In this document: positions 1 through 64,000 of the stretch, one piece after another | How the letters are laid out: each line of letters begins with the position of its first letter | How positions within the stretch are numbered: the first letter of the stretch is position 1 | Assembly (NCBI RefSeq): GCF_014204915.1 | Contig: NZ_JACHMH010000001.1 | Span: 124,001 to 188,000 of the forward strand | Direction: 5' to 3' | DNA from: Crossiella cryophila | GTDB taxonomy: Bacteria > Actinomycetota > Actinomycetes > Mycobacteriales > Pseudonocardiaceae | Length of the DNA: 64,000 nt | The notes under the pieces: generated by a model | Seen by the model: only the letters and a program-made list of their open reading frames with translations | The model's database searches: none | What the model was told of the DNA's origin: nothing | Made by a program: the position numbers and the translations under genes

Positions 1-718
1 ACTGCGAATCGCCGGTGAAGAACGCCAGTGCGGCTGGCACGGTTCGCGAGGTCTCGGTGGAGGTCAGCGAGATCGCGAACAGGAAGTCGTTCCAGCAGAA
101 GATGAACACCAGGATCGCGGTGGTGAACACGCCGGGCGCCGCCAGCGGCGCCACCACCTTGAAGAAGGCCTGGCTCGGGGTGGCCCCGTCCATCTTGGCC
201 GCCTTCTCCAGCTCCCAGGGGATCTCCCGGAAGAACGCCGAGAGCGTGTAGATCGCCAGCGGCAGGGAGAAGGTGATGTACGGCAGGATCAGGCCGGGCC
301 AGGTGTCGAACAACCCGAGCGAGCGCTCGATGTCGAACAACGGCGAGACCAGGGACACCTGCGGGAACATCGCGATCAGCAGCGAGACGCCCACCAGCAA
401 CCGCTTGCCGGGGAAGTCCAGGCGGGCGATCGCGTAGGCGGCCATGGTGCCCAGCACCACGGCGATGGCGGTCGCGATGATCGCGATGCCGATCGAGTTG
501 AACAGCGGCCGGAGGAACCCGGTGCTGCCGAAGATCGCGCTGTAGTTGGCCAGCGTCCACTCGGTCGGCCACAGGCCACCCTCGACCACTGCCTTCTTGG
601 TCTTGAACGACAGCGACACGATCCACAGCACCGGGAACATCGCGTACACCACGACAATGGTGTTGATCAGGCCCCAGCCCCATTTACGGCCGGTCGTCAC
701 GGCTCCACCGATAGCCAT
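1..718 (-). CDS. sugB: ABC sugar transporter permease, SugB/MalG-like (3' end off window)
   Basis: Inner-membrane permease of a carbohydrate ABC importer. About 239 codons are visible and the stop lies beyond the left edge. Hydrophobic segments recur, and the cytoplasmic EAA loop ([19 protein letters not shown]) that contacts the ATPase is intact about 80 residues before the edge. The ATG at 718 overlaps the upstream permease stop by one base (TGATG), so the two are translationally coupled. The order lipoprotein, MalF-like, MalG-like matches lpqY-sugA-sugB of the mycobacterial trehalose importer, and the wider gene order also matches. The trehalose substrate is inferred from family and synteny, not from binding residues. 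The ATPase SugC would be next, off-window. Confidence 0.8.
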
Positions 719-1617
719 CAACGCCTCCCCTGCGGGTCGCTGCCGGGTGCCGCGGTGCCGAACACCTTGATGAAGACGAAGGCGATGATCGCCACCGCGA
801 TGAAGATCAGCACCGACATGGTGGACCCGATGCCGAGGTTCAACCCCTTGATCAGGTTGTTGTAGGTCAGCATCGACACCGAGGACGTCTGTTGCGCGCC
901 CGCGGTGAGCACGAAGATGTTGTCGAAGATGCGGAACGCGTCCAGGGTGCGGAACAGCAGCGCGACCAGGATGGCCGGCTTCATCATCGGCACGATGATC
1001 CTGGTGAACCGCTGCCAGCCGGACGCGCCGTCCAGCGCGGCGGCCTTGAGCAGGTCATCCGGCACCAGCGCCAGGCCAGCCATCAGCAGCAGGGCCATGA
1101 ACGGCGTGGTCTTCCAGATCTCGGCCAGCGAGATGATCAGCAGTGACGGCACCCGCTCGGTCAGCGGCGCGCCGCCACCGGCGAACCACTCGGCCAGGTA
1201 GCCGGCGCCGGGGGTCCAGGCGTACTTCCAGGAGAACGCCGCGACCACGGTCACGATGCCGTACGGGATCAGCGCGGCGGTGCGCACCAGCCCCCTGCCG
1301 ACGATCGTGCGGTGCATGACCAGCGCGAGCGCCATGCCCAGCACCAGTTCCACCACCACGGTGGCCATGGTGACGATGGAGGTCACCCCGAAGGCGGTCC
1401 ACCAGTAACTGTTGCCGAGCACCGCGATGTAGTTGTCCAGCCCGATGAATTCCTGCTTGTCCGGGAACTTCAGGTCGAACCGCTGCAGGGACAGCCAGAC
1501 CGAGTAGATGATCGGCCAGCCGGTGACCGCGACCATCACCAGCGCGGCGGGGGCACACAGCAGCAGACCCAGCCGCCGCTCAGCCCGTTTTCCTTCGCTC
1601 AGAACAGCTTTCCCCAT
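718..1617 (-). CDS. sugA: ABC sugar transporter permease, SugA/MalF-like
   Basis: Permease of 299 aa for a carbohydrate ABC importer, with about six membrane segments. The N-terminal segment falls at about residues 16-38. The EAA loop ([19 protein letters not shown]) lies at about residues 195-215. The ATG at 1617 overlaps the stop of the upstream binding-protein gene by one base (TAATG), and its own stop overlaps the next permease by one base, so all three cistrons are translationally coupled. By position and family it is the SugA counterpart of the LpqY-SugABC trehalose importer. A different disaccharide substrate cannot be excluded. Confidence 0.83.
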
Positions 1618-2897
1618 TACGGCAGCACCCCCTTCGAGTCGATGGCGTCCTGGATCTCGGTCCGCAGCCGGGCCGCGGTCTTCTCCGGATCGATCGCCGA
1701 GGGCGGGGACAGCACGGTGGAGAGCACCGAGGAGACGTTCTGCCAGGACGCCGTCAGCGGCCGGTTCGCCGCGTCCCGCAGTTCCTCGCGGATGGTCTCC
1801 TTCATCGGGTACGCCTCCATCATCTCGGGCTTGTCATAGACCGAGTCGATGGTCGGCGGCACCCCGTCGTTCATCGCGGAGAACAGCTGGTTCTCCGGGC
1901 TGCGCAGGCACAACGTGGCCGCGAAGGCGAGTTCGGGCTTGCGCGAGTTCTTGCTCACGCCCCAGTTCGCGCCGCCAAGGGTGACCTTGCTCGGCACGCC
2001 GGGCACCGCGCCCGGGTAGCGCGCCCACTTGAAGTTCTTGGCCAGCGTCGGGTTGCCCTTCTGCATGGCCGGGTAGACGAACGGCCAGTTCAGCTCGAAG
2101 GCGGCGTTGCCGGCCTCGAACTCACGCTGGATGTCGCCCTCCTCCGAACTGGTCAGCGAGGCGCTGGCGATGCCGGCGGTGGCGAACTCCTTGAGCGTGC
2201 GCAGGGCCTTGACCGCACCCTCGTCCACCACGGCCTTGCTGCCGTCATCGGAGACGATCTTGCCGCCGTAGGAGGCGACCAGGGTGTTGTACTGCACCAC
2301 CAGGCCCTCGTACTGCTTGCCGGTGATCAGCGCGGTGTACGGCTTGCCGGCGGCCTTGAGCTGCTTGGCCTGGGCGATCATCTCGTCCCAGGTCGCCGGC
2401 GGGGTGGTCACCACGTCGTCGCGGTACCAGAGCAGCTGGACGTTGGTGTTCTTGGTGGCCGCGTAGGTCTTGCCCTTGTACTGGGTGGACTGCAGCGGGC
2501 CCGCGAGCACGCCTGCCTCGGCCGCCGCCTTGTCCTGGCCGGTCCACTCACGCAGCCAGCCCGCCTCGGCGAACTCGGCCAGCCAGGGGTTGTCCAGGTA
2601 GAGGATGTCCATCTCGGTGTCGTCGGCGGCCAGCCTGCGCACCATCTGCTCACGCTGACCGTCCGCGCCGCGGGGCAGCTTGTTGTAGACGATCCGGTAC
2701 TTGCCGCCCGCCTGCTGGTTGCAGGTGTCGACCACCTTCTGAAAGTTCTGCTCCGGTGCGCCGTAGAGGTTGATGACGTTGCCACCGGACTCGCCGGTGC
2801 CGCATGCCGCGAGCACGGGTGCGGCGACCACGGCGGCGGTGAGCAACCCAACTACCCGAGTACTTCTGGACCTAGCGCCTCGCCAGGGGCCATCCAT
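1617..2897 (-). CDS. lpqY: Sugar-binding lipoprotein of ABC importer, LpqY-like
   Basis: Extracellular solute-binding lipoprotein (family 1) of 426 aa that delivers sugar to the two downstream permeases. Reading frame is open upstream to 3044, but the ATG at 2897 is chosen: a strong Shine-Dalgarno (GGAAGGGAGG) lies just before it, and it gives a normal lipoprotein signal peptide with lipobox LAAC (about residues 29-32 of this start). The mature part has the family-1 layout, ending in a helical region rich in charged residues. It is the first gene of a tightly coupled operon. Trehalose recycling is the proposed role, from synteny with mycobacterial lpqY-sugABC. Confidence 0.8.
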   Translation of the reverse strand: MDGPWRGARSRSTRVVGLLTAAVVAAPVLAACGTGESGGNVINLYGAPEQNFQKVVDTCNQQAGGKYRIVYNKLPRGADGQREQMVRRLAADDTEMDILYLDNPWLAEFAEAGWLREWTGQDKAAAEAGVLAGPLQSTQYKGKTYAATKNTNVQLLWYRDDVVTTPPATWDEMIAQAKQLKAAGKPYTALITGKQYEGLVVQYNTLVASYGGKIVSDDGSKAVVDEGAVKALRTLKEFATAGIASASLTSSEEGDIQREFEAGNAAFELNWPFVYPAMQKGNPTLAKNFKWARYPGAVPGVPSKVTLGGANWGVSKNSRKPELAFAATLCLRSPENQLFSAMNDGVPPTIDSVYDKPEMMEAYPMKETIREELRDAANRPLTASWQNVSSVLSTVLSPPSAIDPEKTAARLRTEIQDAIDSKGVLP

Positions 2898-3079
2898 GCG
2901 CCCTGCCTCCCTTCCTGCTGAAACCCGGAAGGCAAGCCTGGACCGCGTGCAGACGGCCCGGACCGACGAAGCGAGAAGTCGGGCACCTCGTCGTGCCCTC
3001 CGGAGTTGGGACCCGAACCTAGAGCTGCTGATCAGTGGCCGCAACCGGCAAGCAGCAACGATTCAGATACACGGAAGTG

Positions 3080-3091
3080 GGAAAATTTTCC
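3080..3091. promoter_or_regulatory. 12-bp perfect palindrome upstream of lpqY
   Basis: GGAAAATTTTCC stands out as AT-rich in a GC-rich region, about 180 bp before the lpqY start in the 220-bp gap below the stress-protein gene. It could be an operator for the sugar operon. No regulator gene is adjacent, and a single palindrome is weak evidence. Confidence 0.25.
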
Positions 3092-3118
3092 TACCCGTTC
3101 GGCCTAGGAAGTGCCCAG

Positions 3119-3631
3119 TCATCCCGGCTGCTGACCCGGCCCGCGCAGGGCGAGCTGAGCCAGCATGTCCCGGCCCTGCTCGGCGTTGCGCGGCGAGCAG
3201 AGCACGTCGTAGCGACCGGCCACCAGCTGGCTGGCCGAGACGAAGTCCCGCTTGCCGCGCTGGGTGGCGTACCCGGCCGCGGCGAAGATCATGAAGAACA
3301 CCACGCCGGTGACCAGTGAGATCAGGATCGGCCCGAGCGCGATCCCGTCCTGGTTGAACAGGCTGAGCAGCACACCGACGAACAGGCCGAACCAGGCGCC
3401 GGAGGCCGCGCCGGTGCCCAGCACCTTGCCCCAGGTCAGCCGCCCGGTGACGCGCTCGACCAGCATCAGGTCGACGCCGACGATGGTCACGTCCTGCACC
3501 GGGAAGGAGCTGTCCGCGAGGTGGTCGACCGCGCGCTGCGCCTCCTCGTACTTGACGTAGGAGCCGATCGGCCACCCGGTGGGCGGGGTGGGCAGGCCAC
3601 CGGGCCGGGCACCGGAGAACGAACTGGTCAC
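3119..3631 (-). CDS. General stress protein 17M-like membrane protein
   Basis: Protein of 170 aa of the actinobacterial general-stress (GS17M/YflT-related) family. The N-terminal soluble domain carries the typical motif YVKYEEAQRAVDHLADSSFP followed by a TIVG strand. A glycine-rich two-helix membrane hairpin follows (about residues 70-120), and a short tail carries the family-typical GKRDFVS. GTG 3631 is preferred over GTG 3640 because GGAGG lies 8 nt before the former and overlaps the latter. It lies upstream of lpqY in the same direction, as a similar small membrane protein (Rv1234, from memory) does in M. tuberculosis. Its molecular function is unknown. Confidence 0.75.
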   Translation of the reverse strand: MTSSFSGARPGGLPTPPTGWPIGSYVKYEEAQRAVDHLADSSFPVQDVTIVGVDLMLVERVTGRLTWGKVLGTGAASGAWFGLFVGVLLSLFNQDGIALGPILISLVTGVVFFMIFAAAGYATQRGKRDFVSASQLVAGRYDVLCSPRNAEQGRDMLAQLALRGPGQQPG

Positions 3632-3707
3632 GACAAGCACCTCCGCAGGACTGATACCGCAATCCTGCCAAGGTTGCCCGGTTTACGCCGCCGCGACGCG
3701 CACGGAA

Positions 3708-4904
3708 CTACCCACGGAGTCCATAGTCACGCAGCAAGCCCCGACTGATGATCGTCTTCTGGATCTCGCTGGTGCCCTCGCCGATGAGCAGGAACGGCGC
3801 CTCGCGCATCAGCCGCTCGATCTCGTACTCCTTGGAGTAGCCGTAGCCGCCGTGGATGCGGAAGGACTCCTGGGTGACCTCCACGCAGTACTCGCTGGCG
3901 ATCAGCTTGGCCATGCCCGCCTCGACGTCGTTGCGCGCGCCGGAGTCCTTGAGCCGGGCCGCGTTGACCATCATCAGGTGCGCGGCCTCGACCTTGGTGG
4001 CCATCTCGGCCAGCTTGAACGCGATGGCCTGGTGCTGGGCGATCGGCTTGCCGAAGGTGCTGCGCTGCTGGGCGTAGTTCACCGCCAGCTCGAAGGCGCG
4101 GATGGCGATGCCGCAGGCGCGCGCGGCCACGTTGACCCGGCCGACCTCGACCCCGTCCATCATGTGCGCGAAGCCCTTGCCGGACTCACCGCCGAGGATC
4201 TTGTCCGCGCCGATCCGGAAGTCGTCGAAGACCATCTCGGTGGTGTCGACGCCCTTGTAGCCCATCTTGTCGATCTTGCCGGGCACCTTCAGGCCGGGCA
4301 GCACCTCGCCGTAGCCGGTGGGCTTCTCCACCAGGAAGGTGGTCAGGTTCTGGTGCGGTTTGGGCGCGCCCTCGTCGGTGCGCACCAGCACGGCGGTCAG
4401 GTTGGAGGTGCCGCCGTTGGTCAGCCACATCTTCTGGCCGTTGATCACGAAGTCCTCGCCGTCCCGCTCCGCGCGGGTGCGGATGGCGGCCACGTCGGAG
4501 CCCAGTTCCGGCTCGGACATGGAGAAGGAGCCACGCAGGTCGCCGGTGGCCATCCGGGGCAGCAGGTCCTGCTTCTGCGCCTCGGTGGCGTGCTGCTTGA
4601 CCATGTGCGCCACGATGAAGTGGGTGTTGATCACGCCGGAGACGCTCATCCAGCCGCGCGCGATCTCCTCGACCACCAGCGCGTAGGTGAGCAGGGACTC
4701 GCCGAGTCCGCCGTAGGCCTCGGGGATGGTGAGCCCGAACAGGCCCATCTCCTTCATGCCCTCGACGATGTCGGCCGGGTAGCTGTCGCCGTGCTCCAGG
4801 GCCTGCGCGTGCGGGATGATCTCCTTGTCCACGAACGCGCGGACGGTGCTGAGGATGTCCTGCTGGATCTCGGTGAGACCGGCGGTCTGGGCAAGCCTGG
4901 CCAC
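3708..4904 (-). CDS. Acyl-CoA dehydrogenase
   Basis: FAD-dependent acyl-CoA dehydrogenase of 398 aa that introduces the alpha-beta double bond into an acyl-CoA and passes electrons to ETF. The first signature is FSMSEPELGSD (about residues 125-135). The C-terminal signature GEGTSEIQK contains the glutamate that acts as catalytic base in the short/medium-chain family, after the usual IHGGYGYSKEYEIER segment. GTG 4904 is chosen because GAAAGGGG precedes it at good distance; the frame is open upstream to 4997. The exact chain length or branched substrate cannot be told from sequence alone. Confidence 0.9.
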   Translation of the reverse strand: MARLAQTAGLTEIQQDILSTVRAFVDKEIIPHAQALEHGDSYPADIVEGMKEMGLFGLTIPEAYGGLGESLLTYALVVEEIARGWMSVSGVINTHFIVAHMVKQHATEAQKQDLLPRMATGDLRGSFSMSEPELGSDVAAIRTRAERDGEDFVINGQKMWLTNGGTSNLTAVLVRTDEGAPKPHQNLTTFLVEKPTGYGEVLPGLKVPGKIDKMGYKGVDTTEMVFDDFRIGADKILGGESGKGFAHMMDGVEVGRVNVAARACGIAIRAFELAVNYAQQRSTFGKPIAQHQAIAFKLAEMATKVEAAHLMMVNAARLKDSGARNDVEAGMAKLIASEYCVEVTQESFRIHGGYGYSKEYEIERLMREAPFLLIGEGTSEIQKTIISRGLLRDYGLRG

Positions 4905-5003
4905 GACTTTCCCCTTTCTACAGCACTGTAGGCACGGTTTGTTACCGGCGAGTATGGCTGCTGCGGGGTGGTCGCGCGCTGTGAAGGTGCTCACCACAGC
5001 GGG

Positions 5004-5144
5004 TCAGCTGGCGACAAGCTCCAGGCTCGCGCCGCAGTGCCGGCAGGTCTCGGCGAAAACGTGGACCTGGGCGTCGCAATCGCCACAGGGCCGCAGACTG
5101 CGTTCCAAAAGATCATCGTCGGTGCGTTTCCGGAAAAAGAACAT
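5004..5144 (-). CDS. Small zinc-ribbon protein (46 aa)
   Basis: Short frame with two CxxC knuckles: MFFFRKRTDDDLLERSL, then CGDC at residues 20-23 and CRHC at residues 34-37, ending LELVAS. This spacing is that of a rubredoxin-like or zinc-ribbon fold binding one Zn. It lies between the patatin gene and the acyl-CoA dehydrogenase on the same strand. No clear Shine-Dalgarno precedes the ATG, so the start is uncertain; an in-frame GTG lies a few codons upstream. No function can be assigned. It may be a protein-interaction or nucleic-acid-binding module. Confidence 0.62.
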   Translation of the reverse strand: MFFFRKRTDDDLLERSLRPCGDCDAQVHVFAETCRHCGASLELVAS

Positions 5145-5266
5145 GCCAGCAGAGTCGCTGGTCAGCACCCCCGGAAGGCAAATCAGGTTGCGTTTTCGTG
5201 CGCCATCTCACCAAATCCGGCCACAATTAGTATTCGATCAATTCTGCCGAGTAGTTCGATCATGAA

Positions 5267-8200
5267 TTACCTGGAGAACTCGTGCGGACGGCGTTCCGGC
5301 AGCGGGTCGGTGAGGCTGGCCAGCGCGGTGACCGCGTAGCCGGCCAGCACCGCGCAGGTGGTGAGCCACCACCCGATCGGCAGCGCGGAGTCGGCGAAGA
5401 GCAGCGCGCCACCGGCGAAGACGGCCGCGCCGAGCAGGGTGGCCAGCACCCGGCGGTCCATCCGCATCCAGCGGGTGGCCAGCCAGGTGGTCAGCGCCGC
5501 GCCGACGGTGATCGCGGCCGGACCGAAGGACAGTCCGGCCGAGGCCGCGTACAGCCCGCCGACGCCGACCAGCACCGCGAGTCCGGCCAGCTCGGCCGGT
5601 CGCCGCACCCCGCCGGAGGACCTGCGGCGCACCGCGCGCACCGCGGCCCTGGCCGCCAGGAAGATCACCAGCCCGGTGACACCGACCAGTGCCCAGCGGC
5701 CGAAGTCCCAGCTGGTCGGGCCGAGCCGGGTCCACCAGGGGATGTCGATCCAGTCGTCCGGGCGGTGCGCGGTGAGCAGTCCGGCCAGTGCGACCGAGAC
5801 GGCCAGCAGCGCGCGCTCGGGTGCGGCGAAGAAGAACAGGAAGGCCAGCAGCAGCGGTTTGAACACGGTCATCGCCACCCGGGCGGCGATCATCGGCACC
5901 GTGTAGGACTCGGGTTTCACCGTGCGGTGGGCCAATAATCCGAGCCGGATCGCGGTGCGCGCGACCCGTACGTCGCCGAGGTCCCTGATCTCCTGGTGGC
6001 CGACCTCGTAGTCGGCGGCCTTCTGCTCCAGCGCGCCCGGCGGCAGCGGCGGCACGGGTTCGGAGACGATCGGGTGCGCACCCAGCTCGATATCGTCCAC
6101 AAAGGACAGTTCGGCGGCCAGCACCGCCCACTGCACGCGTTCGGTGAGCGCGGCCCTGGTCTGGCGCAACGCGGGCGGCACCGGGTTGGGCGCGAGCACC
6201 TCGGCCAGTTCCAGTCGCACATCGGCCTTGCGGGCCTCGAAGCGCTGCCCGAGGAAACGCCGCCATTCCTTGTCCGGCACCGGATTCGTGCTGCCGAGTT
6301 CGGCCGCGCCGGGCGGGGTGGTGGCGATCCGCTCGATGTCGGCGAACAGCTCGTCCAGGTCCCGGCCGCGGGCGAACTCACGCAGCCGGGCCGGATCGGT
6401 GAGCAGCGAGACCAGGCTGGCGGCGGCGTCCAGCCTGCCCCACATCCAGTCGTTGGCCCGCCACTTCGCCGAGCAGAACGCGGCGAAGGCGCCGAGGTCG
6501 GTGCCGCACAGCTTGTCGTCGGGGGTGAGGGTTTCCTTGCCCGCCAACAGTTTCCGGAAGTCGATCGGGGTGGGCGCGTCACTGGCGATGCGCATGAACC
6601 TGATCCGCCCGCCCGCGCTCTGCGCCGCGTGCAACGGCGCGGTCAGCGCGACCACCTGGGCCAGCACGATGGGCAGGTCCGGCGCGGTCTCCAGCAGCTG
6701 GTGCACCACCGCGTCCAGCTCGCTCTCGGTGCTGCGCGGGCGGCGCGGCGCGGCCTCGGCCAGCCGGGTGGCCGCGGTGTACACGGCGGGCCAGGCCAGG
6801 GCGAGCGCGTCCACCGACCGTGGTTCCAGGTCCTCCGCGCGCTGTTCGACGCCGTCGGCCTCCAGCTCCTCAGCGAGTTCGAGCAGCCGTTCCTGGAACC
6901 GCTTGTTCGCCTCGACCTGCTCCTGCTCGTCGCCGGGATCGGGGGTGAGCGCGGCCTCCAGCACCCAGCCGAGCGGATCGCGCACGCCCGGCCCGAGTTC
7001 GCGCTGGGCCTGGCGGTACTCGGTGAAGGCGGTCTGCGCCCAGGCCCGCAGATCGGTCGGCTCGCCGCCTTCCGCCGCGGCCAGCGCCAGCCAGCGCCCG
7101 TCGGCGTGATCGGCCAGCACATCGGCGATCTGGCGCAGCCGGTAGAGCACCGCCTTGACCTCGCCGATCGCGGGCAGATAGTGCTCCTCGGCCCAGCGTT
7201 CCAGCTCACGGGCCCAGCGGATGCACAGGTCGACGGCCGCACCCAGCGCGGTGACGTCGGTGAAGACGGTCTCCGGATCCTCGGCCGCGGCACTGCCGAG
7301 CACCTCGGTCAGCCGCGGCGCGAGGGAGCGCCGGGCCTGCGCGGACCAGGCGGCCACCGGATCGTCCTGCAGCGGGGCCCGGCGCAGCAGGCCGGGCGGA
7401 CGCTTGGCCGGGTCCAGCAGCACCCCGGTGATCCGCTCGGCGTCCAGGCAGGCCCGCAGGTGCGCGTGCACCGGCCCGACCCGGCCGATGAGTTCGGTGA
7501 GCCCGGCGGCGCGTTCGGTGGCTGGCAACGCGGACAACGGCGCGAACAGGGCCTGGCGGCGCAGTTCGATCCGCCGCACCTCCCGGTTGTGCGCGTCCAG
7601 CTCCTCGATGTCGGTGAGCAGCGATTCCTGGTTGTAGCGCGCGGCCAGCGCGGCCAGTCCGACCGGCAGCCCGCGCCGCCGCTCGCTGACCGGTTTGGCG
7701 GTGGTGCCCACGATCGGTTCCGGGTTGAGGTAGACCAGCCAGCGATCGGTCGGCCCGTCCGCGGGCGAGGCCGCGATGGCCTTGATCGCCGCGGCCACCG
7801 GGATGTTGTCCAGCACCCCACCGTCGATCACCTGGAACGCCTTGCCCTGGGCCGGGGCCGATTCGGAGAAGCAGCCCATCAGGTCGACCTCGCCGGAGGG
7901 CGTGTCCGGCTGGGCACGCACGCTCGCGGGTTCGAAGGCCAGCGGGAAGGAGGAGGTGGTGCGCGCGGCCTGGGCGAGCTGGGCCGCGGTCCGCCGCGCC
8001 TCGCTGCCCGCGGCGAAGTCGGACAACGGATCCCCGGCGCAGCCGCGGTGCCGGAACCGGAACGCGGCCGAGCGCCGCCGCTCCCGGATGGTGGCCAGCC
8101 GGTCGTCCCAGCGGGTCACCGTCACCGGGTCCAGCAAGGTCGCGGTGAGCAGCAGGTCGACCCGGTCGGCGAGCGGTCCGCGCGCGGGTTCGGCGACCAG

Positions 8201-8647
8201 CTTCTGCAGCCGCTGCCGAAGTTCCTTGCCGAAGTACCCGTCCCCCTCCAGCAACGACTGCGGTTTGGGCTGGAACAGCCGAGGCGTGGCCCGGCACATC
8301 GCGTCCAGATCCCCGAGCTGCACCCACAGATCCCGAATGGCGTCGAACCGGAACCCGTACACCAGGCTCGCCGCCATGATCGCGCTGTTCAACCCGCCGG
8401 CCGAGGCCCCGGTGAGCACATCGATCCGCACCGACTCGTACCCGGCCAGCCCCGCGAGCCCCGCCCACGGATTCCCCGGCTCATCCGCGGCCAGCGCGCA
8501 CCGCAACCGCGCGATCTCCGAAGCCGCCCCGCCAATCCACACGGCAAGCGACACCCCACCCCGCATGGACAGGGCGAGCCGCAGCTCCTGGCGGTTGTGG
8601 CCAGGCTCGGCGGGGACGGTCTCGGCTGCGGGGTCGAGTGGGCCCAT
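5267..8647 (-). CDS. Patatin-like phospholipase-related protein with DUF3376-type region
   Basis: Very long protein (1126 aa from the ATG at 8647; frame open to 8704). The N-terminal third is a patatin domain: the oxyanion-hole glycines in SMRGGVSLAVW, the nucleophile elbow TGASAGG and the DGG of VIDGGVLDN supply the Ser-Asp dyad of a lipid acyl hydrolase. The long middle region is helical and charged, as in the patatin-related/DUF3376 family. The last roughly 220 residues carry several hydrophobic helices, so the protein is probably membrane-anchored at its C-terminus. Expected activity is hydrolysis of phospholipid or acyl esters; the substrate is unknown. The initiation codon is uncertain because no good ribosome site is seen. 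Confidence 0.82.
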   Translation of the reverse strand: MGPLDPAAETVPAEPGHNRQELRLALSMRGGVSLAVWIGGAASEIARLRCALAADEPGNPWAGLAGLAGYESVRIDVLTGASAGGLNSAIMAASLVYGFRFDAIRDLWVQLGDLDAMCRATPRLFQPKPQSLLEGDGYFGKELRQRLQKLVAEPARGPLADRVDLLLTATLLDPVTVTRWDDRLATIRERRRSAAFRFRHRGCAGDPLSDFAAGSEARRTAAQLAQAARTTSSFPLAFEPASVRAQPDTPSGEVDLMGCFSESAPAQGKAFQVIDGGVLDNIPVAAAIKAIAASPADGPTDRWLVYLNPEPIVGTTAKPVSERRRGLPVGLAALAARYNQESLLTDIEELDAHNREVRRIELRRQALFAPLSALPATERAAGLTELIGRVGPVHAHLRACLDAERITGVLLDPAKRPPGLLRRAPLQDDPVAAWSAQARRSLAPRLTEVLGSAAAEDPETVFTDVTALGAAVDLCIRWARELERWAEEHYLPAIGEVKAVLYRLRQIADVLADHADGRWLALAAAEGGEPTDLRAWAQTAFTEYRQAQRELGPGVRDPLGWVLEAALTPDPGDEQEQVEANKRFQERLLELAEELEADGVEQRAEDLEPRSVDALALAWPAVYTAATRLAEAAPRRPRSTESELDAVVHQLLETAPDLPIVLAQVVALTAPLHAAQSAGGRIRFMRIASDAPTPIDFRKLLAGKETLTPDDKLCGTDLGAFAAFCSAKWRANDWMWGRLDAAASLVSLLTDPARLREFARGRDLDELFADIERIATTPPGAAELGSTNPVPDKEWRRFLGQRFEARKADVRLELAEVLAPNPVPPALRQTRAALTERVQWAVLAAELSFVDDIELGAHPIVSEPVPPLPPGALEQKAADYEVGHQEIRDLGDVRVARTAIRLGLLAHRTVKPESYTVPMIAARVAMTVFKPLLLAFLFFFAAPERALLAVSVALAGLLTAHRPDDWIDIPWWTRLGPTSWDFGRWALVGVTGLVIFLAARAAVRAVRRRSSGGVRRPAELAGLAVLVGVGGLYAASAGLSFGPAAITVGAALTTWLATRWMRMDRRVLATLLGAAVFAGGALLFADSALPIGWWLTTCAVLAGYAVTALASLTDPLPERRPHEFSR

Positions 8648-8752
8648 GCGGACCAGTGTGTGATCGACGGGACACGTTCGGGTTGCCGCGCGGGAAGTAC
8701 ACACGGTTGGCCGAGCGGGGCCGCGCAGTCGGGTGCCCGATCGGGCAGCGGG

Positions 8753-9712
8753 TCAGCTCTCGGGCGGCGTCCAGCGATCAGTGCGCGCCATCCCCGCCGC
8801 CCGGCCCTTCGCGCTGATCACCAGCGCCATCTTCCGCGAAGCCTCATCGATCATCTCATCACCCAGCATCGCCGCCCCGCGCTTGCCACCCGCCTCCGAG
8901 GTGAACCAGTCATAGGCGTCCAGGATGTTCTCCGCGTGGTCGTAGTCGCCCTGGTTGGGGCTGTACGACTCGTTGGCCGCGTCGAGCTGGCCAGGGTGCA
9001 GGACCCACTTGCCGTCGAAGCCGAGTGCGGCGGAGCGGCCCGCTACCCGGCGGAAGCCGTCGACGTCCTTGATCTGCAGGTAGGGGCCGTCGATGGCCTG
9101 GACGTCGGTGGCGCGGGCGGCCATCAGGATGCGCATGAGGATGTAGTGGTAGGCGTCGCCGACGTCGTAGCCGGGGGGCTGCTCGCCGACCACCAGGGAC
9201 TTCATGTTGATGGAGGCCATGAAGTCGGCCGGGCCGAAGATGATGGTCTCGATGCGCGGGCTCGCGGTGGCGATGGCGTCGACCTCGACCAGGCCCTTGG
9301 CGTTCTCGATCTGGGCCTCGATGCCGATCTTGCCGACCTCGTAGCCCATGGTCTTCTCGATCTGGGTCAGGGTCAGGTCCAGCCAGGCGATCTGATCCGC
9401 GGTCTGGACCTTGGGCAGCATGATGCAGTCCAGGTTCGCGCCCGCGCCCTCGACCACCTCGACCACATCGCGGTAGGTCCATTCGGTGGTCAGGTCGTTG
9501 ACCCGGACCACCCTGGTCTTGCCCTCCCAGCCGCCCTCGTTCAGCGCGGCCACGATGGTCTTGCGCGCCGCCGGCTTCGCCAGCGGGGCGCAGGCGTCCT
9601 CCAGGTCCAGGAACACCTGGTCGGCTGGCAGGGTGCGGGCCTTGTCGATCATCTTCTGGCTCGAGCCGGGAACGGCGAGACAGGAACGACGGGAACGCCT
9701 GCGGTCGACCAC
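8753..9712 (-). CDS. HpcH/HpaI aldolase / CitE-type CoA-ester lyase
   Basis: Protein of 319 aa of the citrate-lyase beta/malyl-CoA lyase family, Mg-dependent enzymes that cleave or condense beta-hydroxyacyl-CoA esters. It has the family start RSCLAVPGSSQKMIDKA, the acidic motif LDLEDACAP, EAQIENAKGL with the metal-binding Glu, and FGPADF. GTG 9712 is certain: a perfect AAGGAGG lies 6 nt upstream. It is transcribed towards the patatin gene. It may be a (methyl)malyl-CoA or citramalyl-CoA lyase; neighbours do not settle the substrate. Confidence 0.85.
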   Translation of the reverse strand: MVDRRRSRRSCLAVPGSSQKMIDKARTLPADQVFLDLEDACAPLAKPAARKTIVAALNEGGWEGKTRVVRVNDLTTEWTYRDVVEVVEGAGANLDCIMLPKVQTADQIAWLDLTLTQIEKTMGYEVGKIGIEAQIENAKGLVEVDAIATASPRIETIIFGPADFMASINMKSLVVGEQPPGYDVGDAYHYILMRILMAARATDVQAIDGPYLQIKDVDGFRRVAGRSAALGFDGKWVLHPGQLDAANESYSPNQGDYDHAENILDAYDWFTSEAGGKRGAAMLGDEMIDEASRKMALVISAKGRAAGMARTDRWTPPES

Positions 9713-9827
9713 TGCGGACCTCCTTGTACCGACCAGTAACAACGCGGCTTGGGCGAATGCTGGCACGCCGATCAAGACTCGGCCACTCCGCTGAGGTCTC
9801 TCTCACAACGCGTGCGATGCTGAACCG

Positions 9828-10163
9828 GTGGAGACCACCCGACTGCTGGACGCGGCCCTCCGCAAAGCGGCCGCGGTGTGGGTCGCGCCCCACGGTCGGC
9901 GCGCGACCCTGGTGTGGGCATTGTGGCGGGACGGCGCGGTGTGGGTCGCGGTCGGGGGTGGCGAGCAGGAAGTGCCCGGCCTGGCCGATGGGATCGGCTG
10001 CACCGTCACCGTGCGCTCGCCCAGCACGCACTCGCACCTGACCGAGGTGTCCGCGATCGCGCACCTGGTCGAACCGGATCCGGATCTCCGTGCGGCGCTG
10101 GCCGCGGCCCGGCTGAACGCGGAACCGCGCTACACCCAGGTCTTCCGGGTCGAACCGACGTGA
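9828..10163 (+). CDS. Conserved hypothetical protein (111 aa)
   Basis: Small alpha/beta-looking protein with a GTG start, tryptophan-rich strands (TLVWALWRDGAVWVAVGGG) and no signal peptide or membrane helix. I do not recognise the family. Its TGA overlaps the GTG of the downstream kinase (GTGA), so the two are translationally coupled and probably act together. Confidence 0.7.
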   Translation: METTRLLDAALRKAAAVWVAPHGRRATLVWALWRDGAVWVAVGGGEQEVPGLADGIGCTVTVRSPSTHSHLTEVSAIAHLVEPDPDLRAALAAARLNAEPRYTQVFRVEPT

Positions 10164-11056
10164 TCGCGGTACCCGACCGCTTCGCCGCCGAGACCATCGC
10201 CAGGCAGGGCGAGGACGCGCGGCCCTGGCTGGACCGGCTGCCCGAGGTGTTGCGCGGGCTGTGCGGGTACTGGGGTGTCGAGCCGGACGGGCAGGCCACG
10301 CACGGCGGGCTGGCGCTGGTGGTGCCGGTGCGCAGCGGCGAGGAGCGCTACGCGATCAAGGTGACCTGGCTGGACGAGGACACCCGGCACGAGGCCACCG
10401 CGTTGCAGCGCTGGGCGGGCAACGGCGCGGTCCGGCTGCTCGGCGAGGACCCGGTGCACGGCGCGATGCTGCTGGAACGGCTGGACGAGACCCGGTCGCT
10501 GGCCGGGGAAGGCCACGATGACGCCTGCGAGATCGTCGGCAACCTGGCCAGGCGGCTGTGGGTGCCACCGCCGCCGAGCGTGCCGCGGCTGATCGACGAG
10601 GCGCTGCTGTGGGCGGCCGACGCGCACCACGAGTGGGACCGGGTCGGGCAGCCGGTGCCGCACCGGCTGGTCGGGCGGGCGGTGCGCGCGCACATCGAGC
10701 TGACCTCCGGCGGCTACCGGCCATCCCTGCTGCACCGCGACCTGGACTTCACCAACGTGCTGGCAGGCCGCCGCGAACCCTGGCTGGCCATCGACCCCAA
10801 ACCGATCTCCGGCGACCCGCACTACGAGCTGCTGCCGTTGCTGCGCGGCCGGTTCGCCGAACTCGGCAACGCGGCTGGCCTGCGACGGCGGATCGCGTTG
10901 CTGGCCGATGCCAGCGGACTGGACCTGGCCCGCTCCCGGGAGTGGGCGCTGGCCAGGGCGGTGGACGAGTGGATCAGCGCGGTCGGCCGAGGGCCGGCCG
11001 GTCAGGAGCGGGCCGCGGTGGTGCGCACGGTCGCGGAGTGGCTGGCCGAGAGCTAG
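10160..11056 (+). CDS. Aminoglycoside/streptomycin 6-kinase-like phosphotransferase
   Basis: Protein of 298 aa resembling the APH(6)/hydroxyurea-kinase family (StrB-like). An ATP-binding lysine sits in YAIKVTW, followed by GNGAVRLLGED and MLLERLDE. The catalytic loop LLHRDLDFTNVL and the metal/substrate segment IDPKPISGDPHYE are those of the family. These enzymes phosphorylate streptomycin, other small alcohols or hydroxyurea. A resistance role is possible but unproven, and many chromosomal relatives have unknown substrates. GTG 10160 overlaps the previous stop by 4 bp. The frame extends upstream without support. The TAG shares a CTAG palindrome with the convergent PhzF gene. Confidence 0.78.
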   Translation: MIAVPDRFAAETIARQGEDARPWLDRLPEVLRGLCGYWGVEPDGQATHGGLALVVPVRSGEERYAIKVTWLDEDTRHEATALQRWAGNGAVRLLGEDPVHGAMLLERLDETRSLAGEGHDDACEIVGNLARRLWVPPPPSVPRLIDEALLWAADAHHEWDRVGQPVPHRLVGRAVRAHIELTSGGYRPSLLHRDLDFTNVLAGRREPWLAIDPKPISGDPHYELLPLLRGRFAELGNAAGLRRRIALLADASGLDLARSREWALARAVDEWISAVGRGPAGQERAAVVRTVAEWLAES

Positions 11057-11892
11057 CCGGGGATCCGGATCCGGCCCTCGCCGACCTCGGCCACCCCGCC
11101 CCACACGGTGACCTCGGTGGCCCGGCCCGCGGCCGCGGTGACCGTGCAGTGCAGTTCGGACGGGCGGCCCAGCCACTCGCCCTGGCGCACCAGGTACCCG
11201 GCGGGGCCGTCGGCGGGCAGCAGGCCGCGGGCCACCAGCCACACGCCGAGGCCGAGCGCGGCCGATCCGGTCGCCGGATCCTCGCCGCCGGTGCCGCGGA
11301 ACATCCGCACGGTCGCGGTCCGGGTGGCCGCGTCCCAGGCCACCGGCACGATCCCGCGTCCGACCACGGCGGCGAGCACCTGGTCCGGACGGGCGGCGGC
11401 AGCTGGCAGTCCGGCCGGGTCGGCCAGGAAGTAGTTGAAGTCCAGGCCGCAGCCCGCGATCCCGGCGACCACCGCCGGCTCGGCCGGGCGCAGGCCGAGG
11501 GCGGCGGCCAGCACGGCCGCGTCCAGGTCCGCGCCGAGTCGCGGGGCACCGCCGGTGAGCCGGGCGCCGCGCTCGTCCACCGTCACCGGCAGCAGTCCGG
11601 CGCCGCACTCCTGCGTCACCGTGCCGTGGCCGAGCACGCCGTCCCTGGCCAGCACCCAGGCCGTGCCCACGCTGGGATGTCCGGCGAAGGGCAGTTCCAC
11701 CAGCGGGCTGAACGCACGCAGCCGGTAGTCCGCGCCGGGCTGGGTGGGCGGCAAGGGGAAGGCCGTCTCGGACAGGTTCAGCTCACGTGCGATGGCCTGC
11801 ATGGCCGCCGTGCTCAGTTCCTCGGCCCCGTGCACCACGGCCAGCGCGTTCCCGGCGAACGGGGTGCTGGTGAACACGTCCACGAGATCCAT
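11053..11892 (-). CDS. PhzF-family isomerase/epimerase
   Basis: Protein of 279 aa of the phenazine-biosynthesis PhzF/diaminopimelate-epimerase-like fold. It starts LVDVFTSTPFAGNALAV, with the catalytic Glu in LNLSETAF, the AFSPLVELPFAGHPSVG motif and a C-terminal repeat GTGGEDPATGSAALGLG. ATG 11892 aligns with the family start; a GTG nine codons upstream (11919) is possible. No phenazine genes are near, so this is probably one of the common stand-alone PhzF homologues of unknown substrate. It converges on the kinase gene with a 4-bp overlap. Confidence 0.85.
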   Translation of the reverse strand: MDLVDVFTSTPFAGNALAVVHGAEELSTAAMQAIARELNLSETAFPLPPTQPGADYRLRAFSPLVELPFAGHPSVGTAWVLARDGVLGHGTVTQECGAGLLPVTVDERGARLTGGAPRLGADLDAAVLAAALGLRPAEPAVVAGIAGCGLDFNYFLADPAGLPAAAARPDQVLAAVVGRGIVPVAWDAATRTATVRMFRGTGGEDPATGSAALGLGVWLVARGLLPADGPAGYLVRQGEWLGRPSELHCTVTAAAGRATEVTVWGGVAEVGEGRIRIPG

Positions 11893-11942
11893 GCGGAGGG
11901 TCTTACCCGGTAGTGCCACGGCCCTGACGTTAGCCTGCGGTC

Positions 11943-13238
11943 ATGGCCGGTCCGAACAGGGTTTTCGCCGCACAGCTAGCCGGTTTGACGGTCTTCGGGC
12001 CGGACGGGGAGTCCATCGGCAAGGTCAGGGACGTGGTGGTGGGCCTACGGGTCGACCGCTCGCCGCCCCGGGTGCTCGGGCTGGTGGTGGAGTTGATCAC
12101 CCGGCGGCGGATCTTCGTGCCGATGCTGCGGGTCACCTCGATCGAGGCGAGCGCGGTCGCGCTGGCCACCGGCTCGGTGAACCTGCGGCACTTCCACCAG
12201 CGGCCGAACGAGGCGCTGATCATCGGCGAACTGCTGGACGCGCACGTCACGCTGCCCGACGGCGGGTCGGCCGTGGTGGTCGACGCCGGGCTGGAGCCCA
12301 CCCGCACCAGGGACTGGCTGGTGCTCAAGCTGGCCGTGCGCCAGCGCACCGGCAGGCTCGGGCGGCGCGGACCGGTGCAGGTGCTGGCCTGGGAGAAGGT
12401 CAGCGGACTGGCCCGCGCGCAGATCGCCGAGCAGCCACAGGGCACCCAGCAGCTGCTGGCCGTCTTCGACGGGATGCGCGCGGTGGACGTGGCCTCGGCC
12501 CTGCACGAGCTGTCCACCAAACGCCGGTTCGAGGTGGCCGACGCGATGGACGACGAGCGGCTGGCCGATGTGATCGAGGAGCTGCCGGAGGAGGACCAGA
12601 AGTCGCTGCTGCGGCACCTGGGCGAGGACCGGGCCGCGGACGTGCTGGAGGCGATGAACCCCGACGACGCGGCCGACCTGCTGGCCGAGCTGGACGAGAC
12701 CGACAAGGACCGGCTGCTGGAGCTGATGGAGCCGGAGGAGTCCGCGCCGGTGCGCAGGCTGCTGGCGTACTCCTTCGACACCGCGGGCGGTCTGATGACG
12801 CCTGAGCCGATCGTGCTCACCCCGGACGCCACCATCGCCGAGGCGCTGGCCAGGGTGCGCAACAGCGATCTGACCCCGGCGCTGGCCAGCATGGTCTTCG
12901 TCTGCCGCCCGCCGAGTGCCACCCCCACCGGCCGCTACCTGGGCTGCGTGCACTTCCAGCGACTGCTCCGCGAACCACCGTCGGACCTGGTGGCCGGCAT
13001 GGTGGACAAGGACCTGTCCCGGCTGTCCCCGACCGCGACCCTCTCCGACGTCACCCGCTACTTCGCCGCCTACAACCTGGTGTGCGCGCCGGTGGTGGAC
13101 GAGGGCGAGCACCTGCTCGGCGCGGTCACCGTGGACGACGTGCTCGACCACCTGCTGCCGGAGGACTGGCGGGAGAGCGGGCTGCCCGACACCGAGGTCA
13201 CCGAGGATCCGAGCACGGAGGACCGTTCCCATGCCTGA
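11943..13238 (+). CDS. PRC-barrel/MgtE-N/CBS domain protein (no channel domain)
   Basis: Soluble protein of 431 aa. The N-terminal roughly 80 residues look like a PRC-barrel (VFGPDGESIGKVRDVVVGL). An MgtE N-terminal helical superhelix follows (about residues 165-270, repeats such as ADVIEELPEEDQ and DDAADLLAELDE), then a pair of CBS domains (about 280-400, starting GLMTPEPIVLTPDA). In true MgtE these parts sense Mg and gate a membrane channel; here the channel is absent. The hexamer TAGCCT lies 6 nt before the ATG, suggesting a leaderless transcript. It overlaps the DUF1003 gene by 8 bp, as in the mycobacterial Rv1232c-Rv1231c pair recalled from memory. Confidence 0.85.
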   Translation: MAGPNRVFAAQLAGLTVFGPDGESIGKVRDVVVGLRVDRSPPRVLGLVVELITRRRIFVPMLRVTSIEASAVALATGSVNLRHFHQRPNEALIIGELLDAHVTLPDGGSAVVVDAGLEPTRTRDWLVLKLAVRQRTGRLGRRGPVQVLAWEKVSGLARAQIAEQPQGTQQLLAVFDGMRAVDVASALHELSTKRRFEVADAMDDERLADVIEELPEEDQKSLLRHLGEDRAADVLEAMNPDDAADLLAELDETDKDRLLELMEPEESAPVRRLLAYSFDTAGGLMTPEPIVLTPDATIAEALARVRNSDLTPALASMVFVCRPPSATPTGRYLGCVHFQRLLREPPSDLVAGMVDKDLSRLSPTATLSDVTRYFAAYNLVCAPVVDEGEHLLGAVTVDDVLDHLLPEDWRESGLPDTEVTEDPSTEDRSHA

Positions 13239-13797
13239 GCTGCTGCCCCGCCGCAGGCTCGACCAGCCCCGCAGGCCACGCAGGCTGACCTTCGACGTGG
13301 ACCCGGAGGCCTTCGGCCGCTTCTCCGAGCGGATCGCCCGGTTCCTCGGCACCGGCACGTTCCTGTTCTGGCAGACCATGCTGGTGATCGTCTGGATCGC
13401 GATCAACCTGCTCGCGGTGTCCCTGCAGTGGGACCCCTACCCGTTCATCCTGCTCAACCTGGCCTTCTCCACCCAGGCCGCCTACGCCGCGCCGCTGATC
13501 CTGCTCGCGCAGAACCGCCAGGACGACCGGGACCGGATCTCGCTGGAGGAGGACCGGGCCCGCGCCGAACGCACCAAGGCCGACACCGAGTACCTGGCCA
13601 GGGAACTGGCCGCGCTGCGGATCGCGGTCGGCGAGGTGGCCACCAGGGACTACCTGCGCGGCGAACTGGACCGGCTGCGCTCGGACCTGGCCGCGCTCAG
13701 CGGCAACGGCGAGCGCAAGCCCAAGCGCGACAAGCAGCGGGACAAGACCGCCGACCGGGTCCGCGAGGACCCCCGGTGGGCCGAGGACCGGGTCTAG
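13231..13797 (+). CDS. DUF1003 membrane protein
   Basis: Protein of 188 aa with a basic N-terminus, two close membrane helices (about residues 45-90; TFLFWQTMLVIVWIAINLL, then the second after WDPYPFILLNL) and a charged coiled-coil tail from about residue 95. The WDPYPFILLN motif is typical of DUF1003. ATG 13231 has GGAGGA 9 nt upstream inside the end of the preceding gene. Tight coupling to the MgtE-N/CBS protein suggests a joint role in divalent-cation or membrane sensing; that role is inferred. Confidence 0.85.
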   Translation: MPELLPRRRLDQPRRPRRLTFDVDPEAFGRFSERIARFLGTGTFLFWQTMLVIVWIAINLLAVSLQWDPYPFILLNLAFSTQAAYAAPLILLAQNRQDDRDRISLEEDRARAERTKADTEYLARELAALRIAVGEVATRDYLRGELDRLRSDLAALSGNGERKPKRDKQRDKTADRVREDPRWAEDRV

Positions 13798-13822
13798 GGC
13801 GAGGCGGCGGGTCTCGCGCTAG
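13794..13822. terminator. Candidate bidirectional terminator hairpin
   Basis: Inverted repeat CTAGGGCGAG / CTCGCGCTAG (one mismatch, 9-nt loop) between the convergent DUF1003 and MarR genes. Each arm contains one of the two TAG stops. There is no T-run, as is common in actinomycetes. Confidence 0.4.
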
Positions 13823-14310
13823 GCCTGGGCGCGGCGGTTCGAGGCCACCGGTAGCTCGCCGTCAGCGAGCTGGGCACAGGTTCTGCCGAGTGAGTCCAGC
13901 TCGGCGTTGCCCAGCAGCGACACGAAGTGCTTGCTGATGCCGCTCAGGTGGGTGTCCGCGGCCGACCGGAGCCGGTCCAGGCCGCGGTCGGTGAGCACGG
14001 CGACCACCCCCCGGCCATCGCCGTCGGCCCGCTCACGGCAGACCAGCCCCGCTCGCTCCAGGCGGTCGACCAGACGGGTCACCCCGGAGCGGGAGAGCAG
14101 CACGGCTTCGGCCAGCTCGGTCATCCGAAGCTGACGCTCCGGAGCCTCGGCGAGCTGGACGAGGACGTCGTAGGCGGCAAGGGACAGGCGCTGTTCGGTG
14201 ATTAGCTCGGCTTCCAGCCAACGGGTGATGCGGGCGTGGGCGCGCAGGAACGCACGCCAGGTCGCCAGCTCGCTGCTGGTGGGTAATCGAGCCGTACCGG
14301 GGTCCGACAC
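13819..14310 (-). CDS. MarR-family transcriptional regulator
   Basis: Winged-helix repressor of 163 aa. Helix-turn-helix and wing fall at about residues 55-100: MTELAEAVLLSRSGVTRLVDR, then GLVCRERADGDGRGVVAVLT, the classic MarR wing. GTG 14310 fits the family length; the frame is open to 14538 without support. TAACAT lies 8 nt before the GTG, suggesting a leaderless start. It is divergent from mrp across about 120 bp and may control itself, mrp or both. The ligand is unknown. Confidence 0.85.
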   Translation of the reverse strand: MSDPGTARLPTSSELATWRAFLRAHARITRWLEAELITEQRLSLAAYDVLVQLAEAPERQLRMTELAEAVLLSRSGVTRLVDRLERAGLVCRERADGDGRGVVAVLTDRGLDRLRSAADTHLSGISKHFVSLLGNAELDSLGRTCAQLADGELPVASNRRAQA

Positions 14311-14431
14311 GATCCACCATGTTACGGAGAGCTGCAAACCGGTCGCGGAGTGCCCCGTGAATTCGGTCCGAAAAAGTGGTCGAAGCTGCCGGTGGGCGGG
14401 TTTGAACTGCCGCTGGACGTAGCATGGACGC

Positions 14432-15577
14432 GTGACCTCTTCACGTGTCAGCCCTTCCGTCGACGCCATCCGCGAGGCCCTGTCCCACGTCCAGGACCCG
14501 GAGATCCGGAAACCGATCACCGAGCTGGGCATGGTCAAGGACGTCGAGGCGGCCGAGGACGGGTCGGTTGACGTCTCGGTCTACCTCACCGTCGCCGGCT
14601 GCCCGATGCGCGACAAGATCACCAAGGATGTCACCGAGGCGGTGTCCGCGGTCGCGGGCGTCACCGGCGTGCGGGTGCACCTGGACGTCATGAGCGACGC
14701 CCAGCGCACCGAACTGCGCAAGAGCCTGCGCGGCGGCCAGGAGGAACCGCGCATCCCCTTCGCCGAACCGGGGTCGCTGACCAGGGTCTACTGCGTCGCC
14801 TCCGGCAAGGGCGGGGTGGGCAAGTCCAGCGTGACGGTCAACCTGGCCACCGCGATGGCCGCCAAGGGCCTGTCCGTCGGCATCGTGGACGCCGACATCT
14901 ACGGCCACTCCATCCCGCGCATGCTCGGCGCCACCGGCAAGCCGACGCAGGTGGAAAAGATGATCATGCCGCCGTCCGCGCACGGCGTGAAGGTGATCTC
15001 CATCGGCATGTTCACCCCCGGCAACACCCCCGTGGTGTGGCGCGGCCCGATGCTGCACCGCGCACTGCAGCAGTTCCTGGCCGACGTGTTCTGGGGCGAC
15101 CTGGACGTGCTGCTGCTCGACCTGCCGCCGGGCACCGGCGACGTGGCCATCTCCATCGCCCAGCTGGTGCCGAACGCGGAGATCCTGGTCGTCACCACCC
15201 CGCAGCAGGCCGCCGCCGAGGTGGCCGAGCGGGCTGGCGCGATCTCGCTGCAGACCCGGCAGCGGGTGGCGGGCGTGATCGAGAACATGTCCTGGCTGGA
15301 ACTGCCCAACGGCGAGCGGATGGACATCTTCGGCACCGGCGGCGGCCAGATCGTGGCCGACTCGCTGAGCACGGTGATCGGTTCCCCGGTCCCGCTGCTG
15401 GGTCAGGTGCCGCTGGACCCGCGCCTGCGCGAGCAGGGCGACGCCGGCGAGCCGATCGTGCTGGCCGCGCCGGAGACCGCTGCCGCGAAGGTGCTCAACG
15501 GCATCGCGGACAAGCTGAGCGTGCGCTCCCGCGGCCTGTCCGGCCGCCTGCTGAGCGTGAGCCCGGCAGGCCGCTGA
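14432..15577 (+). CDS. mrp: Mrp/NBP35-family iron-sulfur carrier ATPase
   Basis: P-loop ATPase of 381 aa that carries or delivers Fe-S clusters. An N-terminal MIP18/DUF59 domain (about residues 8-90, VQDPEIRKPITELGMV) precedes the Mrp ATPase domain with deviant Walker A SGKGGVGKSSV (about residue 125), switch DADIYGHSIPRM and Walker B LLLDLPPGTGD. The CxxC cluster site of many Mrp proteins is not evident. GTG 14432 has TAGCAT 6 nt upstream and no Shine-Dalgarno, so the mRNA is probably leaderless. Position next to the sigE-tatB cluster matches mycobacterial mrp. Confidence 0.92.
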   Translation: MTSSRVSPSVDAIREALSHVQDPEIRKPITELGMVKDVEAAEDGSVDVSVYLTVAGCPMRDKITKDVTEAVSAVAGVTGVRVHLDVMSDAQRTELRKSLRGGQEEPRIPFAEPGSLTRVYCVASGKGGVGKSSVTVNLATAMAAKGLSVGIVDADIYGHSIPRMLGATGKPTQVEKMIMPPSAHGVKVISIGMFTPGNTPVVWRGPMLHRALQQFLADVFWGDLDVLLLDLPPGTGDVAISIAQLVPNAEILVVTTPQQAAAEVAERAGAISLQTRQRVAGVIENMSWLELPNGERMDIFGTGGGQIVADSLSTVIGSPVPLLGQVPLDPRLREQGDAGEPIVLAAPETAAAKVLNGIADKLSVRSRGLSGRLLSVSPAGR

Positions 15578-15583
15578 GGCTGA

Positions 15584-15618
15584 ACCCGGGCGCGATCTCT
15601 CTCAGGTCGCGTCCGGGT
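15584..15618. terminator. Hairpin between convergent mrp and tatB
   Basis: Arms ACCCGGGCGCGA and TCGCGTCCGGGT pair over 12 positions (one G-U) around an 11-nt loop. It spans the short gap between mrp and tatB and includes the last tatB codons; it could end transcription both ways. Confidence 0.5.
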
Positions 15619-16000
15619 CGAACGGCGGGCGCTCGTTGTAACCCAGGGGCCGCTGCACCGGCGGCTGCACCACGGGGGCCTGGCCGGACGTGCTGGGCGC
15701 GTGGCCGTTTGGCTTGTGGTGGTAGTCGTCTTCCAGGTCGTTGAGCAGGTGCTTGGTGACCGCGCGCCGCGGGTCGAAATCGCGGATCTTGCGCAGGTCC
15801 TCCAGCGGCTTGCGGAACTCCTCGAACTCCGGGCCGATCTCGGACTTGAGCTGCTCGCGCGCGCCGGTGGCGTACTCGCGCACCTTGCGCAGCGTCTTGC
15901 CCAGCCAGGCCGCGGCCTCCGGGAGGCGTTCCGGGCCCAGGATGAACAGGCCGGCCACGATGAGCACGAGGATCTCGGCCCACCCGATGCTCTCGAACAC
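15602..16000 (-). CDS. tatB: Sec-independent translocase component TatB
   Basis: Protein of 132 aa with one N-terminal membrane helix ([20 protein letters not shown]), the hinge and an amphipathic helix starting [17 protein letters not shown], then an acidic/proline-rich cytoplasmic tail. This is the TatA/B layout. The FESIG start and long tail favour TatB, which receives twin-arginine substrates with TatC. GTG 16000 has GGGAGG 6 nt upstream. It follows htrA, as in M. tuberculosis sigE-rseA-htrA-tatB. Confidence 0.92.
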
Positions 16001-16036
16001 CCCAAGCCTCCCTAGCCCTTGCCTGACAAGCTCAGA

Positions 16037-17545
16037 CTAGTCGGACTTCAGCGTGACGTTGAGGGTCAGTTGGCGGCCCTGCCGGGCCAGCAGCACCGGC
16101 ACCGTCTCGCCGATCTTGTGCTGTTGCACCGCCACCAGCAGCTCGTCGGCGTTCTTGATGTTGCGCTCGCCCAGCTTGAGGATCACATCGCCCTCCTGGA
16201 TGCCCGCGGCCGCGGCCGAGCCGTTCTGCACCACGTTCTGCACCTGGGCCCCGCTGACGGTGGCGTTCATCACCGACTTGAGGTTCAGGCCGATGTCGGG
16301 GTGCTTGACCGTGCCGCCGCGGATGAGCGCCTCGGCGATGACCTTGGCGTCGTCGATCGGGATGGCGAAGCCCAGGCCGACCGAGCCGCCGCTGCGGGAG
16401 ACGATCGCGGTGTTGATGCCGATCAGGGCGCCGGTGGAGTCGACCAGCGCGCCGCCGGAGTTGCCCTGGTTGATCGCGGCGTCGGTCTGCACCGCGTTGA
16501 AGACCACGTCCTCGATCCGGAACGGCCGGTTGACCGCGGAGACGATGCCCTCGCTGACCGAGCCTGCCAGGCCGAGCGGGTTGCCGATGGCGATCACCTT
16601 GTCGCCGACCTGCAGGTCGCCGGACTTGCCGATCTGGGCCACGGTCAGGTTGGAGACCTCGACCTTGAGCACGGCCAGGTCGTTCTTGGGGTCGCGGCCC
16701 ACGATCCGGGCCGGGGCCCGCTGGCTGTCGTGGAAGACGACCTCGACCTTGGCGTTCTGCGCGTTGGCCGCCATCTCGACCACGTGGTTGTTGGTGATCA
16801 CGTAGCCCTTGCCGTCGATCACCACGCCGGAGCCGAGGCCGCCGCTGTCGCCGAGGCGGACCTCGATGGAGACCACCGAGGGCAGCACCTTCTTGGCCAG
16901 GCTGGCCAGCGAGCCTGGCTCGCGTTCCTTGCCAGGGGAGACCTCGGCCAGGGTGGCGTCCGGGTCGTTGAGCGGGTTGGCGCCCTCCGCGGTGAGCCTG
17001 CCGACGACGCCGCCGACCAGGCTGATCACCAGCACGAAGCCGACCAGGCCGAGCAGTGCGGCCGGGGTCAGGCGCTTGCCGAAGGCGAGTTCACGCAGGC
17101 TGAGCCGGGCACCGGGTCCGGTGAGCGCGGGGCGGGGCGTGGACGGCGCGGCGCTGGCGGCACCCGCTGGCGGGCCGAGCACGGCGCCGGCGGCCGGATC
17201 GCGCCAGGCCGGGCCCTCGGGCTGGCCGTTGGCCGACCACAGCACCGGTTCCGGCTCGGGCCGCGGGTCGACCGGCTGCTCGCCGGGCGGGCGCTGGAGC
17301 AGTTCCGGGGAGTTCGCCGGACGGCCGAAGGCCTTGCTCAGCGCCTCGGGCGGCGGCGCGGACAGCCGGATGCCGTTGCCGGGCGTCTCCGGACGATGCG
17401 GGTCGAAGGCGCTGTCCACCCCGGTGGGGCGGCTGAACACCGCGGACTGCGCCGGATCGACGGCGGGACGGTGCAGCGGGCGCGGCTCGAGCCGCGGCCG
17501 CTCTCCCGCGCCGGGCTGACCTGTGCTGGGCTGCTGCTCGCTCAT
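16037..17545 (-). CDS. htrA: Membrane-anchored serine protease HtrA with PDZ domain
   Basis: Protein of 502 aa. A proline-rich cytoplasmic N-terminus (about 1-145) is followed by one membrane helix (ALLGLVGFVLVISLVGGVVG), then a periplasm-facing trypsin-like domain with catalytic His in VITNNHVVE, Asp in KNDLAVLKV and Ser in NQGNSGGALV. A C-terminal PDZ domain includes GIQEGDVILKLGERNI. It degrades or refolds damaged envelope proteins and belongs to the SigE stress response. ATG 17545 is preferred over an upstream TTG at 17563. It sits between rseA and tatB on the same strand. Confidence 0.92.
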   Translation of the reverse strand: MSEQQPSTGQPGAGERPRLEPRPLHRPAVDPAQSAVFSRPTGVDSAFDPHRPETPGNGIRLSAPPPEALSKAFGRPANSPELLQRPPGEQPVDPRPEPEPVLWSANGQPEGPAWRDPAAGAVLGPPAGAASAAPSTPRPALTGPGARLSLRELAFGKRLTPAALLGLVGFVLVISLVGGVVGRLTAEGANPLNDPDATLAEVSPGKEREPGSLASLAKKVLPSVVSIEVRLGDSGGLGSGVVIDGKGYVITNNHVVEMAANAQNAKVEVVFHDSQRAPARIVGRDPKNDLAVLKVEVSNLTVAQIGKSGDLQVGDKVIAIGNPLGLAGSVSEGIVSAVNRPFRIEDVVFNAVQTDAAINQGNSGGALVDSTGALIGINTAIVSRSGGSVGLGFAIPIDDAKVIAEALIRGGTVKHPDIGLNLKSVMNATVSGAQVQNVVQNGSAAAAGIQEGDVILKLGERNIKNADELLVAVQQHKIGETVPVLLARQGRQLTLNVTLKSD

Positions 17546-17603
17546 CGTCCTCGAGCCTGCCAAAGAGTTGGTGAAGTCCTCGTACGCGGAGGAAGTGTGC
17601 GGT

Positions 17604-18221
17604 CTACCGGCCGGTCAGCTGCGCGGGGATGCCCGACGGGACCTTGCCGATGAGGCCGCCCTGGGAGGGCTGCTGGTTGACGTCGGCGACCGGCGCGGAG
17701 GCGGCCGGGACGGCCAGGGCGAGCGCGCCGAGCATGAAGCCGGAGACGACCATGCCCGCGCCGTTGCGCACCCGGCGGTTGCCGAGACCGAAGCGGCGCT
17801 GGCTCCCGAAGGACGGGCCCGCGCCGAAGGGAGTGCTCCCACCCAGCACGGGGCCGGAGCCGAAGCCGCTGACCGGGCGGGCCGCGGCGGCCGCACGGGC
17901 GGCGTTGGGCCGCTGCACGGTGACGAGCTGCCCGTCCGCGGTGACCGCCAGCTCGTCCGGCATCGCCGGCAGCTCGACCTCCTGCGGGATCGCGCACAGG
18001 GAGGCCATCAGGCGGTTGGAGATGCCAGGGGTGCCCGCGGCGCGGACCGCGGCCTGGGCCGAACGCTGGGCGGAGACCTCGGCCGCGCACCGTGGGCACC
18101 TGGCCACGTGCGCGGACGCTCGGTCGTGGGCCACCGGTGACAGCTCCCCGTCGACGAACGCGACGATCGCGTCCGGGGTGAGGTGCTGTTCCGACCTGAC
18201 CCAACCGCGCAGGTCCGTCAT
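17604..18221 (-). CDS. rseA: Anti-sigma factor RseA (zinc-associated, membrane-tethered)
   Basis: Protein of 205 aa. The N-terminal zinc-associated anti-sigma domain has H38, C42 and C45 (HVARCPRC), the redox/zinc signature for holding an ECF sigma factor. A low-complexity linker and a hydrophobic segment near the C-terminus (about residues 153-175, [16 protein letters not shown]) follow, possibly a membrane anchor. ATG 18221 overlaps the sigE stop by 4 bp (ATGA) and has GGAGGAG upstream. It should bind and inactivate SigE until stress. Confidence 0.9.
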
Positions 18222-18811
18222 CCGTTCTCCTCCAACGAAGCGAGTTCGCGGTGCCGTTCCAGCGCCGCCTTCATTGCCTGCCGGCCCCGGTGGATCCGGC
18301 TGCGCACGGTGCCGAGCTTCACGCCCAGCGTCGCGCCGATCTCCTCGTAGGACAACCCCTCCACGTCGCAAAGAACAACAGCGGCGCGAAACTCCGGCGG
18401 GACCTCGTCCAGCGCGGCCTGCAGCTCCGGGCTGAGGTGGGTCTCCTCGTAGACCTCCTCCGGCGTGGGGCCGTCGTCGGCGATGCGGTCCTGGTCGTCC
18501 GGCAGGCCCTCCATCTTGACCCGCTGCTTGCGCCGGACCATGTCCAGGAACAGGTTGGTGGTGATCCGGTGCAGCCAGCCCTCGAAGGTGCCCGGCTTGT
18601 ACGCGGTCAGGTGCCGGAAGACGCGGATGAACGTCTCCTGGGTGAGGTCTTCGGCGTCGTGCTGGTTACCGGTCAGGCGGTAGGCCAGCCGGTACACCCG
18701 GTCGGCGTGCTCACGCACCACCTCGTCCCACGTGGGGACCTTCCACTCGGCCACCTCAGCCGGGACGGCGGTCGCCGTGCCGGTGGCCAGGCCTCTCTCC
18801 TGGGTACGCAT
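18218..18811 (-). CDS. sigE: ECF RNA polymerase sigma factor SigE
   Basis: Protein of 197 aa of the ECF group. Region 2 is about residues 35-100 ([20 protein letters not shown], then [19 protein letters not shown]). Region 4 is about 135-190 ([15 protein letters not shown], then [22 protein letters not shown], the -35 recognition helix). The longer open frame to 19135 is not needed: ATG 18811 gives the family start, though its GGAGG is 14 nt away. An ECF-type promoter lies just upstream, implying autoregulation. The order sigE-rseA-htrA-tatB is conserved with mycobacteria; it governs the envelope-stress response. Confidence 0.93.
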
Positions 18812-18859
18812 CGTGCGGGTTGGCACCTCCTGCGGGCGGTTGCTCCGCCCTGTCGAGTC

Positions 18860-18886
18860 AACGCTTCGGGGTTTGTCTTTAGTTCC
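18860..18886 (-). promoter_or_regulatory. ECF-type promoter of sigE
   Basis: On the minus strand GGGAAC (-35, core GGAAC at 18886-18882) and CGTTGA (-10, core CGTT at 18863-18860) are separated by 18 nt, matching the mycobacterial SigE-type consensus. Predicted transcription start is about 18850, giving a 5' leader of about 40 nt before sigE. This suggests SigE drives its own operon. Confidence 0.65.
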
Positions 18887-19104
18887 CAGGACGCGCCACG
18901 GGTACTTCTGGTTCACCCTCTGCTTCTTGTTCGACCTACTGTGTCCGAGGCCGGTGAGGGCGGGGTTAGAGCGAGCTGAGAACAGCCTGAGAATCCTCCG
19001 GAACCGCCGTCCGGGTGTACTTACCCGCCGGGCACTGCCCTGATGGGCGTTCGATACGGCGCGTACACCCGCGCGATGGGTTGCTGCCAGTAACCTTCCC
19101 GCTC

Positions 19105-19755
19105 GTGACACCGGAGACGCCGACCACCTCTGCATCGGCCCTGCGCGACTACGTGGAGGACTACCTCGCCGAGGACGAGGTGCTGGCTTCCGCCCGAGCC
19201 CGCGGCCGCGAGCTGGGCTGTATGCCCATCGCGCCCAGCGGCGGCTCAGCGCTGCGCTTCCTCGCGGCCGCCCTGCAGGCCAGGGTGGTGGTCGAGGTCG
19301 GCACCGGCGCCGGGGTGAGCGGGGTGTGGCTGCTCCGCGGCATGGCCGCCGACGGCGTGCTGACCTCGATCGACCTGGAGCCGGAGCACCAGCGGGCTGC
19401 CCGGCGGGCGTTCGTGGCCGCAGGCGTCAGCCCCGGTCGCACCCGGCTGATCCTGGGCCAGGCCCTCGACGTGCTGCCCCGGCTCACCGACGGTGGCTAC
19501 GACCTGGTGTTCGTGGACGCGGCCAAGGCCGAGTACCCGCGATACCTGGAGGAAGGCGTCCGGCTGCTGCGACCCGGCGGCGTCATCGCCTTCGACAACG
19601 CGCTCTGGCACGGCCGGGTGGTCGACCCGGCGTACAAGGACCCGGACACCAACGGCATGCGCGAGGTGGCCCGGCTGGTCCGCGCGGACGAACGCCTGGT
19701 CCCGGTGCTGCTCCCACTCGGCGACGGCCTCCTACTGGCCGCCAAAGCAGGCTGA
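19105..19755 (+). CDS. O-methyltransferase (SAM-dependent, Rv1220c-like)
   Basis: Protein of 216 aa with the class I methyltransferase fold: [17 protein letters not shown] (SAM glycine loop), SIDLEPEHQ (acidic ribose contact), [17 protein letters not shown] and [10 protein letters not shown] (metal-binding region of the catechol-O-methyltransferase-like family 3). GTG 19105 has TAACCT 8 nt upstream and no ribosome site, so a leaderless start is likely; the frame is open to 19015. Divergent from sigE, as its mycobacterial counterpart is. Substrate unknown. Confidence 0.87.
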
Positions 19756-19760
19756 CCCCC

Positions 19761-19953
19761 GCCCACAACAGCCAAACACCCGTACGAAAACGGCCAACAC
19801 CCCGTACAAGAACGGCCAACACCCCGTACGAGTTCGGCCAACACGCGCGAGGGGTTTCAAGCTCACCGCGTGTTGGCCGTTTTCGTACGTCGTGTTGGCC
19901 GTTTTCGTACGGAGTGTTGGCCGTTGTTGTACGCCAGGTTGGCCGTTGTGGGC
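19761..19953. repeat. Palindromic array of 22-bp units, copy 1
   Basis: Head-to-tail 22-bp units (core CGGCCAACACCCCGTAC) on the left, at 19791-19812 and 19813-19834 plus a degenerate outer one, face inverted units on the right. The centre is a perfect 13-bp stem (19835-19847 with 19867-19879) around a 19-nt loop. The outermost arms (GCCCACAAC and GTTGTGGGC) also pair, so the whole 193 bp can fold as one long hairpin. It fills the gap between the convergent methyltransferase and glgC. A nearly identical copy lies at 29698-29840. There are no spacers, so it is not a CRISPR. Confidence 0.9.
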
Positions 19954-19956
19954 GGG

Positions 19957-21171
19957 TTAGTCGGCTCGGACGCCCTTGCCGAGGACGACGATGCCGCCTG
20001 CTGAGACGGTGTAGCGCTCGCGGTCGGCGGCCAGGCTCACGCCGATGCCCGCGCCTGGCTCGACCACCACGTTCTTGTCCAGGATCGCGCCGCGGACCAT
20101 CGCGCCGCGGCCGATCCGGACGCCGGGCATGAGCACGCTGCCCTGGACCTGGGCGCCTGCCTCGATGAGCACGTCGGAGCTGATCACCGAGTTGCTGACC
20201 AGGCCGGAGACGATCGAGCCAGGGCCGACGATGGACTCCTGCGCGGTGCCGCCCTGCACGAACTTGGCCGGGGCCAGCGGTGGGGTGGCGGTGCGGATGG
20301 GCCAGGCCTGGTTGTAGAGGTTGAACACCGGGTGGATGGAGACCAGGTCCATGTGCGCGTCGTAGTAGGCGTCCAGGGTCCCGACGTCGCGCCAGTAGCC
20401 GCGGTCCCGGTCGGTGGCGCCGGGCACGTTGTTGTCGGCGAAGTCGTAGACCGCGGCCTGGTCCCGTTCCACCAGCATGGGGATGATGTCGCCGCCCATG
20501 TCGTGGTCGGAGTCGGGGTTGGCCGAGTCCTGGCGCAGCGCCTCCAGCAGCGTCTCGGTGCGGAAGACGTAGTTGCCCATGGAGGCGAAGGTCACCTCGG
20601 GGTCGTCCGGGGTGCCCGGCGGCTCGCTGGGCTTCTCCAGGAACCGGGTGATCTTGCCGCTGGCGTCGGCGTCGATGCAGCCGAAGGCCTTGGCCTCCGC
20701 CCTCGGCACCCGGATGCCTGCCACGGTGACCCCGGCGCCGGACTCCACGTGCTGGCGGATCATCTGCGCCGGGTCCATCCGGTACACGTGGTCGGCGCCG
20801 AAGACCACGATGTGGTCCGGCCGCTCGTCGTGCACCAGGTTGAGCGACTGGTAGATCGCGTCCGCGCTGCCGGTGTACCAGCGCGGACCGAGCCGCTGCT
20901 GGGCTGGCACCGGGGTGATGTACTGCCCGAGCACGCTGGACAACCGCCACGTGGTGGAGATGTGCCGGTCCAGGGAATGGGATTTGTACTGCGTCAGCAC
21001 GCAGATCTGGGTCAGCCCGGCGTTCACCAGGTTGGACAGCACGAAGTCGATCAGGCGGTAGTTGCCGCCGAACGGCACCGCTGGTTTCGCCCGGTCCGCG
21101 GTCAGCGGGAACAGCCGCTTGCCTTCCCCGCCCGCGAGCACGATTCCGAGGACGTGCGGCTGGCCTCTCAC
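19957..21171 (-). CDS. glgC: Glucose-1-phosphate adenylyltransferase GlgC
   Basis: Protein of 404 aa that makes ADP-glucose from ATP and glucose-1-phosphate. The N-terminal nucleotidyltransferase has [18 protein letters not shown], the [10 protein letters not shown] and [10 protein letters not shown] motifs and [12 protein letters not shown]. The C-terminal left-handed beta-helix (about 300-400) includes [11 protein letters not shown] and [23 protein letters not shown] 21171 (RGQPHVLG) matches the family start; another GTG lies two codons earlier. Divergent from glgA by only 49 bp, it supplies that enzyme with ADP-glucose. Confidence 0.96.
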
Positions 21172-21220
21172 GATCACCGACCCTATATGTGCCGCTTCGC
21201 TGCGACTAGCCTCCCGAAGC
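21172..21220. promoter_or_regulatory. Divergent glgC/glgA promoter region
   Basis: Only 49 bp separate the two GTG starts. TAGCCT (21207-21212) is a likely -10 for glgA, 8 nt before its GTG. The AT-rich TATA block near 21185 can serve glgC on the other strand. Neither gene has a clear Shine-Dalgarno, so both mRNAs may be leaderless. Confidence 0.5.
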
Positions 21221-22378
21221 GTGCGAGTTGCGTTGCTGACACGGGAATTTCCGCCGGACGTCTACGGCGGGGCTGGTGTGCATGTCGGGTTCCTGACACC
21301 GGAACTGCGGTCCATCGTGCAGGTGGACGTGCACTGTTTCGGGGAACCGAGGCCGGATGCGGTCGCGCACTCCGTCCCACCTGGACTGGAACACGCCAAC
21401 CCGGCGCTGAGCACGCTGGGCGTTGATCTGTCCATGGTGGACGCGGTGGGCGGCGCGGAGCTGGTGCACAGCCACACCTGGTACGCCAACATGGCCGGGC
21501 ACCTGGCCGGGCTGCTGCACGGCATCCCGCACGTGATCACCGCGCACTCGCTGGAGCCGCGCAGGCCGTGGAAGGCCGAGCAGCTCGGCGGCGGCTACCG
21601 GCTCTCCTCCTGGGTGGAGCGCACCGCCTACGCGGCCGCGGACGCGATCATCGCGGTCAGCGAGGGCATGCGGGCCGACGTGCTGGACTGCTACCCGGAG
21701 CTGGACCCGGCCAGGGTGCACGTGGTGCGCAACGGCATCGACAGCGCCAAGTACCACCCGGTCCGGGAGACCGACGCGCTGGAGCGCTTCGGCATCGACC
21801 CCGACCGGCCGATCGTGGCCTTCGTCGGCCGGATCACCAGGCAGAAGGGCGTCGGGCACCTGGTCGCGGCCGCGCACCGGATCGACCCGGCGGCCCAGCT
21901 GGTGCTCTGCGCGGGCGCGCCGGACACCCCGGAGATCGCCGAGTCGACCGCGGCCGCGGTGGCCGAGCTGTCCGCGGTCCGGCCGGGGGTGTTCTGGATC
22001 CAGAAGATGCTGGAGCAGCACGAGGTCCGGCAGGTGCTCTCGCACGCCACCGTGTTCGTCTGCCCCTCGGTCTACGAGCCGCTGGGCATCGTGAACCTGG
22101 AGGCGATGGCCTGCGGCACCGCGGTGGTGGCCTCGGACGTGGGCGGCATCCCGGAGGTGGTCAACGACGGTGAGACCGGGCTGCTGGTGCACTACGCGGA
22201 GACCGAACCCGCTGCCTTCGAGGCCGGACTGGCCGACGCGGTGAACGAGCTGCTGGCCGATCCGGCGCGGGCGCACGCCATGGGCGAGGCGGGCCGTCGG
22301 CGGGCCGAGACGGAGTTCTCCTGGGCCACGATGGCCGCGCAGACCGTTGACGTGTACCGAAGCGCGCTCGGACAGTAG
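21221..22378 (+). CDS. glgM: Glycogen synthase-like GT4 glucosyltransferase (GlgA/GlgM)
   Basis: Protein of 385 aa, a two-domain GT-B transferase. Its start [20 protein letters not shown] is that of the actinobacterial GlgA/GlgM type; later come [17 protein letters not shown] and the nucleotide-binding [19 protein letters not shown]. Mycobacterial GlgM joins ADP-glucose to glucose-1-phosphate, giving maltose-1-phosphate for GlgE; a plain glycogen synthase is the alternative. GTG 21221 is chosen (frame open upstream to 21062) because TAGCCT precedes it and glgC starts divergently at 21171. Confidence 0.9.
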
Positions 22379-22499
22379 TACGCCGAATGGCCGTGACCGC
22401 CATCACAGTTTGATCTTTCTGTAACCATACAACCCCGCAACCCGATTCTGCGCATTAGCCGGTAGAGGGAATTGATCTCCACTACCGGAGGGGTTTGTC

Positions 22500-23963
22500 G
22501 TGGCGGTGTGTGCCGACGGAGTGCTGCGTACGAGCGTGCTCGCGGTGGTGCTCCTTGGCGCGGGCTGTGCCGCGCCGCCGGAAGCACCCAAGCCCGACCC
22601 CGCACCGGTGCCCATCGACGTCGCCATCGGCGGCAAGCGGCTCAGCGGCGGCCAGCACCTGCAGGCCGCGGCCGAGGCGTCCATCACCAGGGCGCTGGCC
22701 CAGCAGAAGGTGGCCCGCTCCGGGGACGGCAGCGTGCACTGCTGGTTCGCCAAGGTGGACCCGAACACCCAGACCCAGCAGGGCCGGGCGGTGAACGTCA
22801 CCGACACGCTCTGGTGCGGTCCGGTGCAGGTGCCCGGCACCGGACCGGCGCCGGACTGGATCCCGGTGCCGCTGACCCAGCAGAACGGCCAGTTCGCCGT
22901 CGGCGAGCCGAAACTGCCCGAGCCGGGCACCTCCAGCACGCCGTCCACCGAGATGGTGCGGGTGGACGGCACCGAGGCCAAGCCGAGCGGGTCCGAGCAG
23001 CGCAGCGCCGGTCCTGGCTTCTTCGCGGTGGTCGCGGACACCGGCGGCAAGACCAACGGCGACCTGGGCCTCATCCCGGCCGACGCGATCAAGGTCAGGG
23101 ACGACTTCCTCAGCATCAAGGCCACCGGCTGGGGCAACCCGCAGCAGTTCACCCTGCCTGACGGCGGGGTGCTCAGCCCGGAACCGGGCAGCAGGCTGGC
23201 GGTGCTGCGCCTGCACAGCGACCGGATCAGCCAGCTCGACCAGGAGCTGACCGAGCTGAGCTGGGCCAGGGGCGCGCCGCCGCGGCCGGAGCTGGCACTG
23301 GACCTGCCGGATGGCTGGCACGACGTGCCGGACTCGCAGCTGCCCACCTTCGGCGGCTTCTTCCTGGTCTTCACCCTGCCTGCCAAGGACACCGGCCAGG
23401 CCCCGGCCAAGCTGGTGCTGCGGTCCAAACCCAGTCCGGGGGTGGAGCAGCAGATCGAACTGCCCAGCGGCAAGTCCAGTTACCCGCTGCCGGAGGCGCT
23501 GCGCCGGGCGGGTTACGGGGCGGCCCCGACCACCGCGGGTCAGGACCTGACCTTCCAGCACAAGGGCAGCTCCGGCACGGCCCGGCTCACCGTGCAGGGC
23601 GTGCGGCTGGGCCTGCAACGGCCGGTGCTGGACAGCGCGGGACGGCTACAGGTGATCACCGCGGATCCGGGCAAGGCACTGCTGGAGATCAGGGTCCGCG
23701 GCGAGGGCAGCCTGCCGGAGGCACTCGGCGGACCGCTCACCGGCGAGCACATCGTGGTGAAGCTGCCCAACGGCAGCAAGGCCCCGCTCAAGGGCCTGCG
23801 TTACGGCGGGGACGTCTTCCCGACCGCGCTGGTGGTGGAGGTCCCGGCCAACGTGCCCTCGGTGACGGTGTCGCTGTCCACCGGCACGGTGACCCTGCCC
23901 AGCCGCGGCTCGTTCAGCTTCTCCGCGGCCAGTCCGGCGATGACCCTGTCCCTGGACTTCTGA
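22500..23963 (+). CDS. Putative lipoprotein of unknown function (487 aa)
   Basis: GTG start with GGAGGGG 7-8 nt upstream. The N-terminal signal SVLAVVLLGAGCAAPPEAP contains the lipobox LGAGC, so the protein is probably lipid-anchored outside the cell. The mature part is Pro/Thr/Gly-rich with predicted beta strands and short Ser/Thr repeats, and it ends FSFSAASPAMTLSLDF. I do not recognise a domain. The last 163 bp overlap the 3' end of the convergent MFS frame. Confidence 0.78.
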   Translation: MAVCADGVLRTSVLAVVLLGAGCAAPPEAPKPDPAPVPIDVAIGGKRLSGGQHLQAAAEASITRALAQQKVARSGDGSVHCWFAKVDPNTQTQQGRAVNVTDTLWCGPVQVPGTGPAPDWIPVPLTQQNGQFAVGEPKLPEPGTSSTPSTEMVRVDGTEAKPSGSEQRSAGPGFFAVVADTGGKTNGDLGLIPADAIKVRDDFLSIKATGWGNPQQFTLPDGGVLSPEPGSRLAVLRLHSDRISQLDQELTELSWARGAPPRPELALDLPDGWHDVPDSQLPTFGGFFLVFTLPAKDTGQAPAKLVLRSKPSPGVEQQIELPSGKSSYPLPEALRRAGYGAAPTTAGQDLTFQHKGSSGTARLTVQGVRLGLQRPVLDSAGRLQVITADPGKALLEIRVRGEGSLPEALGGPLTGEHIVVKLPNGSKAPLKGLRYGGDVFPTALVVEVPANVPSVTVSLSTGTVTLPSRGSFSFSAASPAMTLSLDF

Positions 23964-25156
23964 GCCAGCCGCACCCCTCGGTCGGACCGCCAGGCCAGGC
24001 CCGCGGCCACCGCCGCGCCACCGGCGGCCAGCACCCAGCAGCAGGACATGATCACCACGCCGCTCCAGCCGAATGGCGCGTAGACCAGGCCGCCGAGGGT
24101 GCCGCCGACACTGCTGCCCAGGTAGTAGAAGAGCAGGTAGATCGCTGATGCCTGACCGCGCGCCGCGGCCGGGGCGCGGGCGCCGACCCAGCCGCTGGCC
24201 ACCGCGTGCACCGCGAAGAACCCGCCGGTGAACACGGTCAGGCCGACCACGATCAGCGGCAGGTTGTCCGGCAGCGTCAGCAACAGGCCGGTCAGCACGA
24301 AGCCGATCGCGCACAGCAGCACCGGCAACCGGCCACGCCGGTCGGCCAGTTTCCCGGCCAGCGCCGAGCCGCCGCTGCCCGCGGCGTAACAGAGGAAGAC
24401 CAGCGAGACCACGGCCGGGGCCAGCGAGAACGGGGCGTCGGTGAGCCGGAAGGTCACCACGTTGTGCACCGCGACGAACACCCCGGTCATCAGCATGGCC
24501 ACCGCGTACGGCCCGAACAGCACCGGATCGCGCAGCGCGGTGCGCACCCCGCCCAGCACCGCCGGCAGCCGCAGCCCCGGCCGCCCGGCCCTGGAGCGCG
24601 GCATCAGCAGGATCGCGCACAGGCCGCTGACCGTGGCCAGCGCCGCGGCCGCGGTCAGTCCGCTCTGCCAGCCGCCCCAGCCGGTGGCCAGCCCGGAGAT
24701 CAGCCGCCCGGACAGCCCGCCGAGTGAGTTGGCCCCGACATAGCGCCCCATCGCCGCGCCCACCCGGCCCGGTTCGATCTCCTCGGCCAGGTAGGCCATG
24801 GCCACCGCGGGCAGTCCGGCCACCGCGAGGCCCTGGGCCGCGCGCAGGATCAGCAGCGTGCCGAAGTCCCCGGCCAGCGGGCAGAGCAGCCCGATCGCGA
24901 CCGCGGTGACCAGCGCGCCGATCATCACCGGCCGCCTGCCCACCGCCTCCGACAGCATGGCCAGCGGCAGCACGCCGACGGCCAGCGCGAGGGTGGCCAG
25001 GGTGACCGAGAGCGCGGCCTCCGCCTCGGTCAGCCGGAAACCGGTGGCCAGCACCGGCAGCACCGACTGGGGCGCGTAGAGCAGCGCGAAGACGGTGAAC
25101 CCGCCGGCGGCCACACCGAGGGTCAGCCGGGCTTGCCGCCAGCGCTCCGAGGTCAT
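23801..25156 (-). CDS. MFS transporter, YnfM/arabinose-efflux-like
   Basis: Protein of 451 aa with about 12 membrane helices and the MFS loop motif LSEAVGRRPVMIGAL after helix 2; a second copy, GKLADRRGRLPVLL, follows helix 8. The family exports sugars or drugs by proton antiport. It is divergent from a LysR regulator, the usual partner of this subfamily. The hydrophobic core ends near residue 395; the last roughly 50 residues run antisense to the lipoprotein gene and look like read-through to the first stop rather than conserved sequence. Confidence 0.85.
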   Translation of the reverse strand: MTSERWRQARLTLGVAAGGFTVFALLYAPQSVLPVLATGFRLTEAEAALSVTLATLALAVGVLPLAMLSEAVGRRPVMIGALVTAVAIGLLCPLAGDFGTLLILRAAQGLAVAGLPAVAMAYLAEEIEPGRVGAAMGRYVGANSLGGLSGRLISGLATGWGGWQSGLTAAAALATVSGLCAILLMPRSRAGRPGLRLPAVLGGVRTALRDPVLFGPYAVAMLMTGVFVAVHNVVTFRLTDAPFSLAPAVVSLVFLCYAAGSGGSALAGKLADRRGRLPVLLCAIGFVLTGLLLTLPDNLPLIVVGLTVFTGGFFAVHAVASGWVGARAPAAARGQASAIYLLFYYLGSSVGGTLGGLVYAPFGWSGVVIMSCCWVLAAGGAAVAAGLAWRSDRGVRLAQKSRDRVIAGLAAEKLNEPRLGRVTVPVDSDTVTEGTLAGTSTTSAVGKTSPP

Positions 25157-25222
25157 GGCCCCGACCGTAGGAATCGTTTTCTAATACGTCCAATGTCGGA
25201 ATGTGCGACGATCCATACCCTC

Positions 25223-26140
25223 ATGGATGAGTCGACCGAACCGCTGGTCAACGCGCTGGCCCCACGCCTGGAACTGCTGCGGGCACTGGCCGAGCACCGC
25301 CATGTGACCCGGACGGCCGAGTCCCTCGGCGTGCCCCAGCCCACAGTGACCCGATGGGTGGCCGAACTGGGCCGCACCCTGGGCGCCCCGCTGGTCACCC
25401 GGCAGGGCCGCGGCATCCGGCTCACCAGGGCCGGTCAACTGCTCGCCGAGGCGGCCACCGAGGCGCTCGCGGTACTGGAGGGCGGCTGCCGCCGGGCCGC
25501 CGAGGAGGTCGATCCGGAACGCGGGCACGTGGCACTGGGCTTCCTGCACGTCTTCGGCCGCTCGCTGGTGCCGGACCTGCTGCGCCGCTTCCGCGCCGAA
25601 CACCCCGGCGTCCGGTTCAGCCTGGCCCAGGCCGCGCACATCCACATCGTGGCCAAGCTGCTCACCGGCGAACTGGACCTGGTGCTCACCGCGGCCACGC
25701 CCAGCGGATTCCCTGACCGGCTGCACCGGGTGCCGATCCTGGACCAGCGCCTGGTGGTGGTGCTGCCCGAGCAGCATCCGCTGGCCGGCCGGGCCGAGAT
25801 CGGCGTGGCCGAACTGGCCGAGGACGACTTCGTGCAGCTCGAACCCGGTTTCGGCCTGCGCCTGATCACCGACGAGCTGTGCGCGGCGGCCGGGTTCACG
25901 CCGCGGATCGCCTTCGAGGGGCAGGAGACCGAGACCCTGCGCGGCCTGGTCTCGGCCGGGCTGGGCGTGTCCCTGCTACCCCCGGCCGAGCGGATGCGCC
26001 CGCCGGGGGTGGTCGAGGTGGAGCTGACGCCGCGGCTGGTCCGGACCGTGGAACTGGTCTGGGCCGCGGGTCAGCGACTGCCGCCCGCGGTCCGCGCCTT
26101 CCGGGATTTCACGCTGCGCGCCGCCCCGGCTCAGGCGTAA
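25223..26140 (+). CDS. LysR-family transcriptional regulator
   Basis: Protein of 305 aa: N-terminal winged HTH (LLRALAEHRHVTRTAESLGV, then QPTVTRWVAELGRTLG) and the two-lobed effector domain (VALGFLHVFGRSLVPDLLRR onward). ATG 25223 gives the usual family length; ATG 25193 is an alternative. The 66-bp gap to the MFS start, rich in A/T around 25170-25195, is the natural place for its operator. It probably controls the divergent efflux pump in response to a pump substrate. Confidence 0.88.
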   Translation: MDESTEPLVNALAPRLELLRALAEHRHVTRTAESLGVPQPTVTRWVAELGRTLGAPLVTRQGRGIRLTRAGQLLAEAATEALAVLEGGCRRAAEEVDPERGHVALGFLHVFGRSLVPDLLRRFRAEHPGVRFSLAQAAHIHIVAKLLTGELDLVLTAATPSGFPDRLHRVPILDQRLVVVLPEQHPLAGRAEIGVAELAEDDFVQLEPGFGLRLITDELCAAAGFTPRIAFEGQETETLRGLVSAGLGVSLLPPAERMRPPGVVEVELTPRLVRTVELVWAAGQRLPPAVRAFRDFTLRAAPAQA

Positions 26141-27645
26141 CCGGCGACCAGTTCCACCAGGGTGCGCGCGGCGAAGCCGGTGGCGCCGCCGGTGACCTCG
26201 TCGTAGGCCTTCTCCGCGCGGGCCGGGCCCGCGATGTCCAGGTGCGCCCAGGGCAGTCCGGCGGTGAACTCGCGCAGGAACAGCGCGGCGGTGACCCCGC
26301 CCGGTCCCGGCGGGCACTGCCGCAGGTCGGCCAGCTCGCTGCGCACGTCGTCCTCGTGCGCGGCCAGCAGCGGCATCCGCCACCATGCCTCGCCAACCCG
26401 GGCGCCCGCGCCGGTGATCCGCTCGGCCAGGTCCTCGTCGGTGGCGAACAGGCCGCCGGTGCGGGTGCCGAGGGAGACCTTCATCGCGCCGGTCAGCGTG
26501 GCCACGTCGAGGAGCAGATCAGGCTGGTGGGTGACCACGCCGTAGGCGAGCGCGTCGGCCAGCACCATCCGGCCCTCGGCGTCGGTGTTGGTGACCTCGG
26601 TGGTGGTGCCGCCGTAGTGCCGGACCACGTCGCCGGGCCGGTAGGCGGTGCCGGAGACGTGGTTCTCCGCGCACGGCACCAGGCCGGTCACCTTGACCGG
26701 GAGCTTGAGCGCGGCGATGCCCAGCAGCGCGGCGATCACCGCGGCCCCGCCTGCCATGTCGGTGCGCATCAGGTGCATGCCGGCCGCGGGCTTGATCGAG
26801 ATGCCGCCGGTGTCGAAGGTGATGCCCTTGCCGACCAGCACCAGGTGCGGGGAGTCGGCGGTGACCTGTTCGGGCCGCCAGGTCAGTTCGACGAAGCGGG
26901 GCGGGCGGGAGGAACCGCCGCCGACCGCGAGCACGCCGCCGAAGCCCTGCTTCGCCAGCCACTTCTCGTCCCGCACGGTCACGGTCAGGCCGTCGACGCC
27001 CTTGCCGAGCCGGGCCGCGGTGCTCGCCAGCCAGGCCGGGTCCTTGACATCCGAGGGGGTGTTAGCAAGATCACGTGCGATCGAGGTCACCCGGGCGCGT
27101 TGCGCGGCTCCGGCGACCGCCGCGGACAGCTCCGGGGCGTCCACGCCCTCGGGCAGCACCAGCTCGACCGCCTTGGTGACCGGGGCCTGCTTGCCGCCGG
27201 TGACCTTGAACTTGTAGCCGCCGAGCGAGACCCCGGTGGTGAACGCGGCCACCCGCTCGGCGTCGGCATCCGAGGGCAGCAGCACCTGCAACTGCTTGGC
27301 CGGGGTACGGCCGTTCTCCTCATCCGCGGCGGCCCGCGCGTCGGCCGCCCGGACCAGTGCCGCGCCCGCCGAACGCCAGTCCTTCACCGTGCCGGCACCC
27401 AGTCCGAGCACCCAGGCCAGTCCGCTGCCCGCGGCCGGCACCACCCGGGTCTCACCGGCCGAACCGGTCAGCGCGAGCGCGTCGCTCCAGCCTGCGGGCA
27501 GGTCGAGGGAGTCCGCGCCGGTGCCGACCTCCAGACCCTGTTCGCCCTTGTGCGCCAACACAACCGGCGGCGCGGCCTTACGCCGTTTGCGCGCGATCGT
27601 GACTTCGGGCACCGGGCTGGGCGCGGTGGGCACCACGGATGGCAC
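26131..27645 (-). CDS. pepA: Leucyl aminopeptidase (M17)
   Basis: Two-metal aminopeptidase of 504 aa. The C-terminal catalytic domain has LVGKGITFDTGG (metal-binding Lys/Asp), MRTDMAGGAAV and the family signature NTDAEGRMVLADAL. It removes N-terminal residues in peptide turnover. GTG 27645 has GGAGG 7 nt upstream; the frame open to 27723 is not used. It converges on the LysR gene with a 10-bp overlap. Confidence 0.95.
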   Translation of the reverse strand: MPSVVPTAPSPVPEVTIARKRRKAAPPVVLAHKGEQGLEVGTGADSLDLPAGWSDALALTGSAGETRVVPAAGSGLAWVLGLGAGTVKDWRSAGAALVRAADARAAADEENGRTPAKQLQVLLPSDADAERVAAFTTGVSLGGYKFKVTGGKQAPVTKAVELVLPEGVDAPELSAAVAGAAQRARVTSIARDLANTPSDVKDPAWLASTAARLGKGVDGLTVTVRDEKWLAKQGFGGVLAVGGGSSRPPRFVELTWRPEQVTADSPHLVLVGKGITFDTGGISIKPAAGMHLMRTDMAGGAAVIAALLGIAALKLPVKVTGLVPCAENHVSGTAYRPGDVVRHYGGTTTEVTNTDAEGRMVLADALAYGVVTHQPDLLLDVATLTGAMKVSLGTRTGGLFATDEDLAERITGAGARVGEAWWRMPLLAAHEDDVRSELADLRQCPPGPGGVTAALFLREFTAGLPWAHLDIAGPARAEKAYDEVTGGATGFAARTLVELVAGYA

Positions 27646-27722
27646 TGAAGGACCTCCAGGGCGAAACGACTGGGAACGTGCGGCGGAGTTGAACCTTCGC
27701 ACACCGTCGTGTGAACGTAACA

Positions 27723-27755
27723 AGTCCCCGGCTTGCGTGAGGCAAACCGGGGACT
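27723..27755 (-). terminator. Hairpin between DUF3117 gene and pepA
   Basis: Arms AGTCCCCGG and CCGGGGACT (9 bp, extended inside by TTGC/GCAA after one mismatch) lie 29-61 bp past the DUF3117 stop. On the minus strand the stem is followed by TTGTTA. It is a plausible terminator or attenuator before pepA. Confidence 0.55.
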
Positions 27756-27783
27756 GAAAGAAAGCGGAACCTGGTGAACGGCG

Positions 27784-27951
27784 TCAGCCGGCGGCGGCCT
27801 TCAAGGCATCGCCCAGGTTGCTTGCCTCCTCCGCCGACATCTCGACGACGAGGCGCCCCCCACCTTCCAGCGGAACGCGCATGACAATGCCGCGGCCCTC
27901 CTTGGTGACCTCCAGGGGACCGTCACCGGTCCGGGGCTTCATGGCCGCCAT
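27784..27951 (-). CDS. DUF3117 small protein (55 aa)
   Basis: ATG 27951 has GGAGGG 7 nt upstream. The sequence starts MAAMKPRTGDGPLEVTKEGR and contains GIVMRVPLEGGGRLVVEMS and the helix EEASNLGDALKAAAG. This is the conserved actinobacterial DUF3117 family (Rv1211-like, by recall). It is probably a small beta-sheet plus helix protein; function unknown. It keeps its place between glgA and tagA as in mycobacteria. Confidence 0.9.
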   Translation of the reverse strand: MAAMKPRTGDGPLEVTKEGRGIVMRVPLEGGGRLVVEMSAEEASNLGDALKAAAG

Positions 27952-28113
27952 CGCGTGCTCCCTCCGTCAACAACCTTCCCCGCCGGCACATCCCCCGACA
28001 TACCGGTAGGTCTCCATTGTCCCCCATATGTACGCACCTGCGAAACCGAACCGATCATCTCGTGTCGCGCTCGGGCTGGTCGAGGAGTCTGCGGACTGAC
28101 AGACTCGGCCGTC

Positions 28114-28887
28114 GTGCGGGCTCGTTCAGCGTTGTTCGACGTCTATGGCGGACATCTTCGTGCCAGGGGCGGTGCGGCGACCGTCGCCGCGCTGGTCCGG
28201 CTGTTGGAGCCGTTGGGTTTCGCCGCTCCTGCCGTGCGTACCGCGGTGTCGCGGACGGTCCGTCAGGGCTGGTTGAAGCCCGTTCGGCTGCACGGGAGCC
28301 CAGGTTACGCGCTCACCCCGCGAGCCGAGCGGAGGCTCGACGAGGCGGGTGCGCGAATCTATCGAACGCGTCCGTCCACATGGGACGGCCAGTGGCATCT
28401 GGTGGTCCTGGAGGAGCTGCCGGCCCGGCCCGCGCGGGAGGAACTCACTTCCTCGCTGAAGTTGCTGGGTTACGGAGAGTTGGGTCCAGTGACTTGGGTC
28501 GCACCCCGGTCCTCACCTGAGCTTTCCGAGCTGCTGAGCACCGAGCGGATCGCCGCGCGCACCTTCTTCGCCGCGCACGAGGGCAGCGATGTGGAGCTGG
28601 CCAGCAAGGCCTGGGACCTGGGCGCACTGGGTGCGGACTACCAGCACTTCGTGGCCGACTGGGAGCCCCGACTGTCCGCTGTGGACCCGGCCTCGCCGCC
28701 CTCGGCCTTCGCCGCCAGCCAGGAGCTGCTGCACGCGTGGAGAAAGTTCTTGTTTCGTGACCCTGGCCTGCCGCCGCAGCTGCTGCCGGCGGACTGGCCG
28801 GGGCATACCGCGGCCCGGTTCTTCGACACCAGCACCCAGAAGCTGGCCAGGGGCGCGGTCGCGTTCCTGGAGAGCTGTCTCGACTGA
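28114..28887 (+). CDS. PaaX-family transcriptional regulator
   Basis: Protein of 257 aa like the phenylacetyl-CoA-responsive repressor PaaX: N-terminal winged helix (SALFDVYGGHLRARGG, then APAVRTAVSRTVRQGWLKPV), central region WDGQWHLVVLEE and the C-terminal PaaX domain ending ARFFDTSTQKLARGAVAFL. GTG 28114 fits the family start but has no clear ribosome site. It lies 25 bp upstream of a PaaG-like isomerase, supporting control of aromatic or CoA-ester catabolism. The rest of a paa operon is not in the window. Confidence 0.82.
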   Translation: MRARSALFDVYGGHLRARGGAATVAALVRLLEPLGFAAPAVRTAVSRTVRQGWLKPVRLHGSPGYALTPRAERRLDEAGARIYRTRPSTWDGQWHLVVLEELPARPAREELTSSLKLLGYGELGPVTWVAPRSSPELSELLSTERIAARTFFAAHEGSDVELASKAWDLGALGADYQHFVADWEPRLSAVDPASPPSAFAASQELLHAWRKFLFRDPGLPPQLLPADWPGHTAARFFDTSTQKLARGAVAFLESCLD

Positions 28888-28912
28888 CCAACTCAACGCT
28901 GAGGAGTCCACA

Positions 28913-29695
28913 GTGTCGCTGCTCATCGACGATTCCGACGGGGTCCGCACGTTCACCCTGAACCGGCCGGAGTCGTTCAACTCCTTCACCGTGGAGTTGA
29001 AGGAGGGCCTGCTGGCCGCGCTGCACGAGGCGGCCCAGGACCCTGCGGTGCGCGCGGTGGTGATCACCGGCGCGGGCAGGGCCTTCTGCGCCGGTCAGGA
29101 CCTCAAGGAGCACATCTCGCTGCTGGCGCAGGGTGATCCGATGCCGTTGGAGACGGTGCGCAAGCACTACAACCCGATGGTGCGCGCGGTGACCGGGATG
29201 CCCAAGCCGGTGATCGCCGCGGTGAACGGGATGGCCGCGGGCGCGGGCGCCTCCCTGGCCTATGCCTGCGACCTGCGGATCGCGGCGGAGTCGGCGAAGT
29301 TCCTGATGGCATTCGCCAACGTGGGGCTGACCGCGGACTCCGGCGCGTCCTGGACGCTGCCCCGGCTGATCGGCTACGGCCGGGCGATGGAGCTGATGCT
29401 GCTGGCCCAGCCGATCGGCGCGCCGGAGGCCAAGGAGATCGGCATGGTCAACCGGGTGGTGCCCGACGGCGAGGCGCTCGCCGCGGCCCAGGAGCTGGCC
29501 GCGCGGATGGCGGCCGGGCCGACCACGGCCTACGCCATGCTCAAGGAGGCCATGCTGACCGCGGCGGGCGCCGATCTGGAGGCCGCGCTGGAGACCGAGG
29601 GCCGCACCCAGGCCGAGGCCGGTCAGACCAGCGATCACCGTGAGGCGGTGGAAGCCTTCGTGGCCAAGCGAAAGGCCACCTTCACCGGCCGCTGA
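28913..29695 (+). CDS. Enoyl-CoA hydratase/isomerase, PaaG-like
   Basis: Crotonase-fold protein of 260 aa. Oxyanion-hole motifs are GAGRAFCAGQDLKEH and NGMAAGAGASLAYACDLR. The active-site segment GLTADSGASWTLPRLIG has Asp rather than the second hydratase Glu, as in PaaG-type ring 1,2-epoxyphenylacetyl-CoA or delta3,delta2-enoyl-CoA isomerases. GTG 28913 has GAGGAG 7 nt upstream. It is probably co-transcribed with PaaX. Whether it acts on phenylacetyl-CoA derivatives or fatty acyl-CoA is open. Confidence 0.87.
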   Translation: MSLLIDDSDGVRTFTLNRPESFNSFTVELKEGLLAALHEAAQDPAVRAVVITGAGRAFCAGQDLKEHISLLAQGDPMPLETVRKHYNPMVRAVTGMPKPVIAAVNGMAAGAGASLAYACDLRIAAESAKFLMAFANVGLTADSGASWTLPRLIGYGRAMELMLLAQPIGAPEAKEIGMVNRVVPDGEALAAAQELAARMAAGPTTAYAMLKEAMLTAAGADLEAALETEGRTQAEAGQTSDHREAVEAFVAKRKATFTGR

Positions 29696-29697
29696 CC

Positions 29698-29840
29698 GCC
29701 CACAACGGCCAACACCCCGTACAAGAACGGCCAACACCCCGTACGAGTTCGGCCAACACGCGCGAGGGGTTTCAAGCTCTCCGCGTGTTGGCCGTTGTTG
29801 TACGCCGTGTTGGCCGTTTTCGTACGGAGTGTTGGCCGTT
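29698..29840. repeat. Palindromic array of 22-bp units, copy 2
   Basis: Same element as at 19761-19953, with one fewer unit on each side. Units lie at 29706-29727 and 29728-29749, and the 13-bp stem pairs 29750-29762 with 29782-29794. About 90 bp of the left arm, loop and stem differ from copy 1 at a single base in the loop. It fills the whole gap between the convergent PaaG-like gene and tagA, ending at the tagA stop. Confidence 0.9.
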
Positions 29841-30405
29841 ATGGGGCTAGCCAGCAGTCGGTCAGGTGGTCGTCGACCATGCCGGTGGCCTGCATCAGGG
29901 CGTAGCAGGTGGTGGGGCCGACGAAGGCGAAGCCGCGTTTCTTCAGCGTCTTGGCCATGGCGGTGGACTCGGGCGTGATCGCCGGGACCTCCGCCATGGT
30001 CTTCGGCCGTGGACCTGGTCGCGGCGCGAAGGACCAGAGCAGCTCGTCGAGGGGCTGGTCCAGTCCGGCCAGCGCGTTCGCGTTGCGGATGGTGGCCAGG
30101 ATCTTGGCCCGGTTGCGCACGATGCCCGGATCGCCAAGCAGGCGGTCGATGTCGGCCTCGCCGTAGGCCGCGATGACCACCGGGTCGAACCCGGCGAAGG
30201 CGGCCCGGAAGTTCTCCCGCTTGCGCAGGATGGTGATCCACGACAGCCCGGACTGGAACGCCTCCAGGCACATCCGCTCGAACAGGGCCTGCTCGCCGCG
30301 CAGCGGGCGGCCCCACTCGGTGTCGTGGTAGTCGAGGTAGTCCGGGGTGGAGGCGCCCCAGGCGCAGCGCAGCCGCCCGTCAGGGCCTGCCACCGCGCCG
30401 GTCAC
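29839..30405 (-). CDS. tagA: DNA-3-methyladenine glycosylase I
   Basis: Base-excision repair enzyme of 188 aa that removes 3-methyladenine. The N-terminus RCAWGASTPDYLDYHDTEWG and the C-terminal CYALMQATGMVDDHLTDCW supply the Cys/His residues of the TagI zinc snap; FQSGLSWITILRKRENFR is the family helix-hairpin-helix region. GTG 30405 overlaps the upstream SRPBCC stop by 4 bp. Same relative place as M. tuberculosis tagA. Confidence 0.93.
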   Translation of the reverse strand: MTGAVAGPDGRLRCAWGASTPDYLDYHDTEWGRPLRGEQALFERMCLEAFQSGLSWITILRKRENFRAAFAGFDPVVIAAYGEADIDRLLGDPGIVRNRAKILATIRNANALAGLDQPLDELLWSFAPRPGPRPKTMAEVPAITPESTAMAKTLKKRGFAFVGPTTCYALMQATGMVDDHLTDCWLAP

Positions 30406-30851
30406 GGGCGGCGGTCCCGGCACAGCCTGGCGAAGCGGTCCAGCGAGCGCTGCAATCCCCAGGTGAAGGCCGGGCGCAGCAGCGGCCAGCCCGCCTTGCC
30501 CAGCGGGCCGTAGGGCAGTTCCAGGCGCTCCCACCAGATGATCTTGGACAGTTTGTCCGTGGTGGGCTCGATCCGGAAGCCGCCTTGGCCACGCAGCAAC
30601 TTGCCGGTGTGCCGGACCTCGCAGCTGCGCGGCGGGTCCCAGCCGGTGATCTCCATGGAGTCGAAGAAGCCCAGCCCGGCCACGCCGGTGAAGGCGACCA
30701 TGGTCGACCCGGCGCTGCGCCCGTCACCACCGGTGCGGTGCACCTCGGTGCCGAGCATCCACTCGCCCTGGTTGGACCAGTCCGAGGCAACCGCCCAGGC
30801 CACCTCGGCGGCGGCGGGCACGGCCACCGTCAGGGTCACTTCCTCACTCAC
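30402..30851 (-). CDS. SRPBCC-family (START-like) protein
   Basis: Protein of 149 aa with the polyketide-cyclase/START fold: strand EVTLTVAVPAAAEVAWAV, then the central sheet (VRHTGKLLRGQGGFRIEP, IIWWERLELPYG) and the long C-terminal helix LQRSLDRFARLCRD. These proteins bind hydrophobic ligands in a cavity; ligand unknown. GTG 30851 overlaps the upstream DivIVA-like stop by 8 bp and its own stop overlaps tagA, so it belongs to one operon. Confidence 0.82.
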   Translation of the reverse strand: MSEEVTLTVAVPAAAEVAWAVASDWSNQGEWMLGTEVHRTGGDGRSAGSTMVAFTGVAGLGFFDSMEITGWDPPRSCEVRHTGKLLRGQGGFRIEPTTDKLSKIIWWERLELPYGPLGKAGWPLLRPAFTWGLQRSLDRFARLCRDRRP

Positions 30852-31155
30852 CGGCGACGGCCTCCTGCCTCTGTTCTTCCAGTTCGGCGACCCTGGCCCG
30901 CAGCGCGTCCAGCTCATCGGCCGCCCGCTGCAGCACCCAGTCCACTTCGGACATCTTGTAACCGCGCACGACCTGCTGGAACCGCACGGCGCGCACGTCC
31001 TCGCCGCTGACCTCGCCAGCGGGCAGCTCGGTCGGGGTGGCCCCCGGCGCCAGCGGCGCGAGCTGCTCACCACGGCCGAAGACCAGTGAGGCGACCAGGA
31101 ACACCACGGCCGCCACGAAGACCATGACGACGAGGTAGATGAGGGCGGTGGTCAC
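30844..31155 (-). CDS. DivIVA-domain membrane protein (Rv1209-like)
   Basis: Protein of 103 aa: one N-terminal membrane helix (ALIYLVVMVFVAAVVFLVAS), a short linker, then the DivIVA-type motif VRFQQVVRGYKMSEVDWVLQ and a coiled coil to the end. DivIVA proteins mark curved membrane and organise polar growth; this short version may recruit partners to the membrane. It starts an operon with the SRPBCC gene and tagA. Confidence 0.8.
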   Translation of the reverse strand: MTTALIYLVVMVFVAAVVFLVASLVFGRGEQLAPLAPGATPTELPAGEVSGEDVRAVRFQQVVRGYKMSEVDWVLQRAADELDALRARVAELEEQRQEAVAGE

Positions 31156-31189
31156 GCCAGAGATGGTGGCATGAAGACGCTGTGCTGTC

Positions 31190-31855
31190 TCAGGCGGCTG
31201 ACAACACGAAGCAGCGGCGGGTCAGGTGCACCAGGTAGGCCAGCACGAACGCCGCGGCCAGCGAGGTGAGCATGGCCGAGGGGTGTAGCAGCATGCCGTC
31301 CATGGCCAGCCCGCCGATCACGATCGGCAACTGCAGCACCAGGTAACCGCCGAGCATGATGGTCATGAACGCGCCTGCCGAGCGCCCGAGCATCCGGGCC
31401 GACACCCAGCGTTGCGCCACCCGTTTACCGACCACCAGGGCCAGCACGGAGAACACCGCGATGAGCACCCAGACGTAGTCGATGGCGTTGGTGAGCATCA
31501 GAAACCAGTCCGGCGGCAGGGCCCCGCCCTGCCAGGACGCGCCTTCCCACAACTGACGGGAGGCCTGGTGGATGACGTGGATCAGCGGGATGGCCAGCAG
31601 CAGCGAGCGGATCGCGTGCGTGCCGTGCGCGGCGGCCAGCTCGGCCTGGTACTCGCGGGCGATCATCGGGATCGGGCCGAACTCGCGCACCGCCCGCGCC
31701 TCGGCATCGGCGATGCCGGCATCGGAGTACGCCTCGGCGACATCGCGCAGGCTGTGCTCAGCCTCGGCCAGCAGGTCGGCCTTGGCCGCCCGCGGACCGC
31801 TCAGTCGCGAGTCCAGCTCGCTCAGGTAGGACTCGATCAAGCCTTTGCAGGCCAT
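31190..31855 (-). CDS. HAAS/permease-prefix domain membrane protein
   Basis: Protein of 221 aa. The N-terminal soluble helical domain (LIESYLSELDSRL, then EAEHSLRDVAEAYSDAGI) is typical of HAAS-type proteins that pair with PadR regulators; about four membrane helices follow from residue 80. It overlaps the PadR gene by 19 bp. It is probably a membrane-stress effector or sensor controlled by PadR; the biochemical role is unknown. Confidence 0.72.
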   Translation of the reverse strand: MACKGLIESYLSELDSRLSGPRAAKADLLAEAEHSLRDVAEAYSDAGIADAEARAVREFGPIPMIAREYQAELAAAHGTHAIRSLLLAIPLIHVIHQASRQLWEGASWQGGALPPDWFLMLTNAIDYVWVLIAVFSVLALVVGKRVAQRWVSARMLGRSAGAFMTIMLGGYLVLQLPIVIGGLAMDGMLLHPSAMLTSLAAAFVLAYLVHLTRRCFVLSAA

Positions 31856-32175
31856 GGTCCGCCTCCGAGTACACCCTCGATGGCCGCGGTGAACTCACGC
31901 CAGGCGGTGCGTTCCGCGGCCAGTGCCCGCTTCCCGGCGCCGGTCAGCTGGTAGGTGCGCCGTTGCCGCCCGGCAACCGTACTCCACTCGCTGCGGACGT
32001 ATCCGGCCCGTTCCAGCCTGCGCAGCGCCGGGTAGACCGTCCCGGTCGGCAGGTCGAGTGCTCCGCCGCTGAGCAGTTGCAATGCCTCGATGATCGCGTA
32101 ACCGTGGAGCTCCCTGCCGTCGAGAGTGGCCAGCAGCAGGGCGTCCAGGTGCCCACGTAGAGCGTCCGACTTCAC
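31837..32175 (-). CDS. PadR-family transcriptional regulator
   Basis: Short PadR repressor of 112 aa: LHGYAIIEALQLLSGGALDL, then TGTVYPALRRLERAGYVRSEW (HTH and wing), RRTYQLTGAGKRAL and a C-terminal helix. GTG 32175 has TACACT nearby upstream, suggesting its own leaderless promoter, and it lies 28 bp past the gpgS stop. It overlaps the HAAS gene that it probably controls. Confidence 0.88.
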   Translation of the reverse strand: MKSDALRGHLDALLLATLDGRELHGYAIIEALQLLSGGALDLPTGTVYPALRRLERAGYVRSEWSTVAGRQRRTYQLTGAGKRALAAERTAWREFTAAIEGVLGGGPWPAKA

Positions 32176-32203
32176 ACGTTGAGTGTAGGGGAGCCTAAGT
32201 AGA

Positions 32204-33136
32204 TCAGGTAGCCCCACTACACATGCGATGGATCTCACTCATCGGCGGCCGGTCTACCAGCGCGATCTCGGTGGCATCGGGCAGCCATTCGCCGGCGACC
32301 TGGGTGAACTGGATGTAGGGCCCCGCATCCGCGGCCACCTCGCAGCGGGAGAGCGCGGTGCCCAGGATCTGCCGGGCCATCACGCCGAGCTGGGCCAGCG
32401 AGCGGTTGCGGTGCTTGCGCACGCCGAGGTTCACCTGGGCCAGGCCGTTGAGGCCGTACCGGGCGTGCGCGTCCAGCAGCAGGCCGATCTCCACGCCGTA
32501 GCCGGGGGCGAAGGGCACCGAGCAGAGGAAGTCCCGGCGGGCCGCGTACTCCCCGCCCAGCGGCTGCACGATCCCGGCCAGTTCCGGGCGCAGCGCGTTG
32601 AGCACCGGGCGGGCCAGCAGTTCGGTGACCCGGCCGCCGCCCTCGCTCTCCAGCCGCAGTGGCCGCCGGTAGAAACCCTTGACCAGCGCGACCTCGGGTT
32701 CGGTGAGCAACGGGCCGAGCAGCGCGGGCAGGAAGCCCGGGTCGAAGTCGACCAGGTCGGAGTCCAGGAACACCACCAGGTCCCCGGTGGTGGCCGCCAG
32801 CGAACGCCACAGCGCCTCGCCCTTGCCCGGTCGCGGCGGCAGCTCCGGCAGCACGTCCTCGCGGCGCACCACCCTGGCCCCGGCCGCCGCGGCCACCTCG
32901 GCGGTGGCGTCGGTGCAGCCGGAGTCCAGCACCACCAGCTCATCGGCGAGCGGAAGCGGGCCGGTGACCATGGGCAGCAGCGCAGCCACGATCGCGCCCA
33001 CCGTCTGCTGCTCGTTCAGCGCGGGCAGCACCACGCTCACCGTGCGCCCGGCCTTGGCCGCCACCAGCTCCTCGACAGTCCACTGTGGACTCTGCCAGGA
33101 GCGCGCGCCGAACCAGTCCTCGATCCGTTGCCGCAC
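32204..33136 (-). CDS. gpgS: Glucosyl-3-phosphoglycerate synthase
   Basis: GT-A glycosyltransferase of 310 aa (GT81). VSVVLPALNEQQTVGAIV begins the nucleotide-sugar fold, VFLDSDLVDFDP gives the DxD metal site and YGVEIGLLLDAHARYG is family-typical. It transfers glucose from a nucleotide sugar to 3-phosphoglycerate, the first step of (methyl)glucosylglycerate lipopolysaccharide synthesis. GTG 33136 has GAGAGGA upstream. It follows a FolP2-like gene by 10 bp, as Rv1208 follows Rv1207. Confidence 0.92.
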   Translation of the reverse strand: MRQRIEDWFGARSWQSPQWTVEELVAAKAGRTVSVVLPALNEQQTVGAIVAALLPMVTGPLPLADELVVLDSGCTDATAEVAAAAGARVVRREDVLPELPPRPGKGEALWRSLAATTGDLVVFLDSDLVDFDPGFLPALLGPLLTEPEVALVKGFYRRPLRLESEGGGRVTELLARPVLNALRPELAGIVQPLGGEYAARRDFLCSVPFAPGYGVEIGLLLDAHARYGLNGLAQVNLGVRKHRNRSLAQLGVMARQILGTALSRCEVAADAGPYIQFTQVAGEWLPDATEIALVDRPPMSEIHRMCSGAT

Positions 33137-33146
33137 AAGGGTCCTC

Positions 33147-33764
33147 TCAGGTCAGGGCGCGCAGCACCGCGGCGGGTGGCCGGCTGCCGTGGATACTGGC
33201 GGCCATTTCCAGCGCCTGCCGAACCCTGGGCACCTCGCGGCTGCGGAACACCCGCACCCCGCGCCAGGCGGCCAGCGCGGCCAGTGCCAGTGCCTCGTCG
33301 CCGAAGCCGTTGTCCGGCAACGTGATCAGTCGCGGCCAGGCGGTCGGCTGGTCGAGCCGCCGGAGCAGGTCCGGTCCGGGCGGGCAGTCCAGCAGCACCC
33401 CGGCCGCGGGCACCTGCAACCACTGCGACCAGTCGGCCGCCTTGGCGGTGGGCGCGATCAGGCCGACGCCGTACTGGGCGGCGGTCTCCGGGATCTCGGT
33501 GTCACCGCCGGTGCCGTCGAGCAGGTCGACCCCGGCCTCGCACTGGGCGTACATGTCGCCGGGGGTGGCGGCCAGCACCAGGCGCGGGTGCCGGGCGCGG
33601 ACCTCGGCGATGAGATCCGGTCCGGCCACGCCCAGGTCGAGCAGGTCGGCGCCCTCGGCCAGCGCGGTCTCGACCGCGGCCACGTCCGGGTCGACCACGG
33701 CCAGCACCAGCGCGCGGTCACCCGGCAGATCGCGGTCGGCTGACCCGAAGCGGAGTGGCGTCAC
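33147..33764 (-). CDS. Divergent dihydropteroate-synthase-like protein (FolP2-like)
   Basis: Protein of 205 aa with features of the DHPS TIM barrel: VLAVVDPDVAAVETALAEGA with ADLLDLGVAG at the N-terminus and the C-terminal helix RVRQALEMAASIHGSRPPA. It is shorter than true FolP (about 270-290 aa) and the usual pterin-binding Asn/Asp and Lys/Arg motifs are not obvious, so synthase activity is doubtful. Position before gpgS matches mycobacterial folP2, itself reported not to replace FolP1. The GTG start is uncertain. Confidence 0.62.
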   Translation of the reverse strand: MTPLRFGSADRDLPGDRALVLAVVDPDVAAVETALAEGADLLDLGVAGPDLIAEVRARHPRLVLAATPGDMYAQCEAGVDLLDGTGGDTEIPETAAQYGVGLIAPTAKAADWSQWLQVPAAGVLLDCPPGPDLLRRLDQPTAWPRLITLPDNGFGDEALALAALAAWRGVRVFRSREVPRVRQALEMAASIHGSRPPAAVLRALT

Positions 33765-33894
33765 CCCTCGATCGTGCCACCCCGCATCGACTGCGTGGCA
33801 CCGGCGACCTTGCTGTGACTTCAGACACAACAGCGTCACCTTTGTGGTCCCCGTCACTTTGTCCTACTGACCGGTAAGGGCCAATGGAGGTCAC

Positions 33895-35472
33895 ATGCGT
33901 CGGTTCGTCCTACTCCTGCTGGCAGCGCTGACCGCGCTGGTGACCAGCGGTTCGCTCGCTCCCGTGGCGAGTGCGGCTCCGGCGGGACCGGAGTTCCTGA
34001 CCATCACCGGCAAGGACGGGACGAAGCTGGGGGCGCACGTCTTCCGCCCGGCTGGGCCCGGCCCGCACCCGGCGGTGGTGCTGATCTCCAGCTGGAGCGT
34101 CAACAACCTGGAGTACATCGCGCAGACCCGCAAGCTCGCCGACGCGGGTTACGTGGCGCTGAGCTACACCACCCGCGGGTTCTGGGAGTCCGGCGGCACC
34201 ATCGAGGTGGCCGGGCCGGAGGACCTCTCGGACGCCTCCAGCGCGATCGACTGGGTGCTGGCCAACACCAGCGCCGATCCGGGCAAGATCGGTCTGGCCG
34301 GGGTCTCCTACGGCGCCGGGATCAGCATGCTGACCGCGGCCAAGGACAAGCGGGTGCGCGCGGTGGCCGCGCTGAGCGCCTGGGCCGATCTGGCCGCCGC
34401 GCTGCTGCCCAACCAGACCTGGAGCCAGCAGGCGATCGGCCTGCTCGCGCTGGCCGGCAAGATCACCGGCCGCCCCGGCCAGAAGCTCAACGACACCCTG
34501 GCCGCCTACGACCGCAACGACCGGGTCGAGGCGATGAAGCTCGCGCCCGAGCGCAGCGCCGCCCAGCAGCTGGCCGGGCTGAACGCGAACAAGCCAGCGG
34601 TGCTGATCGCCAACGGCTGGTCGGACAGCCTGTTCCCGGCAGGCCAGATCGCCGATTTCTACACCAAGCTCCAGGTCCCCAAGCGGCTGGAGTTCCAGCC
34701 GGGTGATCACGCCGTCCCGGAGCTGACCGGCCTGATCGGCCTGCCGAATGACACCTGGACCTCGGTGCACCGCTGGTTCGACCGGCACCTGCGCGGCGCG
34801 GCCAACGGCATCGACAAGGAAGCCCCCGTGCAGGTCCGCCCGACCCTGGGCGGCAGCTGGAAGGGCTACTCCGACTGGGCCGCGCTGGAGGCCGCGCCGA
34901 AGAAGCTCTACCTCTCCGGCCTGACCCCCGTGGTGGACCGCACCGGCGAACTGACCGGCTCGGCCCGCACCGGCTGGTCGCACGAGGTCGGCGCGGGCAT
35001 CGACACCATCGCCAACGGCGGCACCGCGATCCTCACCGGCGGCGCGGAAGCCCTTGGCATCCCCCAGTTCGCCTGGATCCCCGGCGTGCTGCGCACCAAC
35101 GCCGGCGTCTGGCAGACCCCGGTGCTGACCAGCCCCGCCACCGTCCGCGGCACGCCGAAACTGCACGTCACGGTGACCCCGAGCAGCGCCCGCAGCACCG
35201 TGGTGGCCTACCTGTACGACGTCGGCCTCACCGGCACCGGCCGCCTGCTCACCCACCAGCCGTACACCCTGCTCGACGTCACCCCCGGCGCCGCCAGGAC
35301 CATCGACATCAGCCTGGACCCACTGGTGCACCCGGTGCCGGCCGGTCACCGGATCGCGGTCGTGCTGGACACCGTGGACGGCCTCTACCGCGGCGAGAGC
35401 AAGATCGGCGGCTCGGTCACCTTCAGCTCCCCCGCGAACAACCCGTCCCGCCTGGACCTGCCGCTGGGCTGA
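33895..35472 (+). CDS. Secreted CocE/NonD-family alpha/beta hydrolase
   Basis: Protein of 525 aa. A Sec signal peptide RFVLLLLAALTALVTSGSL ends near VASAAP. The alpha/beta hydrolase domain has nucleophile elbow GVSYGAG, Trp/oxyanion region ISSWSVNN and catalytic His in PGDHAVPE. The C-terminal jelly-roll (from about residue 370) is the X-Pro dipeptidyl-peptidase/CocE layout, ending SSPANNPSRLDLPLG. It hydrolyses ester or Xaa-Pro amide bonds outside the cell; substrate unknown. ATG 33895 follows TGGAGG closely. Confidence 0.85.
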   Translation: MRRFVLLLLAALTALVTSGSLAPVASAAPAGPEFLTITGKDGTKLGAHVFRPAGPGPHPAVVLISSWSVNNLEYIAQTRKLADAGYVALSYTTRGFWESGGTIEVAGPEDLSDASSAIDWVLANTSADPGKIGLAGVSYGAGISMLTAAKDKRVRAVAALSAWADLAAALLPNQTWSQQAIGLLALAGKITGRPGQKLNDTLAAYDRNDRVEAMKLAPERSAAQQLAGLNANKPAVLIANGWSDSLFPAGQIADFYTKLQVPKRLEFQPGDHAVPELTGLIGLPNDTWTSVHRWFDRHLRGAANGIDKEAPVQVRPTLGGSWKGYSDWAALEAAPKKLYLSGLTPVVDRTGELTGSARTGWSHEVGAGIDTIANGGTAILTGGAEALGIPQFAWIPGVLRTNAGVWQTPVLTSPATVRGTPKLHVTVTPSSARSTVVAYLYDVGLTGTGRLLTHQPYTLLDVTPGAARTIDISLDPLVHPVPAGHRIAVVLDTVDGLYRGESKIGGSVTFSSPANNPSRLDLPLG

Positions 35473-35504
35473 GTTCTGTCGGTGGCCGGGTCTAGCGTCG
35501 CGCC

Positions 35505-35945
35505 ATGCCGACCACCTGGAACCTGACCATCGACTGCCGGGACGCGGTCCCCATGTCCACCTTCTGGGAGGTGGCGCTGCGCTACGTCAAGCAGCCACCC
35601 CCGGAAGGCTGGGACAGCTGGCAGGCGTTCTTCGACCACAAGGGCTACGACGACACCGACGACTGGTTCGACGGCACCTACCTGTGCGATCCGGAGGGCC
35701 ACCGGCCGAACATCTTTTTCCAGGAGGTCCCGGAAGAACATGTCGGGAAGAACTGGTTCCACCTGGATCTGAAGGTCAGCGGCGGGCGGACCCGGCCGGC
35801 GGCGGAGCGGACACCGCTGATCGAGGCCGAGGTGGCTCGGCTGGAGGCCGCGGGCGGGCGGGTGTTGCGGCGGATGGAGTGGGACGGGGAACTGGACGGC
35901 GTGGTGATGCTGGACCCGGAGGACAACCAGTTCTGCGTGGCCTGA
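35505..35945 (+). CDS. VOC/glyoxalase-like fold protein
   Basis: Protein of 146 aa of the vicinal-oxygen-chelate superfamily: NLTIDCRDAVPMSTFWEVAL at the start, NWFHLDLKV in the middle and the C-terminal DGVVMLDPEDNQFCVA. The typical metal-binding His and Glu are not all clear, so it may be a binding protein rather than an enzyme. TAGCGT lies 6 nt before the ATG, suggesting a leaderless start. Confidence 0.85.
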   Translation: MPTTWNLTIDCRDAVPMSTFWEVALRYVKQPPPEGWDSWQAFFDHKGYDDTDDWFDGTYLCDPEGHRPNIFFQEVPEEHVGKNWFHLDLKVSGGRTRPAAERTPLIEAEVARLEAAGGRVLRRMEWDGELDGVVMLDPEDNQFCVA

Positions 35946-36017
35946 ACCGTGGCCACGCTCCGCAATCAAGGGGGTTCACCCGTCCGGGTCTGGGCTGGGT
36001 TCCTAGAGTGCGGGGCC

Positions 36018-36557
36018 ATGTCGCGCAGCTTCCGGGTGGACATTGAGCTGGCTGAGTCGCGTCACGAGGATGTGGCGCTGAGTTGGGGTGGGTGGTCCTC
36101 GCAGCGGCGGCGGGATGTGCCGGGGTTCGGCTGGGATGTCGAGCTGCCCGTCGTGGTGCGGTTGCTGGAGGCGATCGAGGGTGGGCGGACCTCGGCGGCT
36201 GAGGCGCGGGCGGAGTTGCTCGCGGCGGCGCTGGCCTGTGTGCCCAACAGCGGGTGCTGTCCCCGGTGTGAGGATCGGGCCGAGGGGTACCGGCGGGCGC
36301 TGGCCGAGTTCGAGCAGGCGCGGCGGCGATTCGCGGACGCGGGGCGGTATCCGTTCCTGGTCAACAGCGGGACGTTGCACCGCTGGGACTGCCCGACCGT
36401 GCCCGGCGCGGGGCCGACGCATCCGGGGCGCAGCCTGCAGCAGTACGTGCACGAGGCGCGCTACTCCTGGCACCCGGGGCAGCGGCGGCTCAGTGACGCC
36501 GAGGCGGCCCGGTTGTCGCCGGACCGCCACTGCGTCACCTGCCACCCGCTGGGCTAG
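36018..36557 (+). CDS. Hypothetical Cys/His-rich protein (179 aa)
   Basis: Cytoplasmic protein with no recognised full-length family. Three cysteine clusters, SGCCPRCED, LHRWDCP and RHCVTCHPLG, look able to bind zinc; the last two recall the metal motif of Ada-like domains. ATG 36018 has TAGAGT 8 nt upstream. Its TAG sits in a CTAG shared with the stop of the convergent LOG gene. Confidence 0.72.
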   Translation: MSRSFRVDIELAESRHEDVALSWGGWSSQRRRDVPGFGWDVELPVVVRLLEAIEGGRTSAAEARAELLAAALACVPNSGCCPRCEDRAEGYRRALAEFEQARRRFADAGRYPFLVNSGTLHRWDCPTVPGAGPTHPGRSLQQYVHEARYSWHPGQRRLSDAEAARLSPDRHCVTCHPLG

Positions 36558-37108
36558 CCGGGCTGACCTGCGCCGCGCTCGGCGAAGGTCTTCAGCACAC
36601 GCAGCGGGTCCTCCTCGACGAAGACCAGGTCGCGGTACTCGGGCGCGACGAACTCCTCCTCGACCGCGTGGTTCACGAACTCGCGCAGCCGCTGGTAGTA
36701 GCCGTCCACGTCCAGCAGCGCGATCGGCTTGCGGTGGATGCCGAGCACCGCCCAGGTCCAGACCTCGAACAGTTCCTCGAAGGTGCCGAGGCCGCCGGGC
36801 AGGGTGATGAAGGCGTCCGACAGGGCCGCCATCTTGGCCTTGCGCTCGTGCATGTCGGCCACCACGTGCAGTTCGGTGAGCCCGTGGTGGGCCACCTCGC
36901 GGTCCCACAGGCCCTGTGGGATCACGCCCTGCACCCGGCCGCCGGCGGCCAGCGCGGCGTCGGCCACCACGCCCATGGTGCCCACGCTGGCGCCACCGTA
37001 GATGAGTTCCACGCCCTGTTCGGCCAGGACCGTGCCGAGCCGCGTGGCGGCCTCGACGTACTTCTCGCCCTTACCCGGGGACGACCCGCAGAAGACGCAG
37101 ACCCTCAT
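36554..37108 (-). CDS. LOG-family protein (short form)
   Basis: Protein of 184 aa with the Rossmann LOG fold: VCVFCGSSPG, LIYGGASVGTMGVVADA and the signature LPGGLGTFEELFE. Members hydrolyse nucleoside 5'-monophosphates, releasing cytokinin-like bases or, in bacteria, acting on ribonucleotides. It starts one base after the stop of a longer paralogue, so the two form an operon. It sits where Rv1205 does in the mycobacterial order. Confidence 0.9.
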   Translation of the reverse strand: MRVCVFCGSSPGKGEKYVEAATRLGTVLAEQGVELIYGGASVGTMGVVADAALAAGGRVQGVIPQGLWDREVAHHGLTELHVVADMHERKAKMAALSDAFITLPGGLGTFEELFEVWTWAVLGIHRKPIALLDVDGYYQRLREFVNHAVEEEFVAPEYRDLVFVEEDPLRVLKTFAERGAGQPG

Positions 37109-37109
37109 G

Positions 37110-37895
37110 TCAGTGCGCGTCCTCCCAAGCCTTGTACGCCTCCTCGACCACGCGCACCGCGTCGTCGATGTCGTCGGTCAGGTGCAGCAGGGCGAGGTCC
37201 TTGTCCCCCACCTTGCCGGACTTGGCCACCGAGTCGCGCAGCCAGTCGTAGAGGCCCTGCCAGTACTCGGTGCCGAAGAGCACCACGGGGAACTTGGTGA
37301 CCTTCTTGGTCTGCACCAGGGTGAGCGCCTCGAACAGCTCGTCCAGGGTGCCGAAGCCGCCGGGCAGGCAGATGAACGCCTGGGAGTACTTCACGAACAT
37401 GGTCTTGCGGGTGAAGAAGTAGCGGAAGTTGACGCCGAGGTCGACCCAGGGGTTGAGGCCCTGCTCGAACGGCAGCTCGATGCCGAGGCCCACCGACTTG
37501 CCGCCCGCCTCCTGGGCGCCGCGGTTGACCGCCTCCATGGCGCCGGGGCCGCCGCCGGTGATCGAGGCGAACCCGGCCTCGGCCAGCGCCTTGCCCAGCC
37601 GGCGGCCGGTCTCGTACTCGGGGTGGTCCCTCGGGGTGCGCGCCGAGCCGAACACGGTGACCGCGCGCGGCAGCTCGGCCAGCGCGCCGAAGCCCTCGAC
37701 GAACTCGGCCTGGATGCGCATCACCCGCCACGGGTCGGTGTGCACCCAGTCGGACGGGCCGCGCGAGTCGAGCAGGCGCTGGTCGGTGGTGGTGGCCTCC
37801 ACGCTGCTGGAGCGGCGCAGGGTGACCGGGCCTCGCTGCTTCTCGCGGACATCGGGTTCGGGGCTGGACGCGAGGTCCTTGGGGTCGAGCGTCAT
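37110..37895 (-). CDS. LOG-family protein (long form, TIGR00730)
   Basis: Protein of 261 aa, a second LOG-fold protein with an extra N-terminal 60 residues before VTVFGSARTP. Motifs are ITGGGPGAMEAVNRGA, FRYFFTRKTMFVKYSQAFIC and the signature PGGFGTLDELFEALT. ATG 37895 is preferred to the frame start at 37922: TAGGCT lies 7 nt upstream, implying a leaderless transcript. It is one base from the downstream short LOG gene. Confidence 0.9.
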   Translation of the reverse strand: MTLDPKDLASSPEPDVREKQRGPVTLRRSSSVEATTTDQRLLDSRGPSDWVHTDPWRVMRIQAEFVEGFGALAELPRAVTVFGSARTPRDHPEYETGRRLGKALAEAGFASITGGGPGAMEAVNRGAQEAGGKSVGLGIELPFEQGLNPWVDLGVNFRYFFTRKTMFVKYSQAFICLPGGFGTLDELFEALTLVQTKKVTKFPVVLFGTEYWQGLYDWLRDSVAKSGKVGDKDLALLHLTDDIDDAVRVVEEAYKAWEDAH

Positions 37896-38013
37896 AGCAC
37901 ACAGCCTAGTGAGGCCCAACAACTGAGATCGGATTGCGGGCTTCCGGCGGCGGGTGCATTATCTTTCTCGTAAGAGGTTGAAAGTTGGACAACATGCTTC
38001 GGAGAGTCCCGTC

Positions 38014-38628
38014 ATGAGCCAGCCCAAGGTCGCCGTCATCTACTACAGCTCCACCGGCAGCGTGTACTCCCTCGCCCAGTCCGTGGCCGAGGGCGCCAAG
38101 GCCACCGGCGCGGAGGTCCGGGTGCTGCGGGTGCCCGAACTGGCCCCGGCCGAGGCGATCGCGAGCAACCCGGCCTGGCAGGCGCACGCCGAGGCCACCA
38201 AGGACGTGCCGGTGGCCACCGCCGCGGACGTGCAGTGGGCGGACGCGGTCATCTTCGGCACCCCGACCCGCTTCGGCAACGTGGCCAGCCAGCTCAAGCA
38301 GTTCCTGGACACCCTTGGCGGCCTGTGGGCACAGGGCCTGCTGGCGGACAAGGTCTACTCGGGCTTCGTCTCCACCGCGACCCTGCACGGCGGCCGCGAG
38401 TCCACCCTGCTGGCGCTGTACAACACCGTGCACCACTTCGGCGGCATCCTGGTCACCCCGGGTTACACCGACCCGATCCAGTTCGCCACCGGCACCCCCT
38501 ACGGCGCCTCGCACGCCGACGCGCAGGGCCAGAACCCGATCAGCGAGGACACGCACGCCTCGGCCCGGTTCCAGGGCAGGCGGGTGGCCGAGCTGACCGG
38601 CCGGTTCCTCGCGGGCGCGCAGGCCTGA
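38014..38628 (+). CDS. wrbA: NAD(P)H:quinone oxidoreductase WrbA
   Basis: Flavodoxin-like protein of 204 aa: VAVIYYSSTGSVYSLAQSVA (FMN phosphate loop), FGTPTRFGNVASQLKQFLD and GGRESTLLALYNTVHHFGG, all typical of WrbA. It reduces quinones by two electrons, avoiding semiquinone radicals. ATG 38014 has GGAGAG upstream; the frame open to 37954 is not needed. TTATCT and a GTTG/CAAC inverted pair near 37970-37990 could be promoter and operator. Confidence 0.92.
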   Translation: MSQPKVAVIYYSSTGSVYSLAQSVAEGAKATGAEVRVLRVPELAPAEAIASNPAWQAHAEATKDVPVATAADVQWADAVIFGTPTRFGNVASQLKQFLDTLGGLWAQGLLADKVYSGFVSTATLHGGRESTLLALYNTVHHFGGILVTPGYTDPIQFATGTPYGASHADAQGQNPISEDTHASARFQGRRVAELTGRFLAGAQA

Positions 38629-38635
38629 GCACGCG

Positions 38636-38670
38636 GACCGGCCCCGGGGTTCGTGTCCCCGGGGCCGGTC
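38636..38670. terminator. Strong bidirectional terminator hairpin
   Basis: Perfect 14-bp inverted repeat (GACCGGCCCCGGGG and its complement, 7-nt loop) between convergent wrbA and the ABC permease gene. Confidence 0.8.
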
Positions 38671-38680
38671 TCGATCGGGC

Positions 38681-39525
38681 TCAGCCGACATCCCGGCGGC
38701 GTACCAGCCACACCGTGAGCGCAGCGAAGGCCAGGGTGTATCCGCAGGCCAGGGCGACCGCGGGCCAGGCGGTGAGGGTGTCGACCACACCGGGCGCGCC
38801 GCCCTGAGACACCGGGGTGGCGCCGAGCGCGGCCACCAGCGAGCCGGCCACCGAGCCCGGCAGCACGTCGGTGATCGGGGCCAGCCAGTCCAGCGCCCCG
38901 GCCACCCCGCGCAGCAGGTTCTCCACCGCGAGCACCCACACCACGCCAAGGCCGACCGCCAGCGCCGGGCTGCGGGACAGCGTGCCCAGCGCGACCCCGG
39001 CCGAGGTCCACATACCCAGCACCAGCAACGCGCCCGCCACCGCGCGCAGGACCTGGCCGAGGCCCGGGTAGACCAGCTCCTGCCCCTCGGCCAGCGCGAC
39101 CGCGGTGGAGATGCCCAGGTCCACGACCAGGGTGGTGAGCACCACGGTCAGCACCACCGCGGCCAGCCCGGCCACCGTGCCCGCCAGCACACTGAGCCGC
39201 CCTCGGCCCTGGGTGAACGCGGTTTTCCAGGTGCCCCAACCGAATCCGCTGCCCGCGGCGAGCGCGCCCAGGGTCAGCATGATCGCGCCGCCGAACATCG
39301 GCGTGCCCTGGGCCAGCCCGACCGGCACCCCGGCCGGCAGCAGCCGTTCCAGCAGCAGCTCCTTGGGCGTGCCCGCGGCGAAGCCGGAACCGTCCACATA
39401 GGACAGGTAGTTGAAGACGTAGACGAAGATGATGTTGAGCACCAGCCAGGCGCCGCCGATCACCCAGACCGCGGGCCATTTGCGCAGCCGGAACAGTTCC
39501 GCCCGGCTGGTGGCGACCAGGGTTG

Positions 39526-39529
<4 letters not shown>
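38681..39529 (-). CDS. ABC-2 type transporter permease
   Basis: Protein of 282 aa with about six membrane helices and a conserved cytoplasmic start AELFRLRKWPAVWVIGGAW, the usual layout for an exporter half without a fused ATPase. Its ATG overlaps the ATPase gene stop by 4 bp (ATGA). With the neighbouring ATPase it forms an exporter of unknown substrate, divergent from a two-component system likely to control it. Confidence 0.85.
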
Positions 39530-40476
<947 letters not shown>

Positions 40477-40611
40477 GCCGGGAAGCCTGGGCGGACGGGT
40501 GCTGCCGGGTCGTCACCGTGACGGCGGCCGCTCGCCTACGCGGGATCGCGTAGCCCGGGTACGCGCCGACGGGGACGCGGGATCGGCCGTGCGCTCCTAT
40601 CGTCAGCTGCC

Positions 40612-41760
40612 ATGAGCACTGCTTCCGCCCGGCCGCGGCGGCCGTCCCTCGGCGACGTCTGGCCCGCCCTGCCGTTCCTGGCGGTGGGCCTGATCGGCAC
40701 CCAGGCCGCCGGCATCTACCAGCCCAGCGCACGGGTGCCGGATGTGCTGGCCTACCTGCTGATCGGGCTGGCGGCCGGCGCACTGGCCGCCCGGCATTGG
40801 CCCGCGCACGCACTGGCCGCCAACGGTGCGGCGGTCACCGCGTACCTGGCCATGGGCTATCCGTTCGGGCCGATCCTGCTGACCGTGCCCGCGGTCGTCT
40901 GCCTGGTCTCGATCCGCTGGCCGGTCCGGCGCGCGCTGCTCGCGGCGGCCGCCTACTGCGGTGTGCTGATCGTGGCGTTCTTCGTCAAGAACACCAGGGG
41001 AGGCTCCATCATCGGTCCGGTCGAGCAGCTGGTCATCACCATGGTCTGGGCGCTGGTGCTGGCCACCGCGCTGGTGCTGGGCGCCGCGATCCGGGTGCGC
41101 CGGGCCGCCCGCGCCGACGTGCTGGTCGAGCAGGCCCGGCGGGCGGTCGCGGATGAGCGGCTGCGGATGGCCCAGGACCTGCACGACTCCATCGGGCACG
41201 GACTGGCGGTGATCGCCATGCAGGCCGGGGTGGCACTGCATGTGCTGGAACGCAGTCCCGGTGAGGCGCGGGCCCCGATGGAGGCGGTGCGCGCGACCAG
41301 CCGGGAGTCGCTGGAGAACCTGCGGTTCGCGCTGGAGGCGCTGCGCAGTCCCGGCACGGCCGAACTGCGCCCGGCGCCCGGTCTGGCCGACCTGCCCCGG
41401 CTGATCGACCGGCTGCTGGCCGGCGGGGTGCAGATCACCCTGGCGGGAGCGGCGGGCGAGCTGCGGCAGCCGGTGGACGCGGCCGCCTACCGGATCGTGC
41501 AGGAGGCGCTGACCAACGTGCTCCGGCACGCACTGGGCGCGACCGCGCACATCAGCCTGACCCGGACCGCGGACGCGCTGCTGGTCGAGGTGACCGACTC
41601 CGGCGGCGCGGGCGGCGGCGTCCCGGCGGGCGCGGGCTCGGGCATCCGCGGCATGCACGCCCAGGCCGAGGCGCTGGGCGGCACACTGTCCGCGGGCCCC
41701 CGCGCCGGCGGCGGCTTCGCGGTCGCGGCGCGGCTGCCACTGGACGGGGAGGGCGCGTGA
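40612..41760 (+). CDS. Sensor histidine kinase, NarL-partner type
   Basis: Protein of 382 aa. Several N-terminal membrane helices (about 15-150), a HisKA_3 dimerisation helix with phospho-acceptor His in QDLHDSIGHGLAV (about residue 190), and an HATPase_c domain (VEVTDSGGAGGG, then GSGIRGMHAQAEALGG). With the next gene it forms a two-component system, likely sensing membrane or antibiotic stress and controlling the divergent ABC exporter. TATCGT lies 8 nt before the ATG. Confidence 0.9.
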   Translation: MSTASARPRRPSLGDVWPALPFLAVGLIGTQAAGIYQPSARVPDVLAYLLIGLAAGALAARHWPAHALAANGAAVTAYLAMGYPFGPILLTVPAVVCLVSIRWPVRRALLAAAAYCGVLIVAFFVKNTRGGSIIGPVEQLVITMVWALVLATALVLGAAIRVRRAARADVLVEQARRAVADERLRMAQDLHDSIGHGLAVIAMQAGVALHVLERSPGEARAPMEAVRATSRESLENLRFALEALRSPGTAELRPAPGLADLPRLIDRLLAGGVQITLAGAAGELRQPVDAAAYRIVQEALTNVLRHALGATAHISLTRTADALLVEVTDSGGAGGGVPAGAGSGIRGMHAQAEALGGTLSAGPRAGGGFAVAARLPLDGEGA

Positions 41761-42419
41761 AGGTCATCCGGGTGGTGGTCGTGGACGACCAGGCGCTGGT
41801 GCGGGTCGGCGTGCGCACCCTGCTGGGCAGCGAGCCGGACACCGAGCTGGTCGGCGAGGCCGCGGACGGCCGCAGCGGCGTGGCCAGGGTGCGCGAGCTG
41901 AAGCCGGACGTGGTGCTGATGGACATCCGGATGCCCGACATGGACGGGCTGGCCGCACTGCGCGAGATCACCGCCGACCCCGCGCTCAACGAGGTCCGGG
42001 TGGTCATGCTGACCACCTTCGGGCTGGACGAGTACGTCTTCGCGGCACTGCGCAGCGGGGCCAGCGGGTTCGTGCTCAAGGACGCCGAACCCGAGGAGAT
42101 GCTGCGCGCGGTCCGGGTGGTGGCCACCGGCGGCTCGCTGCTCTCGCCCTCGGTGACCAGCAGCGTGATCGCCCGCTTCGCCAGCCCCGGCGGCCCGCCG
42201 CAGGTGAGCCACCCTGGAGTGGCCCACCTGACCGAACGGGAGCGCGAGGTCCTCGGCTGGGTGGCCACCGGCCGGTCCAACGACGAGATCGCCGCCCAGC
42301 TGGTGGTGAGCAGCGAGACCGTCCGCACGCACGTCAGCAGGGCGATGCTGAAAATGCAAGCCCGCGACCGCGCCCAGCTGGTCGTCTTCGCCCTCCAGTC
42401 CGGCCTCGCCCCGACCTAA
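41757..42419 (+). CDS. LuxR/NarL-family response regulator
   Basis: Protein of 220 aa: receiver domain with phospho-acceptor Asp in PDVVLMDIRMPDMDG and Lys in FVLKDAEPEE, then a LuxR helix-turn-helix (LTEREREVLGWVATGRSNDE, SSETVRTHVSRAMLKM). GTG 41757 overlaps the kinase stop (GTGA). It is the output of the adjacent sensor kinase. Confidence 0.93.
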   Translation: MKVIRVVVVDDQALVRVGVRTLLGSEPDTELVGEAADGRSGVARVRELKPDVVLMDIRMPDMDGLAALREITADPALNEVRVVMLTTFGLDEYVFAALRSGASGFVLKDAEPEEMLRAVRVVATGGSLLSPSVTSSVIARFASPGGPPQVSHPGVAHLTEREREVLGWVATGRSNDEIAAQLVVSSETVRTHVSRAMLKMQARDRAQLVVFALQSGLAPT

Positions 42420-42446
42420 CCCATCCCCGCACCGTGCGATAGCGGG

Positions 42447-43526
42447 TCAGCCGGTGACGAAGCGGCGGAGGACGTCGGCGCAGTGGGTGATCTTGACCGC
42501 GGGCACGTGCTCCTCGGGGGTGTGCGACAGCGAGGGGTCGCCGGGGCCGAAGTTGACCGCGGGCATGCCCAGCGCGGCGAAGCGGGCCACGTCGGTCCAG
42601 CCGAGCTTGCCGACCGGGTCGGCGCCGGAGGCGGCCAGCAGCTGCTTGGCCTCTGGCGCGTGCAGGCCGGGCAGCGCGCCGGGGGACACGTCCACCACCA
42701 CGACCTCGAAGCCGGCGAACAGCTCGCGCAGGTGCGCCTCGGCCTGCTCAGGGGTGCGGTCCGGGGCGAAGCGGTGGTTGATGGTGACCACGCACTCGTC
42801 CGGCACCACGTTGCCCGCGACGCCGCCGCCGACCTTCACCGCCTGCAGGCCCTCGCGGTAGGTGCAGCCGTCGATCTCCAGCACCCGCGGTTCGTACCCG
42901 GTGAGCCGGTTGAGCACCTCGCTGGCGGCGTGGATGGCGTTGCTGCCCATCCAGGCCCGCGCGGTGTGCGCGCGCTTGCCTCGGGTGCGCACCTCGATCC
43001 GGATGGTGCCCTGGCAACCGGCCTCGATCACCGCGCCGCTGGGCTCGCACACGATGGCCAGGTCCGCGGCCAGCCACTCGGGCAGCTCGCGCTCGATCCG
43101 GCCGAGGCCGTTGCGGACCGCCTCGATCTCCTCGCAGTCGTAGAAGACGAAGGTCAGGTCGTAGGCGGGCTCGGTCACGGTGGCGGCCAGGTGCAGCATC
43201 ACCGCGTCGCCGCTCTTCATGTCCACCGTGCCGCAGCCGTGCAGCACCAGGTCGTCGCCGGAACCGGTGCGGCGGTGCGGCACGTTGTCCACGATCGGCA
43301 CCGTGTCCAGGTGCCCGGCGAAGATGATCCGGGAGGCCCGGCCGAGGTTGGTGCGGGCCAGCACGGTGTCGCCGTTGCGCAGCACCTCCAGATGCGGGGC
43401 CTGTTCGCGCAGCGCGGCCTCCACGGCATCGGCCAGGGCGGCCTCGTTGCCGGAGACGCTGGGCACGTCCACCAGCGCGGCGGTCAGCTCGATCGGGTCA
43501 GCGGCGAGGTCAAGGCGCGTGGTCAC
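42447..43526 (-). CDS. dapE: Succinyl-diaminopimelate desuccinylase
   Basis: M20 metallopeptidase-fold enzyme of 359 aa that removes succinate from N-succinyl-LL-diaminopimelate, giving LL-DAP for peptidoglycan and lysine. Metal ligands are in [21 protein letters not shown] and VFYDCEEIE; the catalytic Glu is in that last pair. GTG 43526 has TAGCCT 7 nt upstream (leaderless), and frame upstream is not used. Divergent from dapD, with dapC further along: three steps of the succinylase DAP route together. Confidence 0.93.
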
Positions 43527-43617
43527 GCCCGGCAGGCTACCCAGGGGGAGCACCGGGACGCGCGGGCAACCGACCCGGTAAGGACCGCTACCCGGGTGCA
43601 CCGGTTACCATGACCCG
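43527..43617. promoter_or_regulatory. Divergent dapE/dapD promoter region
   Basis: The 91-bp gap carries TACCAT (43606-43611), 6 nt before the dapD GTG, and on the other strand TAGCCT (43539-43534), 7 nt before the dapE GTG. Both look like -10 hexamers of leaderless mRNAs. Confidence 0.55.
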
Positions 43618-44607
43618 GTGAGCACCGAGCAGACCACTGATTCGCAGGTCACCGGCGCGTACGGCGTCGGCCTGGCCACCATCGCCGCCGACGGCACCGT
43701 GCTGGACACCTGGTTCCCCGAGCCCAGGCTCGGCGAAGCGGGCGAGGGCGGCACCCAACGGCTCTCCGCCGCGGACGCCGCGACCGCGCTCGGGCCGGAC
43801 GTGGCCGCGCTGCTCGGCCCGGACGCCGCCCGTGGCGTCGAGGTGGTCGCGGTGCGCACCGCGATCGCCGCGCTGACCGACAAGCCGGTGGACGCGCACG
43901 ACGTCTACCTGCGCCTGCACCTGCTCTCCGGCCGGCTGGTCCAGCCGCACGGGCAGAACCTGGACGGCATGTTCGGGCTGCTGGCCAACGTGGTGTGGAC
44001 CAACCACGGCCCCTGCCCCGTCCCCGGCTTCGAGGCGACCCGGCTGCGGCTGCGGGCCCGTGGCCCGGTGACCGTGTACAGCGTGGACAAGTTCCCGCGG
44101 ATGGTCGACTACGTGCTGCCCTCCGGCGTCCGGGTCGGCGACGCGGACCGGGTCCGGCTGGGCGCGCACCTGGCCAGCGGCACCACCGTGATGCACGAGG
44201 GCTTCGTCAACTTCAACGCCGGCACCCTTGGCGCCTCCATGGTCGAGGGCCGGATCTCCGCCGGGGTCGTGGTGGACGACGGCTCCGACGTCGGCGGCGG
44301 CGCCTCGATCATGGGCACCCTCTCCGGCGGCGGCAAGCAGACCATCAGCATCGGCAAGCGCTGCCTGCTCGGGGCCAACGCGGGCATCGGCATCTCCCTC
44401 GGCGACGACTGCGTGGTGGAGGCCGGGCTCTACGTCACCGCGGGCACCAAGGTCGCGCTGCCGGACGGCAGCACGGTCAAGGCGGGCGAGCTGTCCGGGT
44501 CGAACGGGCTGCTGTTCCTCCGCGACTCGGTGACCGGCGCGGTGATCGTGAAGGCACGCAAGGGCACCGGGGTGGAACTCAACTCGGCCTTGCATGCGAA
44601 CGACTGA
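43618..44607 (+). CDS. dapD: Tetrahydrodipicolinate N-succinyltransferase
   Basis: Enzyme of 329 aa of the actinobacterial DapD type: an N-terminal domain, then a left-handed beta-helix of hexapeptide repeats (about 170-290; [40 protein letters not shown]). It transfers succinyl from succinyl-CoA to tetrahydrodipicolinate in DAP/lysine synthesis. Divergent from dapE, the later step. The GTG is set by TACCAT 6 nt upstream. Confidence 0.94.
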
Positions 44608-44627
44608 CGGCCACTAGCATCGGCTGG

Positions 44628-45527
44628 GTGCCGAAGATCACACGGAAACCCAAGCTCGGGCCGGGCGATCCGGTGCACCTGCATGTGCGGGCGGCACTGG
44701 AGGCCCGGCTCGCCGCGTTGAAGCAGCACGAGCCGGGCACCCGCTCCGGGGCCGATGCCGAGGACCTGCACCAGATGCGGGTCGCGGTGCGGCGGCTGCG
44801 GGCCATGCTCAAGGCGGCCCGGCCGTTCCTGGACCGCAGGATCGCCGACCGGCTGCGGGCCGAACTGGGCTGGCTGGGCCGGGCACTCGGCCCGGTGCGC
44901 GACCTGGACGTGCTCCTCGAACGGCTCACCGCCGAGGCCGAGAACTTCCCCGAGGACGAACGCGCCGCGGTGCGGGCCCTGGTCGCCGGGCTGCACACCG
45001 AACGCGAGGACGCCCGCGCCGCCCTGCACCAGGCCCTGGACGCCAAGCGCTACCAGCGGCTGCTGAGCGCCCTGGCGGCCGAGGCGGCCAGCACCGAGCC
45101 CGGACCGTCCGTGGACACGCTGACCGCGCTCTCCGGGCTGGTACGGGGCGAATTCGACCGGCTGGCCCGCGCGGTGGCCAAGGCAGGGCCGGAACCGGTG
45201 GACGAGGTGCTGCACGCGCTGCGCATCGACGGCAAACGCCTGCGCTACACCGCCGAACTCGCACTGCCCCTGCTGGGCAAGAAGATCCGGCCGCTGCTCA
45301 AGGCCACCACCGACTTCCAGGACGTGCTCGGCGAGCACCAGGACGCCTGCGTGGCCCAGGACCGGGTGCGGGCGCTGCTGGCCGCGCACGGCGAGGTGAT
45401 CGACTTCGACCTGGCCTTCGTCGGCGGCAGGCTGGTCGAGCGGGAAGAGGCCCGCCGGGTCAGCCGCCGGGCCGCCTGGTGGACGGTCTGGCTCGCGCTG
45501 GAGCAGACCGGCCGCTCAGCCCTGTAG
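44628..45527 (+). CDS. CHAD-domain protein
   Basis: Protein of 299 aa made of the helical CHAD domain, with basic residues on conserved helices (DLHQMRVAVRRLRAMLKAAR at about 47-66, ALRIDGKRLRYTAELAL near 205). CHAD binds polyphosphate and is linked to polyphosphate granules. The GTG is chosen by TAGCAT 7 nt upstream; the longer open frame overlaps dapD. It converges on dapC with a 12-bp overlap. Confidence 0.88.
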   Translation: MPKITRKPKLGPGDPVHLHVRAALEARLAALKQHEPGTRSGADAEDLHQMRVAVRRLRAMLKAARPFLDRRIADRLRAELGWLGRALGPVRDLDVLLERLTAEAENFPEDERAAVRALVAGLHTEREDARAALHQALDAKRYQRLLSALAAEAASTEPGPSVDTLTALSGLVRGEFDRLARAVAKAGPEPVDEVLHALRIDGKRLRYTAELALPLLGKKIRPLLKATTDFQDVLGEHQDACVAQDRVRALLAAHGEVIDFDLAFVGGRLVEREEARRVSRRAAWWTVWLALEQTGRSAL

Positions 45528-46622
45528 CCGCTCCGCCGCGGCCGCCACCCGCTCGTCCGATGCGGTCAGCGCCACCCGCACGTGCTTGCCGCCACCGGGC
45601 CCGTAGAAGGTGCCGGGGGCGACCAGGATGCCGCGCCCGGCCAGCCAGGACACCGTGTCCCAGGCGTCCTCGCCACGGGTGGACCACAGGTACAGGCCGG
45701 CGGTGGAGTGCTCCACGGTGAACCCGGCCGCCTTCAGCGCGGGCAGCAGCACCTCGCGCCGGGCCCGGTACCGCTCCCGCTGGACGGCCACGTGCTCGTC
45801 GTCGGCCAGCGCCGCGGTGACCGCGGCCTGCACCGGCCGGGGCACCATCATCCCGGCGTGCTTGCGGATCTCCAGCAGCCGCGCCACCAGTACCGGGTCC
45901 CCGGTGAGGAACCCGGCGCGGTAGCCGGCCAGGCTGGAGGACTTGGACAGCGAGTGCACCGCGAGCAGCCCGTCCAGGCTGCCGTCGCGGACCCGCGGGT
46001 GCAGTGCGGAGACCGGTTGCGCGTCCCAGCCCAGCGACAGGTAGCACTCGTCGGAGGCGACGACCGCGCCGACGGCTCTGGCGGCGCGCACCGCCTCGGC
46101 CAGCCCCTCGGCGGGCAGCACCCGGCCGGTGGGGTTGGACGGGGAGTTCAGCCACACCAGCTTCGTGCCAGGCGGCGGGGCCTGGCCATCGGCCAGCCGG
46201 ACCACCTCGGCCCCGGCCAGCCGCGCGCCGACCTCGTAGGTCGGGTAGGCCAGCTCGGGCAGGGCCACCACATCGCCGGGCCGCAGCCCGAGCAGGGTGG
46301 GCAGCCAGGCCACCAGTTCCTTGGACCCGATGGTCGGCAGCACCGCCGCCGGGTCAAGGCCGGTCACGCCGAAGCGCCGGGCCATCGCGGCGACGGCGGC
46401 CTCGCGCAGTTCCGCGGTGCCGTGCGTGGTCGGATAGCCCGGGATCCCGGCGACCGAGTTCAGCGCGGCCTGGAGCTTCCCGTCGACCTCGTCCACGGGG
46501 GTGCCGACGGACAGGTCGACCACCCCGCCCTGGTGCTTACGCGCCTGGGCGGCGTGGCCGGAGAGCGAGTCCCACGGGAAGTCGGGCAGCGTGAAGCGGT
46601 CCGGTGTGGCTGAGGTGCTCAC
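45516..46622 (-). CDS. dapC: Succinyldiaminopimelate transaminase
   Basis: PLP-dependent class I aminotransferase of 368 aa: SNPTGRVL, the PLP Lys in SLSKSSSLAGYRAGF and the C-terminal Arg site in HVRVALT. It aminates N-succinyl-2-amino-6-ketopimelate in the DAP pathway; coupling to a ferredoxin gene and the nearby dapD/dapE supports DapC over a general aminotransferase. GTG 46622 overlaps the ferredoxin stop by 4 bp, the same pair as mycobacterial fdxC-dapC. Confidence 0.88.
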   Translation of the reverse strand: MSTSATPDRFTLPDFPWDSLSGHAAQARKHQGGVVDLSVGTPVDEVDGKLQAALNSVAGIPGYPTTHGTAELREAAVAAMARRFGVTGLDPAAVLPTIGSKELVAWLPTLLGLRPGDVVALPELAYPTYEVGARLAGAEVVRLADGQAPPPGTKLVWLNSPSNPTGRVLPAEGLAEAVRAARAVGAVVASDECYLSLGWDAQPVSALHPRVRDGSLDGLLAVHSLSKSSSLAGYRAGFLTGDPVLVARLLEIRKHAGMMVPRPVQAAVTAALADDEHVAVQRERYRARREVLLPALKAAGFTVEHSTAGLYLWSTRGEDAWDTVSWLAGRGILVAPGTFYGPGGGKHVRVALTASDERVAAAAERLQG

Positions 46623-46939
46623 TCGCCCCTGGGCTCCAGCGCCTTGATGAAGTCAGGGTCAGCGGCAACCTTGCCGACCTTCGAGGCGCCACCCGGCGAG
46701 CCCAGCTCGCTGAAGAAGTCCACGTTGGCCTTGATGTACTGGTTCCACTGATCCGGGGTGTCGTCTTCGTAGTAGATGGCCTCCACCGGGCACACCGGCT
46801 CGCAGGCGCCGCAGTCGACGCACTCGTCCGGGTGGATGTAGAGCATCCGGTCGCCCTCGTAGATGCAGTCGACCGGGCATTCCTCGATGCAGGCCTTGTC
46901 CAGCACGTCGACGCAGGGCTCGGCGATCACGTAGGTCAC
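46619..46939 (-). CDS. fdxC: Ferredoxin, 7Fe-8S type
   Basis: Small acidic ferredoxin of 106 aa. The first cluster region IAEPCVDVLDKACIEECPVD has a cysteine spacing typical of 3Fe-4S sites; the second, DECVDCGACEPVCP, binds 4Fe-4S. The C-terminal extension (SKVGKVAADPDFIKALEP) is the usual actinobacterial one. GTG 46939 has AGGAG upstream. It gives electrons to P450s or other enzymes; its link to dapC is only genetic coupling. Confidence 0.95.
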   Translation of the reverse strand: MTYVIAEPCVDVLDKACIEECPVDCIYEGDRMLYIHPDECVDCGACEPVCPVEAIYYEDDTPDQWNQYIKANVDFFSELGSPGGASKVGKVAADPDFIKALEPRGE

Positions 46940-47111
46940 AGCAGGTCTCCTGCTCCTTGGTCCGTTCCAGCCGCGCTGTCGGGCTCAGCGCGACACCAGG
47001 CAAGTATTCCTTGCCCGCCGGTGACAATCACACCTGGTGGGCTCGCTCACAGCGAAATTAGGTGCGCCTATCTTCTGCCGCCAGAAGAACAAAGAGGTGA
47101 TAGTGCCCAGG

Positions 47112-47567
47112 TCAGCGGGGCTGCGGCAGGGTCAATCGGGTGCCAAGCGCGGCCGCTCCGGCCAGCGAACCCACTGACAGAAGAACGAGCGAGCGCCAGT
47201 CGTCGGTCAGCAGCACGTCCCCGCCGGGCCCCGCCACGCCGAAGACGATCACCGCGCCGAGCCAGGCCAGGAAGGGCAGCGCGACCAGGATCATCCGGCT
47301 GGTGCACCGGGCGGCGGCCAGCACCAGCCAGGGCGTGGTGACCGCCGCGACCAGGATGGTCACCGGCAGCGGCCAGTTGTAGACCGGTGGCACCTCCGGC
47401 CAGAAGTCCCACACCCGCAGCGGCAGGAACATCAGCTCGACCCAGGCCAGCAGCACCGCGTCCAGCACCAGCACCGCCAGCACGACCGGGTTGGCCAGCA
47501 CGGCGACGCGTTCGAGGAGCGGCCGTCGCGCTCGCTGCTCGACCGGTAGCTCCTCGACCTCGGTCAC
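47112..47567 (-). CDS. Integral membrane protein, Rv1171-like
   Basis: Protein of 151 aa with about four membrane helices (ANPVVLAVLVLDAVLLAWVE; WPLPVTILVAAVTTPWLVLA; then two more) and no soluble domain. GTG 47567 overlaps the mshB stop by 4 bp, so it is translated with mshB; the same neighbour exists in mycobacteria. Function unknown. The longer frame upstream lies inside mshB. Confidence 0.75.
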   Translation of the reverse strand: MTEVEELPVEQRARRPLLERVAVLANPVVLAVLVLDAVLLAWVELMFLPLRVWDFWPEVPPVYNWPLPVTILVAAVTTPWLVLAAARCTSRMILVALPFLAWLGAVIVFGVAGPGGDVLLTDDWRSLVLLSVGSLAGAAALGTRLTLPQPR

Positions 47568-48442
47568 CGTGTCCCGCCTCCGTCCGTACCGGGTGCACCT
47601 CCCCCGCCGAAGAGGTCGGTGGCGATCCCCTCGGCGCTGCCGCGGGCCAGCACGAAGTGCTCGGTGGCCAGCACCGGCTGGGCGATGCCGTTGGACAGGG
47701 CGTACGCGGCCGCGCCGTCGTTGCCCTGCCACACCTGCACCTGGGTCGCGTGCGCGCGCAGCGCACTGAGCTTGGCAGGTACGTGATCGGTGATGTCCAC
47801 CGAGGTGGTGATCAGCGCGTCGTCCACCGCGGGCAGCTCGCCGTCGGCGGGCAGCCGGAAGGGCAGGCTTTCCAGCTCCTTCAGCCCGGCCACGCCGAGG
47901 TCGAGGTGCGCCCGCGCGGTCACCGTGTGGAAGACCCGGTCGATGCCGGGCACCTCGGCGGTGGCCGCCATGGTGACCTCGTGCGCGCGGATGTGGTCCG
48001 GGTGGCCGTAGCCGCCGAAGCTGTCGTAGGTCACCACGACCTGCGGCTTCACCTCGCGCAGGATCGCGGCCAGGGCCGCGGTCTGCTCCTGCAGGTCACC
48101 GGCGACGAAGCAGCGCTGGTGCTTGTTGGCCGCGGTCCCGGCCATGCCGGAGTCCCGCCAGCGGCCCATGCCGCCGAGGAAGCGGTGGTCGATCACGCCG
48201 AGGGCGGCGCAGGCCCCGCGCAGTTCACCGACCCGGTACCCGCCGAGCTGGTCGGCGGCCTCCGGACCGAGGCCGCGCAGGCCTTCGGGGATGACCTCGC
48301 CCTCTTCGCCCAGGGTGCAGGTGACAACGGTCACATGCGCGCCGTAGGCGGCATAACGGGCGATGGTGCCACCGGTCCACAGGCTCTCGTCGTCCGGATG
48401 AGCGTGTACCAGCAGCAACCGTGGTGGGGCGGTCAGTGTCAC
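47564..48442 (-). CDS. mshB: N-acetylglucosaminyl-inositol deacetylase MshB
   Basis: Zinc deacetylase of 292 aa (PIG-L family) for the second step of mycothiol synthesis, giving GlcN-Ins from GlcNAc-Ins. Zinc ligands lie in LVHAHPDDES (about residues 13-16) and the His of GGYGHPDHIRAH. GTG 48442 is set by TAGGCT 6 nt upstream, so the mRNA is probably leaderless. Its presence shows the host makes mycothiol, an actinobacterial trait. Confidence 0.94.
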   Translation of the reverse strand: MTLTAPPRLLLVHAHPDDESLWTGGTIARYAAYGAHVTVVTCTLGEEGEVIPEGLRGLGPEAADQLGGYRVGELRGACAALGVIDHRFLGGMGRWRDSGMAGTAANKHQRCFVAGDLQEQTAALAAILREVKPQVVVTYDSFGGYGHPDHIRAHEVTMAATAEVPGIDRVFHTVTARAHLDLGVAGLKELESLPFRLPADGELPAVDDALITTSVDITDHVPAKLSALRAHATQVQVWQGNDGAAAYALSNGIAQPVLATEHFVLARGSAEGIATDLFGGGGAPGTDGGGTR

Positions 48443-48554
48443 CGGAATAGCCTAGTGGCTCAGAGTTGAACCGTTTTGCCAGATGTCACCACAGCGCGGT
48501 AACTCTTCAGTGTGACGCTGCGCGACATTCAGCCATCAGGGGTTGTGGAGTGGA

Positions 48555-50351
48555 CTAGTCGCTGACTTCCCACTCGGCCACGTTCCAGGTGACGCCCAGC
48601 CGCGGGTGGTAGGTGACCTTGTCGATGGTGTCCCGGTAGCCGACCATCGTCGGCACCTGGAACAGCGGCAACGAGGTGATCTCCTCGGCCAGCGTGCGGT
48701 CCACGTGCTGGAGCAGCTCGGTGCGCTTGGCCGCGTCCAGCTCGAAGCCGACCTGGTTCAGCTCGGCGTCCACGGTCTGGTTCGACCAGCCGCTCCAGTT
48801 CTGCCCGCCGGTGCTGGCGTACATGCCCTTCTTGTCCGACTTCCACTGGGTGCCCACCCAGCCGAAGAGCGCCACGTCGTAGTCGCCCCGGCTGTTGCGC
48901 CCGTCCAGGAAGGCCGGATCGGTGTCATCAACGATCTTGATACCGGCCTGTTCGCAGGAGGCCTGGATCAGCTCGACGGTCTGCTTGCGCCGGGGCAGCC
49001 CGTTGTGGCTGATCCGGATCTCCAGCGTCTTGCCGCCCTTGTCGAAGTAGCGGCCGTCCCGCCGCCAGCCCGCGGCCAGCAGCGTCTTCACCGACTCCTC
49101 CGGGCTGTCCAGCATGAAGTTGCCGTAGTTGTCCCGGTAGCCGTCCTCGCTGGGCAGGAACAGCAGGCTGTTCAGCGGCTTGGCCGAGGGGTCGACGCCG
49201 CGCACCACCTTCTGCACGATCTCCCCGCGCCGCACGCACTGGGCGAAGGCGTGCCGGACCGCCTTGTCCTGGAACAGCGCCCGCCGCCAGTTCAGGTCCA
49301 GGTGCTCGAAGGTGAGCCCACCGCCCGCGGAGTACTTCACGCCCTGGGCGCCCAGCCCGCGCAGCGTGGCCGCGGTGTTCGGATCCGGCTGCGGCGCGAT
49401 CACCTGCATCTTGTTCTCCTGCAGGGCGCGCACCTGGTTGGCCGGATCGGCCTCGCTGCGCAGCACCACCGAGGCCGGACCGCCCCGGTTGCCGATCCAC
49501 TTCTCGTTGCGCACCAGCCGGACCTGCGAACCGGGCTGCCAGCTCTCGATCCGGTACGGGCCCGAGCCGGGCATCAGCCGAGGGCTGAACCCGGTCCAGC
49601 CGGTGTTCCAGAACTTGGAGACCTTCTCCAGCTCGGCGTCCGGGGAGTTCGGGCCGACCTTGGTGATGTCGGCGATGCCGGTCTCCCGCTCCAGCACGTG
49701 CGCCGGCATCAGGTGGGTGGCGTCGAAGCGGCTCTTGTAGTCGGGGAAGGGCTTGTCGTAGGTGGTGACGAAGGTCAGGTCGTCCTTGCACTGCGGGGTC
49801 ATCAGCTCGTAGCCGGTGGTGGCCGCGGGCCGGAAGTACTTGGCTGGCTTGCCGTCCGGGCCGGAGACCGGGGCGCCGGTGGCGTCGCTGCGCACCGCCT
49901 TGCCGCTCTGGGCCAGCCAGGCCAGGTAGAAGTCGTCGCAGTCCCAGGCCGAGCCGTCGGACCACTGCACGCCGGGCCGGATCCGGTAGGTGACCACCTG
50001 CGGGGCGGTGGAGGTCAGCTCCACACCGAGCATCACGTCGGTGTTGAGCAGCGGCAGCAGCGTGTCGTCGTGCACGAACGGACCGGCCAGCACCGGGGTC
50101 AGCACCAGGGTGTTGTTGAAGTTGCCCGCGTCGGCGACCTGGTTGTTGAACACGGTGTAGGGCAGGTCGTGGCCGATGACCACCTCGCCGCCGGAGCGCA
50201 CCGCGGGCAGCTTGTAGCGGTCGGCGCCTGCCTCGCGGCCCTTGGCGCCGGTGCGCTGGCTGTCGCCGTTGAGACCGGCGTCGTCTGTCGCGGAGGAACA
50301 GGCGCCCGCGACCAGCGCGAGGCCGGCCAGGACCGCCACGAACGCGCGCAC
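48555..50351 (-). CDS. Family 5 solute-binding lipoprotein
   Basis: Lipoprotein of 598 aa of the peptide/nickel-binding SBP_bac_5 family: signal and lipobox FVAVLAGLALVAGACSS, then YRIRPGVQWSDGSAWDCDDF (family motif). GTG 50351 is preferred to the frame start at 50378 because AGGAG lies 5 nt before it. No permease or ATPase is adjacent, so it may work with a distant transporter or as a non-transport scaffold. Paired with the LpqW-like gene next upstream. Confidence 0.85.
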   Translation of the reverse strand: MRAFVAVLAGLALVAGACSSATDDAGLNGDSQRTGAKGREAGADRYKLPAVRSGGEVVIGHDLPYTVFNNQVADAGNFNNTLVLTPVLAGPFVHDDTLLPLLNTDVMLGVELTSTAPQVVTYRIRPGVQWSDGSAWDCDDFYLAWLAQSGKAVRSDATGAPVSGPDGKPAKYFRPAATTGYELMTPQCKDDLTFVTTYDKPFPDYKSRFDATHLMPAHVLERETGIADITKVGPNSPDAELEKVSKFWNTGWTGFSPRLMPGSGPYRIESWQPGSQVRLVRNEKWIGNRGGPASVVLRSEADPANQVRALQENKMQVIAPQPDPNTAATLRGLGAQGVKYSAGGGLTFEHLDLNWRRALFQDKAVRHAFAQCVRRGEIVQKVVRGVDPSAKPLNSLLFLPSEDGYRDNYGNFMLDSPEESVKTLLAAGWRRDGRYFDKGGKTLEIRISHNGLPRRKQTVELIQASCEQAGIKIVDDTDPAFLDGRNSRGDYDVALFGWVGTQWKSDKKGMYASTGGQNWSGWSNQTVDAELNQVGFELDAAKRTELLQHVDRTLAEEITSLPLFQVPTMVGYRDTIDKVTYHPRLGVTWNVAEWEVSD

Positions 50352-50461
50352 GGGTACTCCTACCGTTGACAGGGACACGTGCGGAGGTTATGGAGACCCG
50401 CAGCGGCGGTCACCATCAGGCCACGGATCGTGACCAAAGGGTGATGCCGTTATGCGGAGCG

Positions 50462-52228
50462 TTACTTGGGCGGGTTGCGCTTCCAGGTGTTGGCCGTGGT
50501 GAACGGACCCGCGAACGGCGGGCCGGGGTCCACCCCGGTGACCTCGGTCCCGGTGGCCAGCACGTCGGCGAGCTGGAACAGCGGCACCGCGACCACCTGC
50601 TGCCAGAGCGTGGTCTCGATCCCGGGCAGCACCTGGGCCAGCGGCGCGGCCCCGGTCAGCGCGGAGTCGATCACCGGCTGCAGGGTGCGGTCGCAGAACC
50701 CGGCCGGGTTGGCGGGCGGGTCGGTCGGCACGGCCGGGCAGCCGAAGCCGGAGGCCAGCACGGTGGCCGGATCGCTGTCCACCACCTGCGGCACCACCGC
50801 CAGGTCGACCACGCCCGCGTCCACGCTGGGCGTGCCGGTGACCGAGGTCGGCGGGGTGCTGGCGGAGCTGGTCGGGGCGGTGCTGGTGGCCGTGGGCGGG
50901 GTGCTGGGCAGCATCTCGCCGAAGAGCTGGTCGCCGCCGGAGTTGGTGATCTTGGCGTCGATGCCGAAATCGGCCAGCTGCCGCCGGATCAGACTGGCCA
51001 GCGAGGCGTAGGGCTCGCGGTCGGTCGGCGCGCCGATGGTGATGCCCAGCGGCCTGCCCTCCCTGGCCCACTTGCCTGCCGCGTCCCTGCGGTAGCCGAG
51101 TTCGGTGAGCAGCGCGTCCGCCCGGCCGTGGTCCGGCCGCGCCGCGGGGCTGTCCGCGGGCATGGTGGGCGCGTATCCGGCCTGCACCGGCCCGTAGACC
51201 TGGGCGTCGGCCCGCTGGTTGGCCGCGGGACCGTTGCCGGTGCCCGCGGCGATCAGCGCGTTGCGGTCGATCACGCTGACCAGCGCGGTGCGCATGCGGA
51301 CATCGGCCAGCACCGGGCTGACCGGGCGCAGCAGCAGCTGCACGGTGCTGCCGCGCGGGACGGTGGTCAGCTTGGCCACCGGTCCGAGCGCGTTGAGCTG
51401 CTCCATCGCCGCCTGGTCGGGGGTGAGCACCACGAGCTGGTCGTTGCCGCTGCGCAGCGCCCCGGTCAGGCCGGGCACATCGGTGCGGCGCAACACGATC
51501 CGGCCCAGCGTGGCGGGCGTGCCCCAGTAGCGGTCGTTGCGCTCCAGCGCCACCTCACCGCGGACCAGGTCGAGCTGCCGGATGGAGAACCGGCCGCCGG
51601 AGGCCGGGAAACTGGTGTCCAGCACCGCGTTCCAGCCACCGAAGGCGTCCTTGAGCAGGTGCGCGGGCAGCAGGTTGCGGAACAGCGAGCGCCAGCCCGG
51701 GTAGGGCTTGCTGAAGACCACCTCGACCGTCTTGCCGCTGTCCCGGGAGATCACGTTGCTGATCAGCCGGTAACCGGCCGGGTTGACCGTGCCCGGCTGG
51801 GTGGTCATCTGCCGCCACAGGTAGTCGAAGTCCTCGGCCGCGATCGGCCCGCCGTCGGACCAGGAGGCGTCCTTGCGCAGCGAGTAGGTGACGGTGAACG
51901 GCTCGCTCTTGGTGACCTGGGCGCTGTTGAGCACCGCCGGATCGGGCCTGGGCACGCCGTCAGGACCGGGCCGGAAGGCCGAGGGCAGGATCAGCGTGGC
52001 CAGCGCGGTGGTGGCCACCGACTGGTCGGCCAGCGCGTGCGGGTTGAACCCCCGGGCCAGCCGGTCCACCCCGACCAGCACCTCGTTGACGTCGATCACC
52101 TTGGTCGGCCCGCCCTGCGCGCCGGTGGTCACCAACGGCGGCGGCGGGGTGCTCGTGCAGGCGGCCAGCACGCTGACGCCCAGCAGGACGGAGGCGAAAC
52201 GCCGTGCCCTGGATGCGGCCGAGCCCAC
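50462..52228 (-). CDS. lpqW: LpqW-like family 5 lipoprotein
   Basis: Lipoprotein of 588 aa, lipobox SVLLGVSVLAACTS, divergent SBP_bac_5 fold (YSLRKDASWSDGGPIAAEDF). A Thr/Ser/Pro-rich insert lies near residue 410-430. Mycobacterial LpqW steers PIM/lipomannan synthesis rather than import; the assignment rests on family and position next to typA. GTG 52228 has GGAGGA 8 nt upstream. It is transcribed from upstream of the typA terminator region. Confidence 0.75.
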   Translation of the reverse strand: MGSAASRARRFASVLLGVSVLAACTSTPPPPLVTTGAQGGPTKVIDVNEVLVGVDRLARGFNPHALADQSVATTALATLILPSAFRPGPDGVPRPDPAVLNSAQVTKSEPFTVTYSLRKDASWSDGGPIAAEDFDYLWRQMTTQPGTVNPAGYRLISNVISRDSGKTVEVVFSKPYPGWRSLFRNLLPAHLLKDAFGGWNAVLDTSFPASGGRFSIRQLDLVRGEVALERNDRYWGTPATLGRIVLRRTDVPGLTGALRSGNDQLVVLTPDQAAMEQLNALGPVAKLTTVPRGSTVQLLLRPVSPVLADVRMRTALVSVIDRNALIAAGTGNGPAANQRADAQVYGPVQAGYAPTMPADSPAARPDHGRADALLTELGYRRDAAGKWAREGRPLGITIGAPTDREPYASLASLIRRQLADFGIDAKITNSGGDQLFGEMLPSTPPTATSTAPTSSASTPPTSVTGTPSVDAGVVDLAVVPQVVDSDPATVLASGFGCPAVPTDPPANPAGFCDRTLQPVIDSALTGAAPLAQVLPGIETTLWQQVVAVPLFQLADVLATGTEVTGVDPGPPFAGPFTTANTWKRNPPK

Positions 52229-52362
52229 TCGGCACTCCTCCCTGGATGATCACCCCAGCCAACGCCAGGCTGGTGGTGCAGAGGCTCCCAGACCGTAGTC
52301 GAAGCCCTGTGAACGGGACGTCTGAACCCCGCTTCAGGTTGTGCGGGGAGTGGTTCGAAAAG

Positions 52363-52400
52363 CGAACGCCCCCGCGAACAGCGGCCCGCGGGGGCGTTCG
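52363..52400 (-). terminator. Intrinsic terminator of typA
   Basis: Perfect 14-bp stem (CGAACGCCCCCGCG and complement, 10-nt loop). On the minus strand it is followed by CTTTTCG, so the T-run supports termination of typA before lpqW. Confidence 0.82.
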
Positions 52401-52414
52401 ATCAGGCTGGGATA

Positions 52415-54331
52415 TCAGGCCTTGTCGCGAGTCTTGGCGCGGGAGCGCTCGCGGCCACGCAGGGTCGAGTCCAGGATGAGCTTGCGGACGCGGATGGTCG
52501 AGGGGGTCACCTCGACGCACTCGTCGCTGGAGCAGAACTCCAGGGCCTCTTCCAGGCTCAGCTTGCGCGGGCGGGCCAGGCGCTCCAGCTCGTCACCGGT
52601 GGAGGAGCGCATGTTGGTGAGCTTCTTCTCCCGGCAGACGTTGACGTCGAGGTCCTCCGAGCGCGGGTTCTCACCGACGACCATGCCCTCGTACGCCTCG
52701 GCGCCCGGCTCCACGAAGAAGGTGCCGCGGTCGGCCAGCTGGATCATGGCGTAGCTGGTGACCGCGCCGGTGCGGTCGCACACCAGCGAGCCGGTGTGCC
52801 GGGTGCGCAGTTCGCCCACCCAGGGGAAGTAGCCCTCGAAGACGTGGTTGGCGATGCCTGCGCCACGGGTCTCGGTGAGGAACTCGGTGCGGAAGCCGAT
52901 CAGGCCGCGCGCCGGGACCACGTAGTCCAGCTTGATCCGGCCGGAGCCGTGGCCGGACATGTTCTCCATCCGGCCCTTGCGGTTGGCCAGCAGCTGGGTG
53001 ACCGAGCCGAGGTGCTCCTCGGGGGTGTCCACGGTCAGGCGCTCGAACGGCTCGCACAGCTTGCCGTCGATGGTCCTGGTGACCACCTGCGGCTTGCCGA
53101 CGGTCAGCTCGTAGCCCTCGCGGCGCATCTGCTCGACCAGGATGGCCAGCGCCAGCTCGCCACGGCCCTGCACCTCCCAGGTGTCGGGACGCTCGGTGGG
53201 CAGCACCTTGATCGAGACGTTGCCGACCAGTTCGGTGTCCAGCCGGGCCTTGACCAGGCGGGCGGTCAGCTTGTCGCCGCCGTTGCGACCGGCCATCGGG
53301 GAGGTGTTCACACCGATGGTCATGGAGATCGCGGGCTGGTCGACGGTGATCCGCGGCAGCGGGTCCGGGTTGTCCAGGTCGGCGAGGGTGTCGCCGATGG
53401 TGATCTCCGGGATGCCCGCGATGGCCACCAGCTCGCCCGCGGAGGCGACCTCGGCAGGCACCCGCTCCAGCGCCTCGGTGATCAGCAGTTCGGTGATCTT
53501 GACTCGCTGCGTGCTGCCGTCCTCACGACACCAGGCCACCCACTCGCCCTTGCGGATCTGGCCCGCGTGGATGCGGCAGAGCGCGATCCGGCCGAGGAAG
53601 GCGGAGGCGTCCAGGTTGGTGACCAGGGCGCGCAGCGGGGCCTCGGCGTCGCCGGTGGGCGGCGGCACGTGCTTGAGCAGCACGTCGAAGAGGACGTCCA
53701 GGTTCTCGGTGTCCGGCAGGCCGCCGTCGGCGGGCTGCTCCAGGCTGGCCCTGCCGGCGCGGGCGGAGGCGTAGACGACCGGCAGGTCGAGCACGGCCGA
53801 CATGTCCAGGTGCTCGACACCCTCGGCGTCCAGGTCGGAGGCCAGCTCCAGCAGCAGGTCGTGGGTTTCCTCCACGACCTCGGAGATGCGCGCGTCCGGC
53901 CGGTCCACCTTGTTGACCACGAGGATCACCGGGAGACCGGCGGCCAGGGTCTTGCGGAGCACGAACCGGGTCTGCGGCAGCGGGCCCTCGCTGGCGTCCA
54001 CCAGCAGCACCACGCCGTCGACCATGGCCAGGCCGCGTTCGACCTCACCACCGAAGTCGGCGTGGCCGGGGGTGTCGACCACGTTGATGGTCATCACACC
54101 CTCGGGGGTGAGGCGCTTCACGGCGGTGTTCTTGGCGAGAATGGTGATGCCCTTCTCGCGCTCCAGTTCACCGGAGTCCATGACGCGGTCGACCAGCTCG
54201 GCACGGGCCGCGAAGGCTCCCGACTGCCGGAGCATCGCGTCGACGAGAGTGGTCTTGCCATGGTCGACGTGAGCGACGATGGCGATGTTGCGAAGATCGG
54301 TCCTGACGGTGGCCGGCGCGGCGGTGGGCAC
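52415..54331 (-). CDS. typA: Ribosome-associated GTPase TypA/BipA
   Basis: Translational GTPase of 638 aa: G1 AHVDHGKTTL, G3 DTPGHADFGG, G4 NKVDRPDA, then beta-barrel, EF-G-like domains III and V and the BipA-specific C-terminal domain ending with basic residues (LRGRERSRAKTRDKA). It binds 70S ribosomes under stress and in assembly. GTG 54331 has CGAGGAG 6 nt upstream; the open frame to 54397 is not used. Confidence 0.95.
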   Translation of the reverse strand: MPTAAPATVRTDLRNIAIVAHVDHGKTTLVDAMLRQSGAFAARAELVDRVMDSGELEREKGITILAKNTAVKRLTPEGVMTINVVDTPGHADFGGEVERGLAMVDGVVLLVDASEGPLPQTRFVLRKTLAAGLPVILVVNKVDRPDARISEVVEETHDLLLELASDLDAEGVEHLDMSAVLDLPVVYASARAGRASLEQPADGGLPDTENLDVLFDVLLKHVPPPTGDAEAPLRALVTNLDASAFLGRIALCRIHAGQIRKGEWVAWCREDGSTQRVKITELLITEALERVPAEVASAGELVAIAGIPEITIGDTLADLDNPDPLPRITVDQPAISMTIGVNTSPMAGRNGGDKLTARLVKARLDTELVGNVSIKVLPTERPDTWEVQGRGELALAILVEQMRREGYELTVGKPQVVTRTIDGKLCEPFERLTVDTPEEHLGSVTQLLANRKGRMENMSGHGSGRIKLDYVVPARGLIGFRTEFLTETRGAGIANHVFEGYFPWVGELRTRHTGSLVCDRTGAVTSYAMIQLADRGTFFVEPGAEAYEGMVVGENPRSEDLDVNVCREKKLTNMRSSTGDELERLARPRKLSLEEALEFCSSDECVEVTPSTIRVRKLILDSTLRGRERSRAKTRDKA

Positions 54332-54446
54332 GCGAAACTCCTCGGAATCTGCCTGTTGGGAGATGGCCACCGGCTTCTGCGCCGCTTCGTAGCCCACCCC
54401 ATGCTATCCGCCCGGAAGCACCTCGCCGGACGGATCCCCTAGTTGA

Positions 54447-54465
54447 TCAGGTAAGCCTAACCTAC
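54447..54465. promoter_or_regulatory. Candidate IdeR/DtxR iron box
   Basis: The 19-bp site TCAGGTAAGCCTAACCTAC matches the palindromic iron-box consensus TTAGGTTAGGCTAACCTAA at 16 positions (the central base is either strand). It overlaps the likely -10 (TACTAT, 54463-54468) of the 32-aa Cys protein and lies 115 bp before typA, the usual position for repression by Fe-loaded IdeR/DtxR. Confidence 0.55.
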
Positions 54466-54499
54466 TATGAGGCGTACCCGAGGGAGTGGGAGCAACCGC

Positions 54500-54598
54500 G
54501 TGGGCAAGGTCAAGAAGAAGTGCTGCCGCTCGAAACCGCGTTGTAAGCGATGTCCGGTACTGGCTCTCAAAAAGGCCAAAGAGAAGTTAAAGAAATAG
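54500..54598 (+). CDS. Small basic cysteine-rich protein (32 aa)
   Basis: GTG with GGGAG 7 nt upstream. The frame starts MGKVKKKCCRSKPRCKRC and ends ALKKAKEKLKK, with 4 Cys (8, 9, 15, 18) and 13 Lys/Arg residues. Codon choice is normal and it is divergent from typA. Small basic CCxC-type proteins recur in actinomycetes by recall; function unknown, possibly metal- or RNA-binding. Confidence 0.72.
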   Translation: MGKVKKKCCRSKPRCKRCPVLALKKAKEKLKK

Positions 54599-54721
54599 CA
54601 AGAAACATGGAGTTGTGGCCCCGCCGGGCACAGCGGACAGGAATACCTGCCGGGGGCTGCCGACGGGAGCCGGCGAATGGTGGACGAAGCGGGTTCACGG
54701 GCGAGGAAGGGACTGCTGGAC

Positions 54722-55030
54722 TCAGCTCGCGAGCAACTCGTTGTAGGCGAGCAGCGCGGGCGCGGTGCGGGATGCCTCGAAGTCGATCACCTCGTGGCGG
54801 ACCACTCGGCGCAGCTTGAAGGGGTCGGTGGCCAGGATGGCGTCCAGGTGACCGCGCACCATGGGGCGGGTGACGATCAGCCGGTCATGCCGGGCACCCA
54901 GGGTCCGGCAACGGCCGGAGAGCAGGAAGTTGCCTGCCGCGTACTGCCGGTCGAGCCAAGCTGCATGCTCCGGCAGTACCAAATCAACCTCGTCGGTCGA
55001 GACGGTGTAGTTCAGCAGCACGATGTACAT
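54722..55030 (-). CDS. YCII-domain protein
   Basis: Small protein of 102 aa with the ferredoxin-like YCII fold: YIVLLNYTVSTDEVDLVLP, the conserved HAAWLDRQYAAGNFLLSG (His/Asp pair of the domain) and AILATDPFKLRR. YciI proteins often act in aromatic catabolism or as dehalogenase-like enzymes, mostly uncharacterised. A CCCCCTAGCGGGGG-type palindrome lies 70-85 bp upstream. Confidence 0.85.
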   Translation of the reverse strand: MYIVLLNYTVSTDEVDLVLPEHAAWLDRQYAAGNFLLSGRCRTLGARHDRLIVTRPMVRGHLDAILATDPFKLRRVVRHEVIDFEASRTAPALLAYNELLAS

Positions 55031-55098
55031 AACTTGAAAATACGCCCGTGAGCCGAGTTTGGATCACATGGCCATTTCGACTTATACGCTTTCTTAAC

Positions 55099-55114
55099 AC
55101 CCCCTAGCGGGGGT
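55099..55114. promoter_or_regulatory. GC-box palindrome, CsoR/RcnR operator-like
   Basis: ACCCCC-TAGC-GGGGGT is flanked by A/T-rich bases (TTAAC before, ACTA after). The form resembles operators of CsoR-family metal sensors. It lies between the YciI gene start and the trpS promoter, and no csoR gene is in the window. Confidence 0.3.
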
Positions 55115-55154
55115 ACTACCACCGTGTCGGCGAGCACGATGTGTCATCGGACAC

Positions 55155-55182
55155 GTTCGGCCGAACCGTGATGGTCTAGGAT
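55155..55182 (+). promoter_or_regulatory. trpS leader promoter with overlapping palindrome
   Basis: TAGGAT (55177-55182) is a good -10, 7 nt before the leader-peptide ATG, so the leader is probably leaderless. A perfect 12-bp palindrome GTTCGGCCGAAC (55155-55166) covers the -35 region and may be an operator. Confidence 0.5.
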
Positions 55183-55189
55183 GTGCCTC

Positions 55190-55237
55190 ATGCGCTTGAT
55201 GTCCAGTCTTTGGCGGGCCGCCCACCGGCGGCCCTAG
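55190..55237 (+). CDS. trpS leader peptide (15 aa, one Trp)
   Basis: Reading frame MRLMSSLWRAAHRRP, with the Trp codon (55211-55213) immediately before the first stem of the attenuator. The TAG stop follows the second arm of hairpin 1. Short leader peptides with Trp codons control trp genes and trpS in actinomycetes by ribosome-mediated attenuation. Confidence 0.75.
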   Translation: MRLMSSLWRAAHRRP

Positions 55238-55288
55238 TCACGCGCACCCATCCTGACCACAGGCCGCCGCTGCGAGGCGGCCTGTGGT
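55214..55288 (+). promoter_or_regulatory. trpS ribosome-mediated attenuator
   Basis: Segment 1 (GGGCCGCC, 55215-55222) pairs with segment 2 (GGCGGCCC, 55227-55234). Segment 3 (55256-55268) pairs with segment 4 (55276-55288) as a 13-bp terminator-like hairpin. Segment 2 can instead pair with segment 3 (GGCGGCC with GGCCGCC, 55262-55268), which would break the 3:4 hairpin. A ribosome stalled at the Trp codon would cover segment 1 and favour 2:3, allowing read-through into trpS. Confidence 0.75.
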
Positions 55289-55345
55289 GTATGTGCAGCA
55301 CATCCCGGTCCCGCGGCGGCGCACTAACCCGCGGGGAGACCCTCG

Positions 55346-56317
55346 ATGACCCAGTTCTCCGGCATCCAGCCGACCGGCCTGACCCACCTCGGCAACTACC
55401 TCGGCGCGCTCCGGCAGTGGGCGCTGCGGCACGGTCCGGATGATCTTTTCTGCGTTGTTGACCTGCATGCGATGACCATTCGGCACAACCCGAACGTGTT
55501 GCGAGCCCGTGCCAGAGAGCAACTGGCGATGCTCATCGCGGCCGGCGTGAATCCGGACATCGCGTGCGTTTTCACCCAATCGGACCTCATCGAGGAGCAC
55601 GGCGCCCTGACCTGGGTGCTGGAGTGCGTGGTGTCCTACGGCGAGCTGGCCCGGATGACCCAGTTCAAGGAGAAGGCCAAGGGACAGGACGGCGTCCGGG
55701 CCGGGTTGTTCACCTACCCGGTGCTGATGGCCGCGGACATCCTGCTGCACGGCGCGGACGCGGTGCCGGTCGGCGATGATCAGCGGCAGCACCTGGAACT
55801 GGCCCGCACGCTGGCAAAACGCTTCAACGCGAGCTACGGCGAGGTGCTGACCGTGCCCAGGGCGGTGACCCCGGCCGTCGGCGCGCGGGTGGCCGACCTG
55901 GCCGCGCCGGAGCGGAAGATGTCCAAGTCCAGCGGCGACCAGTCCGGCACCGTGCTGGTGATGGATCCGCCGGAACTGGTCCGCCGCAAGATCATGCGCG
56001 CGGTGACCGACCAGATCGGCGAGGTCCGGCACGACCCGGAGCACCAGCCGGGCGTGACCAACCTGCTGGACATCCTCGGCGCCTGCACCGGCGCGGATCC
56101 GCGGCTGCTGGCCGGGGAGATCCGCGGCTACGCGGAGCTGAAGGAGCGGACCGCGGAGGCGGTGATCGAGGAGTTGCGGCCGGTGCGCGAGGGCACCACC
56201 GCGCTGCTGGCGGATCCGGCCGAACTGGACCAGATCCGCGCGCACGGCGCGGAACGGGCCAGGGCCCGCTGCCGGCACCGGCTGGACGCGGTGCTGAAGG
56301 TCACCGGTCTGCGGTGA
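55346..56317 (+). CDS. trpS: Tryptophanyl-tRNA synthetase
   Basis: Class I synthetase of 323 aa that charges tRNA-Trp. HIGH-type motif GLTHLGNYLGAL (about residues 11-22), Trp-site region CVVDLHAMTI, VPVGDDQRQHLELAR and KMSKS motif ERKMSKSSGD. ATG 55346 has GGGGAG upstream. It is preceded by a Trp-codon leader and attenuator; attenuation-controlled auxiliary TrpRS genes linked to indolmycin resistance are known in Streptomyces, so this may be an inducible copy. Confidence 0.95.
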   Translation: MTQFSGIQPTGLTHLGNYLGALRQWALRHGPDDLFCVVDLHAMTIRHNPNVLRARAREQLAMLIAAGVNPDIACVFTQSDLIEEHGALTWVLECVVSYGELARMTQFKEKAKGQDGVRAGLFTYPVLMAADILLHGADAVPVGDDQRQHLELARTLAKRFNASYGEVLTVPRAVTPAVGARVADLAAPERKMSKSSGDQSGTVLVMDPPELVRRKIMRAVTDQIGEVRHDPEHQPGVTNLLDILGACTGADPRLLAGEIRGYAELKERTAEAVIEELRPVREGTTALLADPAELDQIRAHGAERARARCRHRLDAVLKVTGLR

Positions 56318-56323
56318 AGGAGG

Positions 56324-57151
56324 TCACTGGTCCGCGCTGACCTGCTCGGTCAGCGCGACCAGGGCGGGCACCAGCACCCGGTCGGCGGCGACCCAGTCGA
56401 GGCCGGCCAGGTGCGCCGCCGCCACCCAGCGCACCGCCCGGTGCTCCACCGCGCGTGGCTGGACGTCCGCGGCGTCCAGCCACGCGGTGTGCGTGCGCAG
56501 CAGGCCGACCCCGGGCAGCGGGATGTCCGGGCCGAGCCTGCCCAGCGGGCGCACCACCACGCCCATCTCCTCGTGGCACTCCCTGACCAGCGCCTCGACC
56601 TCGGTCTCCCCCGGCTCGACCCGGCCGCCGGGCAGTTCCCACTTCCCGGCCAGGCTCATCGGGTAACTGCGTTGCTGCACCAGCAGCTTGCCCTCGCGCA
56701 CCACCGCGGCGGCCACCACGATCTTCGCCGCGGCCAGCTCCAGCGAACGCAGCTCCACCTGGGTGCGGTGCGCGGCCAGCAGGCGCAGCACCAGCCTGCG
56801 GAACATCAGCAGATCGCCGAGTTTGCCCAGTGGGTTGTTCCAGCTCAGGCTCTCGGTGACGAGCACGCCGCCGCCGGTGTCGGCCACCCGCACGGTGACC
56901 CCGCCGCCGTTGTCGGTGACCAGGCTCAGCCCGTGCTCGTCCACGTGGTCCACCCGCAGCCGCTGCGCGGGCAGCAGCGGGAACGCGCACTTCAGCTCAT
57001 CCCCCAGGACCAGCAGCGCGCCCTCGGCGTTGACCTGCAACCGGCCACCGGCGGCCGCCACCGCCTGCCCCCAGGTCGTGACCTCCCGCAGCGCCGCCGC
57101 TACCGTCCGCACCGGCGCGTCGATGAGGACCGTGGACCGCAACACACCCAT
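56324..57151 (-). CDS. SRPBCC-like plus NUDIX hydrolase fusion
   Basis: Protein of 275 aa. The first roughly 135 residues look like a polyketide-cyclase/START-type ligand-binding domain (STVLIDAPVRTVAAALREVT at the start, long helix LLMFRRLVLRLLAAHRTQVE at the end). The C-terminal half is a NUDIX hydrolase with box GGRVEPGE(x7)RECHEEMG, like (8-oxo)NTP or CTP pyrophosphatases. The ATG is the first of the frame. The combination is unusual; it could be a pyrophosphatase gated by a ligand. Confidence 0.85.
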   Translation of the reverse strand: MGVLRSTVLIDAPVRTVAAALREVTTWGQAVAAAGGRLQVNAEGALLVLGDELKCAFPLLPAQRLRVDHVDEHGLSLVTDNGGGVTVRVADTGGGVLVTESLSWNNPLGKLGDLLMFRRLVLRLLAAHRTQVELRSLELAAAKIVVAAAVVREGKLLVQQRSYPMSLAGKWELPGGRVEPGETEVEALVRECHEEMGVVVRPLGRLGPDIPLPGVGLLRTHTAWLDAADVQPRAVEHRAVRWVAAAHLAGLDWVAADRVLVPALVALTEQVSADQ

Positions 57152-57181
57152 GGCCGAATCCTGTCAGCCGCGCCTGACGGG

Positions 57182-58558
57182 TCAGGGTTTGGGCCAGCGG
57201 ATCTCGAACCGGGCGCCGCCCTCCGGCGAACCGGCGGCCCGCACCGTGCCACCGCGCCGCCGGACCAGATCGGCCACCAGGGCCAGGCCGAGGCCGGCTC
57301 CGCCGCTGGCCCGGTCCCTGGCCTCGTCCACCCGGTGGAAGCGTTCGAAGACCTGGTCCCGGTGTTCCTCGGGCACGCCGGGGCCGTCGTCCTCCACCAG
57401 CAACCGGCCCTGCGCGCCCGCGGGCAGCACCAGCACCCTGACCAGCGCGCGGGCATAGCGGGCGGCGTTGCGCAGCACGTTGTCCACCACCAGCTCGACC
57501 TCGCGCTGGGCGGCCAGCACCAGCACCGGGGTCGGCGCCTCCACCCTGACCACGATGCCGCGCTCGCCCAGCCGGGCGGCCGAGGCCCTGGCCGCCGCGA
57601 CCAGGTCCACCGGCTCGGCCTCCGGCAGGTCCACCGCGTCCGCGCGGGCCAGCATCAGCAGGTCGTCGACGAGGTGGGAGAGCCGCTCGGCCTCCACCGC
57701 GATGTCGGCCAGCGTCTCCTGGGCCAGTTCCGGATCGGGGTGGGCCACCGCGACCTCGGCCTGCACCCGCAGCGAGGCCACCGGGGAGCGCAGCTCGTGC
57801 GCGGCGTCCCCGCTGAACCGGCGCATCCGCTCGGCCGCCTCGTCCCGCCTGGCCAGCAGCGCGTTCAGCTCCTCGGCCAGCGCGCGCAGCTCGTCCCTTG
57901 CCTCGGGCACCGGCAGCCGCTGACCGGGTGGCAGCGCGCCTGCGGCGGCCCGCATCCGCTGCACCGGGCGCAGCGCCAGCCGCACCGCCAGCCAGGCGGT
58001 GCCAGCCACCGCGAGCATGGACAGCAGCGCGCCGGGCAGGAACCAGTAGCCCGCGCGCTCGAAGACGCTGAGGTAGGCGGTGAACTCGGTGCCGACCACG
58101 ACCAGCCGCTGCACCCCGTCCGGCCCGCTGACCACCTTGCCGACCCAGCGCACCGCGGGCCCGAACCGCTCCTGGCCCTCGGCCTGGTCCTCGTCCGGGT
58201 TGAAGAAGCCGGGAAAGACCGACACGCCCTGACCCGCGCGCAGCTGCCGGACCTGCCAGTCGTGCAGCGGCACCGGCTGCAGGCCGTCGGCGACGCCACC
58301 GGAGCTGTCCAGCACCCGGATCCGCTGGTCCCTCGGCCCGGCCCCGGCCGGGCGGCCGGCGGTGATGTCGGCGGAGACGCTGTCCAGGGTGGCCCGGAGC
58401 TGGCCGTCCACCTGGTCGGTCAGCGCGGAGGCGAAGATCGCCGAGGTCACCTGGGCGATCCAGCCGAAGACCAGCAGCGCGACCGTGGCGACCACCATGG
58501 TGATCCGGGCGCGCAGCGTGCGCCGGACCCACCACTGGCGCATCGCCCGGAACATCAC
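57182..58558 (-). CDS. Sensor histidine kinase with HAMP
   Basis: Kinase of 458 aa: N-terminal helix ITMVVATVALLVFGWIAQV, an extracytoplasmic domain (about 45-170), second helix FLPGALLSMLAVAGTAWLAV, HAMP, HisKA with acceptor His in GDAAHELRSPVASLRVQ and HATPase with VEDDGPGVPEEHRDQVFERF and GGAGLGLALV. It overlaps its response-regulator gene by 4 bp. The partner operon across the TCTCAG repeats is a likely target. Confidence 0.92.
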   Translation of the reverse strand: MMFRAMRQWWVRRTLRARITMVVATVALLVFGWIAQVTSAIFASALTDQVDGQLRATLDSVSADITAGRPAGAGPRDQRIRVLDSSGGVADGLQPVPLHDWQVRQLRAGQGVSVFPGFFNPDEDQAEGQERFGPAVRWVGKVVSGPDGVQRLVVVGTEFTAYLSVFERAGYWFLPGALLSMLAVAGTAWLAVRLALRPVQRMRAAAGALPPGQRLPVPEARDELRALAEELNALLARRDEAAERMRRFSGDAAHELRSPVASLRVQAEVAVAHPDPELAQETLADIAVEAERLSHLVDDLLMLARADAVDLPEAEPVDLVAAARASAARLGERGIVVRVEAPTPVLVLAAQREVELVVDNVLRNAARYARALVRVLVLPAGAQGRLLVEDDGPGVPEEHRDQVFERFHRVDEARDRASGGAGLGLALVADLVRRRGGTVRAAGSPEGGARFEIRWPKP

Positions 58559-59253
58559 GCCTCCCGGGGGGCTTCGGCGCTGGCCAGGTAGCCGTGCCCG
58601 CGCACGGTGCGCACCAGGTGCCCGGCACCCACCGCCTCCAGCTTGCGCCGCAGGTAGCCGACGTAGACCTCCACCGCGTTGCGGGTGGCCGCCTGCTCAT
58701 CGCCCCAGGCCGCGCGCAGCAGCTCATCCTTGCTGACCACCACGCCCGGCCGCCCGGCCAGGGTGGCCAGCACCGCGAACTCGCGCGGGCTCAGCGCCAC
58801 CGGCGCACCGGCCCAGCTCACCTCGCGCACCGCCCGGTCCACGATCAGCTCGCCCAGCCGGAGCACGTCCCGTGGCCCGTTGTCCGCGCCGCTGCGCCGC
58901 AGCAGCGCCTTGACCTGGGCCACCAGCACCACGAAGGAGAAGGGTTTGACCAGGTAGCCGTCCGCGCCGAGGTCCAGCCCGTCGGCCTGGTCGACCTCGC
59001 CGTCCTTGGCCGAGATCATCAGCACCGGGGTGCGCACGCCCTCGGCGCGCAGCCGCTCCAGCACCCGGTAGCCGGACAGGCCGGGCAGCATGATGTCCAG
59101 CAGCACCACGTCGAAGGAGCCGGTCAGCGCCGCGCGCAGGCCGGAGTTGCCGTCGGCGGCGGTCACCACCTCCATGCCCTCCGCGCGCAGGCCGCGTTCC
59201 AGCGCCCGGCGCACCCCTGGTTCGTCGTCCACCACCAGCACTCGTGCGCTCAC
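58555..59253 (-). CDS. OmpR/PhoB-family response regulator
   Basis: Regulator of 232 aa: receiver with Asp in FDVVLLDIMLPGLSG and Lys in YLVKPFSFVVL; winged helix with VALSPREFAVLATLAGRPGV and NAVEVYVGYLRRKLEAVG. It probably binds the TCTCAG repeats just upstream. First gene of the two-component pair; kinase stop/start overlap 4 bp. Confidence 0.94.
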   Translation of the reverse strand: MSARVLVVDDEPGVRRALERGLRAEGMEVVTAADGNSGLRAALTGSFDVVLLDIMLPGLSGYRVLERLRAEGVRTPVLMISAKDGEVDQADGLDLGADGYLVKPFSFVVLVAQVKALLRRSGADNGPRDVLRLGELIVDRAVREVSWAGAPVALSPREFAVLATLAGRPGVVVSKDELLRAAWGDEQAATRNAVEVYVGYLRRKLEAVGAGHLVRTVRGHGYLASAEAPREA

Positions 59254-59294
59254 CGGGCAAGCATGCCGGTGTTCACGCAGGTCGTGCGGGAGGC

Positions 59295-59342
59295 TCTCAG
59301 TGCTCTCTCAGCGAAAACCCGGCATTCTCAGTGGTGTCTCAG
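59295..59342. promoter_or_regulatory. Four TCTCAG direct repeats, OmpR-type operator
   Basis: TCTCAG occurs at 59295, 59306, 59326 and 59337, in two pairs each spaced 11 bp (one helical turn) and 20 bp between pairs. OmpR/PhoB-type regulators bind such direct repeats as tandem dimers. The site lies between the response regulator and the divergent LolA-like/ABC operon. Confidence 0.7.
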
Positions 59343-59397
59343 CAGGGCGGGGCCAGTCTCGGCTGCACGGGACGACCCCGATTGGCTAGGAGGAGAC

Positions 59398-60543
59398 ATG
59401 GACCGAAGGAAGGCCACAGTCACGGCGGCCACGGCCGGCGCGATGGCCGGTGTCGTCGGGCTGGCGCTGCTGGCGCTGCCCGGTGGGGCCGGCGCGGCGC
59501 CGACGTTGCCGTCGGTGGCCGCCGAGGACCTGGTGCAGTCGGTGCTGACCACCACGCCGCCCGCGCTCGGGGGCACCGTCGAGGTCACCAACAACCTCGG
59601 CCTGCCCGCGATCCCCGGCGCGCCGCAGGTGGCAGCGGGCAACAGCAAGCTGCGGGTCTGGACCGACGGGGCTGGCAAGAGCCGCGCCTCGCTGCCGGAC
59701 GGGCAGAACGAGAAGACCATCGTCCAGGACGGCACCACCGTCTGGAGCTGGGACTCGGCCGAGCGCAAGGTGACCAAGTCCAGCGTGGACGCCAAGACGC
59801 TGGAGCAGAAGAAGGCCGAGTTCGACAAGGACAAGAAGGTCCAGCCCACCGATCCGGCCAGTGCCGCCCGGGAGCTGGTGAACCTGGTCCGCCAGCAGAG
59901 CGACCTGTCCGTGGACGGGACCGCCGAGGTGGCCGGGCGGCCGGCCTACGAGCTGGTGCTGACGCCGAAGCCGAACGAGCGCACGCTGCTGCGTGGCGTC
60001 CGGGTCGCGGTGGACGCGGAGAAGCGCATCCCGCTGCGGGTGACCGTGCTGACCAACGGCACCGACACCCCGGCGCTCCAGGTGGGCTTCAGCCAGCTCA
60101 ACGTGGGTCCGCAGGACGCGAACCTGTTCAAGTTCACCCCACCGGCCGGGGCCACCGTCGAGGAGCAGAAGCTCGACGACAAGGTCAAGGAGCACAAGGC
60201 GCCGACCCCGGCTGAGCTGGACAAGGCCCGGAAGGAAGCCGAGAAGGCCTTCAAGGTCGTCGGCGAGGGCTGGGACACCACCATCGTCGGCAAGCTGCCG
60301 GAGCAGGCGCTGAAGAACGCGCCCAAGCCGGCCGAGGGCACCAGGGGTCAGCGTGGCGGCAACGCCGCGGGCAACCCGCTGGACCTGGTCAAGCAGCTCG
60401 GCAAGGAGGTCAACGGCTCCTGGGGTTCGGGCTGGGTCATCGAGACCAAGGTCGGGACCGCGCTGGTCACCTCCGACGGCCGCTTCGCGGTCGGCGCGGT
60501 GCCGCAGCAGGTGCTGACTGAGGCGATCGGTCAGGTGAAGTGA
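59398..60543 (+). CDS. Secreted LolA-like/DUF2092-type protein
   Basis: Protein of 381 aa: signal peptide (ATAGAMAGVVGLALLALPGG, then AGAAP cleavage region), then a LolA-like beta-sheet core (TTVWSWDSAERKVTKSS; VAGRPAYELVLTPKP; RIPLRVTVLTNG). A Lys/Glu-rich region follows from about 240. In Gram-positives such proteins are extracytoplasmic partners of ABC systems or sigma/two-component circuits. ATG 59398 has TAGGAGGAG upstream. Its stop overlaps the ABC ATPase start. Confidence 0.72.
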   Translation: MDRRKATVTAATAGAMAGVVGLALLALPGGAGAAPTLPSVAAEDLVQSVLTTTPPALGGTVEVTNNLGLPAIPGAPQVAAGNSKLRVWTDGAGKSRASLPDGQNEKTIVQDGTTVWSWDSAERKVTKSSVDAKTLEQKKAEFDKDKKVQPTDPASAARELVNLVRQQSDLSVDGTAEVAGRPAYELVLTPKPNERTLLRGVRVAVDAEKRIPLRVTVLTNGTDTPALQVGFSQLNVGPQDANLFKFTPPAGATVEEQKLDDKVKEHKAPTPAELDKARKEAEKAFKVVGEGWDTTIVGKLPEQALKNAPKPAEGTRGQRGGNAAGNPLDLVKQLGKEVNGSWGSGWVIETKVGTALVTSDGRFAVGAVPQQVLTEAIGQVK

Positions 60544-61526
60544 CCGCCGGACTGGCGGGCACGGAGATCGGACAGGCGGGGGTGGCTCCGGCCGCCCCCG
60601 CCCCCTCCGGCACCCTGGCCGCCCGCACCAGGGGTCTGCGCAAGGTCTACGGCAAGACCGTGGCGGTGGACCGGGTCGACCTGGACGTGCCGCAGGGCGC
60701 GGTGCTGGGCATGCTCGGCCCCAACGGCTCCGGCAAGACCACCACCATCCGGATGCTGCTCGGCCTGGTCCGGCCCACCGCCGGTGAGGTGGAGCTGCTG
60801 GGACACCGGATGCCGGACGAGTCGACCGCGGCGCTGGCCCAGGTGGGCGCGCTGGTCGAGGGACCGGGTTTCCACCCCTTCCTGACCGGCCGGGACAACC
60901 TGCGGCGGCTCGGCGCGGCCGAACCGCTGCTGGAGACCAGGGCGATCAAGGGCGCGGTGGCCGACGCGCTGGAGCGGGTGGGGCTCGCGCACGCCGCCGA
61001 CCGCAAGTTCCGCGGCTACTCCCTCGGCATGAAGCAGCGCCTCGGCCTGGCCGCCGCACTGCTGGTGCCGCGTCGCCTGGTGATCCTGGACGAGCCGACC
61101 AACGGCATGGATCCCGCCGGTACCAGGGAGATCCGCAAGGTGATGGCGCAGCTGCACGCGGTTGGCACCACCGTGGTGGTGTCCTCGCACCTGCTCGCCG
61201 AGGTCGAGGCGACCTGCACGCACGTGGCCGTGCTGCACCAGGGCACCGTGGTCGGGCAGGGACCGCTGGCCGACCTGCTGGAGGCGGGCGCGCCCACGCT
61301 GACGGTGTCCACCCCGGACATCGCCGAAGCGGTGGAGGCGTTGCGCTCGGCCAAGATCCCCGCTCGCGCCGCCGACGGTGGCGTGCGGGTGGAGCTGACC
61401 GGCGCCGAGGCGCCGAAGGTGATCGAGACCCTGGTTCGGGCGGGGGTCTCGGTGCACGAGGCGCATCGGGAACGCACCGGTCTCGAGGAGCTGTTCGCCC
61501 GGCTCACCGAGGAGGACGGGGCATGA
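60540..61526 (+). CDS. ABC transporter ATP-binding protein
   Basis: ATPase of 328 aa: Walker A LGPNGSGKTTTI, signature YSLGMKQRLGLAAA, Walker B LVILDEPTNGMDP, His switch VSSHLLAEVEATC, and a C-terminal accessory domain. GTG 60540 is inside the previous stop (GTGA) and its stop overlaps the permease. Exporter of unknown substrate in the same operon as the LolA-like protein. Confidence 0.92.
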   Translation: MTAGLAGTEIGQAGVAPAAPAPSGTLAARTRGLRKVYGKTVAVDRVDLDVPQGAVLGMLGPNGSGKTTTIRMLLGLVRPTAGEVELLGHRMPDESTAALAQVGALVEGPGFHPFLTGRDNLRRLGAAEPLLETRAIKGAVADALERVGLAHAADRKFRGYSLGMKQRLGLAAALLVPRRLVILDEPTNGMDPAGTREIRKVMAQLHAVGTTVVVSSHLLAEVEATCTHVAVLHQGTVVGQGPLADLLEAGAPTLTVSTPDIAEAVEALRSAKIPARAADGGVRVELTGAEAPKVIETLVRAGVSVHEAHRERTGLEELFARLTEEDGA

Positions 61527-62401
61527 CCGCCACACTCGCCGAACCGACTCCCGCGGCCACCCCGGTCGCGGTGTCCACCGGCCCCAAGCAAGCTTCCGCC
61601 TGGCGGCTCTACGCCTCCGAGCTGCGCTGGATCCTGCGCAGGCCGCGGACCATCGTCGCGCTGGTGCTGATGTCGCTGGTGCCGATCGCACTGGGCATCG
61701 GGGTCACCGTGATCGGTGGCAACATGCCGGGCCGAGGGCCTGGGATGATCATGGCCGCGGTGGGCAACGGGATGGTGCTGCCACTGGCCGCGCTGACCAT
61801 CTCGATGACCATGCTGCTGCCGCTGGTGGCCACCATGTCCGCCGCGGACGCGCTGGCCGGCGAGGCATCGCACGGCACGTTGCGCGGACTGCTGATCGCC
61901 CCGGTGAGCCGGGTGCGGCTGGTCGCGGTGAAGGCCGCGGGCGTGGCCACCGTGATCGTGATCGCGGTGTCGCTGATCTCGCTGCTGGGCATGCTCACCG
62001 GGATCATCATCGTGGGCGGCACCGAGGTGGTCTCGATCTCCGGCACCACGCTGCCGATCGGGGAGGCCCTCGGCAAGATCGGCCTCGCCGCGGGCTGGGC
62101 CGCGTTCCAGATGATGGCGCTGGCCGCGATCGCACTGGCCGTCTCCGCGCTCACCGAACACCCGCTGGTGGTGCTGGCCGCCACCCTGGGCGGGCTGATC
62201 GTGGTGCAGGTGCTGGGCGCGATCCCCGGCATGGAGTGGCTGCAGCCGTACCTGCTGCCCAACGGCTGGACCGCGGTGGCCGACGTGCTGCGCGACCCGA
62301 TGCCATGGGACGGACTGGTGGACAGCACCGCGAAGGCCGCCTGCTACCTGGTGATCGGGTTGTCGCTGACCTTCCTGCGTATGTCCACAAAGGACGGATG
62401 A
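61523..62401 (+). CDS. ABC-2 type transporter permease
   Basis: Membrane protein of 292 aa with about six helices; the N-terminal cytoplasmic start ASAWRLYASELRWILRRPRT is typical. ATG 61523 overlaps the ATPase stop by 4 bp. The gene ends directly against the stop of the convergent importer ATPase (0-bp gap). Confidence 0.87.
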   Translation: MTATLAEPTPAATPVAVSTGPKQASAWRLYASELRWILRRPRTIVALVLMSLVPIALGIGVTVIGGNMPGRGPGMIMAAVGNGMVLPLAALTISMTMLLPLVATMSAADALAGEASHGTLRGLLIAPVSRVRLVAVKAAGVATVIVIAVSLISLLGMLTGIIIVGGTEVVSISGTTLPIGEALGKIGLAAGWAAFQMMALAAIALAVSALTEHPLVVLAATLGGLIVVQVLGAIPGMEWLQPYLLPNGWTAVADVLRDPMPWDGLVDSTAKAACYLVIGLSLTFLRMSTKDG

Positions 62402-63433
62402 TCAGGCGGGCAGCACCGCGACCGCCTCGGGATCCAGGCGCAGCCGCACCGGATCCCCGGCGGGCGGTGCACCGAGGACCGGCCCGACCGCCTCGACCTC
62501 GCTGATCTCCGGGAGATCGGCGAGGTCGAGGCGTACCACCAGCCTGATGTGATCGGTGCGGTGCACCCGGCGCACGACCAGCCCGCGCAGTGGCCCGTCG
62601 GCGTCGGCGCGCAGCGCGGCCGCGCGCAGTCCGAGCCGGGCCGGGCCGTCCGGGAAGTCTTGGGCGGCAACGGATCCGACCGCGGATTCGGCAACGCCGT
62701 CGCGCACCAGGGCCGGGATCAGCGTGCCGCAGCCCAGGAAGCGGGCCACCTCGGTGTCCGCGGGCGCGCGCCAGACCGACTCGGGGGTGCCGAACTGGCG
62801 GATCCGCCCGGCCGACATCACCGCGACCCGATCGGCCAGGGTGAACGCCTCGTCGTGGTCGTGCGTGACCACCAGCGCGGTCGCGCCCGCCTTGCGCAGC
62901 AAGGTGGCCAGGTCCATCGCCAGCTGTTCGCGCAGGGCCCGGTCCAGTGCGGAGAGCGGTTCGTCCAGCAGCAGCAACCGCGGCCGGGGCGCCAGCGCGC
63001 GGGCCAGTGCCACCCGCTGCTGCTCGCCGCCGGAGAGTTCGGTGACCCGCCGCGGGCCGTAACCGCTGAGCCCCACCAGTTCCAGCAGCTCGTCGATGCG
63101 GACCCGCTGCTCGGCCCTTGGCACCCCGTGCATGCGCAGGCCGAAGGCGATGTTGCCCGCGACATCGCGGTGCGGGAAGAGCTGGCCGTCCTGGAAGACC
63201 AGGCCGAAACCACGCCGGTGCACCGGGATCGGGGCCAGGTCGTCGCCGTCCCAGGACACCGTGCCCGCGGTGGGTTGCTCGAGTCCGGCGATGGCCCGCA
63301 GCAGGGTGGACTTGCCGCAGCCGGACGGGCCGAGCAGGGCGAGCACCTCACCCTCCACAATGGACAGATCAACCCGGTCCACCGCGGTGGCCGCGCCGTA
63401 GTTGACGGTCAGGCCGTCGACGTTGAGACCCAT
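62402..63433 (-). CDS. Iron/thiamine/spermidine-type ABC ATPase
   Basis: ATPase of 343 aa: Walker A LLGPSGCGKSTLLRA, Q-loop VFQDGQLFPHRDV, signature LSGGEQQRVALARALA, Walker B LLLLDEPLSALDR and His switch VVTHDHDEA, with a C-terminal OB/TOBE-like domain (about 240-343). The FbpC/PotA/ThiQ type points to Fe(III), thiamine or polyamine import. ATG 63433 overlaps the permease stop by one base (TGATG). Confidence 0.9.
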   Translation of the reverse strand: MGLNVDGLTVNYGAATAVDRVDLSIVEGEVLALLGPSGCGKSTLLRAIAGLEQPTAGTVSWDGDDLAPIPVHRRGFGLVFQDGQLFPHRDVAGNIAFGLRMHGVPRAEQRVRIDELLELVGLSGYGPRRVTELSGGEQQRVALARALAPRPRLLLLDEPLSALDRALREQLAMDLATLLRKAGATALVVTHDHDEAFTLADRVAVMSAGRIRQFGTPESVWRAPADTEVARFLGCGTLIPALVRDGVAESAVGSVAAQDFPDGPARLGLRAAALRADADGPLRGLVVRRVHRTDHIRLVVRLDLADLPEISEVEAVGPVLGAPPAGDPVRLRLDPEAVAVLPA

Positions 63434-64000
63434 CAGAACTCCCCGGTGCCGACTCTGAGCTTCTCGATCACCAGCACCGCCAGGCCGGTCACCACCATGA
63501 GCAAGGTGCAGGCCGCGTAGGCCATGGCCTCGTTGAGTTCGCCGGGCCGGGCGATCAGCCGGGCGATGGCCACCGGCAGCGTGGGCGCCTCCGGCCGGGC
63601 CAGGAAGCTGGTCGCGCCGAATTCGCCAAGTGCCACCACGAATCCGAACCCGGCGGCGGCCAGCATGGACCGCAGCGCCAGTGGCAGGTCCACCTCCCGC
63701 CAGACCCGGAACGGTCCGGCGCCCAGGGTGGCGGCGGCCTGGCGCAGCCGGTCGTCGACGGCCCGCAGCACCGGCAGCACCAGCCGCACCACCAGCGGGG
63801 TGACCACCAGCGCCTGGGCCAGCGGGACCAGCAGCGGCGAGGTGCGGAAGTCCCCTGGCAGGGCGTCCATGGTGACCAGGTAGCCGAAACCGACGGTCAC
63901 CGCGGACACGCCCAGCGGCAGCATCAGCACCAGGTCCAGGGCCTCCCCCGCGCCGCGGCGGCGCACGCGGGAGAGCACGATCGCCGCCAGCAGGCCGATG
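63433..64000 (-). CDS. ABC importer permease, FbpB/ThiP type (5' end off window)
   Basis: About 189 codons of the C-terminal half of a double-length permease; the start is beyond the right edge. Several membrane helices are visible, with a conserved cytoplasmic EAA-like loop LGAGPFRVWREVDLPLALRS. Coupled to the ATPase by a 1-bp overlap. Substrate as for the ATPase: ferric iron, thiamine or a related small solute; the binding protein would lie further upstream, off-window. Confidence 0.85.
   Translation of the reverse strand, partial: IGLLAAIVLSRVRRRGAGEALDLVLMLPLGVSAVTVGFGYLVTMDALPGDFRTSPLLVPLAQALVVTPLVVRLVLPVLRAVDDRLRQAAATLGAGPFRVWREVDLPLALRSMLAAAGFGFVVALGEFGATSFLARPEAPTLPVAIARLIARPGELNEAMAYAACTLLMVVTGLAVLVIEKLRVGTGEF

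Follow-up and report, generated by a model that had tools for sequence, protein, structure and literature searches.

A probable tryptophan-sensing, ribosome-mediated attenuator upstream of the auxiliary trpS gene of Crossiella cryophila

Attenuation is established for the trp leader of Escherichia coli. Its ribosome-mediated transcriptional form reportedly also controls an auxiliary, antibiotic-resistant trpS, the trpRS1 gene of Streptomyces coelicolor, in a case described by Vecchione and Sello in 2010. TrpRS1 is listed as indolmycin-resistant in the accessible part of PMC9437257. According to the accessible text of PMC8079986, RNA-seq of S. lividans TK24 revealed a trpL2-trpS attenuator with a leaderless leader frame (MMTRTCTQLWRAA, with the motif LWRAA), two hairpins and no U-rich stretch. 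The Streptomyces trpS parallel invoked by the original prediction for the locus studied here was therefore apt. Seliverstov 2005 (PMC1262725, as far as its accessible part goes) predicted attenuators for trpS2 of S. avermitilis and for actinobacterial trp operons. A literature search by title retrieved none on trpS leaders of Pseudonocardiaceae, most subscription papers being outside its reach.

Here we analyse the leader of a trpS gene in the window, a stretch of 64,000 nucleotides of C. cryophila DNA. From comparative sequence analysis we consider it very probable (roughly 0.85) that this leader attenuates an auxiliary trpS in response to Trp and by way of the ribosome. The original prediction of a trpS attenuator is supported by our analysis, while the auxiliary status of the gene and two further helices, P0 and a Shine-Dalgarno hairpin, had escaped it.

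Leader anatomy and the auxiliary trpS gene

All leader features lie on the forward strand, and positions are those of the window. A -10 box (TAGGAT, 55177-55182), identified from the sequence and from the spacing of TANNNT in relatives, precedes a leader ORF of 15 codons (MRLMSSLWRAAHRRP, 55190-55237), which opens with the ATG at 55190 and ends with a TAG stop at 55235-55237. Transcription would start at 55190, i.e. the leader frame is probably leaderless. Its single Trp codon (TGG, 55211-55213) is located directly before segment 1, and the LWRAA of the leader peptide sits at hairpin 1. Four segments are delimited by inverted repeats: segment 1 (GGGCCGCC, 55215-55222) pairs with segment 2 (GGCGGCCC, 55227-55234) in 8/8 bp, segment 3 (ACCACAGGCCGCC, 55256-55268) pairs with segment 4 (GGCGGCCTGTGGT, 55276-55288) in 13/13 bp, and an alternative 2:3 pairing of 8 bp is offered by the complementarity of CGGCGGCC (55226-55233) to GGCCGCCG (55262-55269). 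The leader frame, both hairpins and the 2:3 complementarity are thus borne out where they had been placed. Hairpin 3:4 presumably serves as the terminator; no T-run longer than 1 occurs where segment 4 ends, hence the U-tract of a classical intrinsic terminator is absent, as had been claimed.

The minimum free energy (MFE) structure and covariation (see below) add two helices to this layout. P0, a basal stem, has its 5' strand inside the leader ORF (55191-55200) and its 3' strand in the linker that follows (55237-55246), 55191-55195 being paired with 55242-55246 and 55197-55200 with 55237-55240. Hairpin 5:6, also found as a duplex, is formed by segment 5 (55307-55319) and segment 6 (55329-55341), and its 3' arm holds the putative Shine-Dalgarno (SD) sequence of trpS (GGGGAGA, 55333-55339). 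The attenuator had been called a complete four-segment one; the four segments are there, "complete" does not apply, since P0 and 5:6 were left out. The predicted folding energy of the RNA of 55190-55345 is -79.3 kcal/mol, compared to -68.0 kcal/mol (sd 3.9) for shuffled sequences, 1/200 of which were as low. The four-segment layout, defined as a hairpin of at least 8 bp followed by a hairpin of at least 10 bp with a 2:3 complementarity of at least 7 bp, occurred in 0/2000 dinucleotide shuffles of 55215-55309.

The gene downstream (55346-56317, forward strand) encodes a tryptophanyl-tRNA synthetase (TrpRS) of 323 amino acids (TIGR00233, 274 bits; cutoff 176.75), whose nearest named relatives among those found are from Crossiella sp. 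(95% and 89% identity). It is one of two trpS genes in the C. cryophila genome (10.06 Mb, one contig); the other, at contig positions 1924790-1925752, is 48% identical to it. The seven genomes that were taken as Streptomyces carry two TrpRS apiece, and the leader-bearing one is not the copy that shares 68-71% identity with the housekeeping enzyme of Crossiella. When 52 TrpRS are placed in a tree (midpoint-rooted for drawing only), the auxiliary enzymes, those of the Crossiella family together with the Streptomyces-type ones, are separated from the housekeeping enzymes by a branch with 100/98 support, and four actinobacterial outgroup rows fall on the auxiliary side. The TrpRS of the window groups with the leader-bearing Streptomyces-type enzymes, apart from the housekeeping TrpRS. 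As both the tree and the identities split in this way, the attenuated gene is the second, non-housekeeping trpS and can be regarded as an auxiliary one, as in the published Streptomyces case.

The surroundings of trpS were also inspected. An adjoining indolmycin gene cluster was considered and discarded as far as the four neighbours examined go, which encode a YCII-like protein, a Nudix hydrolase, TypA and a histidine kinase. The small YCII-like gene (54722-55030, reverse strand; Pfam score 20.2 bits, below the cutoff of 24) is divergent from trpS, and several relatives have antisense frames resembling it ahead of trpS, which makes a conserved neighbourhood possible. In five Streptomyces-like assemblies no more than 461-1296 bp separate the start of the contig from the auxiliary trpS downstream, which suggests a repeat beside the gene.

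Conservation, covariation and distribution

Within a sample of 200 genomes of the family, a score of 350 bits or more marked 101 matches as auxiliary-type trpS, and the upstream regions of all 101 were analysed. Every one of them contains a short Trp-containing leader frame that ends 140-70 nt before the aligned trpS start, with two adjacent Trp codons (WW) in 91 and a single one in 10. The 1:2 hairpin (at least 5 bp; range 5-10 bp) and the 3:4 hairpin (at least 6 bp; range 6-13 bp) are likewise present in 101/101, and 2:3 complementarity of at least 7 bp in 97/101; conservation of the leader frame and of 2:3 in relatives, on which the original prediction had staked itself, is therefore found. 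In 98/101 a leader start codon follows the first base of TANNNT at 12-14 nt, as against 2/202 for the other two frames, a spacing that supports the leaderless status proposed earlier; the three upstream regions in which this distance yielded no start codon of the leader belong to one genus. Among 30 other trpS upstream regions, none of the 25 housekeeping ones has a Trp frame ending 140-70 nt before the trpS start, and all five of a third TrpRS clade have one. T-runs after segment 4 are variable: at least 4 in 27/101 (6/25 genera), and fewer than 4 in 74/101, Crossiella among them.

A third TrpRS clade of the family (N-terminus like TGFTPSGNLHLGNY) was encountered in five sequences, and in 5/5 a leader frame ends with GWWRP, AWWRP or GWWRL about 130-140 nt upstream; Trp leaders are consequently not confined to the auxiliary clade. 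A further recurrent motif, GGYGG, precedes trpS in 83/101 (29.8 expected), 81 of these 83 being located 24-36 nt from the start. It was considered as an extra copy of segment 2 or 4, an idea that was dropped, as inspection by eye places it on the 5' side of 5:6, at the apex of the hairpin.

The pairing of segments was assessed by comparing the interaction energy of partners from the same genus with that of partners from foreign genera (25 genera; two sequences with no clear trpS start codon were omitted from part of these tests, that of 5:6 included, leaving 99/101). According to this test, two more helices covary between genera. For P0, in which the opening codons of the leader pair with the linker, and with the segments set by position, own partners are favoured by -2.49 kcal in 22/25 genera (p 4e-6); shuffled linkers gave -0.51 (sd 0.47; 0/40 as strong) and an upstream control stretch +0.09. 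A fixed linker counted from the Trp codon (W+24 to W+46) retained the signal (-2.11, 19/25), and a linker taken from W+33, which starts within the P0 strand, gave +0.28 (9/25). For 5:6, i.e. the stretch after segment 4 and the SD region, the value is -2.97 kcal in 22/25 genera (p 4e-6), with -0.46 (sd 0.35; 0/40 as strong) for shuffled arms and 0.33 and 0.04 for two control pairings. A narrower segment 5 yielded -2.89 in 18/25 genera (p 1.3e-3), which misses the Bonferroni limit for 55 pairs. The same 5:6 test on housekeeping trpS gave -0.25 in 4/9 genera, and in the seven genera shared by both types the auxiliary value was -3.81 (7/7) versus -0.81 (3/7) for housekeeping trpS, the 5' region of which was a fixed 54 nt. 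Segment 5 showed no favourable covariation with either segment 1 or segment 3.

Covariation of the four segments, proposed as a check along with the original prediction, was computed and gives little, because the cores hardly vary. The near-invariant core of 2:3 carries no covariation signal (p 0.28), nor does 1:2 with arms set by position (+0.15 kcal, 10/25, p 0.41; p 0.07 in another run). The flanks of 3:4 are marginal at most (-1.04, 15/25, p 0.03), being within the shuffle range (-0.60, sd 0.30, lowest -1.36). Stronger values obtained for 1:2 and 3:4 are not independent, as arms cut by a hairpin search favour their own pairing by construction. A fixed-column MAFFT alignment of 37/101 rows (up to two per genus; three of the 40 picked were dropped) has 81.6% of its cells paired, compared to 34.6-53.0% when slid; its covariation score was matched by 50/500 shuffles and its count of pairs changed on both sides by 437/500. 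Helices 1:2, 2:3 and 3:4 thus rest on conservation and not on covariation.

R1, a covariance model built on P0, 1:2 and 3:4, finds one strong match in its own genome, the trpS leader site (E 2.4e-10). The next match (E 0.13; contig positions 3160758-3160847) has no Trp leader and is followed by an ORF with no TrpRS match, and it was taken as a chance hit. R1 matches occur in 93/296 genomes of the class (E 0.01) and in 12/296 of the phylum (E 0.001), the C. cryophila genome being included in both counts. Among the 43 R1 loci listed, 19 are followed by a synthetase gene (18 by a TrpRS according to BLAST, one more by trpS), 19 by a TrpE-sized ORF (471-498 amino acids; 306 in one case) and 5 by neither. 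Three of the 19 TrpE-sized ORFs were checked over their first 400 residues and proved to be chorismate-binding proteins of the anthranilate/aminodeoxychorismate synthase type, with scores below the curated cutoffs. Since R1 loci precede TrpE-sized ORFs, and trpL1, which lies before trpE in S. lividans, is a matching WWW leader in the accessible part of PMC8079986, trpE attenuators seem to be the nearest relatives of the Crossiella trpS element. The strength of 5:6 is similar in the two types outside the family (mean z -0.86 in 18 TrpE-type and -0.83 in 18 trpS-type leaders of other genera), compared to -1.31 in 99 of the family. Because TrpE-type leaders show similar strength, and the correlation with T-runs is weak, the SD hairpin was abandoned as a mark of U-less trpS leaders only.

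Proposed mechanism and alternative explanations

We propose that the leader reports the charging of tRNA-Trp. When tRNA-Trp is charged, the ribosome would reach the stop codon (55235) and cover segment 2, hairpin 3:4 would form and expression would stop. When it is uncharged, owing to Trp starvation or an inhibitor of TrpRS, the ribosome would stall at 55211-55213 and mask segment 1, keeping P0 open, and segment 3 would be captured by segment 2 before segment 4 is made. Should the leader not be translated, P0, 1:2 and 3:4 could all form, which would likewise be an OFF state. After transcription of the linker, P0 is expected to sequester the leaderless start region, in which case the first ribosome would decide the outcome. 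Hairpin 5:6 may keep trpS translation low and, in the U-tract-less Crossiella leader, may account for some of the OFF state.

The computed energies bear on the order of these events. In Crossiella the 2:3 region alone is weaker than 3:4 alone (-19.2 vs -28.9 kcal/mol), and at equilibrium 3:4 has a probability of 0.99 in the stalled state; across the sample 2:3 alone is the stronger in 57/101, and the probability of 3:4 falls below 0.5 in 6/101. That the equilibrium preference for 3:4 makes the switch doubtful was entertained and given up, because the E. coli trp leader, put through the same calculation, gives the same result (3:4 probability 0.90 in the stalled state), so that the calculation has no discriminating power. 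Since the equilibrium favours 3:4 in both leaders, folding kinetics must decide, and 2:3 would have to act before segment 4 is made. The E. coli control also offsets the loss of independent covariation support for 1:2 and 3:4, hence our estimate for the attenuator was kept; the case for it rests on conservation, promoter spacing and the published parallels.

Two versions of the Trp attenuator differ in what 5:6 does. Transcription attenuation by segments 1-4, combined with 5:6 as a constitutive damper of translation, is the version that we regard as reasonably probable. It fits both the covariation of 5:6 and the SD accessibility, which is predicted to be unchanged, and the auxiliary-trpS case is termed transcriptional attenuation in the title of Vecchione and Sello 2010; against it, T-runs at the presumed terminator are shorter than 4 in Crossiella and in 74/101 overall. 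A mainly translational output, in which stalling alters access to the SD through 5:6 and 3:4 is no terminator in Crossiella, would account for the missing U-tract and for a covarying helix over the SD in 22/25 genera that gives no signal in housekeeping trpS, and weaker 5:6 hairpins do tend to go with longer T-runs across the 25 genera (Spearman 0.42, p 0.038, no phylogenetic correction). We nevertheless find this version unlikely: among 55 segment pairs neither segment 5 nor segment 6 has a covarying alternative partner, the predicted SD accessibility is nearly equal for both ribosome positions, and 5:6 is similarly strong in TrpE-type leaders and hence no peculiarity of U-less trpS. Upon stalling, the predicted accessibility rises by more than 0.2 in 1/101 and drops by more than 0.2 in 5/101. 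Release of the SD by 2:3 formation, as a simple thermodynamic switch, was accordingly rejected, and since no opening is predicted when 2:3 forms, the SD hairpin should be either a constant damper or part of a translational output by an unseen route. A tentative generalization, which we put forward as a possibility on the weaker side, is that actinobacterial trpS (and TrpE-type) attenuators have two checkpoints, a one-shot leaderless choice between 2:3 and 3:4, with P0 shutting the start region behind the first ribosome, and a separate SD-blocking 5:6 that evolution has maintained, and that U-less lineages such as Crossiella may rely mainly on translation control.

Readings other than a Trp attenuator fare much worse. 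Synthetase genes of Firmicutes use T-boxes (PMC1262725, accessible part), which makes a T-box, or another leader that binds tRNA or a ligand and is not read by a ribosome, worth considering; it is very improbable here, as Rfam 15, searched with hits allowed to E 1, recognizes no T-box between 54000 and 57000 and in-frame Trp codons are found at promoter spacing. The same search returned just mir-6790 and EAV_LTH in that interval, far below the gathering score and outside the leader. The chance that the hairpins are mere products of base composition is slighter still: a high G+C content does favour strong hairpins (the shuffles themselves reach -68 kcal/mol), but the layout was absent from all 2000 shuffles, is conserved in 101/101 and is accompanied by the covarying P0 and 5:6, so the comparison contradicts a fortuitous origin with no regulatory role.

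Comparison with known attenuators

The Crossiella element shares with the E. coli trp leader the logic of 1:2 plus 3:4 versus 2:3 and the Trp codons near hairpin 1. It differs in that the E. coli leader has a U-tract after 3:4 and controls biosynthesis, not trpS; in addition, the E. coli 2:3 region alone is stronger than 3:4 alone (-15.6 vs -12.0), the reverse of the Crossiella order. With the case of Vecchione and Sello (2010) it would have in common an auxiliary trpS under ribosome-mediated attenuation; Streptomyces-like genomes were used instead for comparing leaders. In Crossiella the leader frame crosses segment 2 before it ends, whereas in the Streptomyces-type sequences compared the stop lies in the loop of hairpin 1.

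Published predictions offer further points of contact. The triple gGCC-rGCy-GGCC common to antiterminator and terminator, and the UGG codons of the leader, recall the attenuators in the accessible part of Seliverstov 2005 (PMC1262725), the trp-operon members of which differ by poly-U after the terminators and by two or three leader UGG codons. The accessible text on trpL2-trpS of S. lividans (PMC8079986) describes the closest counterpart, with a leaderless one-Trp leader ORF (MMTRTCTQLWRAA there; MRLMSSLWRAAHRRP in Crossiella, probably leaderless by its spacing), two hairpins, no uridine-rich sequence and a monocistronic trpS. That text makes no mention of P0 or 5:6, and neither P0 nor a Shine-Dalgarno hairpin is described in the accessible parts of related published work, which is weak evidence of absence.

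A Trp attenuator that had been studied, or just predicted, in a few Streptomyces accompanies every auxiliary-type trpS examined in the family (101/101). The new part is the pair of conserved helices, P0 and 5:6, both open to direct testing, and the natural variation of the U-tract in similar surroundings (T-runs of at least 4 in 27/101) provides a series for studying how U-less attenuators stop expression. Ribosome-mediated attenuation of auxiliary trpS is already known in Streptomyces, and it is this kind of control that the Crossiella case very probably joins.
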